Source of the DNA: Diphasiastrum complanatum | Taxonomy: Eukaryota > Streptophyta > Lycopodiopsida > Lycopodiales > Lycopodiaceae | Direction: 5' to 3' | DNA: 64,000 nucleotides | Assembly: GCA_029204225.1 (NCBI GenBank) | Contig: CM055104.1 | Coordinates: 21,823,952 to 21,887,951, forward strand | In this document: piece by piece, positions 1 through 64,000 of the stretch | How the letters are laid out: the number at the start of each line of letters is the position of its first letter | Position numbering within the stretch: position 1 is the first letter of the stretch | Made by a program: the position numbers and the translations under genes | Notes under the pieces: model-generated | The model's input: only the letters and a program-made list of their open reading frames with translations | What the model was told of the DNA's origin: nothing | Database searches by the model: none

Positions 1-2
1 AA

Positions 3-653
3 GTCTTATATGTTCCTAAACTCTCTACAAATCTGTTTTCAGTAAGTAGAATTATAGATTTAGGTCGTAAGGTAGAATTCAAATATGATCAATGCAGAGT
101 TATTGATAGGAGTGATAAGATCCTTGCACTCGGCAAGAGACAGAGTTACTTATATAGATTGGCACATTGTTATTCTGAGTCTAGTCAAGCTTTGAAAACC
201 TCTGTTCTAGTTAATAAAGCATTACTATCACATCATCGCTTAGGACACGTGAATCATACATCTATTTTGAACATGTCCAGACTATCCATGGTCCTTGATC
301 TTGACTATCCTTCTGGTAAGGTTGGTCTCCCTGTCTGTCATAGCTGCATCTTTGGAAAGCAGGCTAGGATTCCTTTTAGATCAAACCATATGCATGCAGC
401 AGAAGGTCTGTTAGATGTTGTTCATACAGATATATGTGGACCTATGCAAACTCTTTCATTGCTAGATGCAAATTACTTCATTACCTTTATTGACGAATTC
501 TCCAAAAGAACAGTTGTTTATTTCATTAAACAAAAATCAGAAGCTTTCATCAAATTCAGACAATTCAAAGAGCATGCTGAGAATCAAATTGGCAAACGAA
601 TCAAAGCGTTGAGGTCAGATAACGGGAGAGAATACATCTCCAACAAATTCTAG
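3..653 (+). pseudogene. Ty1/copia pol fragment: protease end, GAG-pre-integrase, integrase core start
   Basis: The frame is open from base 3, so the coding sequence continues off the left edge. The first 50 codons (VLYVPKLSTNLFSVS) are the usual end of the copia protease region. A GAG-pre-integrase block follows (HRLGHVNHTSI at about 233-263, then CHSC...GKQ), with the His and Cys pairs of the integrase zinc finger. The integrase core begins at about 405, with the first catalytic Asp in HTDICGPM and the second in LRSDNGREY near 612-640. The frame stops at a TAG at 651-653, before the catalytic Glu. In the family this enzyme inserts the cDNA into the chromosome. The copy is dead. It sits in one strand with the RT and RNase H fragments that follow. 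Confidence 0.9.
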
Positions 654-1434
654 GAGTACTGCCTTAACAACGACATTGAGCAACAATATATCACCTCCTA
701 TTCGCCTCAGTGAAATGGTCTTACTGAGAGAAAGAACAGAACCTTAGTTGAATCGGCAAAGTACATGTTATCACATGCGACACTTCCGAAGTCCTTCTGG
801 GTTGAAGCTGTTTCAACAACCACCTAGATTTAGAACATATGTCCTACTAAAGGCCTCTCAAACAAAACACCATTGAAGTTTGGATAGGTACCAAACCTTC
901 TTTATCAAACTTACAAGTTTTTGGATGCACTGCTTTTGCGTAGATACCTCGTGATCTCATGAAGAAGCTCGACTTTCAGAGTATCAAATGTGTTTTCATC
1001 AGCTACACTACTTCAGATCAAGCCTACAAGTTGTTCGATCCCATGAGTCGAAGATATTCACTAGCGGGGATGTCATCTTCATCGAAGATCAGTTTCAAGA
1101 CCTCAAAGGGAAGGGCAATTCCATGTAGCCGACCTGTCAGATTCTCCTGACGCATTGAACTTTTCAGTTCTACATGCGACTATTCCTATTGAAGGTCCAA
1201 GCTCTTCTACTTCCGATGAACAACGAATCAATGACGGATCAGAAGATGATGATGTTGCAGATCAGCAACTACAGTATGATGAAAATAATCAACTTCCTCT
1301 ATTACCCAGAAGAGCTTCAAGAACCAGCAGACCACCTAACCGATATATTGACGAGTTTGCAGCCTACTATCTTGCTCAGGAACCGATGTCTGTCCAAGAG
1401 GCACTCTATCAACCTGATTTCGATCTCTAGAAAG
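654..1434 (+). pseudogene. decayed copia integrase end and integrase-RT linker
   Basis: The integrase continues past several stops. SYSPQ, a TGA, then NG and ERKNRTLVE (about 700-750) carry the catalytic Glu region; FWVEAVSTTT and NICPTKGL follow, interrupted by TAG codons. At 959-1150 a frame reads KKLDFQSIKCVFI, the copia segment after the core. At 1155-1430 an acidic, Ser-rich linker ends in RRASRTSRPPNRY and a TAG. At least six stops and more than one frameshift are present, so nothing is translatable across the segment. Order and strand match a normal copia pol. Confidence 0.8.
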
Positions 1435-2313
1435 AAGCTATGGATAAAGAGTATTCATCTCTTATCAAGAACCAGACATGGACGATTGTCGAATTACCTG
1501 CTAGCAGAAACATAGTTGATTGCAAATGGATTCTCAAAGTCAAGTACATTGTAGATGGAAGCATCAACAAGAGAAAGGCATGATTTGTCACTAGAGCATT
1601 TTCTTAACGTCGATTACACTGAGACCTTTAGTCCAATAGTCAAGCATTCTTCTATTCGAGTTTTGCTATCAGTTGCTGCTGCAACAGATTTAAAAAAACA
1701 TCAAATGGATGTACAGACAACATATCTCAATGGAGTTATCAAAGAAGACATTTACATGGTGCAACCCGAAGATTATATTATCGAGGGTAAGCACAATCAT
1801 GTTTGTAAACTCCATAAGGCACTTTATGGCTTGAAGCAATCTGTTCGAGCATGGTTTCAAAGGATCAATACTTTTCTTTTTGATCACGGCTATACACCTA
1901 GCTCTTCAGATTCAAACGTTTACTTCAAAGCAGTGCAGTAGTCTTTTATCATTATCACTTTGTACGTGGATGATACATTGCTTTTTAGCAATAGTACCGA
2001 TCTAATAAAAGAAGCCAAGACACTGCTATCTTCCAAATTCGACATGACCGATCTGGGCGAAGCTCATTTCTGTCTTGGTATACAAATCCACAGAGACAAA
2101 AAATAGAAGTTGATCTACATTACACAACAGAGGTACATCTACAACATTTTAGTCAGATATAATCTGAAAAATTGCAAGTTAGCTCTCTCACCAATGGAAC
2201 TAGGACTCAAATTGTCAAAGGACCAATGTCCCCAAACAATTCATGAGAAGCAGCAGATGCGTGAGTATCCTTACCATTCTATTATAGGATCTCTTATGTA
2301 CGCCATGATATGA
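1435..2313 (+). pseudogene. decayed copia reverse transcriptase
   Basis: Recognisable RT blocks occur in order: KEAMDKEYSSLIKNQTW (about 1432-1482), VDYTETFSPIVKHSSIRVLLS (about 1606-1670), QMDVQTTYLNG (about 1705), YMVQPEDY, ALYGLKQSVRAWFQR (about 1822-1866), and after a TAG at 1939-1941 the catalytic box LYVDD (about 1961-1975). The C-terminal part (YLVRYNLKNCK-like, 2140-2190) runs to 2313. Stops include a TGA after NKRKA, where the family has Arg, and TAGs near 1940 and 2104. RT copies element RNA into cDNA; this copy cannot. Confidence 0.88.
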
Positions 2314-2370
2314 GATAGCTTTTGTAGTCAGATCTCTCAGTTAGTTTATGACTAATCTTGGTATAACACA

Positions 2371-2949
2371 TTGGAAGCTCTTATCAGAGTCATGAGATAT
2401 CATCGAGCTACTATGAACTTTTTCATTTGTTATGGAGCAGTCGGCAACGACAAACTCAATTTCCTTAGTGGTTACACATATGCGAGTTGGGTAGGAGACG
2501 TAGACACTCGTAAATATACTTCTAGATTTACATTCTTCCTCAACAATGGTCCAATTTCTTGGAACAGTCGCAAGCAATCTTCGATAGCTCTATCTTCTAC
2601 TGAATCAGAGTATATCACAACCTCTCAAGCTACAAAGGAAGCAATTTGGTTGAGAAACTTACTCTCAGATATCGGTCTGAATCAATATGCTCCTACGACA
2701 TTATTTTGTGATAATCAAAGTGCCATCGCTTTATCAGCCAACCCTAGATCTCATTCCAAGAGTAAGCACATTGAACTAAAGTATCATTTCGTCAGAAGAA
2801 AAATTCTCAATAAAGAGGTCAGATTGCAATACTGTAGAACGCAAGATATGACAACTGATATTTTTACCAAAGCATTAAGTTTGGAGTCACCCATAAGATT
2901 CTGTGTAGGGTCAAGACATTCAAGGATTCAGATTAAGGGGGAGAGTTGA
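2371..2949 (+). pseudogene. copia RNase H domain, 3' end of pol
   Basis: This 192-codon frame holds the copia RNase H: GYTYASWVGDVDTRKYTSRFTF (catalytic Asp region), SWNSRKQSSIALSSTESEY with the conserved Glu, the block FCDNQSAIALSANP, and KHIELKYHFVRRKI. The usual tail TDIFTKAL is present. The domain is nearly intact but cut off from the RT by stops at 2313 and in 2313-2371. The stop at 2947-2949 lies across the junction with the polypurine tract and LTR, as is common in copia elements. Confidence 0.9.
2933..2946 (+). promoter_or_regulatory. polypurine tract of the first copia element
   Basis: Purine run AAGGGGGAGAG directly after the RNase H frame and before the TGAGTTATTC that probably opens the 3' LTR. 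It would prime plus-strand DNA synthesis in the family. Position and composition are seen; function is inferred. Confidence 0.6.
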
Positions 2950-4256
2950 GTTATTCTCCTTCTCACTAATCGTCTAATCGATTTTAATCTTCATCTATTG
3001 TTAATCCAGTTCTGCGGATTTTCCCGTGTGTTTACATAGTTTGCAAAATTACAAGTGTTTTTACACAGTCTACAGAATTACACGGAGTTTACGACAATGT
3101 CTCATTTTTCACCTGTTAGGAATCTCGTTGAAAAATGCAGTGTCGCCTTTTTTGCATTTTTCGCCTGACAGAAATCTCGTGTAAAATCATAGTGTGGCAT
3201 TTTTCGCTTTTTCCAAAGAGCAGTGTATGGATAAGTCTAATTCTCTAGATCATGGTAACATGATGTTAGATCTTTATGATTCTAATAATTCAAGAAGAAA
3301 TCCTTATTTTCTCATGGAGGAGCATGCACATGAAGAAGGAGCAAGCCTCAAAGTCAAGCATCTACATGAAATTTGGAAGGAATCAATTTCGAAGATGCTA
3401 GGATGGTGCAAAGCTCTCAAGTTCATCAAAGATGACAACATCAAAGAAACACTATCATGGATATGGTGATTTCAGATTAACATCAAGCTCATTGGCTGAT
3501 CTTCACACCTTTTGAACCAGCAAAGACCAATTCAGCCCATGGAGTCAAGTTCAAGATCATCATGTTTTCCATCAAGCTAAATTTACCAAGCTAGATTTTT
3601 TAGGAGTGTGAAAAATGCAAAAATAAGCTTGGTAGAGGCCAAAAATCTTGTATATAGATAAACACACATGTGTGGAGCCTGTTCCCACGTGTGAAACAAG
3701 TGTACTTGTCATGTACCATAATCATATAGGATCTACATATGATTTAATTCAAGTTCTAGTGGCTAAAAAGGCCAAAAACTAGTTTTCTAGACATATGACA
3801 CATGGCATCAATCTATTGATTGCATGAGCCACATCCTTTGGTTAGGTGTCATATCCCATGTGTAGAGGAAAACTCACACATGTGGAATAAGCTGAAGTAG
3901 GCGAATTTTGAGTTCTAGAAGATTTCCAAGTAGATCTCCATATAGAAAGAAAATAGACCAAAAGTGCTCAAAATAAAAGGTTTTGTCCAAGTGTCAGTTT
4001 TGCATGATGAATCATCATATGACAAAGCACCTTCACACATGTGGGATCAGAGGGATGATCAGTACCACGAGCTCTCTCCATTTGTCTACATTTGTTTTGA
4101 TTATTTTGAGGTTCTATCAATGTGTACTTGATTTTCAGGTTGGAGTCCGTACTAAGACATGGTTTCACACATGTGAAACCATAAAGTACACTTACCTTCA
4201 ATTAATGATTGTTCTTGTTAGGATTTTGTGTCTAGAATTGATCTAGATTGATTTTA
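2947..4256 (+). repeat. probable start of copia 3' LTR, then unassigned AT-rich DNA
   Basis: An LTR is expected to begin at 2947 (TGAGTTATTC), but the 5' LTR is outside the window, so its end cannot be fixed. A 91-codon frame at 3194-3469 has no family I recognise. The segment carries five CACATGTG or CACGTGTG-type palindromic cores near 3667, 3691, 3873, 4035 and 4167, often next to runs such as TTTCACACATGTGAAA. No other gene is visible. Confidence 0.45.
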
Positions 4257-4353
4257 TTATGAAGTAGATTGATAGATGAAGTAATCTGACACCCAATCCC
4301 TCTTGAGGATCAGATTAGAATCCACTCTTGGTCCTTTTTGTACTTTTTGCACA

Positions 4354-5272
4354 TGACCAAAATCCAGTCGGTGCCAAGTTCCTATGGCTGAAAATCTTTG
4401 ATCGGTTTTAGCGAAGTCCAGAGAGCTCAGATCGATGTGCAATCACCTCACACGATCTAGGCATGATTAAAGGAAACATGGGGATCGATAAATTCTAGAG
4501 AGAGAAAATGTGCTTTACTAGCATGGGTAGAGTACTTGGCATGAGGCGAGGTGGCGAATCCCACCAATACTATAGGGGAGTGCGGGTTGCGACTCAGGGC
4601 GAGCTCCAACCAAGTCTCAGCCTCCCTTGTTGGAATGTTGTCCTGGCACTCGCCTTGGCATGCCAGCGTCCCGGAGACTAGGGTTGGTCAGACACTTGAA
4701 ATGTAACCTTTTCAGATTTATCAATAAAGTGGGATTTTCCTCAATTTGACTCTGATTACCTTCTAGGTTTTAGTGTTTGGTAAAAGCGCCAGTTGTAAGG
4801 CCGCTTCAAACTTTTTAATTTGGCACATAGCTAAGGGTTGTATCCCGGGACGCCAGCGATATGCCGTCAGAACCATTCGGTCCGGGGCGCCAGCGGTATG
4901 CTGTCGGGACCATTTGGTCCAGGAACTGGTTGTCTCCATATCTGTCACGGCTTGTGGTTCTGAGTGTTCCTTGCATGAACGTGAATCGGTTAAGCTCTTG
5001 GGGAACGAGCTCTTACTTGTCGGCTGAGTTGGATGGCTTGCTTGGGTGGAAGTTACCTGTTTATGGCTCTCCAGTCTGGCATGGCGCCAGGTTGGCTTCC
5101 AGCGCTCGTGACGAAGCTTTCAGTTGGTTAAGTCTGATGTAAGTTAGACGACTTACCTGGAATGGATGTTACTCGTTTGTAACGAAGCTTCGAGTTGGTT
5201 AATTTTGATGTATTTCGGGCGGCTTGCTTGGAGGGAAGTCACCCACATCGGGACCCCCGATCTGGCATGGCG
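4354..5272 (+). mobile_element. family A LTR fragment, plus strand, 3' end missing
   Basis: Matches the A LTR defined at 23889-25090 from its AATCCAGTCGGTGCCAAG block through the CCAATACTATAGGGGAG promoter-like block, the CAATAAAGTGGG polyadenylation signal (about 4722) and the segment ending GATCTGGCATGGCG. It then runs directly into an LTR of the same family on the opposite strand, losing about the last 180 bases. The head (TGTTGTAAAGC) is also missing; the DNA just upstream is only loosely similar. Confidence 0.85.
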
Positions 5273-6489
5273 TAGCGCAGGCATCCCAAAGAAAGCCGGG
5301 AACCACGACTTAGCTTCCCAGCCTTCAACTCTTGCCATCCAAACCCACTTGACATACAAGCAGCCAACTCGCAAACAACGATCAGACTTAACCAACTTGA
5401 AGTTCCGAAAACCAACATTGAGATTCAACCTGGCGCCATGCCAGATCGGGGATCCCGATGTGGGTGATTTCCCTCCAAGCAAGCCGCCCGACATACATCA
5501 AACTTAACCAACTCGAAGTTTCGTTACAAACGAGTAACATCCATTCCAAGTAAGCGGTCTGACTTACATCAGACTTAACCAACTGAAAGCTTCGTCACGA
5601 GCGCTGGAAGCCAACCTGGCGCCACGCCAGACTAGACAGCCATAAATAGGTAACATCCACCCAAGCAAGCCATCCAACTCAGCCGACAGGTTAGAGCCCG
5701 TTCCCCAAGAGCTTAATCCATTCACGTTCATGCAAGGAACACTCAGAACCACAAGCCGCGACAGATATGGAAACAACCAGTTCCTGGACCAAATGGTCCC
5801 GACAGCATACCGCTGGCGCCACGGACCGAATGGTCCTGACGGCATACCGCTGGCGACCCGGGATACGACCCTCAGCTATGTGCCAAGTTAAAAATTTTGA
5901 AAGCGGCCTTACAACTGGCGCTTTTACCGAACACTGAAACCCAGAAGGTAATCAGAGTCAGTTTGAGAAAAATCCCACTTTATTGATAAATCTGAGAAGG
6001 TTACATTTCAAGTGTGTGACCGACCGTAGTCTCCGGGGCGCTAGCATGCCAAGGCGAGAGCCATGACAACATTCCAGCAAGGGAGGCTGAGACTTGGTTG
6101 GAGCTCGCCCTGAGTCGCAACCCGCACTCCCCTATAGTATTGGTGTGATTCGGCACCCCCCCCTCATACCAAGCACTCTACCCAAGCTGGTAAAGCACAT
6201 TTTTCTCTCTCTAGGATTTTCTCTTTCTAGAAAGTCATTTTCTCTCTCTAGATTTTATTGATCCCCAGGCTTCCTTTAATCATGCCTAGATCGTGTGAGG
6301 TGATTGCACATCGATCTGAGCTCTCTGGACTCCGCTAAAACCGATCAAAGATTTTCAGCCATAGGAACTTGGCGCCGGCTGGATTCTGGTCATAGTGGCG
6401 CCGGGAGCAGCAGGAGCGCTGCTGGCGCCGGGGACATAGCTGGTGCCGATGGCGCCGGAAGTAAAGCTTGTAAAGGTAGCTTTACAACA
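5273..6489 (-). mobile_element. family A 3' LTR of a minus-strand element
   Basis: Almost a full A LTR in reverse: it starts at the complement of the GCGCTACA terminus (first base changed) and ends with TTTACAACA, the complement of the TGTTGTAAAGC head. The complement of a polypurine tract (TCCACCCCACCTTTA) follows at 6490-6504, so this is the 3' LTR of the A interior at 6490-9215. It faces the plus-strand LTR at 4354-5272 tail to tail, leaving about 180 unpaired bases in the centre. Confidence 0.9.
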
Positions 6490-8246
6490 TCCACCCCACC
6501 TTTATGAAATCTGATGTCCTCATCAGATGTCAGATTAAAGTAAAGGTGTCTCCCAATTAAAATGACTATACATTTAAGCTACTTGGCACAGTACTCAATT
6601 TACTGGCCACTTTTTATTAACATTGAAGCTGGCACGCCACAAGTCGGAGGCTCAGCTCTTTGTACTGAAAAATTACATAACTTGAAAATATATCTTTGTC
6701 TGGGAAAAGCGTAGATTTGATATCGCTTTCGTAAAACCCGAGAACCTTATTAACTGGTGACAGAGGCCTTTCTTTGAAATGTTCGCCCCTGTCGCTTTTG
6801 ACTTTCGACTTTGGAACTCCTTTGAGCTCCTGATTTGTCCTTGATGCACTTTGTGTTGAGCTCCCTGAGCTCCAGATTTGTTCAGTTCCGCACAGGTATC
6901 AAGGCTCCCTGAGCCGAAGGATTTATCGTTTGATTGCCCACTTTATGGTCCACTCCGTGCCTTGTTGCTTCTGCACCTTGATTTCTCTCTTTGTCCCAGC
7001 CTGATCTTGATACTTTTCCATCTTGGCTCTTTAAGGTAGGCAAAGATTGAGTACTCCGCAATGCACCTCTCACTTAGCTTGAAGTAGCTCTTTGAATCAG
7101 CCCAAATGTAAACCATTGACCTCGTGGAAAGCCAAAGGGTCGCTCCAGTTTGATCCGCATCCGAACTATCTCTTCGTGTTTGTTTGAAGCACCATGTCCG
7201 TCGCGCAAAACTTGACTTTCACAATTCCATCACTGGTCAGTTGCCTCACAGTCAAAACAAGAAGTGTACATCGAGCTTGGCTTCAAGTAGCTCTCTTTGA
7301 ATCAGAAACATGCACCCAGAGTTTGCACTAATCCGATCTCAACGCGAACTGTCCCTTAGCGTCCGTTCGAAATACCAAGCCTTTCATGCAAGACTCAACT
7401 TTCACAGTTCCTTCATTGATCAGCTGCCTTACACGTAACACAAGCCAGCGTACTCATATGTTTCCTCATCATTGCTGGTCCAGAGAAAGCCTATAACAAA
7501 CTTTCCTTTCCCAACAAAAACTTGTCAACTTATTAGGTCCAAAGTTCGCCAGTCTCCTCGTGTGAGTATGGCTAGGTCACCTTGAATTTGCCCCCATTTT
7601 GATCAACTTTCATTCAAAATTTGCCCCAAGAGAGAGGTGTGTGTGATAGTTCCCCTCCACTTAATAAATCAGCTGATCGGACTTAGAGTAGAGTTCTTCG
7701 GACAAAAAGCCTTTCCAACACTTTGCTTCCCATCTGCTAGGATTATGGCTCGATCCAACTTGTTGCCAATCTCTGAAGAGGATCCTAGTCTTTTCCCCTT
7801 TGAGGAAAAATCCAACTGATACTGGATATCACCCATGCTCAGTGAGTTTCAGTTCCGAAGGTGGCCGTCCCAAAATGAAGACCAACTGCTCCATAGGAGA
7901 TCTCCCCTGAAATTGCCCTTTCCAACTTTTGACTTCCTGCTTGCGTCTGGTGGGCATTGTCGCAAATGAAACTAACCCAAGAAACAGGCTAGCCATCCAT
8001 CCTTTGCAAACATTGAGTCGTTTCGTTGTCGTTCACGTGTGAGTACTTGAACTGCAAATCCGCCCCACAGATTCTGTAGTCCTCTTTGTTTGATGGTATC
8101 AGCCTTCAAAAGAAAAGGTTCCTTCTCGAGCCATCAGCTCCTTGTATCACAAGCAATCATGCAAACCAGGCAAAGCACGAGTACTAAGACTCACCACGAA
8201 TACATACAAGTAAGACACTCAGGCAGGTTTACTAACAAGTAACAAA

Positions 8247-8550
8247 ATGATGTATGATCTCAGTATGTGCTGCACATGTCAAAATGGTAATGTCAGTCCT
8301 AGACTTGGAACAAAATATACTGGTGAATTGAAAGCTGCTCTGAGCATGCATACTAATCATGTAATGAGTAATGTGATCTTCTCCCCATGCTTTTGATACT
8401 GCATCAACAAAATCGACACAAGTCTTTTGTAGAGCTCTCTTATTAATATCAGAAAATTTGTCTTTTCTTAATATCTTAATCATATAGTCAATTTCTCCAT
8501 ACATCAACTTTCAATAATCTTGATTTGTCGGTCACTCCTAAGTCTTCGGT
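8247..8550 (-). other. 304-base insertion with exon-like coding sequence
   Basis: The A interior stops at ...AAGTAACAAA (8246) and resumes at GACAAGGTCCCCC (8551), as seen by comparison with 31925-31955. The inserted DNA has a minus-strand frame (8507 down to 8232) including IDYMIKILRKDKFSDINKRA and AWGEDHITHYM. The latter loosely resembles a segment found next to transposase-like domains in plants, but I cannot name the family. No clear target duplication flanks the insertion. It could be captured host or transposon sequence. Confidence 0.55.
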
Positions 8551-8656
8551 GACAAGGTCCCCCTTTGAGATGGTCCTGCCAACGGACCTTTGTCTGGCCG
8601 CGTCCATACAAATCGATAACAGAATCAGCCCACATAGGACACCCCTCCAACCATCC

Positions 8657-9195
8657 GTGCTTTCACCATTAAGCAGCACATTGCCTCAGTCACGCCCCAC
8701 CACTTTTTGGTCGATAGCCCTTATAGCTAAACGATCGGCAGCTATCCTTGAATATACCACCCCCGTGGACGCACCCTTGCTTTCACCGTTAGGCAGCACA
8801 TTGCCTCAGTAACGCCCCACCAAATTTAGTCGATAGCCCTTATAGCTAAACGATCGGCAGCATACCACCCAAATCGTGGACGCACCCGTGCTTTCACCGT
8901 TAGGTAGCACATTGCCTCAGTAACGCCCCCACCAAATTTGGTCGATAGCCCTTATAGCTAAACGAACGGTGGCCATCGCGAATATGTCACCCCGCACCCC
9001 ACAAGGCACAGACCGTGCTTACACCATCCTAATGGCAGCACATTGCCTCATCTGTCCTACGTGCAGACGGTGCCAGCCCGAACCGCGGAAACTGACCGTG
9101 CTTACACCTCAAGGGCAGCACTTTGACTCATCAAGCCCCCGTTCTGCCAACCACCCCGACCGTGGACGCACCCGTGCTTACACTGTGGGCAGCAC
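8657..9195 (-). repeat. six-unit stem-loop array in the A leader
   Basis: Six copies of a GTGCT...AGCAC inverted motif spaced about 75-120 bases: 8657-8679, 8777-8799 (one arm changed to TTGCT), 8888-8910, 9015-9041, 9098-9121 and 9174-9195. The first three lie in a tandem triplication of a 110-118 base unit that also holds the TAGCTATAAGGGCTA-type palindrome (seen here as its complement). The homologous leaders at 26151-26536 and 31442-31827 have five. The array is in the 5' leader of the transcript. Confidence 0.8.
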
Positions 9196-9215
9196 CTTGC
9201 ACTTCTGCAAGAGTT

Positions 9216-11090
9216 GAAAATGTTACATGTATTGATTTCTTTTCAAACAAGGTGTATTACACCTACAAAATATAATAGGCCTCACAAACCCTAAACCACT
9301 AATGTAAGCCACAAGAGTAAGGACTAAGAAATCTCATTCTCACGAAACTTTGATGCAAATGTGATTTTATCTAAGCAATATGATGCATTAACCTTTAATA
9401 GAGCACATTATCACATTAAAACACATTGAGCATAAAAAAAATAAAATCTCACGTAAATGCCATATTTTAGAATCTAAAAAGTTACCTCTCGTACTACTGG
9501 ATTTGATGTGTGCACTCCATGACACCAAATATGATGGTTGACAATCCTCCTTGTTCAAATCTTAAGGCCTTTGCATTGTGTGCATGTACAAAATATATTT
9601 TCATCGTATTGTGGTTGATTCTACTCAAGTATTCCGATTGCCAATGGTAAGTGATATTGTAGCAAGACAAATTTTTCATGTCATTCACCACTACTACAAC
9701 TAAATAAATTATGCCATAATTCAATATACATACCCGTAATGGATCAACAGGCGGTCTACGTCGACAAATGGAAGAACTTGAAGATGAAGATGAACCAGTC
9801 AATAGTTGTTCATTGACCCTTAGTCTTGCTTGCTCCTTTCTTCTATGATACATCTCAATTTTTTTTTTTCTAAATCATATTGAGGTACGATAATTGGTCT
9901 ACAATTCATAATTCCATTAAAATTATGTCATTGTAAGCACATAAAATTTTATAAGTAGTGACGAAATGAAAAAGATAAATGTATTGCACAATCATATTCG
10001 AATAACAAATAAAGTGCAATTGTTGTCAATATAACTAACAATCTTTACCTGCTGTCGCGATCATGAGATGAATCCGCTTTGCATCTTTATTAAAGACATG
10101 CCAACATTCTTTTTTATTTATTCAAATACATTTCACATATGCTTGATGAAAATCCAATATTCTAGTAACATTTGTTAATTTTCTTGCATTGTGAAGCCCA
10201 CAACTTGTTTCAATAGGATTAGGAATAGGAGTAAGAATATGAATGAGTGAACGGTAGTATCTCAACATCCAGTCTCTTATCAACATGGTTCATTTACTTG
10301 AATTGCTTTCTCTCATGTATAGTTGGATTTAGGTATCTATCTAGGTTTAATATGTTTACAAAAAAGGCTTGGGTTTAGAGACTAGCTTCATCCAACTCAA
10401 TTCAATCCTAACTTCAAATAGTAAACTGAAGGGCGTGACAAGCAGGACTAGCTCGAATGTATCGAAGAGAAAGAGTGTATCCAGCCTTCGAATGTGAGAG
10501 TCATGATCTTCGAACATCTCGATAGCCATCATTCAGGCCTCAAGGTACTTCAAATAGATTCAAGAACATGACCAATAACTCGAGAAATCTGGTCGTCAAT
10601 AGTAGAACTATCGAACATCAGAGGGCCCCACTTACTTAGGAAGTGCTATGGAAATGCGTTGAAGGGTGCAAAAATAATGGATGAGTAAGTACGCTACCCT
10701 TCATATCAGAGAGAGAGGAGAATATCTATGCTGACAGTCTCTAATCTATATAAAATATGGAGCACTGCCCTGCATTCTGAATGCAATAAAGAGAGAAAGA
10801 CAGTTTCAAAGAGAGAATCGAACCTTTGATACATTCTTTTGACGTATGTCCTTCAAAAACCTGAAGAGCGCTTTCAATAGTAGATAATGGCCTTCAATTT
10901 TCAAGAAGAACCAAAGGTTGAGTATGCTAGAAGGCCACATGTATGGTTGCATGAAGTTTTAGAGTTTCACTGCCATTCAACAGTCCTTCAAGAACTTTGA
11001 TAGTTCGAAAGAGCAGGTTATTTCGATCTGTCGGACAAAATGCACGATGTGCAATATGATTGTACATTTTGGTTGAGTGTTTAAAATTGC
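9216..11090. other. unassigned AT-rich stretch
   Basis: No family is recognised. A minus-strand frame at 9494-9853 (119 codons) starts MYHRRKEQARLRVNEQLL and has a run of eight Ser followed by CRRRPPVDPLR; it may be an exon of an unknown gene or chance. A TATA-like element lies at 10745-10755, listed separately. Otherwise only AT-rich sequence with no repeat shared with the rest of the window. Confidence 0.3.
10740..10800 (+). promoter_or_regulatory. TATA box followed closely by a polyadenylation signal, LTR-like
   Basis: CTATATAAAATATGG at about 10746-10760 is followed some 30 bases later by GCAATAAAGAGAG (about 10785). A TATA box with an AATAAA about 35-40 bases downstream is the arrangement of a short U3-R boundary in an LTR or TRIM. 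No matching second LTR is seen, so this may be a solo remnant. Confidence 0.3.
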
Positions 11091-11375
11091 ACCACAATGT
11101 GCTGCTTAATGGCGAAAGCACGGATAGTTGAATGGGTGTTCTCTGTGGGCTGATTCTGTGATCGATCTGTATGGGCGCGGCCAGGCAAAGGTCCTTTGGC
11201 AGGACTATCTCAAAGGGGGACCTTGTCTTTGTTATCTGTTAGTAAACATGCCTGAGTGTCTTGCTTGCACGTATTCGTGGTGAGTCTTAGTACTCGTGCT
11301 TTGCCTGGTTTGCATGATTGCCTGTGATACAAGGAGCTGATGGCTCGAGAAGGATCTTTTTTGCCTTGGTTTTCC
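11091..11375 (+). mobile_element. fragment of the A/B-type leader
   Basis: Matches 31800-32065: the last leader stem-loop (GTGCTGCTTAATGGCGAAAGCAC), the GGGCTGATTCTGTGATCGAT block, GGGCGCGGCCAGGCAAAGG, and on to GATGGCTCGAGAAGGA, where similarity ends. It is in opposite orientation to the A interior at 6490-9215. No LTR is attached. Confidence 0.8.
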
Positions 11376-11377
11376 AT

Positions 11378-13986
11378 GCATAAATCATAGCATCAATATC
11401 TACATCTTCTACACCATCATTCTTTGGAACCTAGTCCTTTGAAAGACAGTCTTCGTATAATTTTTTGTTGTCAATTGGATTGTTTCCACGTCTCCAAGTG
11501 GATTTAGGTTCATACCATAATGCTTTGAGTGAAGTGACCATACCATCAGCATCGGTCCCTACTCCGACAACCTTTGTCATCCAAAATGAGGCTCCCACTG
11601 CAACATCTTCATCTAGAGTCGTATTGCAGCAAATTTGTTTATTCCAACCTCTCTACTGGTGGGTATGAGTTCCGATAATGGTGCATCTCCTTTCCGTCCG
11701 CAATAACGACGAGGTAAGAGTCCTATTGTATCCATTTCGACTTCAGTGTTCACATTAGAAGGCATGCATCTTGAAGGTTGAAAAGCAATTGTAAAAGATT
11801 GTGGCCAAAAAGTTGTTTGGTTGTATGTTGCTAGTGGCAAATTTTTTGGTTTTGTGAAGTACTCAAGAATTTTGTGGTTTCATCCACAGATGAGAAATTT
11901 TGATCTTTGTATTCAGGATACTTCTCGGACATATATTGTCAATATTTATGAAAGGATATCAATCCTTTCATCTCATCATTGTCCAGTTCATTTGTGGGTG
12001 CCAAAAAGATCGCTTCCTCTTTTGAAGGCAAAGAGGGCAACAATCTGAAAGGTTCACTCCATGTATCGTCTCCATCAGTGCAATAATACTTCCATTGCAT
12101 GGTTGGTTCGCCATTCAACATTTGAAAACGAAAGTAGTGAGAGGATTGGTGTGTCCTAGACCATCATTTCCACGAACAATAAATGGCTCTATGAATCCTT
12201 TCCAATCTACCATTCGTTCTAACAACTCTACTTCAGTACTTTCAGTATGACCACCACCTATCTTTTGGCCTATTTGTCCTAACATATCAGGCATAGTAAG
12301 AACAGATTTACATTTCAATGCCCTAGAGATTACACTAAAAACTTGATCGATGTCTTTATGCGTGTGTCCGACCATCAAAAACCCCATTTCAACAGTCCGA
12401 AATATGTTATGTGCCACAAGAACAGAACAAAGACCAAAGATGAACCTATTTTTATTTTCCCTCCAATAGTTGTCAACTTGAATACGTAAGATGGGAGGGA
12501 GATTGTCGTGTGCAAGTTGCACCTTTCGTATTGCTCGCATAATGGATGTGACCACCTAATTGTTGTCATGCAGATGCAAGGTGTCTATCCACACATCACA
12601 GAGCAATTTGAATCTGTGAACTAGCACTCCACAAACATGCGTTTTCAAAAAACGGTTACCCTCCAATATTGGAGGAGTCTTTTTGAAATGGGGCAATGTT
12701 GTTGTATTAAGATCCATGCCATCAATAATAAGGCACAACAATTGCTCTGGATGTGATCTTGATTCTTCTTTCCAATATGTGTATAGCTTTCTCGAGTCAA
12801 AAACATGCAATAAGTGCCGATTTCTCGTTGCAATATGGTGATCTCGCACCTTAATATCAGTATAAGTTTCGATCGCATTTTTTAGCTCATCACAAATCTT
12901 GCATTTGGACATTCTTTGTTTTGTTGGAGTCTTGACATATCGAAACTCATGTCTCCACAACCGATACAATGTATTTCTAGAGATTGTGGACATGCTAGTT
13001 TCTTGAAGTTCTTTGTTGATGGAATTGAAGACATCACCTTTAGACATGCCAAGAGGGAGATGATGTTCACAATGAACTAATCCATCTTTTGATTTATGTT
13101 GAAGATGCAGTTGGGGTAGAGCATGCTTTTCTAAGATTCCACACATAATAGCAAGTCCCCGTCTTGAATGTGCGCACTGTTTTAATGTACCTGTGTTCCC
13201 ATGAAATTTATAGACAATATTGTTGCATGCCTTTGAGATTATCTACCAAAATAATCCATGGAAAACTCCCAATAGATCTTGAAATGCCTTTGAACATATG
13301 GTTTTATCTGAAACTACAGGTTTAAGTCTTAAACAGGGTTCTTCCCACATATTGCATGCAATGTTCGAATTATCTCGTGCCTTCAAAAAACACCCAAACA
13401 TTTGTAAAAGGTAATTATGTCTATTCGATCCTCGCTTTCTCCATACACTTAGTCTCAAGTCTTCACATTCTTTGTAAATGATTTTGTGTATACATAATTT
13501 CTTACAACAAGGCTGCATCAAAATTTCTTTTATATGTTCTGGCAATAAAACAAAATCTGCCTTCTTCAAAGTGACGAATGCAAGCACACGCTTTCTTTTG
13601 TAGTTTTGAGAAGCTCCAAAAGATTCGAAACTTGGATCATGTTGCATTGGACTCTCAAAGCTTTTCTCGTGTGATTGACCAACTCTTGATACAGATTCTT
13701 TTAACATTTCATTCCAATTACCTATCTCGTAGTCTTCATCAAAATCAAATATAGAAAAATCTGAATCATGTTGTCTAGAAATAGTGGAAAGCAATGCTGC
13801 AGAGGATGCACTAGTTGTCTTCTTGGATTGTCTTGCCATTTGAGAAAGTCTATGACTATGACTGTCGGTGATAGTATTCGCTTGAGATGGATTGCAGTGT
13901 CCATTTTTCACATTAATGTTTCTCATATGCATCAATAAATTTTTTACTAGACCCATTTCGCCGAGATACATTATTGTTAACCACAT
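11378..13986 (-). pseudogene. broken DUF7869-like (transposase-like) gene
   Basis: On the minus strand one frame runs from 13986 to 12115, interrupted only by TAG codons at 13243-13245 and 12556-12558. It contains PCCKKLCIHK (about 13490), YKFHGNTGT (about 13205), the Asp-rich IIDGMDLN (about 12715), QVDNYWRENKN (about 12460) and VGHTHKDIDQ (about 12355). These blocks, in this order, resemble the DUF7869 family, in which the acidic residues suggest a transposase-like fold. Near 12136-12160 the frame shifts by one; the new frame reads HYFRFQ, then GEPTMQWKYYCTDGDD and further to about 11940, with more C-terminal similarity (RYCGRKGDAPLSELIP) at 11613-11840. No terminal repeats were found. Family assignment is from memory. 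Confidence 0.6.
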
Positions 13987-14287
13987 CGTCTATCCCAGTT
14001 AGGCTGTTTGAGTTGTATGTCGATCGTGTCAGATCATAACCAATTACATCATCCACGCCTGTCAAAACATCAGAGTTGTATAGAGCTGGTCTTGTAGCAT
14101 TGCTATCAGTCACATCATGAGCATTGATATCATCCACACCGGTGAGAACATCTGAACTATACCTAATCCGTTTGAAGTTTGCACTATTATTATGATTGAC
14201 ATCTTCCACGCCAGTGAGGAAATCAGAATTATATGTTGTTTTTGTTGATGTTCTCTTGTTGTGATTGAAGGTAGTCGTACATTGCAT
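13913..14287 (-). CDS. frame with four degenerate tandem peptide repeats
   Basis: A 124-codon minus-strand frame carries four copies of a 20-30 residue unit with core (Y/S)(N/S)SD(V/F)LTG(V/I)(D/E)DV: SDFLTGVEDV, SDVLTGVDDI, SDVLTGVDDV and SNSLTGIDDV. The unit spacing varies. The frame overlaps the start of the DUF7869-like frame by about 70 bases in another phase and probably belongs to the same transcription unit through an intron or frameshift. No function is known to me. Confidence 0.45.
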   Translation of the reverse strand: MQCTTTFNHNKRTSTKTTYNSDFLTGVEDVNHNNSANFKRIRYSSDVLTGVDDINAHDVTDSNATRPALYNSDVLTGVDDVIGYDLTRSTYNSNSLTGIDDVVNNNVSRRNGSSKKFIDAYEKH

Positions 14288-14509
14288 ACGTGTTGATGAT
14301 CTGTTGTAATTGTGATCATAATAAGTGCATTACTCATTCGTTGTCTCGTCGAATGATACGTGCCTAGCATTTGTAGCATGTAAAGAAAGTTTCGATACAC
14401 ACCATATCATTGATTTATTCGGTGAGTAAAATGGGACTCCGTCATCTGCCATGGCATTTTGAATGGTTACTTCATTTGTTACCGATATCAACTATACAGT
14501 GGCAAACAA

Positions 14510-14932
14510 CTAGTTTTTGTCAAAAGTGCAGTAACCTTTGAAGCTAGCTGAACAAACTATATTTCCATCAAAATCCATACAATCAACAATATCATTGTTG
14601 TTATAAATATGACATGCCAAGACTGCAAGATCGTCAATCTTCACCACATCATTGTTATCCCACAATAATCTATTTGCCATTAAGTCCAACACATTATCAT
14701 AAATGTCTGCAAGATGAGTGATACCCGTCTGTGGATATGGCAATGGACAATCCATCTTGAGCACTTTTGATATACTCACCATGCATTTATTTGTGCCAAT
14801 TTTGCAAAAGAAACACATTTGGATTGGTTCAGTACTCAAAATTTGACTGAATGCAATGACTTCTTTTCGATATAGCAAGACAACGTGGACATTTTTCTCA
14901 CGATCGTTTTCCATTGCAAGCCCTACACACAC
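14510..14932 (-). CDS. hypothetical 140-codon frame upstream of the DUF7869-like gene
   Basis: Starts at ATG 14932 (MCVGLAMENDREKNVHVVLL) and ends at 14510. It has an even hydrophobic pattern and several Cys (MCFFCKIGTNKC, LACHIYN), but no family I recognise. It lies on the same strand about 220 bases before the tandem-peptide frame and may be a 5' exon of the same gene. It could also be an unrelated fragment. Confidence 0.35.
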   Translation of the reverse strand: MCVGLAMENDREKNVHVVLLYRKEVIAFSQILSTEPIQMCFFCKIGTNKCMVSISKVLKMDCPLPYPQTGITHLADIYDNVLDLMANRLLWDNNDVVKIDDLAVLACHIYNNNDIVDCMDFDGNIVCSASFKGYCTFDKN

Positions 14933-15103
14933 AGAGAGAAATTATGATGTCAACATACATAGGAACATACATACATACATAGATGTAATTTTATAACACA
15001 CAATATAAATAGCTGGATAAATATACCCAGGTTTTGAAATTGTTTGAAATTATCTTGAAATAGTTTTATGTAATTTAAATATCTTTATAAAATAGTAGTG
15101 GAT

Positions 15104-15810
15104 CTTCCTTAACCTTTCGCCATTGGTCCTTAAAGTTTGGCCCTTACCCCTTGCCATTTAGTCCTCAACCATTGGACTATAGTCCTTGGCCGTTAGCCCG
15201 TAGTCCTTAGATCTTGGCACTTAGCCCTTAGCAATTGGACCTAAGCCCTTATATCTCGGCCCTTAGCCAGTTGGCCCTTGGTCTTAGCCCGTAGACATTG
15301 GCCCTTGACCCTTGGCTAGTTGGCCCTCAGTCCTTAGCTAGTTGGCCCTCAGTCCTTAGACCTTGACCCTTAGCTGTTGGCTCTAATATCTAGGCCCTTA
15401 GCCCTTACCCCTCAGCCTGTTGGCCCTTAGTCTTAGTCCTTAGATGTTGGCCCTCGACCCTTGGTCCTTAGCTAGTTGGCCCGAGTCAATCTTTAGCCAG
15501 TTGGCCCTCAGTCCTTAGCCAGTTGGCCCTTAGTCCTTAGACCTTTACCCTTAGCCGGTGGCCCTAAGTTCTTAGCCGCTGTTACTTAGCCCTCGGTAGT
15601 CGGCAATTGCCCCTTAGACTTTGCCTCTTGGCCCTTAGTTCTTGGCCGTTGGGTCTCGACCCTCAGTCCTAAGCCAATTGGCCCATGGTCCTTAGACCAT
15701 GACCCTTGACCCTTACCTGTTGGCCCTCGACCCTTTGTCCCTAGACCTTGACCCTTAGCCGTTGGAGCTTAGTTCTTAGCTGTTGGCCCTTAGCCTTTGG
15801 TTGTCCGAAA
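15104..15810. repeat. degenerate CCTTAG/TTGGCC minisatellite, about 700 bases
   Basis: A tandem array built from irregular 18-30 base units around TTGGCCCTTAGTCCTTAG and AGCCAGTTGGCCC. The order of sub-units varies, so no single period fits. It resembles, but is not, the plant telomere repeat (CCCTAAA). It stops where the CCTTTGGTTGTCCGAAATGC sequence begins. There is no coding capacity. Confidence 0.8.
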
Positions 15811-16444
15811 TGCAAAAATGATTGCCAAAATAGAAAATTTTCTGCGAAGTTGATAATTGACACCTCTAACTGCTTGTCAATTCGAGCTATGGTTGAGAAG
15901 ATATGCCACCTTGTGGATTTTGACCCTACAATGTCAAGAGGCCTTAGGCCTAAAAAAATAGCAATTATGGCCAAACTACCTTTTTCAAAAAAATTCCTTC
16001 GTCATGCATTGTTCTCCAATTTCGAAGATTTTTATATCAGCACGTAGACAATCACTTCATGATAGCTCTTGTCTCGTCAAATTTTAAAACGATTATTTTT
16101 TCCATGCCCAATTATCACTCAGTTTTTGTCTGCAAAAAACAAACCACCAGTGGACAAGGTCCTAAAGAGATAGGGATAGTCCTCCAAAATAGGGATAGAA
16201 AGTTGAGTCCCTTCAAAATGAATAAATTCGATTTTTGGCCCTTTAGTCCTTTGTAAACTGCACTTCACAGTCTAAAATGAAGTTTTGTAACATTTGATCT
16301 AGATCACATATTTGGGCCCACGAGACAATCTCCACCATCGAAATTTTTTTAACTCCAATCGGAAGGTCAAGGCCTTCTTCATGCTCCAAACTTAGCTAGT
16401 GGATGGACGAGACCAATTCACAAAGTCAAAAATTTGACTCAACT
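15811..16444. other. unassigned single-copy DNA
   Basis: Between the minisatellite and the microsatellite. Frames of 99 codons (15748-16047) and 65 codons (16059-16256) are present on the plus strand but show no recognisable motif and lack codon-level support. I see no repeat shared with other parts of the window. Confidence 0.3.
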
Positions 16445-17904
<1,460 letters not shown>

Positions 17905-18084
17905 CTTTGTGGGCGTCTCTTGGATGGAGACATCCACTGACTCAAATATATCATCATGAAGTTGAGTATGACTTTGCAAGGGTGGGTCATCACCTTGTGC
18001 AATGGACTCTTGAGTAGGTCTAACAACCTTAGAAAATGGCTTAGTATCTAGTTGTTCAGACAATGCTCCATGTATGGGGGGCTC
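17905..18084 (-). CDS. possible 180-base internal exon of an unknown gene
   Basis: On the minus strand a pyrimidine-rich stretch ends in TTTCAG at 18085-18090, followed by an open 60-codon stretch (EPPIHGALSEQLDTKPFSKV at the start, VDVSIQETPTK at the end) and then a good donor, AAAG|GTAAAG at about 17899-17908. The length is a multiple of three. Composition is Ser/Pro/Gln/Asp-rich, as in a disordered region. No family is recognised, and no partner exon could be identified, so this remains a candidate only. Confidence 0.3.
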
Positions 18085-19308
18085 CTGAAATACAGAGATA
18101 CAAGTGCTACTGTTGGGACAAAAAAATGAAACAAAATGTTGGCTATCACAATTGTCTCTTCTACAACGAGATCTTAAATTGTATCTGGATAACTCTGAAA
18201 ATGAAGATGCCATCAATAAATAGACTTTATGATAGGATAATTTTACTAAGTTGTAAACTAGCAATAAACACCTTCGTTACAAACAAAGCTTAAAACTCAA
18301 GAACAAAATAAAATAGAAAACTTGTTTCCTTGAAACAATGCACTCAAAACTAAGCACTCTAGCATGAGAAAACAGAAAATAGTTTGTATCTTTGAAATAA
18401 GATAGGCCAATACCTTTTCCGACAAGTGGTTTCAGAAGCTCAACGGACACTTCCAACGGTCGCTTTACAAATATGCAATGACTCCTTCCAAATAGATCTA
18501 TGTGAAATCTCTCTCTCTCTCTCAATGAGAGAAGACAAAGAGGCCGTGGACTAAGTTTGCAAGATCCGGTTGATCGGGTGTTTTATAGAGCGAATGCAAC
18601 ACCTCAGCCTAAGTTTGTTAATCGGGTAGTGCAAAACATGGAAGAGAACCCACACAAATGCATGGTGACAACACAACTTTTAGAAGAAAAAGAAGATAAA
18701 TAGCAGTGATTGTAGAGGAAGAGCCAAAAATTATAGGTGTTGCACAAAAGATTACCACCTAGAAGCAAATTCAGGTGTATGGGATGGCTAGAAGGAAAAG
18801 GGAGATGTGACCAAAAGATGGCTGGGGGAAAAAGGGCAAACCCGCTCCTTGTTTCTTTGGTATGCTACATTACAACACATCTAGCTCTCTGATTACTATG
18901 GAGGCAAAAATCTGTCAAGATTCATAAGGTTGTAGATTTCTTGCATGCGATGCTAGGAGTGGTGCATTTAACTCATGAGAGTATTTGTTGTACTCAAGAT
19001 ATGAGTTGGAAATTGTATGAACCTTGAGAGATCTTCTTGAGATTTTGATTTGATTTATTGGTTATGCCTTAGCGTTCTTATCCATTCTAAACATTACTCA
19101 TGGCTTCCCAAGCACCCTCCAAAAAAGTGTAGTTGGGAATTTGCCAGGACCAAATCAATGCATCATGCTATGATATGAGGCTCGAAAGGCCAGTTACACC
19201 AAGTTTGGATTAATCTAATGCTGAGTTGCGGAAGACCTTGGCCTCAAAGGCCTTTCTAGACCATGTTTGGATTAAGCTTTAAATGCTAAAGCGAAGGGGG
19301 AGGCCTTG
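18085..19308. other. unassigned DNA left of the nested LTR block
   Basis: A minus-strand frame at 18277-18525 begins within a CT-rich run and has no recognised motif. From 18540 to 19308 I see no coding pattern and no repeat. The junction with A LTR sequence is sharp at 19309. Confidence 0.3.
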
Positions 19309-19739
19309 TGTAGCGCAGGCATCCCAAAGGGAGCCGAGAACCACGACTTAGCTTTCCAGCCTTCAACTCTCGCCATCCAAACCCACTTGACATACAAGCA
19401 GCCAACTCGCCAACAACGATCAGACTTAACCAACTTGAAGTTCCAAAAACCAACATTGAGATCCAACCTGGCGCCATGCCAGATCGGGGGTCCCGATGTG
19501 GGTGACTTCCCTCCAAGCAAGCCGCCCGACATACATCAAACTTAACCAACTCGAAGCTTCGTTACAAACAAGTAACATCCATTCCAAGCAAGCGGTCTGA
19601 CTTACATCAAACTTAACCAACTGAAAGCTTCGCCACGAGCGCTGGAAGCCAACCTGGCACCACGCCAGACTGGACAGCCATAAAGAGGTAACTTCCACCC
19701 AAGCAAGCCATCCAACTCAGCCGACAGGTTAGAGCCCGT
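19309..19739 (-). mobile_element. A LTR fragment, 3' end portion
   Basis: Begins exactly at the complement of the A terminus (TGTAGCGCAGG) and runs through the complement of the GGCATGGCGCCAGG block to GAGCCCGTT, where a B-type LTR starts on the other strand. About the last 430 bases of the LTR are represented. The left flank is non-LTR DNA, so 19309 is a true element edge. Confidence 0.85.
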
Positions 19740-20328
19740 TTGTTGTAAAGTTGACTCGGGTGCACCCAGCGTGCCCTGTAAGACTCTAAGGGGTGACACC
19801 CTCTAAGGTCCCAGAGCAAGTTAGACTGAGCCTCCGACCTGTGGTGAGCCAGTCAAGTAGTCACAAGTCATGAGCTAGCTCTGGAGCTCGAGTCATGGCA
19901 TAGTCACGAAAGCAAGTTGATTCGGCCGCTGGGACGGCTCCCGGGACCCATGTCCGGGAGCCAGACTGATTCTGCCAGGCTTTCTAGGCTTAATCAGCAA
20001 AATAAAAACTAAGTCCTAAATGCGTGCTTTACTAGAAAGCACTATGTTTCAAACCAGAGGAGGTGCGCCGAATCACAACAGAAATATAGGGAGAGTTCGG
20101 TAGACAGAAACTTGGGCAGCTCAACCAACGCCAGGAATCCAGTCGCCAGGTCTCAGCTCCCTCTACCAGCACGAGCCAGGCACAATGCCCAGCACGTGTT
20201 GGTGGCCCCGAGACCGGTCAGTCTATGTATGAATGTAACCTCTTCCAAATCTAATAAAGTTTATCCTTGGGGATGATTACCATTTCGGTTTCGCCTCCGG
20301 GACTGGTCCAAGTGGAAGGACCCTTACT
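19740..20328 (+). mobile_element. truncated B-type LTR, 5' portion
   Basis: Starts with the LTR head TGTTGTAAAGTTGACTCGGG and follows the B LTR at 25141 up to the block before TTACTACAACC, about 590 of 910 bases. It ends abruptly inside minus-strand A LTR sequence. The A sequence to the right (from 20329) partly repeats that to the left (19360 onward), so the break involved a local duplication rather than a simple insertion. Confidence 0.8.
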
Positions 20329-22121
20329 TCAACTCTTGCCATCCAAACCCACTTGACATACAAGCAGCCAACTCACCAACAACGATCAGACTTAACCAAC
20401 TTGAAGTTCCGAAAACCAACATTGAGATCCAACCTGGCGCCATGCCAGATTGGGGGTCCCGATGTGGGTGACTTCCCTCCAAGCAAGCCGCCCGACATAC
20501 ATCAAACTTAACCAACTCGAAGCTTCGTTACAAACGAGTCACAACCATTCCAGGCAAGCAGCCTGACTTACATCAGACTTAACCAACTGAAAGCTTCGTC
20601 ACGAGTGCTGGAAGCCAACCTGGCGCAACGTCAGACTGGACAGCCATAAACAGGTAACTTCCACCCAAGCAAGCCATCCAACCCAGCCGACAGGTTAGAG
20701 CCCGTTCCCCAAGAGCTTAACCCATTCACGTTCATGCAAGGAACACTCAGAACCACAAGCCGCAACAAATATGGAAACAACCAGTTCCTGGAGCAAATGG
20801 TCCCGACAGCATACAGTCGGCGCCACGGACCGAATGGTCCCGACGGCATACCGCTGGCATCCTGAGATACGACCCTCAGCTATGTGCCAAGTTAAAAATT
20901 TTGAAAGCGGCCTTACAACTGGTGCTTTTACTGAACACTGAAACCCAGAAGGTAATCAGAGTCAGTTTGAGAAAAATCCCACTTTATTGATAAATCTGAG
21001 AAGGTTACATTTCAAGTGTGTGACCGACCCTAGTCTCCGGGGCGCTAGCATGCCAAGGCGAGATCCATGACAACATTCTAGCAAGGGAGGTGTTGCGCCG
21101 ACGTCTCAAAGGGCGCTGGAACTTGAGAGGTGTCCCCAACACGCGCTTAAGTCTAACATTCATCCATCATGCACTTACATAAAAGCCAACTCAGAAACGT
21201 AACAAGCTTAACCATTCAGACTTAAGAAAACTAGAATCCCAACCAACCCGAAAGCCAACTCAGAATCCGTCCCCAAAAGGTAACCAATGGCAAAGACAAG
21301 CCACACATGAAACCCAAGGCATAGTGGTCGCCAAACTGACCAATTGGCATAGCGGCAAGCCCCATGTCGATGATAGGGACCCTTAGGCGCCTGCGACGCA
21401 AAAAGGTTGTAGTAAGGGTACCGAAATGGTAATCATCCCCAAGGATCAACTTTATTAGATTTGGAAGAGGTTACATTCATACATAGACTGACCGGTCTCG
21501 GGGCCACCAACACGTGTTGGGCATTGTGCCTGGCTCGTGCTGGTAGAGGGAGCTGAGACCTGGCGATTGGATTCCTGGCGCTGGTTGAGCTGCCCAAGTT
21601 TTTGTCTGCCAGACTCCCCCTATAGTTCTGCTGTGATTCGGCGCACCCCCTCTGTTCTGAAACATAGTGCTTTCTGGTAAAGCACGCTTTTTGGGACTTA
21701 GTTTTTATTTTGCTGATTAAGCCTGGCAAGGCTGGCAGAATTAGTCTGGCTCGCGGACATGGGTCACGGGAGCCGTTCCGATGGCAGAATCAACTTGCTT
21801 CCTGAATAGGCCAAGACTCGAGCTCCAGAGCTAGCTCATGACTTGTGACTACTTGACTGGCTCACCACAGGTCGGAGGCTCAGTCCTTGATGTTCTAACT
21901 TGCTCTGGGACCTTAGGGAGTGTCACCCCTTAGAGTCCTACAGGGCACGCTGGATGCACCTGAGTCAGCTTTACAACAGGAGGCTGAGACTTGGTTGGAG
22001 CTCGCCTTGAGTCGCAACCCGCACTCCCCTATAGTATTGGTGTGATTCGGCACCCCCTCATACCAAGCACTCTACTCAAGCTGGTAAAGCAGGTTTTTCT
22101 CTCTCTAGAATTTTCTCTTTC
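20329..22121 (-). mobile_element. A LTR (minus), split by a solo B LTR
   Basis: Two A LTR parts, 20329-21090 and 21979-22121, join perfectly once the solo B LTR and one GGAGG are removed. The 3' terminus is missing, and the 5' part stops at CTAGAAAGT, where it fuses to reversed B coding sequence at 22122. The fusion shows AAGT shared by both partners. Confidence 0.85.
21091..21978 (-). mobile_element. solo B-type LTR with 5-base target duplication
   Basis: Complete in reverse, from TGTTGCGCC (complement of GGCGCAACA) to TTTACAACA, 888 bases. It is flanked by GGAGG at 21086-21090 and 21979-21983. This is the expected result of LTR-LTR recombination after insertion of a full element into the A LTR. 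Its promoter-like block (complement of ACTATAGGGGGAGTC) and AATAAAG signal are kept. Confidence 0.93.
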
Positions 22122-23088
22122 TAGAAAGTTTGAGCTCCTACCCAAAACTGCGATACAGTGTTCATTTAACCAAGGGAGGCCCAAAATCACATCAAAGGCA
22201 TCCATCTCTAAAATCACAAAGCTAAGTTTAGCCTTCCATCTTCCAATCTGCACCGGGATGTTCAATGTCGCTTTGTCTGCATCTAGTGCTCCCTTCGCTG
22301 TTTCTACCTTGAGAGTAGATGTAACATTCCTGGTCGGCAAGCTGAATTGTTCCACTATGCTCCTTGAGATATAGTTATGTGAAGCTCCGGAGTCGATCAT
22401 GAAATCTGACTTCCTCCCCGCGATCTTTCCTGATAAGAATAACAATCTTGAACCAATCTTGGGGGTTGCCCCATGGAAGTTCCTTTCCATACTTGTGCGT
22501 CGTCCACACATAAATGTAAGCTCCTCTCACAACTCCCAACTAGATCAGATCACCTGGATCAAAAGAAGTAGTCAGGGATAATTCAGGTCCAGGCAAGCAC
22601 ACCACAAACGAACATACCAACCAAAGCTAAACAGAAGATCCCTCTCAAGTCACATTCCCCTTGAGACCGGACGTAGGATCTTTGCCTAGCCGCGCCCACA
22701 CAAATCTATCACAGAATTAGTCCACGGGGAAACGTCCATCCAACCATCCGTGCTTTCACCATTAAGCAACACATTGCCTCAGTCACGCCCCACCACTTTT
22801 TGGTCGATAGCCCTTATAGCTAAACGATCGGCAACTATCCCGCACCGACAGCTAACCACCCCGCGGACATGGGTCTCGGGAGCCGTTCCGGTGGCAGAAT
22901 CAACTTGCTTTCTGACTAGGCCATGACTCGAGCTCCAGAGCTAGCTCATGACTTGTGACTACTTGACTGGCTCACCACAGGTCGGAGGCTCAGTCCTTGA
23001 CGTTCTAACTTGCTCTGGGACCTTAGGGAGTGTCACCCCTTAGAGTCTTACAGGGCACGTTGGGTGCACCTGAGTCAGCTTTACAACC
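22122..23088 (-). mobile_element. inverted partial copy of element B (LTR start plus protease region)
   Basis: 22122-22860 is the reverse complement of about 26425-27165: leader end, then the protease frame with [13 protein letters not shown]. Its first 128 residues are identical to those of element B before the junction replaces the rest. 22861-23088 is the reverse of B LTR bases 25141-25372. The LTR remainder and part of the leader, about 1.05 kb, are deleted between them. The copy meets A leader at 23089, just as B does at 25141. Confidence 0.88.
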
Positions 23089-23138
23089 ATTTCCGTGAGA
23101 TCCGCATAGCTGACCGGCCAGTCGGCTCTGATACCACA
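23089..23138 (-). mobile_element. A leader start with primer-binding site, reversed
   Basis: Holds the complement of TGGTATCAGAGC at 23125-23136, two bases from the LTR edge at 23139, then the complement of ...GGATCTCACGGAAATGG. This version keeps GGAAAT at the point where B is inserted in the plus-strand copy, and so shows the original target of that insertion. Confidence 0.85.
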
Positions 23139-23888
23139 TGTAGCGCAGGCATCCCAAAGGGAGCCGGGAACCACGACTTAGCTTCCCAGCCTTCAACTCT
23201 TGCCATCCAAACCCACTTGACATACAAGCAGCCAACGCGCCAACGACGATCAGACTTAACCAACTTGAAGTTCCGAAAACCAACATTGAGATCCAACCTG
23301 GCGCCATGCCAGATCGGGGGTCCCGATGTCGGTGACTTCCCTCCAAGCAAGCCGCTCGACATACATCAAACTTAACCAACTCGAAGCTTCGTTACAAACG
23401 AGTAACATCCATTCCAAGCAAGCGGTCTGACTTACATCAGACTTAACCAACTGAAAGCTTCGTCACGAGCGCTGGAAGCCAACCTGGCGCCACGCCAGAC
23501 TGGACAGCCATAAACAGGTAACATCCACCCAAGCAAGCCATCCAACTCAGCCGACAGGTTAGAGCCCGTTCACCAAGAGCTTAACCCATTCACGTTCATG
23601 CAAGGCACACTCAGAACCACAAGCCGCGACAGATATGGAAACAACCAGTTCCTGGACCAAATGGTCCCGACAGCATACCGCTGGCGCCACGGACTGAATG
23701 GTCCTGACGGCATACCAATGGCGTCCCGGGATACGACCCTCAGCTATGTGCCAAGTTAAAAATTTTGAAAGCGGCCTTACAACTGGCGCTTTTACCGAAC
23801 ACTGAAACCCAGAAGGTAATCAGAGTCAGTTTGAGAAAAATCCCACTTTATTGATAAATCTGAGAAGGTTACATTTCAAGTGTGTGAC
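23139..23888 (-). mobile_element. A LTR, 3' part, of the reversed host element
   Basis: Starts with TGTAGCGCAGG and ends with AAGTGTGTGAC. The missing 5' part continues at 35624-36106 on the far side of the inserted A element, with GTGAC duplicated at both edges (23884-23888 and 35624-35628). Confidence 0.9.
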
Positions 23889-25090
23889 TGTTGTAAAGCT
23901 ACCTTTACAAGCTTTACTTCCGGCGCCAGCAGTGCCCCTGCTGCTCCCGGCGCATCTCCCGGCGCCACTGTGACCAGAATCCAGCCGGCGCCAAGTTCCT
24001 ATGGCTGAAAATCTTTGATCGGTTCTAGCGAAGTCCAGAGAGCTCAGATCGATGTGCAATCACCTCACACGATCTAGGCATGATTAAAGGAAGCCTGGGG
24101 ATCAGTAAAATCTAGAGAGAGAAAATAACTTTCTAGAAAGAGAAAATCCTAAAGAGAGAAAAACGTGCTTTACCAGCTTGGGTAGAGTGCTTGGTATGAG
24201 GGGGGTGCCGAATCACACCAATACTATAGGGGAGTGCGGGTTGCGACTCAGGGCGAGCTCCAACCAAGTCTCAGCCTCCCTTGATGGAATGTTGTCATGG
24301 CTCTCGCCTTGGCATGCTAGCGCCCCGGAGACTAGGGTCGGTCACACACTTGAAATGTAACCTTCTCAGATTTATCAATAAAGTGGGATTTTTCTCAAAC
24401 TGACTCTGATTACCTTCTGGGTTTCAATGTTCGGTAAAAGCACCAATTGTAAGGCCGCTTTCAAAATTTTTAACTTGGCACATAGCTGAGGGTCGTATCC
24501 CGGGACGCCATTGGTATGCCGTCGGGACCATTCAGTCCGTGGCGCCAGCGGTATGCTGTCGGGACCATTTGGTCCAGGAACTGGTTGTTTCCATATCTGT
24601 CGCGGCTTGTGGTTCTGAGTGTGCCTTGCATGAACGTGAATGGGTTAAGCTCTTGGTGAACGGGCTCTAACCTGTCGGCTGAGTTGGATGGCTTGCTTGG
24701 GTGGATGTTACCTGTTTATGGCTGTCCAGTCTGGCGTGGCGCCAGGTTGGCTTCCAGCGCTCGTGACGAAGCTTTCAGTTGGTTAAGTCTGATGTAAGTC
24801 AAACCGCTTGTTTGGAATGGATGTTACTCATTTGTAACGAAGCTTCGAGTTGGTTAAGTTTGATGTATGTCGGGCGGCTTGCTTGGAGGGAAGTCACCCA
24901 CGTCGGGACCCCCGATCTGGCATGGCGCCAGGTTGGATCTCAATGTTGGTTTTCGGAACTTCAAGTTGGTTAAGTCTGATCGTGGTTGGCGAGTTGGCTG
25001 CTTGTATGTCAAGTGGGTTTGGATGGCAAGAGTTGAAGGCAGGGAAGCTAAGTCCTGGTTCCCGGCTCCCTTTGGGATGCCTGCGCTACA
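23889..25090 (+). repeat. 5' LTR of element A
   Basis: 1202 bases. The head forms a hairpin (TTGTAAAG, loop CTAC, CTTTACAA), then a GGCGCC-rich block, a CT/GA stretch, a promoter-like CACCAATACTATAGGGGAG (about 24215) and CAATAAAGTGGG (about 24378) as polyadenylation signal. Frames within it, such as 24850-25206, recur only because the LTR recurs and are not genes. Confidence 0.92.
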
Positions 25091-25092
25091 TG

Positions 25093-25104
25093 TGGTATCA
25101 GAGC
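25093..25104 (+). promoter_or_regulatory. primer-binding site of A (initiator tRNA-Met type)
   Basis: TGGTATCAGAGC, two bases after the LTR end. Complementary to the 3' end of plant initiator tRNA-Met by established knowledge. Confidence 0.9.
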
Positions 25105-25140
25105 CGACTGGCCGGTCAGCTATGCGGATCTCACGAAAAT

Positions 25141-26059
25141 TGTTGTAAAGCTGACTCAGGTGCACCCAACGTGCCCTGTAAGACTCTAAGGGGTGACACT
25201 CCCTAAGGTCCCAGAGCAAGTTAGAACGTCAAGGACTGAGCCTCCGACCTGTGGTGAGCCAGTCAAGTAGTCACAAGTCATGAGCTAGCTCTGGAGCTCG
25301 AGTCATGGCCTAGTCAGGAAGCAAGTTGATTCTGCCACCGGAACGGCTCCCGGGACCCATGTCCGCGAGCCAGACTGATTCTGCCAGGCTTGCCAGGCTT
25401 AATCAGCAAAATAAAAAACTATGTCCCAAAAAGCGTGCTTTACCAGAAAGCACTATGTTTCAGAATAGAGGGGGTGCGCCGAATCACAGCAGAACTATAG
25501 GGGGAGTCCGGCAGACAGAAACTTGGGCAGCTCAACCAGCGCCAGGAATCCAGTCGCCAGGTCTCAGCTCCTTCTACCAGCACGAGCCAGGCACAATGCC
25601 CAGCACGTGTTGGTGGCCCCGAGATCGGTCACTCTATGTATGAATGTAACCTCTTCCAAATCTAATAAAGTAGATCCTTGGGGATGATTACCATTTCGGT
25701 TTCGCCTCCGGGACTGGTCCAAGTGGAAGGACCCTTACTACAACCTTTTTGCATCGCTGGCGCCTAAGGGTCCCTGTCATCGACATGGGGCTTGCCGCTA
25801 TGCCAATTGGTCAGTTTGGCGACCACTATGCCTTGGGTTTCATGTGTGGCTTGTCTTTGCCTTTGGTTACCTTTTGGGGACAGATTCTGAGTTTGCTTTC
25901 GGGTTGGTTGGGATTCCAGTTTTCTTAAGTCTGAATGGTTAAGCTTGTTACGTTTCTGAGTTGGCTTTTACGTAAGTGCATGATGGACGAATGTTAGACG
26001 TAAGCGCATGTTGGGGAAACCGCTCAAGTCCCAGCGCCCTTTGAGGCGCCGGCGCAACA
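25141..26059 (+). repeat. 5' LTR of element B
   Basis: 919 bases. It shares with the A LTR only a promoter-like block (GCCGAATCACAGCAGAACTATAGGGGGAGT against the A version with CCAATACTATAGGGGAG) and the head and AATAAAGT motif (about 25663). It differs from the 3' LTR mainly by small indels near 30910. Confidence 0.93.
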
Positions 26060-26061
26060 TG

Positions 26062-26073
26062 TGGTATCAGAGC
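26062..26073 (+). promoter_or_regulatory. primer-binding site of B (initiator tRNA-Met type)
   Basis: TGGTATCAGAGC, two bases past the LTR end, identical to the A site, with the following CGACT also shared. Confidence 0.93.
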
Positions 26074-26774
26074 CGACTAGTCGGTCAGCTACGCAAGTCT
26101 CACAGGGATGGCCACGTTTTTGGGATTTGTCAGGACAACCGTTGCGCAAGGTGCTGCCCACAGTGTAAGCACGGGTGCGTCCACGGTCGGGGTGGTCGGC
26201 AGAACTGGGGACTTGATGAGTCAAAGTGCTGCCCTCGAGGTGTAAGCACGGTCAGTTCTCGCGGTTCGGACCTGGCGCTGTCTGCACGTAGGACGGATGA
26301 GGCAAAGTGCTGCCTAGGTAGGTGAAAGCACGGTCTGTACCTTGTGGGGTGCAGGGCAACATATTCGAACTGTACGAGTTAACCATTGATACAGAGATGC
26401 TGTTCGAATTCGGGTGTAAAGCACGGGTGGTTAGCTGTCGGTGCGGGATAGCTGCCGATCGTTTAGCTATAAGGGCTATCGACCAAAAAGTGGTGGGGCG
26501 TGACTGAGGCAATGTGCTGCTTAATGGTGAAAGCACGGATGGTTGGATGGACGTTTCCCCGTGGACTAATTCTGTGATAGATTTGTGTGGGCGCGGCTAG
26601 GCAAAGATCCTACGTCCGGTCTCAAGGGGAATGTGACTTGAGAGGGATCTTCTGTTTAGCTTTGGTTGGTATGTTCGTTTGTGGTGTGCTTGCCTGGACC
26701 TGAATTATCCCTGACTACTTCTTTTGATCCAGGTGATCTGATCTAGTTGGGAGTTGTGAGAGGAGCTTACATTT
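26074..26774 (+). repeat. B 5' leader with five GTGCT...AGCAC stem-loops
   Basis: Stem-loops at 26151-26172, 26226-26249, 26307-26331, 26397-26424 (outer pair weakened to ATGCT) and 26514-26536, separated by 75, 81, 90 and 117 bases. Each is followed by GG and most are preceded by GCAA(A/G). Inner arms differ between units but several stay self-complementary: CAC/GTG in the first, CCTC/GAGG in the second, CCTA/TAGG in the third. A TAGCTATAAGGGCTA palindrome lies between the fourth and fifth. A role in packaging, dimerisation or translation is a hypothesis. Confidence 0.85.
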
Positions 26775-27968
26775 ATGTGTGGACGACGCACAAGTATGGA
26801 AAGGAACTTCCATGGGGCAACCCCCAAGATTGGTTCAAGATTGTTATTCTTATCAGGAAAGATCGCGGGGAGGAAGTCAGATTTCATGATCGACTCCGGA
26901 GCTTCACATAACTATATCTCAAGGAGCATAGTGGAACAATTCAGCTTGCCGACCAGGAATGTTACATCTACTCTCAAGGTAGAAACAGCGAAGGGAGCAC
27001 TAGATGCAGACAAAGCGACATTGAACATCCCGGTGCAGATTGGAAGATGGAAGGCTAAACTTAGCTTTGTGATTTTAGAGATGGATGCCTTTGATGTGAT
27101 TTTGGGCCTCCCTTGGTTAAATGAACACTGTATCGCAGTTTTGGGTAGGAGCTCAAACTTGGTCCTCTTGGATTATAAGGGACAAATCTGCGTGACAAAA
27201 GCCCTGCCCGGAGGAAATGCTAAGGATACCAATATTGAACAAAATCTGGTTGCATCATTAGTGATGAAAAGAATGGCGAAAGGGAAAAGGTCAAAGTGCT
27301 TTCTTTGCATCTGTCGAGAAGTCCCAGAAGGGAAAAGCGTGCGACAAGAAAACTTGCCAAAAGAAGTGGCAGATCTGTTAGAAGAATTTAGCGATGTATT
27401 CCCGGAGGAACTCCCAGCTAAGCTACCTCCTCGAAGACCAGTGGACCATAAAATTGAGTTGGTACCAGGAACAGAGCCAACTTCACGAGCACCCTACAGA
27501 ATGTCACAAGAAGAGTTGGTGGAACTGAAACGACAACTTGGTGAATTGATAGACAAAGGTTTTATTATACCTAGCGCTTCACCATTTGGAGCCCCAGTGT
27601 TGTTCGTGGAAAAGGCAGACAAAACTCTTCGAATGTGTGTGGATTATCGCATGCTTAACAAGTATACCATCAAGAACAAGTACCCCATGCCTAGAATTGA
27701 TGACCTATTCGACCAACTCAAACATGCCAAATACTTTAGCCGAATAGATCTCAGATCTGGATATCATCAAATTCGAATAGCTAAAGGTGATGAGCACAAA
27801 ACGGCGTTTCGAACACGGTACGGAAGTCACGAGTTCCTGGTGATGCCATTCGGGCTAACAAACGCACCGGCCACTTTTTGCACATTGATGAACAATATAT
27901 TTCAAGACTGCCTGGATGAATTCGTCATTGTGTACATTGATGACATATTAGTATTTAGCGAACCTTAA
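26775..27968 (+). pseudogene. B protease and reverse transcriptase
   Basis: 397 codons opening with a short stretch and then retropepsin: [13 protein letters not shown] with the catalytic DSG at about residues 38-40, and the second retropepsin motif DVILGLPWL at about 113. RT follows from about residue 190 with [67 protein letters not shown] and the catalytic box YIDDILVFS near the end. The stop at 27966-27968 results from loss of one base; the RT thumb continues in the next frame. Homology to the C polyprotein begins only at the gag-protease linker, so gag was removed upstream. ATG 26775 is simply the first in frame. Confidence 0.93.
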
Positions 27969-29778
27969 AGATCACATTCAACATTTAAGGACAGTTCTCC
28001 AACGACTGAGGAGGAACTGCTTGTTCGCAAAAAGAGAGAAATGTGAGTTTGTGGTGGAGGAAGTTGACTTCCTTGGACATGTTATAGGCCACGGACGGAT
28101 TCGAATGGATCCTAAGAAGATCAAGGCTATCTTGGATTGGCTAGCACCTAAAACTGTTCATGGCATCAAATCCTTTGTGGGCTTATGTAACTTTTACAGG
28201 AGATTCATTGAGGCATCTAGCAAAATTGTGGCACCACTGTTGGAGCAGACCAAGACTCATCTGAAGATGACATGGACACCGGAATGTGAAGCAGCGTTCC
28301 AAGAACTAAAACGACGGATCACTCAAGAACCCATCCTTGCCTTACCGAACTTTAGCAAACCTTTTGAAATACATATAGATGCGTCGAACTTTGCTATTGG
28401 GGCCGTGCTGATGCAAGACGGAAAACCTGTTGCATATTTTTCAAAGAAATTGAGTGACGTAGAGCGACGATGGCCAACTCATGAAAAAGAAATGGTCGCA
28501 GTAGTCCAAGCAGTGGAGCATTGGAGACATTATGTGGCAGGAAAACCCTTTAAGGCGTTCACTGATAATGTATCACTCAAGTACTTCTCATCCCAAGGTA
28601 TGCTCACGCCAAAGCAAATGCGATGGCAAAACTTTCTCTCAAAATTCAATATAGACATTTTACACACGGCGGGAAAGAACAATGTGGTGGCGGACGCACT
28701 AAGTAGACAGGAACACTTGATGACAACAGTGACAACTCAGGTGACTGGCCTACTCCAAGAAATCAGAGAGAATTATGGTGTAGATGCGTTGGCGAAGGAC
28801 TTAATGATCGAATTCCAGCTAGGAAAGCCTCATAAACATTTCACTTGGAAAGATCAAATGGTTGTTTATAAACAACGCAGAGTATATGTCCCAGACAACA
28901 TCAACCTGAGGAAGAAAGTCTTGCGAGAACATCATGACGTACTAGCCGCCGGGCATCCAGGGGTGAATCGCATGTATGAACTTCTCAAAAGAGGCTTCTA
29001 TTGGCCAAGTATGTGGGCAGACGTTGAATCCTATGTACAAACATGCCCGACATGTCAACAAGTGAAGGTGGAACCGCTAGCTCCGGCTGGACTACTCCAA
29101 CCATTACCGGTACCAGCATACCCATGGGATTCGGTGAGCATGGATTTTATTGTTCAACTACCACGGTGCCAAGGATTCGACTCAATTTATGTGGTGGTTG
29201 ACCGCTTTTCAAAGCAAGTTCATCTAGTACCAACTAAAAGTTCAGTGACAGCTGAAGAAGTGGCAAGGTTATTTTTCAAATGTGTTTTCAAATACCACGG
29301 CCTGCCTAGAACGATTATTTCTGACCGAGACACCAAGTTCGTCAGAAAGTTTTGGACTTGTCTATTTCGCCTCGTGGGAACCGGATTGAATTTCAGTACT
29401 GCATATCATCCTCAGACAGATGGGCAAACGGAACGAGTCAATCGACAGATTGAACAATATTTACGAAATTATGTCGCTTGGGACCAATCCGATTGGGTCA
29501 ACTACTTGGATATTCTCGAGTTTGCACATAACAACCAAGTGAACAGATATACTGGAAGGGCACCCTTCGAGATAAGCAATGGTCGGCTACCGATTGTTCC
29601 AAGCTCTTTTCTTACAGGCGTGCAGGAAACACCAGTACCCACTGTAGAGGAATTCATCAATGAGTGGCACACAAAGCTGACCGAGGTGAAGGCGTTTTTA
29701 GAGCAGTCACAAAGGAGTATGGCAGCTGACGTAAACCCACATCGACGAGAACTGAGGAAGGTGATCAAGTATGGCTGA
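27969..29778 (+). pseudogene. B RT thumb, RNase H and integrase
   Basis: Starts in the new frame just after the stop. It shows the RT connection (CEFVVEEVDFLGHVI, then GLCNFYRRFI), RNase H (FEIHIDASNFAIGAVL with the first Asp, ERRWPTHEKEMVAVV with the Glu, KAFTDNVSLKYF, VVADALSR), the integrase zinc finger (HHDVLAAGHPGVNRM, then CPTCQQVK) and the core ([39 protein letters not shown]), giving the D,D,E set. It ends at 29778 because a 7-base deletion near 29750, judged against element D, shifts the frame. Confidence 0.95.
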
Positions 29779-30247
29779 ACACAAAGAACATTGCGTTACC
29801 AAATTATTTTCTCATAAGTTTGCTCGACCTTATGCGGGACCATATTATGTCACCAAGAAGATCAACCCAATGGCTTATCGATTAGCGCTGCCATCCAACT
29901 TGGATATACACAATGTGTTTCATATCTCATTACTCAAACGGTACAAACCAGATGAGCGATTTGATCGGCAACACGAACTCCGTCACCCACCAACGACACT
30001 TGATGATACGAAGAGGCAGCTTGTACCAGAACAAATATTGACACATAGAAAGCGAACTGGCGTTCAACGTGAATATCTAGTGAAGTGGCTACGGGCTCCA
30101 CTTATTGAGGCTCCTTGGGAGTACGAAGACAAACTTAAGGAGGGAGCCCCTGAAGTACTAGCAGATTATATGCAGAAGAACCAACGCAATAGCCGTTTTC
30201 CCAGATCGGCACACAAAGCACTACCTGGCGGCATGCCTCTTACATAA
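29752..30247 (+). pseudogene. B integrase C-terminus and chromodomain
   Basis: A short stretch (about 29752-29805) is in a third frame; a one-base loss near 29807 then gives the frame that runs to 30247. It includes FARPYAGPYYVTKKINPMAY (integrase GPY/F-like module), NVFHISLLKRYKP, and a chromodomain: QILTHRKRTGV, EYLVKWLRAP, APWEYEDKL. In chromoviruses this domain directs insertion toward heterochromatin. Element D keeps the region unshifted on the opposite strand (62245-62994). Confidence 0.93.
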
Positions 30248-30488
30248 ACATTCATGGCCATTCTGAAGTTCAAGGAACTTTTCGGTATTTTTCTTAAGTT
30301 TGCCAATAAATCACTTGCAGCTTTACACAGGTTTTACGTAAGTGAACTTTATCTACACTTTTCCTTTGCTACTGCCAATGTATTTTGTGATTCAAAGTTG
30401 CTAAGGCCGGTGAATTAAGCCCGTGCCATACGTCCTAGGTCTAGTTTGGCCCTGATGAGGACATCAACTTTTTCAAACGAGGGGAGGA
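30248..30488 (+). promoter_or_regulatory. B 3' untranslated region and polypurine tract
   Basis: Non-coding. It contains CCTGATGAGGACATCA at about 30452-30467, a block also present before the A polypurine tract, and ends in GAGGGGAGGA (30479-30488), the polypurine tract immediately before the LTR. Confidence 0.85.
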
Positions 30489-31396
30489 TGTTGTAAAGCT
30501 GACTCAGGTGCACCCAACGTGCCCTGTAAGACTCTAAGGGGTGACACTCCCTAAGGTCCCAGAGCAAGTTAGAACGTCAAGGACTGAGCCTCCGACCTGT
30601 GGTGAGCCAGTCAAGTAGTCACAAGTCATGAGCTAGCTCTGGAGCTCGAGTCATGGCCTAGTCAGGAAGCAAGTTGATTCTGCCACCGGAACGGCTCCCG
30701 GGACCCATGTCCGGGAGCCAGACTGATTCTGCCAGGCTTGCCAAGCTCAATTAGCAAAATAAAAACTAAGTCCCAAAAAGCGTGCTTTACTAGAAAGCAC
30801 TATGTTTCAGAACAGAGGGGGTGCGCCGAATCACAACAGAACTATAGGGGGAGTCCGGCAGACAGAAACGTGGGCAGCTCAACCAGCGCCAGGAATCCAG
30901 TTGCCAGGTCTCAACACAATGAGCCAGGCACAATGCCCAGCACGTGTTGGTGGCCCCGAGACCGGTCAGTCTATGTATGAATGTAACCTCTTCCAAATCT
31001 AATAAAGTTGATCCTTGGGGATGATTACCATTTCGGTTTCGCCTCCGGGACTGGTCCAAGTGGAAGGACCCTTACTACAACCTTTTTTCGTCGCTGGCGC
31101 CTAAGGATCCCTGTCATCGACATGGGGCTTGCCGCTATGCCAATTGGTCAGTTTGGCAACCACTATGCCTTGGGTTTCATGTGTGGCTTGTCTTTGCCTT
31201 TGGTTACGTTTTGGGGACGGATTCTGAGTTGGCTTTCGGGTTGGTTGGGATTCCAGTTTTCTTAAGTCTGAATGGTTAAGCTTGTTACGTTTCTGAGTTG
31301 GCTTTTACGTAAGTGCATGATGGATGAATGTTAGACTTAAGCGCGTGTTGGGGAAACCGCTCAAGTCCCAGCGCCCTTTGAGGCGCCGGCGCAACA
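30489..31396 (+). repeat. 3' LTR of element B
   Basis: 908 bases, same ends as the 5' LTR. A 19-base stretch around the CTCTACCAGCACGAGCC block of other B LTRs is shortened here near 30915. Confidence 0.93.
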
Positions 31397-32105
31397 GAAA
31401 TGGCCACGGTTTGGGGTTCATCAAGACAAATGTTGTGCAAGGTGCTGCCCACATTGTAAGCACGGGTGCGTCCACGGTCAGGGTGGTCGACAGAACGGGG
31501 GACTTGATGAGTCAAGGTGCTGCCCTTGAGGTGTAAGCACGGTCAGTTCTCGCGGTTCCGGCCTGGCGTTGTCTGCACGTAGGACGGATGAGGCAAAGTG
31601 CTGCCTAGGGAGGTGAAAGCACGGTCTGTACCTTGTGGGGTGCGGGGCGACATATTCGAACTGTACGGGTTAACCATTGATACAGAGATGTTGCTCGAAT
31701 TCGGGTGTAAAGCACGGGTGGTTAGCTGCCGGTGCGGGATAGCTGCCGATCGTTTAGCTATAAGGGCTATCGACCAAAAAGTGGTGGGGCATGACTGAGG
31801 CAATGTGCTGCTTTATGGTGAAAGCACGGATAGTTGGAGGGGTGTCCTATGTGGGCTGATTCGGTGATCGATTTGTATGGGCGCGGCCAGGCAAAGGTCC
31901 GTTGGCAGGACCATCTCAAAGGGGGACCTTGTCTTTGTTACTTGTTAGTAAACCTGCCTGAGTGTCTTACTTGTACGTATTCGTGGTGAGTCTTAGTACT
32001 CGTGCTTTGCCTGGTTTGCATGATTGCTTGTGATACAAGGAGCTGATGGCTCGAGAAGGAACCTTTTCTTTTGAAGGCTGATACCATCAAACCAAGAGGA
32101 CTATA

Positions 32106-32605
32106 GAATCTGTGGGGCGGATTTGCAGTTCAAGTACTCACACGTGAACGACAACGAAACGACTCAATGTTTGCAAAGGATGGATGGCTAGCCTGTTTCT
32201 TGGGTTAGTTTCATTTGCGACAACGCCCACCAGACGCAAGCAGGAAGTCAAAAGTTGAAAAGGGCCATTTCAGGGGAGATCTTCTATGGAGCAGTTGGTC
32301 TTCATTTTGGGACGGCCACCTTCGGAACTGAAACTCACTGAGCATGGGCGATATCCAGAATCTGTGCGGCAGATTTGCAGTTCAAGTACTCGCACGTGAA
32401 CGACAACGAAATGACTCATGTTTGCAAAGGATGGATGGCTAGCCTGTTTCTTGGGTTAGTTTCATTTGCGACAACGCCCACCTGACGCAAGCAGGAAGTC
32501 AAAAGTTGGAAAGGGCCATTTCAGGGGAGATCTTCTATAGCAGTTGGTCTTCATTTTGGGACGGCCACCTTCGGAATTGAAACTCACTGAGCATGGGTGA
32601 TATCC
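32106..32605 (+). repeat. direct tandem duplication in the A interior
   Basis: Two copies of a unit of about 250 bases, 32106-32357 and 32358-32605, from GAATCTGTG(G/C)GGC to GGGC/TGATATCCA, differing at a few sites. The minus-strand A copy (near 7840-8080) has one unit, so the duplication is specific to this copy or its lineage. Confidence 0.9.
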
Positions 32606-32993
32606 AGTATCAGTTGGGTTTTTCCTCAAAGGGGAAAAAGACTAGGATCCTCTTCAGAGATTGGCAACAAGTTGGATCGAGCCATAATCCTAGCAGATGG
32701 GAAGCAAAGTGTTGGAAAGGCCTTTTGTCCGAAGAACTCTACTCTAAGTCCGATCAGCTGATTTATTAAGTGGAGGGGAACTATCACACACACCTCTCTC
32801 TTGGGGCAAATTTTGAATGAAAGTTGATCAAAATGGGGGCAAATTCAGGGTGACCTAGCCATACTCACACGAGGAGACTGGCGAACTTTGGACCTAATAA
32901 GTTGACAAGGTTTTGTTGTGGAAAGGAAAGTTTGTTATAGGCTTTCTCTGGACCAGCAATGATGAGGAAACATATGAGTACGCTGGCTTGTGT

Positions 32994-33487
32994 TACGTGT
33001 AAGGCAGCTGATCAATGAAGGAACTGTGAAAGTTGAGTCTTTCATGAGAGACTTGGTATTTCGAACGGACGCTAAGGGACAGTTCGCGTTGAGATCGGAT
33101 TAGTGCAAACTCTGGGTGCATGTTTCTGATTCAAAGAGAGCTACTTGAAGCCAAGCTCGATGTACACTTCTTGTTTTGACTGTGAGGCAGCTAACCAGTG
33201 ATGGAATTGTGAAAGTCAAGTTTTGCGCGACGGACATGGTGCTTCAAACAAACGCGAAGAGATAGTTCGGATGCGGATCAAACTGGTGCGACCCTTTGGC
33301 TTTCCACGAGGTCAATGGTTACATTTGGGCTGATTCAAAGAGCTACTTCAAGCTAAGTGAGAGGTGCATTGCGGAGTACTCAATCTTTGCCTACCTTAAA
33401 GAGCCAAGATGGAAAAGTATCAAGATCAGGCTTGGACAAGGAGAGAAATCAAGGTGCAGAAGCAACAAGGCACAAAGTGGACCATAA
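32994..33487 (+). pseudogene. coding-like internal repeat in A, possible captured gene remnant
   Basis: Two successive stretches translate to related peptides despite divergent DNA: VRQLINEGTVKVESF then DLVFRTDAKGQF at about 33000-33095, and VRQLTSDGIVKVKF then DMVLQTNAKR at about 33184-33270. The second continues HEVNGYIWADSKSYF. Stops interrupt both. The stronger peptide than DNA likeness suggests an old duplicated coding unit, captured or a decayed gag-like frame. The same sequence occurs reversed near 7050-7450. I do not recognise the protein. Confidence 0.35.
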
Positions 33488-33940
33488 AGTGGGCAATCAA
33501 ACAATAAATCCTTCGGCTCAGGGAGCCTTGATACCTGTGCGAAACTGAACAAATATGGAGCTCAGGGAGCTCAACACAAAGTGCATCAAAGACAAATCAG
33601 GAGCTCAAAGGAGTTCCAAAGTCGAAAGTCAGAAGCGACAGGGGCGAACATTTCAAAGAAAGGCCTATGTCACCAGTTAATAAGGTTCTCGGGTTTTACG
33701 AAAGCGATACCAAATCTACGCTTTTCCCAGACAAAGATATATTTTCAAGTTATGTAATTTTTCAGTACAAAGAGCTGAGCCTCCGACTTGTGGTGTGGCA
33801 GCTTCAATGTTAATAAAAAGTGGCCAGTAAATTGAGTACTGTGCCAAGTAGCTTAAATGTATAGTTATTTTAATTAGGAGACACCTTTACTTTAATCTGA
33901 CATCTGATGAGGACATCAGATTTTATAAAGGTGGGGTGGA

Positions 33941-35623
33941 TGTTGTAAAGCTACCTTTACAAGCTTTACTTCCGGCGCCATCGGCGCCGGCTATGTTCCC
34001 GGCGCCAGCAGCGGCCCTGCTGCTCCCGGAAGCCTGGGGATCAATGAAATCTAGAGAGAGAAAATGACTTTCTAGAAAGAGAAAATCCTAGAGAGAGAAA
34101 AATGTGCTTTACCAGCTTGGGTAGAGTGCTTGGTATGAGGGGGGGTGCCGAATCACACCAATACTATAGGGGAGTGCGGGTTGCAACTCAGGGCGAGCTC
34201 CAACCAAGTCTCAGCCTCCCTTGCTGGAATGTTGTCATGGCTCTCGCCTTGGCATGCTAGCGCCCCGGAGACTAGTGTCGGTCACACACTTGAAATGTAA
34301 CCTTCTCAGATTTATCAATAAAGTGAGATTTTCCTCAAATTGACTCTGATTACCTTCTGGGTTTCAGTGTTCGGTAAATGTTGTAAAGCTACCTTTACAA
34401 GCTTTACTTCCGGCGCCATCGGCGCCAGCTATGTCCCTGGCGCCAGCAGCGCCCCTGCTGCTCCCGGCGCCAACGGCGTCGGCGCCGCTCCCGGCGCCAC
34501 TGTGACCAGAATCCAGCCGGCGCCAAGTTCCTATGGCTGAAAATCTTTGATCGGTTTTAGCGAAGTCCAGAGAGCTCAGATCGATGTGCAATCACCTCAC
34601 ACGATCTAGGCATGATTAAAGGAAGCCTAGGGATCAATAAAATCTAGAGAGAGAAAATGACTTTCTAGAAAAAGAAAATCCTAGAGAGAGAAAAACGTGC
34701 TTTACCAGCTTGGGTAGAGTGCTTGGTATGAGGGGGGGTGCCGAATCACACCAATACTATAGGGGAGTGCGGGTTGCGACTCAGGGCGAGCCTCAACCAA
34801 GTCTCAGCCTCCCTTGCTGGATTGTTGTCATGGCTCTCGCCTTGGCATGCTAGCGCCCCGGAGACTAGGGTCGGTCACACACTTGAAATGTAACTTTCTC
34901 AGATTTATCAATAAAGTGGGATTTTCCTCAAACTGACTCTGATTACCTTTTGGGTTTCAATGTTCGGTAAAAGCGCCAGTTGTAAGGCCGCTTTCAAAAT
35001 TTTTAACTTGGCACATAGCTGAGGGTCGTATCCCGGGACGCCAGCGGTAAGCCGTCGGGACCATTCGGTTCGTGGCGCCAGCGGTATGCTGTCGGGACCA
35101 TTTGGTCCAGGAACTGGTTGTTTCCATACCTGTCGCGGCTTGTGGTTCTGAGTGTGCCTTGCATGAACGTGAATGGGTTAAGCTCTTGGGGAACGGGCTC
35201 TAACCTGTCGGCTGAGTTGGATGGCTTGCTTGGGTGGATGTTACCTGTTTATGGCTGTCTAGTCTGGCGAGGCGCCAGGTTGGCTTCCAACGCTCGTGAC
35301 GAAGCTTTCAGTTGGTTAAGTCTGATGTAAGTCAGACCGCTTGCTTGGAATGGATGTTACTCGTTTGTAACGAAGCTTCGAGTTGGTTAAGTTTGATGTA
35401 TGTCGGGCGGCTTGCTTGGAGGGAAGTCACCCACATCGGGACCCCCGATCTGGCATGGCGCCAGGTTGGATCTCAATGTTGGTCCTCGGAACTTCAAGTT
35501 GGTTAAGTCTGATCGTTGTTGGCGAGTTGGCTGCTTGTATGTCAAGTGGGTTCGGATGGCAAGAGTTGAAGGCTGGGAAGCTAAGTCGTGGTTCCCGGCT
35601 CCCTTTGGGACGCCTGCGCTACA
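33941..35623 (+). repeat. 3' LTR of element A with a partial internal duplication
   Basis: 1683 bases, against 1202 for the 5' LTR. A first head (33941-34379), itself lacking about 125 bases after the GGCGCC block, is followed at 34380 by a second complete LTR head that runs to GCGCTACA at 35623. No GTAAA duplication follows, so insertion of a solo LTR and later recombination between the two 3' parts is the simplest account. Confidence 0.85.
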
Positions 35624-36106
35624 GTGACCGACCCTAGTCTCCTGGGCGCTAGCATGCCAAGGCGAGAGCCATGACTACATTCCAGCAAGGGAGGCTGAGA
35701 CTTGGTTGGAGCTCGCCCTGAGTCGCAACCCGCACTCCCCTATAGTATTGGTGTGATTCGGCACCCCCTCATATCAAGCACTTTACCCAAGCTGGTAAAT
35801 CACGTGTTTCTCTCTCTAGGATTTTCTCTTTCTAGAAAGTCATTTTCTCTCTCTAGATTTTATTGATCCCCAGGCTTCCTTTAATCATGCCTAGATCGTG
35901 TGAGGTGATTGCACATCGATCTGAGCTCTCTGGACTCCGCTACAACCGATCAAAGATTTTCAGCCATAGGAACTTGGCGCCGGCTGGATTCTGGTCACAG
36001 TGGTGCTGGGAGCGGCGCCGGTTGCAGCAGGAGAGCTGCTGGCGCCGGGGACATAGCTGGCGCCGATGGCTCCGGAAGTAAAGCTTGTAAAGGTAGCTTT
36101 ACAACA
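35624..36106 (-). mobile_element. A LTR, 5' part, of the reversed host element
   Basis: Runs from GTGACCGACCC to TTTACAACA. It completes the LTR begun at 23139-23888 once the A element and one GTGAC are removed. The right edge at 36106 is itself followed by another GTGACCGACCC. Confidence 0.9.
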
Positions 36107-36546
36107 GTGACCGACCCTTGTCTCCGGGGCGCTAGCATGCCAAGCCGAGAGCTATGACAACATTCTAGCAAGGGAGGCCGAGACTTGGTTGGAGCTCGCC
36201 CTGACTCGCAACCCGCACTCCCCTATAGTACTGGTGGGATTCGGCACCCAAGCTGGTAAAGCACGTTTTTCTCTCTGTAGGATTTTCTCTTTTTAGAAAG
36301 TCATTTTCTCTCTCTAGATTTTATTGATCCCCAGGTTTCCTTTAATCATTCCTAGATCGTGTGAGGTGATTGCACATCGATCTGAGCTCTCTGGACTTCG
36401 CTAGAACCGATCAAAGATTTTCAGCCATAGGAATTTGGCGCCGTCTGGATTTTGGTCACAGTGGCGCCGGGAGCAGCAGGGGCACTGCTGGGGCCGGGGA
36501 CAATGCTGGCGCGGGAAGTAAAGCTTATGAAGATAGCTTTACAACA
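36107..36546 (-). mobile_element. second truncated A LTR head, same break point
   Basis: Again begins GTGACCGACCC and ends TTTACAACA. Its head has the GCTTATGAAGATAGC variant, so it is a different subfamily from the copy before it. It lacks about 30 bases around CCTCATACCAAGC. Confidence 0.85.
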
Positions 36547-36629
36547 GCAGCAGGGGCGCAACTGGCGTCGGGGACAATGCTGGCGCCAGTGGCACCAGAA
36601 GTAAAGCTTATGAAGATAGCTTTACAACA
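36547..36629 (-). mobile_element. outermost A LTR head remnant
   Basis: 83 bases, GCAGCAGGGGCGC to TTTACAACA. The outer layer appears split at GCAGC within the GC-rich block. The DNA beyond 36629 (CGTGTAATGGGGG) is not LTR sequence, so this is the right edge of the whole nest. Confidence 0.75.
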
Positions 36630-39600
36630 CGTGTAATGGGGGTTTTGACGATTTTTAAACAAAGTTAAAATTGCCAAGATTTATTTTATGTTTTGGTGGT
36701 AAACTTATGGTTTGCCATGTCATGAGATGTGTGTATTTGGGCAAAAGGTGATACTTTGTTTAATTGAGAGTCAAATTCCTTTTTCAAAGGTATGATTAGA
36801 ATAGGAAATGGAAAATTAGCGATTGGCATTACATGATGTGAGGAGTGCGCAATGAATTTTGTGGGATCACGTGCTTTAGTGCGTAGTGGAATGCTTCTTT
36901 TTCTTTTTGTATTTTTCCTTTTTGCATAGTGCACACACACACACACACACATTCCACACACACATTCTGTAAAATGTCTAATGATAAGTAGCATAAAATG
37001 TCTAATGATAAGTAGCAGGCTATAACCTTCAATCCGTTAAAACTTAAAAGAGAGCATCAGGCCCTGGAATTTAAATCAGGTAGCAGCTGGCTAACAGTGA
37101 ACTGCTGCAGCCTGCAACTCGGAAGTCCTACTGTCCTTGTGTATACTAGTAGTGCATAGCAACCTTCTCCTTCTTCTGCTGCACAGCAGCAGCCAAGCCA
37201 AATACATACATACAAAATGCACGCATTAACCCGTACTCTCTGTCTCTTTCTCGCCGCGTTGGACTTGGTACCATTACCTATTCACCTAATACCCCACCCC
37301 ACTCACACTGGGCTGATGACTACCTACGAATAGTAAAGGAACTCAAAGGAAGTCTCACTTCTTCCAAAGACGCGGTTGCCAGTCGGCGTACGGCGCTCAC
37401 GCCGCAGCTGGGCTACCCAGAGTCATGCGTACCCAAAAATCAAAATGCTTAAGCATATCGAAAATTGCAATTGTAAGTTGAGGAATCAAACTCGAAAGGT
37501 TTTCAAACACAAGGACAAAATCCAAATGCCCAGCAGGCTTCGGTTCAATTTTCAGACTTCAGCTTCTGAAAAGAAAAGATTCGTCCAAAAAGAAAAAGAG
37601 AACAAAGACACCCTTCCCAAATTGCAATGCAGTCCCTAGCACACTGGCTGGCACCTAAATTGGTGCCCCAGAGACGGGATTCTGGAGTCCAAGGCCGGGA
37701 TTCTGGAATCTGAAGTCCAGAGATAGGCGGTTGAGTCGCTACGCCACCACGTGCTTGGAGCGATTCGAGAATTTTCCCTGGCCCATAACCGTTCCTGCCA
37801 CCTGTTCCAAGAAGCGCAGATGGGCCCTCCTCTGGACCCAGCAAAATGCGCAGGTAACCACTGTCTGGGTATCCGCGAAATCGGAGAGGAATGATGAATG
37901 AGCTAAGGCGCATGAAAGTTGCGGATCGCGAAAGGGATTCGCCCGTGGCACGTCATTCATTGCCAATTGCTCACTCACAACGCGATGTTGAGTGTTGCCG
38001 TCAACTCTGGAATGTCCTTTTATTTATTTCTTTGTGGAGGGAGTCCTTTAGTTAAGTGCTGACAAGTTTTTTCTTTTAGCTCCAGAGCCCATCCTTTACT
38101 TCTGTTCCGTGGACTCTCTTTCATGGTTTGTTTGCCTTTCACAGAAACCAAACACAAAGCACTGGAGTGTGCTCTGAAATGCACAAGTTTTTTTCTTAAA
38201 GAAAGTTACTGAAATCTACAACAGCGTCGTCGCACTACCCATCCGTCCCATGCTCTTTCAACAATACAACTATCTATAACATCCCCCCGCATTTTATTTG
38301 GGTTGTCAAATTTTTAAAAACTCTTGCATTCAAAATTCTCTACAATGGAAGACTCCTTGTTGGCAATAATAAATACTTCAGATGCTACACTTTGCCAATA
38401 AAAGTATTGTATAGGTGAAACCCAAGTCTTTTTCACTAAGATTTTGAAGGCAACAATTTTAAAATTTTGCCACCCTATTATATTGTAGGATGTAGAATGG
38501 GGGAAAATGGACAAAGTTTAGAGATGGGACCGCCATTATTTCTTAAGAATGAAAATTGTTTTTTATACATATAAACCCTTTTATGAATGTCATAAGGCAT
38601 ATATAACAAAACTAAAGTTTTCGCAGATGTCATATATTGTTTAAAAATCATTGAATCTTACACAATAGAATTTCCAAGTTGTAAAATCCTTTGCTATATT
38701 TGTTGAACATGAAGTTTTTGAGATAGACGCTCGATTATGTCTATTTTCTCAAGCACAACATCATACTAAAGAGCACCAACGTTGTGAAAAACTAATCGTA
38801 ACCAGACAAAATAATATCTTTTTTGCTAAACTTTTTTTAATTTGTAAAATCTTAGTCTCAACCTTTTGAAAACTTTAGTAAGTCTCTATCTATCTCAATT
38901 TACACAAGAGATACTCTAATGCACACAATCTTTTGCATCGAAAGGTTGTGCAAATTAGATAACCTTTTTTTTTTTGCGGAACATTGTGCAATGTGTGTGC
39001 TAGCAATATTGTCATAAAGTGTGATAGAAAAAAAAACTTTTGATTTTGCATTGGAGAAGCCCTCATCCACTAGCATTTTATCATTGATAGGGCCTTCCCC
39101 ACAATTTATTGTTATGTACAACATCTAGGAGGCATCATGGTCAAGTTGGAAGCATTGCTCCCAATGTCTCTACTCCAGGCATCCAAGGTGGGAGACCAAC
39201 CCCACAAGAATGCTCTTTTCCAAGTTCCAATTTGCCTTCAACAAAAGCCACTTGGCTTGTTTAAATTTCTTATATTAAAGGTTATAAACCTATTAAACTC
39301 ATGTATAATGCTAAGGTAGTTAAAGTTTAGAACCTATTTAAATTGACTTATGTTGCTAAGATGGCCCTAAAAAGCCAAGAACAAGTGGACATGATCTTAT
39401 GGCTCATAATTCATTTAAATACCATAACAAACTACAACCACATCAACAAGTTACATAAAAAGACCATGGGTGCTAGTTAAATTGCATATCATAGAAAAGG
39501 ACTCCTCACATCTTACAATTAAATACCTAAAAATTAGTAACCAACGAAGTGAAATGGCCCCACCATTAAAGAGGACCATAGTGCAATTGCTAGGTGTAGT

Positions 39601-39904
39601 TGAAAAACTCAAATTTTGATCGATTTATTGGTTAATGATGCCATAATTCTCTATATCACATTTTCAGAAGGGCCGAAAGAAGTCTGAAATACCTTAAAAG
39701 CATTGTTTAAAATGACCAACTCAAGAATCCTTTTTTGAAGACAAAATGGATAGTAGTGCGCAATGATTGCAAATCACTCGTTGAAAGTGAAGAAATTTTG
39801 GGATTAATTTTTTGCAATTGGCAAGCAAATTGAAAATTGTGAGATTGTTGAATGACGTTCAATACTTCTATCAAGTGATTCATTTCAAAATTTTGTGACG
39901 AGCA
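36630..39904. other. unassigned DNA right of the nest
   Basis: A (CA)n tract of about 20 bases and a second short one lie at 36931-36965. Around 37300-37950 the GC content rises, with frames on both strands (minus 37545-37913), but no motif is recognisable and a CGGGATTCTGGA-type short repeat explains part of it. 38000-39900 is AT-rich with no gene that I can support. Confidence 0.3.
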
Positions 39905-40230
39905 TAGTTACAAGGGAGAGAGAGGACCGCAGAGGGACCGTAGAGGACCGTAGAAGGACCGCATAGGATAACAAAAGGACCACAGAGGGACATCATTAGG
40001 AGGGAGGAGGGATCGCATTAGGACCGCAGAGGGACCGCATTAGGGACCATAAAGGACCGCATTAGGGACGTCATTAGGGACCGCAGATGGACCACATTAG
40101 AGACCGTAGAGGGAACGCATTAGGGACCTCAGAAGACTGTAGAGGGTCGCATAGGACCGCAGAGGGACATCATTAGGAGGGAGGGGGGACCGCATTAGGA
40201 CCGTAGAGGGACCGCAGAGTGTCACATCAG
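39905..40230. repeat. GGACCGCA minisatellite
   Basis: About 25 irregular units of 11-14 bases, mostly GGACCGCAGAG or GGACCGCATTAG. A larger block (GACCGCAGAGGGACATCATT and following AGGAGGGAG) occurs near 39965 and again near 40155, about 187 bases apart, showing a higher-order duplication. Confidence 0.85.
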
Positions 40231-41123
40231 GGACCCTCTCAAATTTTACTGAAAATGGACTTGAGAATTTTGAGACAATGTTCATTTACAAAAATTCGAT
40301 AATTTAGCAGTATGTGAATCACGTTTGAATTGGGTATGACATGATTGTGTACTATAAAACTCATGCATACACAAATATTATAAAACTTCTCATAAACATA
40401 TCATAGTAGAAAACCTTTTCAAATCAATTAAAAAGTATATAACATTCATAAAAAATGACACATTAATAGTAAATCTTTATTCAAAGTGTATTCATTTCTT
40501 ATATTGTCAAAATTAGCGGTAACAACCCCTACTGCTTGAGGTATGAAGCACTTAAATTGCTTTTACGGTTTAGGCATAACAACCAATACAAACTATAATG
40601 TCTCTACGTTTATATCCATATAACCTCATCAGACTCCTCTGACCCAAAACTTGAGTCTTCAGATGAATTTGTCTCTAAAGGTGATTCCAAATGGTCTTGA
40701 TGTCCCCAATTAGCCACATGTCCGCGAAGCCCCTTCCCAGGTCCAACTTTTGACAAATGTCCTGGGCAAACCGTCTCTCCCATGGATGTATTGGTAGTTC
40801 CTATAGGTTGCCCACTGGCCAGAACTTATTGCAGAAGAAACCGTTACTTGGAGGACAAACTAGACTTGGAACCCCAAATCTTGAAAAGTAGGTTTTCCAT
40901 ATCGTTGTCAATTGGTTAGGACTTACGACGGAGGAAACCGATACTAGGAGGACAAACTGGACCGTAAACTTTAATACAAAAAACTAGCCCATTTTTAGAC
41001 GACCAGGCTGCACTGCTTCCGTCACAAAGGGGATTTCTAGGCAAAAGGCCTCGGATTCGAGTGTGACGAGGTCCCTGCTGTCCTGCATAGGCACCCCATA
41101 TCTGAGATTGGAAACTCTCTCGG
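40231..41123 (-). other. unassigned, with a coding-like acidic tail on the minus strand
   Basis: A minus-strand frame near 40818-40625 reads PIGTTNTSMGETVCPGHLSK at the start and ends with ESPLETNSSEDSSFGSEESD plus a few residues and a TAA. The acidic Ser-rich end looks like a protein C-terminus, but no family is evident and stops lie upstream (for example at about 40829). The last 200 bases before the LTR at 41129 may be the left part of the gypsy segment C. Confidence 0.25.
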
Positions 41124-41128
41124 AGCAT

Positions 41129-42356
41129 TGTTGTAAAGCTATCTTCATAAGCTTTACTTTCGGCGCCAGCATTGTCCCCGACGCCAGCAGCGCCCCTGCT
41201 GCTCCCGGCGCCAACGGCACCGGCGCCACTGTGACCAAAATCCAGCCGGCGCCAACTTCCTATGGCTGAACATCTTTGATCGGTTCTAGCGGAGTCCAGA
41301 AAGCTCAGATCGATGTGCAATCACCTCACACGATCTAGGCATGATTAAAGGAAGCCTGGGGATCAATAAGATCTAGAGAGAGAAAATGACTTTCTAGAAA
41401 GAGAAAATCCTAGAGAGAGAAGAACGTGCTTTACCAGCTTGGGTAGAGTGCTTGGTATGAGGGGGGGGGGGGGTGCCGAATCCCACCAATACTATAGGGG
41501 AGTGCGGGTTGCGACTCAGGGCGAGCTCCAACCAAGTCTCAGCCTCCCTTGCTGGAATGTTGTCATGGCTCTCGCCTTGGCATGCTAGCGCCCCGGAGAC
41601 TAGGGTCGGTCACACACTTAAATGTAACCCTCTCAAATTTATCAATAAAGTGGGAGTTTCCTCAAACTGACTCTGATTACCTTCTGGGTTTCAGTGTTCG
41701 GTAAAAGCGCCAGTTGTAAGGCCGCTTCAAAATTTTTAAGTTGGCACATAGCTGAGTGTCGTATCCCGGGACGCCAGCGGTATGCCGTCTGGACCATTCG
41801 GTCCGTGGCGCCAGCAGTATGCTGTCGAGACCATTTGGTCCAGGAACTGGTTGTTTTCATATCTGTCGCTGCTTGTGGTTCTGAGTGTTCCTTGCATGAA
41901 CGTGAATGGGTTAAGCTCTTAGGGAACAAGCTCTAACCTGTCGGCTGAGTTGGATGGCTTGCTTGGGTGGATGTTACCTGTTTATGGCTGTCCAGTCTGG
42001 CGTGGCTCCAGGTTGGCTTCCAGCGCTCGTGACGAAGCTTTCAGTTGGTTAAGTCTGATGTAAGTCAGACCGCTTGCTTGGAATGGCTATTACTCGTTTG
42101 TAACAAAGCTTCGAGTTGGTTAAGTTTGATGTATGTCGGGCGGCTTGCTTGGAGGGAAGTCACCCACATTGGGACCCCCGATCTGGCATGGCGCAAAGTT
42201 GGATCTCAATGTTGGTTTTCGAAACTTCAAGTTGGTTAAGTCTGATCGTTGTTGGTGAGTTAGCTGCTTGTATGTCAAGTGGGTTTGGATGGCAAGAGTT
42301 GAAGGCTGGGAAGCTAAGTCGTGGTTCCCGGCTCCCTTTGGGATGCCTGCGCTACA
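41129..42356 (+). mobile_element. solo A LTR with 5-base target duplication
   Basis: Complete, TGTTGTAAAGCTATC to GCGCTACA, 1228 bases, flanked by AGCAT at 41124-41128 and 42357-42361. The head is the TATCTTCATAAGC variant. It contains a run of 13 G near 41462 in place of the usual 7. Confidence 0.93.
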
Positions 42357-42361
42357 AGCAT

Positions 42362-44344
42362 GGGATGATTACCATTTCGGTTTCGCCTCCGGGACTGGTC
42401 CAAGTGGGAGGACCCTTAAGGATAGAGAAACCGAAAGGAAAGAATGGCAAACATCCTTGCGTACCCAAATTAACCTTGCTAGAGAAATGAGAGACGGGCT
42501 AACACAGCTCGAAGCCAGGTTTGAAGAGTTGGAAGCAACTAGGGAGAATGCAGTGGCGCCTCCTCCACAGATACCAAGAGAACCACGAGCGCGAACCACG
42601 GAGGGCCCAAGAAAGACTGCCAAAGTGAAAGCACCACCTACTTTCAAAGGAGAGCGTGACATTCGAGTTGTGGAAGATTGGTTGTTTCACATGGACCATT
42701 ACTTCCGTCTAATGAACACTCCTGAGGAAGAAAGAACTGACTTGGCATTAGCATATTTTGAGGGCTACACTACAAATTGGTACCGGATGGCAGGAATGCA
42801 TTTTCAAACATGGGACGCATTCAAAGCCGCGTTACGAGAGGAGTTCATACCGAAGGATTCACACATGAGATTGAGGACAGAATTATCGGGGCTCAAACAG
42901 AAAGGGTCATTGCGAGAGTACCTCAATAGATTCAGACAGAGTGTATGGGTTATTGAAGATATGTCCGAGGCGGACAAAACTCATTACCTATTGTCTGGAA
43001 TGCAATCCTGGACCCGACGTGCGATAGACAGCTACATGCCCCATGATTTCAATTCAACTATTCGAGAACGCTGAAATGGTTTGTGGTTATGAGAGCACAT
43101 TGGCACCAGCTGCTCCCGCAACCTCAACAAGAGTATTTAGTGGATCCAGACCGAGTCCGAGCTTCTTTTCAAGGGGGGACTCAGTTCCAAATGGCAACCA
43201 AGCCTCGAGTAGCGTGAATAAATTCCCAACAAAAACAGGGTTTGGCAACCAAGGCAACAATGGAGGGAACATGTTCCAGAGAAGAAACAATGTTGGACCT
43301 TCAACTAGTCACAGCAACAGCTCACCAACAGTGGGCAGTTCCATGCGTTGCTTCAACTGTCATCAGCAAGGTCACTCTTGGAGATCATGCCCCAAACCAT
43401 TGAATAAGCAAATCATGGCTGCCATTGAAGGATTTGATAGGATGGAGAGAGAGGCATTTGATCAAGAAGATGGTGAACAAGATGATGAAGAGGACCCAGA
43501 AACGGATTTGACGGAGTCTGACCTGAATGCCTTGCAACAGATAGGGGCACTTGCGGCTTATCGTGAACATCTTATGGCGACTCCTGCGAGAGGATCCAAG
43601 TTATTGTACCTGAAAGGCTGTATTCAAGGCAGGATCATTTACTTCATGGTAGACCTGGGAGCGTCACATAACTACTTGTCAGAAAAACTGACAGGAGAAT
43701 TGGACATCCAATGTGAAGAAAATGTGACTCCTATTTGTGTGGAGACCGCGAAAGGTACAATGACCACTTGTAGATTGGCAACCAATTTACCAATCTCTCT
43801 GGGAGCCTGGAAGAATCGACTAACGTTCACAATCTTGAAGATGGATGCCTTCGACGCTATTTTGGGATTAAGCTGGTTTAACGAACATGTGGTGGCCTTC
43901 TTGGCAAAAGGGGTAAACCTTGTGTTATTATATAATGGCAGGAGACCTTGTGTCGTCAGAGCTGTGCCAGGGGACCAACTAGAAAAGAATGACACAAATG
44001 AACATGAGCCAACCATTCCTCCCAATCTCATTCACCTATTTAACGAAGGACAACCAACAGTGACAGACCAGCTGACACGGGAACAAATGGAGCCAAAATT
44101 GCCTATAGTCTCTACATCAAAGGTGAATTCAAGTGCCGATGCAGAGCTCAAGGAGCTCACCTTGTGTGACCAAGCGAAAACTCACCTTTTTAATGAAAGA
44201 CATCCAACAGTGACAAACCAGCTGACACGAGGTCAAATGGAGCCAACATTGCCTGCAGTTTCTACGTCAAAGGTGAATCTAAGTGCCGATGCAGAGCTCA
44301 AGGAGCTCAACCTGGACGACCAAACGAAATATCTAGAGTCCTAG
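42362..44344 (+). pseudogene. gypsy segment C: gag, zinc knuckle and protease, no RT or integrase
   Basis: Begins with about 57 bases of B LTR sequence in frame with gag. Gag has a coiled start (TSLRTQINLAREMRDGLTQL), a Pro/basic linker, and the capsid-like retrotransposon gag domain (FKGERDIRVVEDWLFHMDHY, YFEGYTTNWYRM, LREYLNRFRQSV). The frame shifts near 43045-43074. Next come a zinc knuckle CX2CX4HX4C (CFNCHQQGHSWRSC, about 43349-43391) and a retropepsin with DLG instead of DSG (MVDLGASHNYLS, about 43648) and the second motif DAILGLSWF. After it a 50-residue unit is duplicated (about 44033-44184 and 44185-44335), and the frame ends at 44344. RT, RNase H and integrase are absent before the 3' LTR. 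Confidence 0.9.
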
Positions 44345-44705
44345 GGGACTCATCCTGGACGACAACGACATATCTGAGGCTTAAGGGAGCCGTGAGTACC
44401 TTTTTCTTTCATGCTAATAAAGTAAGCCGCATTTCTCATTGAGGAGTGAGCTTCAGTTTGATGTCTAAGTGCAGCAGCTTCACACAGGTTTTACGTAAGT
44501 GAACTAGATCCACACTTTTCCTGTGCTGGGTGTAAAACACAATATCATTACTCTGCTTTACAGTTGGTTTCCTTTGGCTGGTGAATCAAGCCCGTGCCCT
44601 TGTATATGTGACTAAAGTCTGGCCGGTGAATTAAGCCCGTGCCATGAGTCTTAGGTTCTAGTTTGGCCCTGATGAGGACATCAGCTTTCTCAAACGAGGG
44701 GAGGA
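44345..44705 (+). promoter_or_regulatory. C 3' untranslated region and polypurine tract
   Basis: Carries CTAATAAAGTAAG (about 44415), two copies of CCGGTGAAT(C/T)AAGCCCGTGCC (about 44578 and 44622), CCTGATGAGGACATCA, and the polypurine tract GAGGGGAGGA at 44696-44705, as in element B. Confidence 0.85.
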
Positions 44706-45625
44706 TGTTGTAAAGCTGACTTGGGTGCACCCAGCATGCCCTGTAAGACTCAAAGGGGTGACACTCCCTAAGGTCCCAGAGCAAGTTAGAATGTCAAGGA
44801 CTGAGCCTCCGACCTGTGGTGAGCCAGTCAAGTAGTCACAAAGTCATGAGCTAGCTCTGGAGCTCGAGTCATGGCCTAGTCAGGAAAGCAGGTTGATTCG
44901 GCCGCCGGGACGGCTCCCGGGACCCATGTCCGGGAGCCAGACTGATTCTGCCAGGCTTGCCAGGCTTAATCAGCAAAATAAAAACTAAGTCCTAAAAAGC
45001 GTGCTTTACCAGAAAGCACTATGTTTCAAACCAGAGGGGGTGCGCCGAATCACAGCAGAACTATAGGGGGAGTCCGGCAGACAGAAACTTGGGCAGCTCA
45101 ACCAGCGCCAGGAATCTAGTCGCCAGGTCTCAGCTCCCTCTACCAGCACGAGCCAGGCACAATGCCCAGCACGTGTTGGTGGCCCCGAGATCGGTCAGTC
45201 TATGTATGAATGTAACCTCTTCCAAATCTAATAAAGTTGATCCTTGGGGATGATTACCATTTCGGTTTCGCCTCCGGGACTGGTCCAAGTGGAAGGACCA
45301 TTACTACAACCTTTTTGCATCGCTGGCGCCTAAGGGTCCCTGTCATCGACATGGGGCTTGCCGATATGCCAATTGGTCAGTTTGGCGACCACTATGCCTT
45401 GGGTTTCATGTGTGGCTTGTCTTTGCCTTTGGTTACCTTTTGGGGACGGATTCTGAGTTGGCTTTCGGGTTGGTTGGGATTCCAGTTTTCTTAAGTCTGA
45501 ATGGTTAAGCTTGTTACGATTCTGAGTTGGCTTTTACGTAAGTGCATAATGGATGAATGTTAGACTTAAGCGCGTGTTGGGGAAACCGCTCAAGTCCCAG
45601 CGCCCTTTGAGGCGCCGGCGCAACA
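44706..45625 (+). repeat. B-type 3' LTR of segment C
   Basis: 920 bases, TGTTGTAAAGCTGAC to GGCGCAACA, complete. The upstream LTR of this element is not intact in the window; only the 57-base B LTR piece at 42362-42418 remains. Confidence 0.9.
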
Positions 45626-46478
45626 GACATCACGATGGATAGTATAGCGCAGAGATTGGGAAGTATCGGTAGAGGACATGATGATCAGAAAGGAAATATA
45701 AAACGAATAAAAGTGTATTAGAAAGCAATGCAGGAATTTTGGAAGGCTTTGGTCGCAAGAAAAATTCGCAAGAGCTTTGCTAGCACAAGTGAGGAATGAA
45801 TCGAATTCAGTCAACTTATAGGTGAATTTGGTGGGTCCATTACACTGAATACTAGTTTGGCTGATTAGTTCTGAACAAAAATTTGCAGGCATGTAAATAG
45901 GCTATAAAAATCTCGACGAAGGTTTATGGGGATCTGAACCTATCAGACGAATGTTTTCCATGTCTGGCGAAGGATGAACCTTCGCCCAGGTACTGTCATA
46001 AATGCATTTTTTCACAATCTAAACCTATGGTCAACCTAATTTTAACATTTTAAGATCATCTAACAGATCGGCGAAGGTTCATAATGAGGTTAAGATGCTC
46101 GGCGAAGGTTCCCAAAATGGCATATCAATGATACTTCGCCTAACTCAAAAACTAGGTTTTCTCTTGACAAAAACCTTCGCCCACCTTAAATTAGATAATC
46201 TAGAGTGGATTTACAGTCTGAGAGCTCATCGAAGGTTTCTAGTACTGTATAGGCCAAATATGACCAAAACAATGATTTTCTAAGTCTTTTTCCATCAAAA
46301 AATTACTGTGCTTCCTTTTTTTCTATGCTGATGACTTTCTGACGTTTGCTCATCAGTCTTTTCTTATCTCTTGCTTTACTTTTTTTTTTTTGACTATCTT
46401 TTTCCAAAAATCTCAGCAAATTAAGTACTGAAAACAAAAAATTGAAAAATAATTAAAATTTTTAAAAAAGTATTGAGA
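45626..46478. repeat. non-coding stretch with repeated GGCGAAGGTT motif
   Basis: Seven copies of GGCGAAGG or its complement: 45966-45973, 45979-45986, 46070-46077, 46101-46108, 46134-46140, 46174-46181, and weaker ones at about 45914 and 46228. The pair at 45966-45986 is a perfect 8-base stem with loop ATGAA. A TATA-like CTATAAAAATC lies at 45902. The stretch lies past the 3' end of the E pol on its strand and may include its 3' LTR, but no partner LTR is found upstream. Confidence 0.5.
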
Positions 46479-48028
46479 TCAGGCTTGCTGAACTGGCAGA
46501 GCAGGCTGCCAAAACTTGCGTAATCGACAGCCATTCACCGGAGTATCAAATCGTTTTCCATCCAAGTGCTCAAGAATTACTGCGCCATAGTTCAAGATTA
46601 CCTTCACTTTATACGAGACTTCACCGGTAAACTTCAACTTTCCCTTGAGCAGTTTGGTTTTGTACATCAATGCCAGATCTCCTGCTTTCAGATTTTTTTT
46701 TGTGTAATCGACGATCGTGCCATGCCTTGCGGGGTGTTTTCTTTGCTGCTAAGGCATGAACTACCATCAATCGGGTTTCACATAATTTGTGCAACGCTTC
46801 ATGATGGAGTTGTAAAGACTTATCATCATTTAATCGTTCCGTTGCTGCTATGCGTAAGGATGAGATTAAAAATTCAATCGGCATGACAACATCTTGACCA
46901 TAAACTGGTTGAAAAGGTGTTTGATTTGTACTATTTTTGTAAGCAGTTCTGAATGCCCATAATGCTGCATATAGTTTATGTTCCCAATCAGATCGACTCG
47001 CTTCAACTATCTTTGTCATAATGGTGCAGAGAATCTTATTGGAAGATTCAGCTTGGCCATTCCCTTTGGGATAGTAGGGAGTACTAAATCTGTGTATAAC
47101 AGAAAAAAATCTTCCAATAAACACTTTATTGTTTGATTAACAAAGTGTGTACCCCGGTCACAGACAATCTCAATCGGACATCCAAATCTGATTATAATAT
47201 TTTCATATAGAATCTTGGCCGTAGATTTTGCATCAGCAACTTTGACAACTTTGGCTTCTACCCACTTGGTCATATAATCAGTTGCGACGATAATGTATCA
47301 GGCCTGAGATCCTTGCGCGACATGGTGAATAGGTCCAACATAATCCAGTACCCATTTTCCAAACGGTGCTTGTGATAAAACTGGATGCAAGAGTTCATTG
47401 TTCTGTCGAGTAGGTCGTTGTGCTCACTGGCAAACATCACATGTCTGAATAGAATTTTATGTGTCCTTGTGAAGCATAGGCCACCAACAACCTGATTGTA
47501 AAAGTTTGCGAACAATAATATCTATAGAGAAGTGTCCTCCACCCATGCCATCATGTGAAAACATGATTAAATCTGGTACTTCATGCGGTAAAACATACCT
47601 TCGTAAAATATTATCTGATCCACGACGATACAATTGTCCTGCAATTAATTGATAAGGTTGAGCCTTATGAATCAATTGTCTCTTCTGTACTTTTGTCAAG
47701 GAGACATTCGGTTGTCCTAGGTACTCAACAATATTTGTTGCCCACTCAGGTACTGCTTCAACATAGAACAATGCAACATCTGGCAGTTCATCATTCACTT
47801 CAGTATTAACTGGTGCGCATTCAATTCGCGAAACGTGATCGGCTAGATAATGTTGCTTGCCCTTTCGAACCACAATTCGAAAGTCAAATTCAGTCAATAA
47901 CAATAACTATCTTGCAATACGTCCAATATTGCATGTCTTGTTTACCAAGTAAAGTAACGGTTGATGATCCGTATAAAATGCAAAGTGCGTTTCCATGAGG
48001 TAGTGACAAAATTTCCGAACAGAAAGAA
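46479..48028 (-). pseudogene. Tat/Athila-like gypsy E: RNase H end and integrase
   Basis: From 48028 leftwards: RNase H C-terminus (VRKFCHYLMETHFAFYTDHQ, LLLTEFDFRIVVRKGKQHYL, ADHVSRIE), integrase zinc region (HDGMGGGHFSIDIIVRKLLQ, GCWWPMLHKDT), core (MTKWVEAKVVKVADAKST, IEIVCDRGTHFVN, STPYYPKGNGQAESSNKIL), then TEFDWEHKLYAALWAFRTAY-type sequence and a C-terminus ending LNYGAVILEHLDGKRFDTPV and NGCRLRKFW. At least three frameshifts or stops lie between 46621 and 47515. No chromodomain is present, as expected for Tat/Athila. Confidence 0.85.
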
Positions 48029-48291
48029 TTGTTTCTATTTGGACAATAGAAGCATTAGAAGCCTTTGAAAAATTAAAAAAAGCATTAACTTCAGCACCAA
48101 GACTGCGTTCTCCAGATTGGATGATAGAGTTTCATGTTCATACGGGTGCCTCAAAATACGCCATTGGATCAGTTTTGACACAGCCAGGTGACTATAAGAA
48201 ATATTATCCTATACAATTTGCAAGCAGACAACTTACAGATCCAGAAAAGAATAATTCAACAACAGAACGCGAGGTATTAGCTATAGTCAGT
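48029..48291 (+). pseudogene. inverted RNase H segment inside E pol
   Basis: This piece of about 260 bases codes on the plus strand, while all flanking pol codes on the minus strand. It reads WTIEALEAFEKLKKA, then FHVHTGASKYAIGSVLTQP and TTEREVLAIV, which is exactly the RNase H N-terminus missing between IYKLT (minus, right side) and LSVRKFCHYL (minus, left side). A clean in-place inversion explains it. The fragment E' (53857-55158) has the normal order. Confidence 0.88.
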
Positions 48292-49199
48292 TTGTATATA
48301 GGTCGTGCTAAGTCCGCAAAGAAGATAATAAAGATTTGATAGTAGTTCACATGACCCATAAACACGTAAGCTCCACGAATTGTTGTTGGTGGTGGCAATT
48401 CCACAATAACTTTGATTTTAGAATAATCCGTGGCAATACCATGTCTTGATATCACATGTCCAAGCACAACTCCGTGGGAAACCCATATCTGACATTTTTT
48501 TGGATTTAGAGAAATCTGATATTTGCGGCATCTTTCAAATACTTTCTCCAATCGATCCAGGTGGTCTGTATATGTACTATGAACTCCCAAGTCATCGAAG
48601 TAAATTTCAAGGAATTTTTGCACATAATCTTTAAAAGCAAATAGCATTACTCATTGGAATGAACTTGGTGCATTACAGAGTCCAAACGACATTACTTTGT
48701 AAGTATAGGTGCCCCATTCTGTTGCAAAAGCAGTCTTATGGCGATCGGTAGGTGCAATCTTAACCTGGTTGTAGCCACTAAATCCATCTAGGAAACTATA
48801 AGCTTCCGCTCCAGCAAGACGATCCAAAATGCTTTCAGTAAAAGGTAACAGAAAGTGATCCTTTTGCGTCACTTTGTTCAACGCTTTGAGATTTACACAG
48901 ATCCGCAATTTTCCATTTTTCTTAGGAACAATGACAATCGGTGAAATCCATTCAGTATGCTCGATCTCATAAATAAAATCGGCGTCAAGCAATCTCCAAA
49001 GTTCTTTCTTTATCAGGTCTGCCACATTAGGATTACAACGATAGAACTTTGTAACCTTTGGAACTGCATCAGGTACTAAAGGTATGGTATGTTCAATCAC
49101 CGATGTCGGAATACCCTTCAAATCTTGATAAGTCCATGCAAAACAATCTTGATACCTAATAAGTAACAATTGGAGTGCTTGATAATGTTCAGGAGTAAG
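48292..49199 (-). pseudogene. E reverse transcriptase
   Basis: In one frame with two stops: LTPEHYQALQLLLIRYQDCF and AWTYQDLKGIP at the start, EWISPIVIVPKKNGKLRICV, LKALNKVTQKDHFLLPF, FLDGFSGYNQVKIAP, VMSFGLCNAPSSFQ, a TGA at 48651-48653 where the family has Arg, then IYFDDLGVHS as the catalytic YxDD box, CRKYQISLNPKKCQ, LGHVISRHGI and FADLARPIYKLT. SGYNQ and FCNAP-type blocks with DHFxLPF place it in the Tat/Athila branch rather than with the chromoviruses. Confidence 0.88.
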
Positions 49200-50104
49200 T
49201 TATGATCCAACTTGTCCAATCTTTTCTGGTTCTCCTGGTTCGGCAAGATTCATTGGCTGCGTCCTAGCTGGGCCATCGTAAACCTCTTTAGATTCCGACA
49301 TATGTTCTTCAGGTTCACGATGTGCTTTAGGTAACATGATAACCACATCATCTAGTGTATAATGTTTAAAATGTTCAGTCATATCATGCTGGACTACATC
49401 TGTTTGTTCTTTTTTGAAAGGACTTGTCTTGGATCTTTGCTTAGCCTTCTTAGCAGGAATTGATCCTGGAGGTGATGACTTTTGAGATGATAAATCTTTC
49501 TTCACAGGTGAAGACTTCCTAGACGATGATGTTTTACTAGAAATCTGACTTGAAAAATCATCCTCGACTTTTCCTTTGCCTTTATCCAATAAGGGTGGCA
49601 CTTCCTCTAAATAAATCTTTCGAGGGGATTTTCCCATTTCAGGACCATATTACTATGTTGCTTAGCTTGTTTCTTCGTCATCAATCCTGTGATCCTGTCT
49701 TCCTTTAATATAACTGCTTTGGGCGGTTTTACTGTGAGTTCATCAAGAACATTACGCACTCCAAATCTGGTCGGATCCATATGATTTAGAATCTTCTCAT
49801 CCGTAAGTTTTGCATTGTCATCATAAGTCAAGGCATGACTCACAGGAATGAGTTCATCCTCAATTGGATCTGGTATAGGTTCCGTTGATATCCAGGCTAC
49901 ATTCAGCACATTCAGTGGAAGCGTGATTGGTGTATCCAAAGTTCGATCTAATAAGGAAATCTCGCTCAAATTTGATTGATTATCTTGTTGACACATATAT
50001 CCTGCTGTACAGTCAATTGTTACAAGAGCTTCATTCCAATTTGTTAGATATGGTGAACTCCTGCAACTTTGTCGCAGCACAAACAAGACACGAAGGTCGA
50101 ACAA
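49200..50104 (-). pseudogene. E pol-upstream linker region, unassigned
   Basis: 49637-49200 (MGKSPRKIYLEEVPPLLDKG onward) is a Ser/Lys/Pro-rich linker in frame with RT, split from it only by a TAA at 49200-49202. 50104-49607 is in another frame (VTIDCTAGYMCQQDNQ, LMTKKQAKQHSNMVLKWENP). Neither shows the protease DSG motif or a zinc knuckle. In Tat-type elements a long poorly conserved stretch precedes RT, which fits. Confidence 0.55.
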
Positions 50105-50782
50105 TCCGCGATAGTCAAGATGACTTTGACTCGAAGCACGAACGAGAACAATTCACGACAGTCAACGTGTCTTTGGCTCAAAGCACGAACGATTCGCGAA
50201 TCAATCACGAATCGCAAACACACCTCTAGGACCGCAAAGCTAAAAAAGAGACGCGAAACGAAAACTACAAAAGGAATGAAAGAAAACGGGAGATTACGAA
50301 ACATACGAAGGAAAATCTTTCACGTTGCCAGCTGGCAGCTCGATGGGCTTCACGCCCAACTGAAACGAGTAATATTATGACAAAAAATTTTATTTATGCT
50401 ATGATGATAGATTTAAACTAAAAAAAAAGTACATGCATATCAGAGATAAATTGAATATACCTTGAGAGATTTAATGGTTATCTCTCCAATTGAGATCGTT
50501 GTCGGCAATTCCTGAACGACATCATGAAGTAGAGAATCAAATTCTCTATGTGTATTAGTAACTGAGTTTACTTTTACACATAGAAAATTTGATAGTCCCT
50601 CCTTATTTATCTTTACAAAAAGAATGTTTAGGCTCCAATGCCGACTACAACAATCAAAATACAAATATCGATAAATCCTTACTTATTAAAGCAATGCCGA
50701 CTGCAACAATCCAGATTAAAGCAACAAAAACAAACGAGCAATCCTTAGTTATTCTCAAATGGAATCAAATAAAATTTTGTTA
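50105..50782 (-). other. gap between E pol and the histone-fold ORF
   Basis: No gag, zinc knuckle or protease is visible here, so these are deleted or never present. 50060-50240 is rich in CGAA/TTCG words and has the perfect palindrome GATTCGCGAATC at 50191-50202. A minus-strand frame at 50440-50664 has no recognised motif. Confidence 0.35.
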
Positions 50783-51867
50783 CTAGACTGCATTCGATGA
50801 AATATACATCCTTATCAACATGGCTTCTTTTGCCTTCATCGCTCCTATAAAAAATGGACTAACAACAAAAACTACACCATGAGAATTAGAACTAATACTA
50901 TTCTGCAAAAAGCATCCTCCGGCTTCTACTATTACATCTGTAATTTCTGATGTTTTATCTTTTAGCTCAATACAAAATTTGGGACCTAATCTAAAGCTTC
51001 TATGTGAATTTGGAAGAAAGAAATCAAAATAATTGCCGAGAAGATCAATTTTATCAGCTAAGCAAGCCTCGTACTGGTTATAATGGTCAGAATCAAAATA
51101 AACTTGCGCAGGATCGTATGGAATTCTGACAAAAAGATTATGTACAGGAGTAGAAAGAGAAGTAGATACAATATTTATAGATTTCTCAATTATTTTGTCA
51201 AGCTCCTCTTGGGTAATCATCACTTTTGGTGAAGAAATTTTCTGAGGAGCTGGACGAATAATACGAGGAGGAGAGGGTGATTCTCGGTCTGAATCAAATT
51301 CTCCGCCATTTGATTCAGAGCTCAAGACAATGCGGGGTCTCTTGGTAGGGATAACTCTAGGAGGAAGGTAAGCTGTCCTTTGAGATCCAGCTTTCTTGGG
51401 AATATGCTACTTCCTTTTCCTCCTAGAGGTAGTCGGCAAGTTTGTTCTATCTAGAGGCAGGTCTCTGGAGGTGCTGGTGTTATCCACATGCAGACCAAAA
51501 TTATAGTCCCGAAGTCTTCTGAGAATGATGAAATCTTTTGGCATGATGGTGACACGCTTACCATGCACGACCAAAAGGCAGGTACCCTCAAAAAATTGGG
51601 CCAGAAAGTCTTTTATAGCACCTTGTAAGGCCTACATGACTGTCACGACAAAACGAACATTTAGCCCAAGTGACAGAGTGAAATTCTTGACAGATCGGCC
51701 AAAAGGAGCTCTCGGGATATACAATTCAATTGATCTATGGAGTTTTCTAATCTCCCTCAGCTAGACCTGCTTTTTGCCACGTCTACGGCCAGTGCTAGGG
51801 GGAACACGAGCATGGGATGGCTATACAGTGGGTATGGCACGACAGTGGATTTGGTCCTAGCCATCAT
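50783..51867 (-). pseudogene. histone H3-fold protein fused to an unknown C-terminal domain
   Basis: Starts at ATG 51867/51864 with MARTKSTV, as in histone H3. One frameshift in 51790-51850, perhaps at the C5 run at 51797-51801, leads to the main frame: STGRRRGKKQV, then the H3 core (51760-51506), a basic tail (LPTTSRRKRK, about 51430-51410), PRVIPTKRPRIVLSSESNGG, and a 150-residue C-terminal domain ending at 50783. TAG codons interrupt at 51761-51763, 51632-51634 and 51407-51409. The C-terminal part has an acidic Ser/Pro hinge, ITQEELDKIIEKSINIV, FVRIPYDPAQVYFDSDHYNQ and GVVFVVSPFFIGAMKA; I know no family for it. It is on the same strand as E pol and 5' to it, where gag or the extra ORF1 of Ogre/Tat elements would be. 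A host H3-like gene remnant beside a retroelement is the alternative. Confidence 0.75.
51506..51760 (-). other. histone H3 core fold (alpha-N to alpha-3)
   Basis: 85 residues align to canonical plant H3 without any gap. Identical blocks are LREIRK at the start, PF and R.V in the alpha-1 region, RF in loop 1, ALQ.A and L..FE.T.L in alpha-2, H.KRVTIMPKD in loop 2, and RR.R at the end. By eye about 38 of 86 positions match H3 as I know it. The IPRAPF segment is closer to plant CENH3 (IP.APF), while loop 1 has the canonical length and MPKD is canonical rather than CENH3-like. Canonical H3 ends soon after RRIRG; here the chain runs on. Confidence 0.9.
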
Positions 51868-52181
51868 TCTTAGAATAAAAAAAAGTAAATTAGAAAAAAA
51901 AAGGTTAAACCCAAGCGTAGGGAATGAAAACAAAAAAAATTGCGATCAGAAGGTGCTTGAGATCGATACCAAAACTGAATATCGGTTTTGAATGCAAGAT
52001 AGATAGAGAATATGTGCATAAAAGAGATCCGTGCTCGAAAGCGATATTGGAATAACAGCGCAGTATCGGTCTCGAACGCATGGTGAGAAGGCGGAGTATT
52101 TTGCAAAGAGAGAACGCGCTTGAGAGTGATATTAGGAGCGAAAACTGAAAATTTTCCAAAAAAAAATGAAAATTCCAAGGG

Positions 52182-52461
52182 TATATATATAGGAAATTTT
52201 TGCCCGATTGAAAAAAATGGTTGATGACACATGTCGACATCTAACTGGTCCACGTGGATTGTCCGTACTGAAAATGATGACTCAATTATGAGGCCACGTG
52301 GGTCGGGACACGTGCACGAATCAGATTTGGACACATGTCATTCGGCACGTGATAGATGTCAGATCAGTCATTGTCTGTATGGTGGAATATTAACGATGAA
52401 TCATGTATCGACACGTGCCCTTTTGGAACTCCTCCACACGTGCAAATTTCTTTTATAAATA
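52182..52461. promoter_or_regulatory. divergent promoter with six G-boxes between two TATA boxes
   Basis: CACGTG occurs at 52251-52256, 52295-52300, 52309-52314, 52346-52351, 52412-52417 and 52437-52442. A TATA box on the plus strand (TATAAATA, 52454-52461) and one on the minus strand (ATATATATA, 52182-52191) point outwards. The minus-strand box is about 315 bases before the histone-fold ATG; the plus-strand box is about 310 before the ATG at 52765. G-boxes bind bZIP and bHLH factors in plants; responsiveness here is inferred. Confidence 0.65.
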
Positions 52462-52764
52462 GGTCATTTTCGGCGCGGATTTTCATGCAACTTTTCGATT
52501 TCTTGTCCGGATATCGATTTCAAGCATGCCCTTTTGCACTGTTTATGCTCCGTTGACTTACTTGCGCCTGGAATCAAAACTGTCTTTTTTGGTATTGTAT
52601 TCAAACGCGCCTTACATCTCATTTTTTTTGTATATGCGCTCGGACCCGATACCCTGTTTTCTTATATCACTTTCGAGCGCACATTGCCTTGAGGTTCTTG
52701 TCTGACCTGCATTTTGTGCTTGAGAGCGATATTGGGAATTTCACATCTGTATTTTTTGCTCAAA

Positions 52765-52923
52765 ATGTCTAATTTCGATTCTAGTTTGCTTTCTTTTTTT
52801 CATGAATTTGGTATTAGTGATAATTTAGAGTATTTCAAATCCCTTTTTTCTCCTTTTCTTTTTATTCTTCCTTCTATTATTGAGGGTCCTGGTGTGGATG
52901 CACGTAAGTTGTTGTTGAAATAA
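52765..52923 (+). CDS. possible first exon of an unknown gene
   Basis: ATG in context CAAAATGTC opens a frame reading MSNFDSSLLSFFHEFGISDN and on to PSIIEGPGVDARK. A strong donor CAC|GTAAGT at 52904-52909 lies in it, so the coding part may end at 52903 rather than at the stop at 52921-52923. It follows the plus-strand TATA box and a CT-rich leader. No family is recognised. It could be a retroelement leader instead of a gene. Confidence 0.3.
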   Translation: MSNFDSSLLSFFHEFGISDNLEYFKSLFSPFLFILPSIIEGPGVDARKLLLK

Positions 52924-53215
52924 CATGTTGCCAGAATGATTTGGGCAACGAAGCACGAGTTATCATGCATTTGGCAGATTTGACTAAGGTCCTGTTCTTC
53001 CTTTATGTAAGTCCATTCGACTGTGGAGAATAGGAAGCAACAAATTGTTGCTCGATGTCGTTGGCTGAGTTGTAGTCTTTGAAATTGTTCGAGATGTATT
53101 CATCGCCGTTGCGCTCCTTAATTCTTTGATCTTCTTGCATGTTTGCAACTCAGCATTTTCTTTGTACTTCTTGAATTATTTAAAAGCTTCAAATCTGTTA
53201 TGTCATATAAATCAC
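52924..53215. other. unassigned
   Basis: No motif seen; may be the intron implied by the donor at 52904. The A interior fragment starts sharply after it. Confidence 0.25.
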
Positions 53216-53856
53216 TACTTGTGGGCGGATTCGCAGTTCAAGTACTCGCACATGAACGGCAACGAAATGACTGGATGTTTGCAAAGGATGGATGCCTATT
53301 ACTTGGGTTAGTTTCATTTGCGACAATGCCCACTAGACGCAAGCAGGAAGCCAAAAGTTGAAAAGGATAATTTCAGGGGAGATATTCTATGGAGCAGTTG
53401 GTCTTTATTTGGGATGGCTACCTTTGGAACTGAAACTCACTGAGCATGGGTGATATCCAGTATCAGTTGGGTTTTTTCTCAAAGGAAAAAGACTAGGATC
53501 GTCTTCAGTGATTGGCAACAAGTTAGATCAAGCCATAATCCTAGCAGATGGAAAGCAAAGTGTTGGAAAGGCTCTTGTCTGAGAACTCTACCCTAAGTCT
53601 GGTTAGCTGATTTTATAAGTGGAGGAAAACTATCACACACACCTCTCTCTTGGTGCAAATTTTGAATGAAAGTTGATCAAAATGGGGGCAAATTCAAGGT
53701 GACCTAGCCATACTCACACGAGGAGACTGACGAACTTTGGACCTAATAAATTTGGAAGTTTTTGTTGTGGAAAGGAAAGCTTGTTACAGGCTTTCTCTGG
53801 ACCAGCAATGATGAGGAGACATAATGAGTAAAACTTGTAAAGGTATTTTTACAACA
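53216..53856 (+). mobile_element. A interior fragment with an LTR head remnant
   Basis: 53216-53829 follows 32360-32985 of element A (GGCGGATT, GCAGTTCAAGTACTCGCAC to AATGATGAGGAGACATA), with a few small deletions. 53832-53856 (ACTTGTAAAGG...TTTACAACA) is the complement of the A LTR head, so the fragment was rearranged. Confidence 0.8.
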
Positions 53857-55158
53857 GATTCTCTCTGTGTTGTTAGGTAGAGCAAGGGTTGATGATCAGT
53901 GTAGAATGCAAAATATGTTTCCATAAGATAATGGCGAAACTTCTTGACTGAAAATACATTGCCAAGGCTTCTCGCTCAGTCATTGGATAATTGATTTCAG
54001 CAATGTTGAGTTGTGGATTGACGAAGCGATTAGGAAAATCTTTCTTGTACTCGTCTGGCTGGTGGGTTAAGATTGCTCCTATAACATACTTTTATGTGTC
54101 AGTATGCACATGAAATTCAATTGTCTATTGGGAGGCCATAAGATCGGCACAGGTATAAGTGCTTCCTTCAGATTTTGGAAAGCCTGCAGGGCTTCCTCCG
54201 TCCAAAGTGGATTAATTGTCAGCTTGTAGATAGGACGTGCCAAATCTGCAAAGAATAGAATGAAGATCCTGTAGTATTTGGCATGCCCCATAAAAACATA
54301 AATTTCACGAATTGTTCCAGGGTGTGGAAGATCTATGATAATATGTATCGTAGACAGATCCCGTGTCTAGATACAATATGGCCTAAGATAAGACCATGTG
54401 TGACCCAAAACTGGCATTTTTTTGGGTTCAATGATATTTGAAATTTGCGACATTGTAGAAGCACTTTTTTCAAGTGAGATAAGTGTTCATCATTGTATCT
54501 ATGCACACAAAGATCATCTAGGAAGATCTCGATTTATAAGCAGTCTTCGAATGCCTTTTGCATGACACGCTGAAAAGAGCTGGGGGCATTTCAAAGATAA
54601 AATGGCATAACCTCATAGGCATATGCACCCCATTCAGTAGCAAATGTTGTCTTGTGTTGATCCTCAAGTGCAATCTTCACTTGGTTGTAGCCGCTGAAGC
54701 CATCCAAAAAACTATAAGCTTCTGCTCCAGCTACTTGATCCAGGATGCTTTTTGTGAACAATAAGAAAAAGTGATCCTTTTGTGTCACATCCTTAAGTGA
54801 CTCAGATTGACACAGATCCGCATTTTGCCATTCTTCTTGGGAACAATGACTATGGGCGACACCCATTTCATGTGCTTGATTTCATAGATGAAATCGGCAT
54901 CGAGCAACTTCTCCAGCTTCTATTTGATTAGCTCAGTGTAGTTCGGGTTGCAACGATAGTATCGACTCATCTTTGGTGTTGCTCCTTCGACCAAAGGTAT
55001 GGTGTGCTAAACTACAGATGATGGAATTCTCTTCAAATCTATAAACGACCGTGCAAAGCAATGTTTATATTCCGTCGATAGTTTCAGTAGCTTGGTGAAT
55101 TGTGAGGGCGTGAGTTGTGCTCCCACATGAACAATCTTGTCTTCTTCTCCTAGCTCTA
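53857..55158 (-). pseudogene. E-type gypsy RT/RNase H fragment (E')
   Basis: Minus-strand remnants: KDVTQKDHFFLLF, AEAYSFLDGFSGYNQVKIAL, FATEWGAYAYEVMPF (54591-54866), then RT thumb and FADLARPIYKLTINPLWTEE and ALQAFQNLKEALIPVPILWP (54079-54291). It is related to, but clearly diverged from, E at 46479-49199 and retains the uninverted RNase H start. It lies exactly between two A LTR heads that point away from it. Confidence 0.8.
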
Positions 55159-55251
55159 TGTTGTAAAGCTACATTTACAATGCAAGCCTTACTTCTGGCG
55201 CCCATTGTCTCTGGCACCAGCCGTGCCACTTTTGCTCCCGGCACCGTCGGC
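55159..55251 (+). mobile_element. A LTR head, interrupted by copia F
   Basis: TGTTGTAAAGCTACATTTAC and the GGCGCC-type block, stopping at TCGGC where copia F begins. The LTR resumes at 60743. Confidence 0.85.
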
Positions 55252-55512
55252 TATTAGAAGTCAATGATAAACTTCATTGTTACACTTCTTAGTTATTGTT
55301 TACGATGTACTTTATTACTAGCTATAACTAGCCGTTGGCTAGTCTAGTAGTCTACTCCTAGGTTCTCCCTCTCTATCAGGGTTCAGGGTTTATATGTACA
55401 TTTTACATTCAGTATGTTGTAGTGTGATAGATTGATAGTGCATGTTCTTCTTTCGGCTTCTTTGGTGATTGCTTATGGTGAATGCTTGATGTTGCATATC
55501 TGATTATTGACA
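55252..55512 (+). repeat. 5' LTR of copia F
   Basis: Begins TATTAGAAG (TG changed to TA) and ends GATTATTGACA. The initiator tRNA-Met-type primer-binding site TGGTATCAGAGC follows directly at 55513-55524. Confidence 0.93.
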
Positions 55513-55524
55513 TGGTATCAGAGC

Positions 55525-56371
55525 AGCGATAGTCCTGCGTGCCTGATCAGTGGATACAGCTTGTCACAGGCTTCGCAACAAAGTGAGAAAGTCCTTCATA
55601 GGAGGTGAAAGCTTGGAGTGACAAAAACGGCTGGAAGAAGTCCTTCTTGATGTATTTTGCAAGTTTTGGAGCTCACAGTTATTAGTGGGGAACGAAGACA
55701 CAGTCCCGGAGGCATAAAAAAGGCCAGGACAGCATCAAACAGATTGAAAATTTGTCGAGTGAGAAATGTTTTACATTATTGTTTTTAGTCTTTGTGAAAA
55801 GTGTCATTTGTCAGAGAGTTGTGCCAAGAAATGTGTCATTTGTTTGTTTGAGGTACTGCAAATCACACCAGATAGTGTCTAGTACTGCCGTTCAGAGCTT
55901 TGAGGCTTCATACCTTTCGCATTACTGATATATGTCTGTTTGAACGATCACTCATTTTGAAATCTAAGCAAAGAGGAGGTGGCGTAGTCGCTGCGCTGAA
56001 GTAGGGAATCTAGAATATTGCCTCTGAAAGTTCTTATATTCTCTCTTTTTTATATCCGTACGAATATCGAATCCAAGTGCGCTAGCTAAAGAGAAACCCG
56101 AGCAATCGTACATCCGTGCTCCAGTCCGATATTGTCCATACCGATATCGGATCCAAGCGCACGAGCTAAATTTTTTTTTTTTTTCAGTAGTTGTACATCC
56201 GCACTCTAGTCCGATATTGCATGCTCCAATATCGGATCCACGCGCACAAGTTAAGGAGGATTCTGAACAGCCGTACTTCCGTGCTCCATTCCGATATCAG
56301 GTGTATAACCAAAAAAATATACAGTTCTGTACTGTGATAAATTACTTGATCCGGACTCATCTGTTCAGTAA
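55525..56371 (+). repeat. copia F leader with tandem ATATCGGATCC units
   Basis: Long non-coding leader. Between about 56055 and 56305 a unit of about 85 bases recurs three times, degenerately: (C/T)GTACATCCG(T/C), then CTC(C/T)AGTCCGATATTG, then CCGATATCGGATCC and AAGCGCACGAGCTAAA. The first and last copies are partial. CCGATATCGG is palindromic. Confidence 0.7.
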
Positions 56372-57614
56372 TGGCAACTCTAAGCGAGAGTGTCCTCAAT
56401 GAGTCAAGCAAATTGGAAGGAGCCGGCAACTATGCAGTTTGAAAATTCAAACTGAAAAATATTTTGATGGAAAAGGAGCTATGAGAGATCGTGACAGGTG
56501 AAGAGACAAGGCCAGTGATTGAAGAAGATCAGCGAGCATTTGACAGGAGAAAATGGAAAGCACAAAATGTCATCAACTTATCAGTTAGAGATGCAATTAT
56601 TCCCTACATTTTGGATTCAGAAGGACCAAAAGAAGCATGTGATACGTTGAAGACATTGTTTGAGACCACAAACACATCTCGAGTGCTATTCCTGAAGACG
56701 AAGCTACACACATTGCGGATAGATGATGGTGCAACTGTTGCTGATCACCTACTGAAGATCAAAGAGATTCGTGACCAATTAGCAACAGTTGGAGAGCGAG
56801 TACAGGATCATGAGATCATGTAGTTGACATTGAATAGTTTGAGTGAGTCACATCAAATGTTTGTGACAAGTATAGCCACACGAGAAAATCTTCCAACCTA
56901 TGAAGAGTTAGGTGGATTGCTTTTGCAGGAAGAACAACGTCAAGAGAACTTGAGTCATCGCAACAGGGGATTTGATCAAGCTCTTGCAGTGAGAGGACGT
57001 GTTGGCAGATTTGGTCGTGGAAGACACCAATCAAGAGGTGGAAACTCATATCATGGATCGTTCCAACAATTTCGAGAACAATCCAATGATGGCCCAAATT
57101 GAGGCAATTGGAATCAAGGTCGAGGTCAAAGATGCGGATATCCAAGCAAAATAAACCTGAAAATTGTAGGTATTGCAACAAGCCTGGCCATTGGGAGCGT
57201 GAATGCTTCAAGAAACAGAAGGAGATAGAACAAAGAAAAGGCAAATGGCAAGCTTGCAATTATGCTAACCGACATCAATCTGATGATGATTATTATGAAG
57301 ACAATTATGTTGATCAACATCAATACGATGATGATCAATATGAAGATGATACATGTAAGAGTCCAAACTTGTTCATTACAGCATTAATGACAAGTGATGA
57401 AGCCAAGGATACTTGGTACATTGATAGTGGTGCGTCCAAGCACATGACTTCAAGGAAAGAGTGGTTTTCAGAACTCAAGGAAACTCACAATGGTGATGAA
57501 GTTGGACAAGCCGATGGCAAATTGCTATCTGTTAAAGGAGTTGGAGTGGTACCAGTGAAGTTAGCCAGCGAGAAGATAAAGTGGATAAGCAATGTGCAAT
57601 ATGTACCTGGCTAG
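56372..57614 (+). pseudogene. copia F gag, zinc knuckle and protease
   Basis: ATG 56372 (MATLSESVLN) opens gag; TGA at two sites where Trp is usual, then RRKWKAQNVINLSVRDAI, ACDTLKTLFETTNTSRVLF, HTLRIDDGATVADHLLKIKE and EELGGLLLQEEQRQ. A zinc knuckle CX2CX4HX4C (CRYCNKPGHWEREC) is at 57165-57206 after a frameshift near 57140. The protease motif WYIDSGASKHMTS is at about 57415-57453. Stops also occur at 56821 (TAG) and about 57100 (TGA). Confidence 0.92.
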
Positions 57615-58550
57615 CTAACAATCTACTATCTGTTGGGATGATGGCTGATCAACAACTCAAGGTTGAGTTTGACAGTGACAAATGTCTTTTCAAAGACATC
57701 AAGAATCACTACAAAGTGATTGCTACAGCGGCTAGAGTAAACGGGAATCGAATCTACAAATTGAATGCGAGATCTTTTGCTCAAGCTATGGTAAGCACAG
57801 TTGATAGTCAAAGTGATCTTTGGCATCAACGATTCGGTCATATTAGTGGTCAAAGTTTATAGATTCTCAAAAGAGGTAATCTAGTTATAGGATTGCTTGA
57901 TATTTCTTTTGAAGGAAAAATTTGTGAAGGTTGTATTTTGGAAAAACAGCACAGAGAGAGGTTTCCCAAAAGTGGAGCAAGGAGAGCCAGTGGCATCCTA
58001 GATCTTGTCCACAATGATCTATGTGGACCTATGCAAACTAGATCTCTTAGTGGCTACTATTACTTTATCACCTTCATTGATGATTATAGCAGATGCATTT
58101 GAATTTATTTCATAAGCAAGAAATCAGATGCTTTTGCTAAGTTCAAGGAATTCAAGGCATGAGTTGAAAAGCAAAGATGATGATGCATCAAAACTTCGAG
58201 ATCCGATGGAGGTGGTGAGTATTTTTCGACAGAATTTATTGATTTATGCAAAGATCAAGGGATCAAGAGGTAGACTACAACACCTTATTCACCACAACAA
58301 AATGGAGTTGCAGAATGAAAGAACAGATCTATTGTTGAGATGGCCAGGGCGATGCTCAAAAGCAAGGGTCTGCCAAACACCTTTTGGGTAGAAGCTTGTA
58401 GCACAGCTACGCACATCCTGAATTGGTGTCCTACAAAATCCATGGAAGGTAAGACACCTCATGAAGCTGTTAATGGAAAGAAATCTAATATTTCTCATTT
58501 GAGAGTATTTGGTTGTGATGCTTATGCTCATATTCCTGATGAGAAATGAA
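57615..58550 (+). pseudogene. copia F integrase
   Basis: LLSVGMMADQ, then LWHQRFGHISGQSL, CEGCILEKQHRERFP (zinc finger His and Cys) and LVHNDLCGPMQTRSLSGYYY with the first core Asp. The middle, with the second Asp, lies in a shifted frame (58140-58330). NRSIVEMARAMLKS, GLPNTFWVEACSTATHILNW and HLRVFGCDAYAHIPDEK follow, ending in TGA at 58547. Four or more stops are present. Confidence 0.88.
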
Positions 58551-59860
58551 GGAAATTGGATGCAAAAGCTATAAAGTGTATGAAGTCCAAGGCATACAGG
58601 ATGTATGACACAAATGCACAAAAGCTTTTAATTTCTAGGGATGCTACATTTGGCGAGATGAGCCGAGGTGAACAATCTGAAGTAATCACTGAACCTTTTG
58701 ATGAGGGAGTGAAAGTACAAGTCAAGAAGGAAGTGGATTTTGATATAGAAAATCCATTGGACAAAGGCAAGCCTGATGCTGATATTCCCAAGAGAGTACC
58801 TAAATGGTACTTATCAGTCAAGGGAGATACTCCCGAATCTAGTGAGCAGGGAGAGCTTAGAAGATCAAGTAGAAATCGAAAACCTCCTGCAAGATTAGAG
58901 ATGAATCTAGCCCTAATGGGTTTTGTGCTCAAGGCTCAAGAACCAAAAACTTTTGATAAAGCAAAGGAGCATGAGGAGTTGCGTGAAGCTATGGAAACAG
59001 AAATGGAAGCTATATCAAAAAATAGGACTTGGAACTTGGTTGAGCTACCTGATGGTTAGACGCCTCTCACATGCAAATGGATATACAAGTTCAAATATGG
59101 AGCTGATGGGCAACTCAACAAATACAAAGCATGGTTGGTTGTGAGAGGATTTGAGCAGCAAGAAGGTATTGATTTTGAGGAAACCTTTGCACCTGTAGCT
59201 AAGATGGTAACTATACGTTCTGTCATTGCTATTTCTGCTTCCTATGGTTGAAAGATCCAGCAAATGGATGTTAAATTTGTTTTTCTTAATGGAGTGCTGG
59301 ATGAAGAGGTGTACTTAGCACAACCTCAAGGATTTATTGAACCAGGGAGAGAGCACCTTATTTGTAAGCTGAACAAAGCTATTTATGGATTGAAGCAAGC
59401 ACCGCGGGCGTGGTACTCTTGCATTGATGAATACTTTAAGCGAAGGAGAATGGTAAAGAGTGATGCTGATCCTAATCTTTACATTATAAGGCAAGATTCA
59501 GATATAGTGTTCATTGTGATGTACGTGGATGATTTGATTATTACAAGAAGTAATGAGAGCTTAATTGATGAAATCAAATCAGATTTTTCCAATGCTTTTG
59601 ACATGAATGATCTAGGATTGATGCACTATTGTCTTGGCATTGAAGTATGGCAAAAGAAAAATGTGGTCTTTCTTACACAAAGCAAATATGCACGAGATTT
59701 GCTTTATAAGCTCAATATGCAGGATTGTAAGACTTTGGGTACACCTGTGGATGTCAACATGAAGCTTACTGCATATGATGAATCAGAGAAAGTGAATGCT
59801 TATTTGTATAGACAACTGGTGGGTAGTTTGATTTATTTGACACACACATGACCTGATATT
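58551..59860 (+). pseudogene. copia F linker and reverse transcriptase
   Basis: Linker with RSSRNRKPPARL, then EAMETEMEAISKNRTWNLVE and a TAG, CKWIYKFKYGADGQLNKYKA, EGIDFEETFAPVAKM, MDVKFVFLNGVLDEEVYLAQ, KAIYGLKQAPRAWY and the catalytic YVDD at 59522-59533. It then runs through DMNDLGLMHYCLGIEV and LYRQLVGSLIYLTHT. Stops occur at about 59057 (TAG), 59248 (TGA) and 59849 (TGA). Confidence 0.93.
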
Positions 59861-59887
59861 TCTTATGTTGGTGTTGTTAGTCAATTT

Positions 59888-60487
59888 ATGCAAGATCCTA
59901 GTCAAACACACTGGAAGTTTGCTAAACGTATTCTCAGATACATTCGAGGGACATTGAATTTTGGTTTGAAATATGATCAGTCTGAAGTGCCAATATTGAT
60001 AGGATATACATATGCTGATTGGGCATGTAATATTGATGACAGAAGGTCTACCAGTGGTCATACATTCAGTTATGGTACAGCTGCAGTTTCATGGAGCAGC
60101 AAAAAGCAACCTATAGTAGTCTTATCCTCGAGGGAAGCTGAATATCGAGCACTCAGCAATGCTACACAAGAAGCGGTATGGTTACGAAGATTGCTTGTGG
60201 ATTTAGGTAAACCACAGGTGGATGCAACTACTATATCTTGCGACAATCAAAGCTACATTCACCTTGTCAAAAATCCAGTTTTACATGCTCGAACCAAGCA
60301 CATCGAAATACATTATCATTTTGTTCGAGAGAAAATTCTTGATGGAGTCATTAATCTTGTTTTCCGTAAATCTGAAGATCAAGTGGCAGATATGTTTACT
60401 AAGTCATTAGGTAGATGTAAATTTGAAAAGTTTTGTACTCTACTAGGAATAGAAAAATGTAATTTTATCATTGAGGGAGAGTGTTAG
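59888..60487 (+). pseudogene. copia F RNase H
   Basis: Open for 199 codons: HWKFAKRILRYIRGTLNFGL, GYTYADWACNIDDRRSTSGH with the first Asp, SSREAEYRALSNATQEAVWL with the Glu, SCDNQSYIHL, KHIEIHYHFVREKILDGVIN and VADMFTKSLG. It ends with ECstop across the polypurine-rich TTGAGGGAGAG (60471-60481), just before the LTR. This is the best preserved domain of F. Confidence 0.93.
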
Positions 60488-60742
60488 AAATCAATGATAA
60501 ACTTCATTGTTACACTTCTTAGTTACTGTTTACAATGTACTTTATTACTAGTTGTAACTAGCCGTTGGCTAGTATAGTAGTCTACTCCTAGGTTCTCCCT
60601 CTCTATCAGGGTTCATGGTTTATATGTACATTTTACATTCAGTATGTTGTAGTGCGATAGATTGATAGTGCGTGTTCTTCTTCCGGCTTCTTTGGTGATT
60701 GCTTATGGTGAATGCTTGATGCTGCATATCTGATTATTGATA
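60482..60742 (+). repeat. 3' LTR of copia F
   Basis: TGTTAGAAATC to GATTATTGATA; the final CA has become TA. Confidence 0.93.
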
Positions 60743-61094
60743 CCAGCGCCAACGTCGCTCCCGGTGCCACTGTGACCAGAATCCAGCCAGCGCCAAGTTC
60801 CTATTGCTGACAAACTTTGATTGGTTCTAGCGAAGTCTAGAGAGCTCGGATCGATGTGCAATCACCTCACATGATCTAGGCATGATTAAAGGAAGCCTGG
60901 GGATTAATAAAATCTAGAGAGAGAAAATAACTTTCTAGAGAGAAAAAAATGTGTTTTACCAACTTGGGCAGAGCACTTGGTATGAGGGGAGGTGACGAAT
61001 CCCACCAGAACTATAGGGGGATGCGGGTTACGAGTTAGGACGAGCTCCAACCAAGTCTCAGTGCCCCTTGCTGGGATGTTGTCATGGCGTCCGC
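60743..61094 (+). mobile_element. A LTR continuation, interrupted by element D
   Basis: Continues the A LTR from the GGCGCC block (CTGTGACCAGAATCCAGCC) through the promoter-like block (here ACCAGAACTATAGGGGG) to GTTGTCATGGCGTCCGC, where the minus-strand B-type LTR of element D begins. Confidence 0.85.
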
Positions 61095-62003
61095 TGTTGC
61101 GCCGACACCTCAAAGAGTGCTGAGACTTGAGCGGTTTTCCCAACACGCACTTAAGTCTAACATACATCCATCATGCACTTACGTAAAAGCCAACTCAGAA
61201 CCGTAACAAGCTTAACCATTCAGACTTAAGAAAACTAGAATCCCAACCAACCCGAAAGCCAACTCCGAATCTGTCCCCAAAAGGTAACCAAAGGCAAAGA
61301 CAAGCCACACATGAAACCCAAGGCATAGTGGTCGCCAAACTGACCAATTGGCATAGCGGCAAGCCCCATGTTGATGACAGGGACCCTTAGGCGCCTGCGA
61401 CGCAAAAAGGTTGTAGTAAGTGTCCTTCCACTTGGACCAATCCCGGAGGCGAAACCAAAATGGTAATCATCCCCAAGGATCAACTTTATTAGATTTGGAA
61501 GAGGATACATTCATACATAGACTGACTGGTCTCGGGGCCACCAACACGTGGTGGGCATTGTGCCTGGCTCGTGCTGGTAGAGGGAGCTGAGACCTGGTGA
61601 CTGGATTCCTGGCGCTGGTTGTGCTGCCCCAGTTTCTGTCTGTCGGACTCCCCCTATAGTTCTGCTGTGATTCGACGCACCCCCTCTGTTCTGAAACATA
61701 ATGCTCTCTAGTAAAACACGCTTTTTAGGACTTAGTTTCTATTTTGCTGATTAAGCCTGGCAGAATCAGTCTGGCTCTCAGACATGGGTCCCAGGAGCCG
61801 TCCCGGCGGCAGAATCAACTTGCTTCCTGACTAGGCCATGACTCGAGCTCCAGAGCTAGCTCATGACTTGTGACTACTTGACTGGCTCACCACAAGTTGG
61901 AGGCTTAGTCCTTGACGTTCTAACTTGCTCTGGGACCTTAGGGAGCATCACCCCTTAGAGTCTTACAAGGCACGCTGGGTGCACCTAAGTCAGCTTTACA
62001 ACA
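61095..62003 (-). repeat. B-type 3' LTR of element D
   Basis: 909 bases in reverse, TGTTGCGCC to TTTACAACA. Next to it (62004-62018) is the complement of the polypurine tract GAGGGGAGGA. It marks the left end of a second chromovirus on the minus strand. Confidence 0.92.
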
Positions 62004-62244
62004 TCCTCCCCTCGTTTGAAAAAGCTGATGTCCTCATCAGGGACAAACTAGACCTAGGACGTATGGCACGGGCTTAATTCACCGGCCTTAACAACTTTGA
62101 ATAAAAAAATACATTGGCAGTAGCACAAGAAAAGTGTAGATAAAGTTCACTTATGTAAAACCTGTGTAAAGCGGCAAGTGATTTATTGACAAACTTAAGA
62201 AAGATACCTGGAAGTTCCTTGAACTTCAGAATGGCCATGAATGT
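62004..62244 (-). promoter_or_regulatory. D 3' untranslated region and polypurine tract
   Basis: Same order as 30248-30488 in B: complement of CCTGATGAGGACATCA next to the polypurine tract, then the CCGGTGAATTAAGCCCGTGCC block. Confidence 0.85.
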
Positions 62245-62994
62245 TTATGTAGGAGGCATGCCGCCAGGTAGTGCTTTGTGTGCCGATCTGGAAAAATGGC
62301 TATTGCGTTGGTTCTTCTGCAGATAATCTGCTAGTACTTCAGGGGCTCCCTCCTTAAGTTTGTCTTCGTACTCCCAAGAAGCCTCAATGAGTGGAGCCCG
62401 TAGCCACTTCACTAGATATTCATGTTGAACGCTAGTTCGCTTTCTATGTGTCAATATTTGTTTTGGTACAAGCTGCCTCTTCGTATCATCAAGTGTCGTT
62501 GGTGGGTGACGGAGTTCGTGTTGCCAATCAAATCGCTCATCTGGTTTGTACCGTTTGAGTAATGAGATATGAAACACATTGTGTATATCCAAGCTGGATG
62601 GCAGTGCCAATCGGTAAGCCACTGGGTTGATCTTCTTGATGACATAATATGGTCCCGCATAAGGTCGAACAAACTTATGAGAGAAACCTTTTGGTAACGC
62701 AATGTTCTTTGTGTTCAGCCATACTTGATCACCTTCCTCAAATTCCAGTTCTTGTCGATGTGGGTTTACGTCAGCTGCCATACTCCTTTGTGACTGCTCT
62801 AAAAATGACTTCACCTCTGTCAGCTTTGTGTGCCACTCATTGATGAATTCCTCCATAGTGGGTACTGGTGTTTCCTGGACGCCTGTAAGAAAAGAGCTTG
62901 GAACAATCGGTAGCCAACCATTGCTTATCTCAAAGAGTGCCCTTCCAGTAGATCTGTTCAGTTGGTTGTTATGTGCAAACTCGAGAATATCCAA
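62245..62994 (-). CDS. D integrase C-terminus and chromodomain, open frame
   Basis: 249 codons in one frame: DILEFAHNNQLNRSTGRALF (end of the core), LEFEEGDQVWLNTKNIALP, VRPYAGPYYVIKKINPVAYR, NVFHISLLKRYKP, then chromodomain QILTHRKRTSV, EYLVKWLRAPLIEASWEYED and KLKEGAPEVLADYL. It is close to B but lacks the 7-base and 1-base deletions that break B at 29750 and 29807. The upstream integrase is broken by two stops, so the frame is a surviving part, not a gene. Confidence 0.88.
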   Translation of the reverse strand: MDILEFAHNNQLNRSTGRALFEISNGWLPIVPSSFLTGVQETPVPTMEEFINEWHTKLTEVKSFLEQSQRSMAADVNPHRQELEFEEGDQVWLNTKNIALPKGFSHKFVRPYAGPYYVIKKINPVAYRLALPSSLDIHNVFHISLLKRYKPDERFDWQHELRHPPTTLDDTKRQLVPKQILTHRKRTSVQHEYLVKWLRAPLIEASWEYEDKLKEGAPEVLADYLQKNQRNSHFSRSAHKALPGGMPPT

Positions 62995-63690
62995 GTAGTT
63001 GACCCAATCGGATTGGTCCCAAGCGACATAATTTCGTAAATATTGTTCAATCTGTCAATTGACTCGTTCCGTTTGCCCATCTGTCTGAGGGTGATATGCA
63101 GTGCTGAAATTCAGTCCAGTTCCCACGAGGCAAAATAGACAAGTCCAAAACTTTCCGACGAACTTGGTGTCTCAGTCAGAAATAATCGTTCTAGGCAGGC
63201 CGTGGTATTTGAAGACACATTTGAAAAATAACCTTGCCGCTTCTTTAGCTGTCACTGAACTTTTAGTTGGTACCAGATGAACTTGCTTTGAAAAGCGGTC
63301 AACCACCACATAAATTGAGTCGATGCCTTGGCACCGTGGTAGTTGAACAATAAAATCCATGCTCACCGAATCCCATGGGTATGCTGGTACCGGTAATGGT
63401 TGGAGTAGTCCTGTTGGAGCTAGTGGTTCCACCTTCACTTGTTGACATGTCGGGCATATTTGCACATAGGATTCAACGTCTGCCCACATACCTGGCCAAT
63501 AGAAGCCTCTTTTGAGAAGTTCATACATGCGATTCACCCCTGGATGTCCGGCGACTAGTACGTCATGATGTTCTCGCAAGACTTTCTTCCTCAGGTTGAT
63601 GTTGTCTGGGACATATACTCTGCATTGTTTGTAAACAACCATTTGATCTTTCCAAGTGAAATGTTTATGAGGCTTTCTCAGTTGGAATTC
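62995..63690 (-). pseudogene. D integrase zinc finger and core
   Basis: From 63690 leftwards: FQLRKPHKHFTWKDQMVVYK, HHDVLVAGHPGVNRM with CPTCQQVK, SMDFIVQLPRCQGIDSIYVV, TIISD, a TGA at 63171-63173 where B has CGA (Arg), the core with [15 protein letters not shown], and another TGA near 63055 where B again has CGA. RT and RNase H are missing: the sequence to the right is copia gag. Confidence 0.9.
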
Positions 63691-64000
63691 GATTCCAAGC
63701 TTCCAAAGATGATGTGCACTTACCAACTTCTTTGAGAAGTTCATTGGTAACATTCATCTTTATTATGTGTAGAGCCTTCTTGGCCCTCTTGTCATACCTC
63801 AATTGATCTTGTTGTGTTGCTGGTCTCTCCTCCAAACCTACAACAATATCCAAAACATCATTCATCTCAAGAAGTGACTCCATCCTCACTTTCCATAATG
63901 AATAGTTACTTGAGGTAAGCCTATCATTGGCTTCCAACATGACTCCAATTGAGATTGCCATGTAGCAATGACCTGATCTTCTCTTTCAACCTGCTTCAAT
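63691..64000 (-). pseudogene. copia gag start fused to gypsy integrase, cut by the window edge
   Basis: Minus strand from ATG 63961: MAISIGVMLEANDRLTSSNY and SLWKVRMESLLEMNDVLDIV, then QQDQLRYDKRAKKALHIIKM and GKCTSSLEAWNRI, the N-terminal part of a copia gag (UBN2-type). After Ile the sequence becomes D integrase in another phase, near GGAATTCGATTCC at 63688-63700. 63962-64000 is leader or LTR beyond the window. Confidence 0.85.

What the first reader, a model, noticed from the sequence alone, without database searches (positions are those of the whole stretch)
51410..51867. Histone H3 fold in the gag-side position of a Tat-like gypsy element
Seen: on the minus strand, MARTK at the start and, from 51760 to 51506, 85 residues that align to canonical H3 with no gap and about 44% identity by eye, including LREIRK and KRVTIMPKD. 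The frame continues into a basic tail and a further domain that H3 genes lack. The same strand, about 700 bases downstream, encodes Tat/Athila-like RT. I know of no LTR retrotransposon that carries a histone H3. Inference: a captured H3 or CENH3-like gene could load onto chromatin, steer integration to centromeres, or pack element DNA. A decayed host gene beside a TE is the main alternative.
Basis: partly seen in the sequence, partly recalled or inferred. Interest (0 to 1): 0.95.

Follow-up and report, generated by a model that had tools for sequence, protein, structure and literature searches.

The report
Transposon carrying its own histone H3
A large family of jumping genes in this genome carries a gene for an altered DNA-packing protein (histone H3), which it seems to have kept under selection and which lacks the spot where cells usually place a common silencing mark.

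The parts
50368..52902 (-). Truncated fragment of the H3-carrying DNA transposon (both termini missing); homologous to the middle of 7-10 kb copies elsewhere
   Evidence: blastn of the window against 20 fetched copies, shared block win 7099-9633 (one copy to 9643) = window 52902-50368, pieces 67-85% identical; copies have TIRs
51506..51760 (-). Histone H3 core (alpha-N to alpha-3), with one in-frame stop at 51632-51634
   Evidence: Pfam Histone 1.1e-15; PDB H3 3.8e-15; stop positions
51764..51867 (-). Start (MMARTKST) and short H3-like N-terminal tail, frame-shifted after MARTKST, stop at 51821-51823
   Evidence: translations in three frames; uninterrupted copies have start, tail and core in one frame
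51230..51505 (-). Basic and serine/acid-rich linker (..TSRRKRK.., ..LSSESNGGEFDSDRE..), stop at 51407-51409
   Evidence: translation; conserved in copies
50783..51229 (-). C-terminal domain fused to H3 (matched part 51229-50843); no relatives found
   Evidence: coordinates; no Pfam; residues 118-370 of the L015 copy (linker and this domain) found no homologue at E<=10 among 625 candidates of a 5.8-billion-protein search; 150 scored copies in the genome
52765..52902 (+). First 46 codons of the element's divergent second gene (ORF2, MSNF..), then broken off
   Evidence: tblastn match 78% over 46 aa; other copies carry it as minus-strand ORF2
46479..50152 (-).
   Evidence: Pfam RVT_1 2e-12, Integrase_H2C2 0.0025 and rve 1.2e-5, the last two below the curated cut-off; not shared by the other H3 copies but for one 127-bp match in L016

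Best explanation
What it is: the window holds a dead, end-truncated copy of a TIR DNA transposon family that encodes a RAG1/Transib-like DDE transposase and carries, as cargo kept under selection, an H3 variant fused to a private C-terminal domain (this part about 0.93). How it most likely works (inferred, about 0.35): the element-encoded H3 is made from the stretch that it shares with the divergent ORF2 and joins nucleosomes on or near element DNA. Because its tail keeps K4 but has alanine for K9 and no evident counterpart of K27, those nucleosomes cannot take H3K9me2 or H3K27me, so the element weakens the host's heterochromatin loop and stays expressed and mobile. The C-terminal domain would hold the histone to element DNA or to the transposase. 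Shown: anatomy, copy number, constraint on the ORF, K9 to A, partly retained contact residues. Not shown: expression, nucleosome incorporation, effect on silencing.
Against: For tail plus core alone the selection signal is weak (odds ratio 0.62, p 0.11; only with minor count 4 or more 0.46, p 0.026; core alone never below p 0.076). Transposase pieces, orf3 and orf4 of the sampled copies show no clear constraint. R63 is proline in 21/22, K56 and K79 are changed, R69 is kept in 15/22 and R83 in 11/21, so nucleosome incorporation is not assured. The model of the H3+C-terminal protein failed (pLDDT 29.7). No TSD at 5 of 5 copies, odd for a RAG1/Transib-type element. The RAG1 match rests on a homologue (P0105, 31% identical to the element's transposase), and its E motif lies in a low-confidence part. 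Loss of K9 is also what a CENH3-like or drifting tail would show. 19 of the 25 copies were chosen for a C-terminal domain without stops, which lowers stop counts.
Confidence: 0.45

Rival explanations
1. Passenger: a host H3 transcript was captured long ago (transduplication) and is copied along without helping the element; the constraint comes from the C-terminal domain to which it is fused.
For: Capture of H3 by hAT transposons with mostly dead copies is published for fungi; most copies here carry stops (20 of 25 loci); selection is strongest in linker and C-terminal domain (odds ratios 0.32 and 0.42) and weak in the core (0.59, p 0.17).
Against: The core still reads as a histone at 45-52% identity to a plant H3 (P0001), with several fold residues kept; tail+core odds ratio 0.46, p 0.026 at minor count 4 or more; 24 of 25 non-duplicate loci keep H3 remains.
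Confidence: 0.22
2. CENH3-like targeting: the protein is a centromere-type H3 that loads at or near centromeres and steers the element's insertion or inheritance.
For: MARTK followed by a diverged tail, LLIPRAPF and KDF resemble plant CENH3 (recalled sequences aligned); the L015 ORF scores CENP-A about as well as H3 (2.7e-20 against 1.2e-20).
Against: No CENH3 loop-1 insertion and RF as in H3 in copies with R83 kept; identity no higher to recalled CENH3s (40-51%) than to plant H3 (45-52%); scored places lie on C1-C21 and C23 among the large contigs, though distance to centromeres was not tested.
Confidence: 0.18
3. Transposition cofactor: the H3 fold, with H4 or alone, binds or bends the element's ends in the transpososome, or marks target sites, with no role in silencing.
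For: Gene sits inside the TIRs with transposase pieces and ORF2 in 5 of 5 full copies; basic linker next to the core.
Against: Nothing links it to the transposase; no partner or DNA-binding data.
Confidence: 0.15
4. One reading: a Tat-like gypsy element captured H3 in the gag position.
For: Same strand, first pol-side ORF about 0.6 kb from the end of the C-terminal domain in the window.
Against: Similarity to 20 copies ends at about 50360, before pol; copies end in TIRs.
Confidence: 0.02

Closest known systems
H3L-carrying hAT transposons of Pyrenophora tritici-repentis (Manning et al. 2013, PMC3538342; passages read)
   Same: TIR DNA transposon with transposase, an ORF of unknown function and an H3-like gene between the TIRs, multiplied in the genome
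   Different: Fungus; hAT transposase; 26 very similar copies of 5.6 kb (10) or 2.3 kb (16); the passages mention an expressed chimeric protein but not clearly that H3L is part of it; no selection test in the passages read
H3-carrying hAT transposons of Pseudocercospora fijiensis and relatives (Dhillon et al. 2019, PMC6710886; abstract and passages read)
   Same: Captured H3 amplified to hundreds of copies by a DNA transposon
   Different: There all copies but the original gene were inactivated by RIP; here some ORFs are uninterrupted and the ORF evolved under constraint; different transposase
RAG1 / RAG-like / Transib transposases
   Different: About 12% identity; no match to them by sequence in Pfam or PDB at the limits used; no 5-bp TSD (recalled as typical) at 5 of 5 copies; a RAG2-like partner was not searched for
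Anti-silencing proteins of plant MULEs (VANC of VANDAL elements) and TET/JBP-carrying KDZ transposons (both recalled; paper look-ups failed)
   Same: A DNA transposon carries a gene that acts on host chromatin marks: proposed analogy of function only
   Different: Those encode a demethylation-inducing factor or a DNA-modifying enzyme, not a histone

Membership tests
Histone H3 family | Histone fold with H3-type alpha-N and alpha-1 to alpha-3 | tested here: met
   By sequence: Pfam Histone 1.1e-15 (window) and 1.4e-23 (copy L015); PDB top matches H3. The structure model failed
Histone H3 family | Modifiable tail lysines K4, K9, K27 | tested here: not met
   K4 19/19 kept, K9 alanine 22/22, no evident counterpart of K27 by eye. 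A variant H3, not a canonical one
CENH3 / CENP-A | Groups with CENH3 in a tree; longer loop 1 | tested here: inconclusive
   Own clade, support 1.000 and long branch, placement weak; loop 1 of H3 length (three CENH3/CENP-A references recalled). Host CENH3 not obtained
Tat/Athila Ty3/gypsy LTR retrotransposon | H3 lies with gag/pol between LTRs in repeated copies | tested here: not met
   Shared sequence excludes pol; ends of 5 full copies are TIRs
RAG1/Transib transposon superfamily | RAG1/Transib-type transposase fold | tested here: met
RAG1/Transib transposon superfamily | 5-bp target-site duplication (recalled) | tested here: not met
   0 of 5 copies with both ends
hAT transposons carrying H3 (H3L) | 8-bp TSD (recalled) | tested here: not met
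   0 of 5
hAT transposons carrying H3 (H3L) | hAT transposase | tested here: inconclusive

The most novel reading that the evidence does not exclude
A DNA transposon family, moved by a RAG1-like transposase that no Pfam model covers, encodes its own variant histone, K9-less and fused to a private domain, that is selected because it builds silencing-resistant nucleosomes on element DNA: a mobile-element-encoded chromatin weapon made from a core histone.
Probability: 0.33. Interest if true: 0.93.

Novelty: new variant of a known kind. Interest (0 to 1): 0.74.

Why it matters
Core histones are among the most conserved host proteins and H3K9 methylation is a main handle for silencing transposons. 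A transposon family with over a thousand sites whose members carry an H3 without K9, in an ORF kept under selection, would be a direct test case for whether mobile elements fight silencing by changing the nucleosome itself. It also points to a RAG1-like transposase family without a Pfam model.

Tried and rejected
Rejected: Tat/gag position; decayed host gene (dispersed copies); annotated H3 fusions as relatives: the four best protein matches are gene models with two H3 stretches and without the C-terminal domain; Helitron (first thought from the 3' hairpin; dropped when inverted termini were found). (19 sequences, mapped on one copy): the 'wrong frame' control for ORF2 was invalid (frame anchored at the other end), so the ORF2 ratio (0.54, p 0.009, minor count 2 or more) has no frame control; transposase pieces 1.35 at minor count 2 and 0.43 at 3 (n.s.), its D2 piece 3.9 (p 0.034) at 2; orf3 1.69 at minor count 1 (p 0.046), 1.34 and 2.64 above (n.s.); orf4 0.76-2.14 (n.s.); C-terminal domain 0.65 and 0.59 (p 0.11, 0.12), weaker than. 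Other families in the fold listing (P element, ISCth4, Hermes) score lower; CACTA or KDZ transposases are not in that list, which does not exclude them. Not answered: 3' terminus count, host H3/CENH3 genes, element H3 counts and a plant marker (genome search busy; answered at 12 and 57). Paper searches on anti-silencing factors failed (paper reading). That I saw no plant case in print rests only on the listings and the term search.

Full report
Observation. On the minus strand, window 51760-51506 encodes an H3 core in one frame with one internal stop; Pfam Histone E 1.1e-15, PDB H3 3.8e-15, 44-46% identity to the four best protein matches. MMARTK at 51867 is in another frame, and four stops interrupt the H3-to-C-terminal frame before its final stop. 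The copy in the window is dead. Behind the core come a basic linker and a 207-aa open stretch without a Pfam match.

Not a Tat element. The window lies in a 1.74-Gb assembly. A search with the 207-aa stretch scored 150 places out of 5,615 first-look candidates, all at E below 1e-83, on many contigs. I fetched 20 of them, chosen for lack of stops in that domain, with about 4.5 kb on each side. Blastn of the window against them shares window 52902-50368 (one copy to 50358) and stops there, before the pol (RT 49199-48204); one unrelated-looking 127-bp match in L016 is all that they share with the pol stretch. So the pol is a neighbour.

What the element is. Comparing copies with further flanks gave a common 3' end (...GGGCTCTAAGTTTCTCTAATG) and its inverse at the 5' end (CATTAGAGAAAATATGGGCCC...). 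For five copies I fetched the missing 5' side and found the terminus in 5 of 5: spans 9,248, 9,271, 8,251, 9,381 and 7,222 bp, with imperfect termini of about 31 bp. All five carry pieces of a transposase gene, a divergent minus-strand ORF2, and the H3 gene with its C-terminal domain; four of five also carry parts of two further frames, orf3 (only 19 residues in one of them) and orf4. These five come from loci chosen for the C-terminal domain, so they do not tell which share of all copies carries H3. The 5' terminus with up to 3 mismatches occurs at 619 + 607 = 1,226 places; the reversed pattern at none.

The H3 protein. Of 150 scored places 6 have a stop-free frame of 370 aa or more; five were read (L014, L015, L022, L039, L040) and all start MMA[R/K] and run through tail and core; L022 and L040 have altered C-terminal ends, and L040 is close to L012. 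Remains of tail and core of 40 residues or more are found in 24 of 25 non-duplicate loci (four duplicates dropped; exception L003); 20 of 25 carry at least one stop. Tail: commonest residues ARTKSTA[H/R]AIT; K4 in 19/19, K9 replaced by A in 22/22; L039 and L040 also have A. By eye the short tail has no counterpart of K27 or K36. Core: R63 to P (21/22), K56 to R (20/21), K79 to G (20/21); R69 kept in 15/22 and R83 in 11/21; residues equivalent to R72, H113, R116, K122 and D123 mostly kept (numbering recalled). Identity of the core in three copies is 45-52% to a plant H3 (P0001) and 40-51% to recalled plant CENH3s, scores slightly better with H3; in a tree the element copies are one long-branched clade with unsure placement. 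Origin from H3 or CENH3 stays open.

Selection. Among 25 copies (19 of them chosen for a stop-free C-terminal domain), changes seen once are near neutral (transversion N/S 0.97), shared ones are not (0.37); frames +1 and +2 and flanking stretches lie between 0.82 and 1.27 for shared transversions. With minor count 3 or more the whole ORF has an odds ratio of 0.45 (p 2.7e-7), controls 0.74-1.55 with p above 0.05. By part: linker 0.32, C-terminal domain 0.42, tail+core 0.62 (p 0.11); at minor count 4 or more tail+core 0.46 (p 0.026), core alone 0.45 (p 0.076). Shared variants are not independent events, so p values are guides. Pairwise dN/dS medians 0.44 (core) and 0.36 (C-terminal domain), diluted by decay after insertion. 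A second, smaller set gave a weaker C-terminal result (0.59-0.65, p about 0.11-0.12) and no clear constraint on transposase pieces, orf3 or orf4 of these copies.

Reading. The constraint on the ORF while the family multiplied suggests that the fused protein helped the element. A core that keeps part of the residues needed for nucleosomes, plus a tail without K9, suggests a silencing-resistant histone. This is inference: plants silence transposons through H3K9me2 and linked DNA methylation (recalled), and the host being a plant is itself inferred from its LTR elements (copia-type gag in L016) and genome size; a marker search did not complete. Rivals are a passenger gene, CENH3-like targeting and a transposition cofactor.

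Known work. H3 genes inside hAT DNA transposons are published: Pyrenophora tritici-repentis (10 long and 16 short copies, ESTs; PMC3538342, passages) and Pseudocercospora fijiensis with five further genomes (hundreds of copies, all inactivated by RIP except the original; PMC6710886, abstract and passages). A 2026 review of gene capture in plants has no occurrence of 'histone' in its main text (PMC13317346, term search and passages). Listings in which I saw no plant case. Hence: new variant of a known kind, in another kind of transposon, with a fused domain for which no relatives were found and with evidence of selection.

Noticed in passing
L015 (whole): Copy L015 shares only its 3' part (from about 2434 in its own orientation) with copy B (L027); and between copies B and C the transposase half is more alike (94%) than the H3 half (87%). 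Modules may be swapped between element types.
   Followed up: no
L018 2654-3248 and 3253-3809: About 600-bp imperfect tandem repeat (80%) in the stretch between ORF2 and H3, seen in several copies; possibly part of a two-way promoter.
   Followed up: no
P0005 (180 aa): An H3-like protein of unknown source with LLIRRAPF and a changed tail has the highest identity to the element's core among the H3s compared (51-56%).
   Followed up: no
P0089-P0119: 31 protein clusters of a RAG1/Transib-like transposase family for which no Pfam model was found, without a source name; their genomic contexts could not be fetched.
   Followed up: partly
window 55254-55510 and 60484-60740: Direct repeats of 257 nt, 96% identical, 5,230 bp apart: may be an LTR pair.
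   Followed up: no
window 44657-45626 and 61094-62052: Long inverted copies (669 nt at 94% and shorter pieces) 15-17 kb apart: perhaps two copies of another repeat in opposite orientation.
   Followed up: no
window 40007-40238: Run of irregular repeats (GAGGGACCGCATTAGG...), seven overlapping copies in one family.
   Followed up: no
window 53784-54881 (-): A second, decayed pol fragment (RVT_1 2.4e-5 at 54333-54533, below cut-off) on the other side of the H3 fragment.
   Followed up: no
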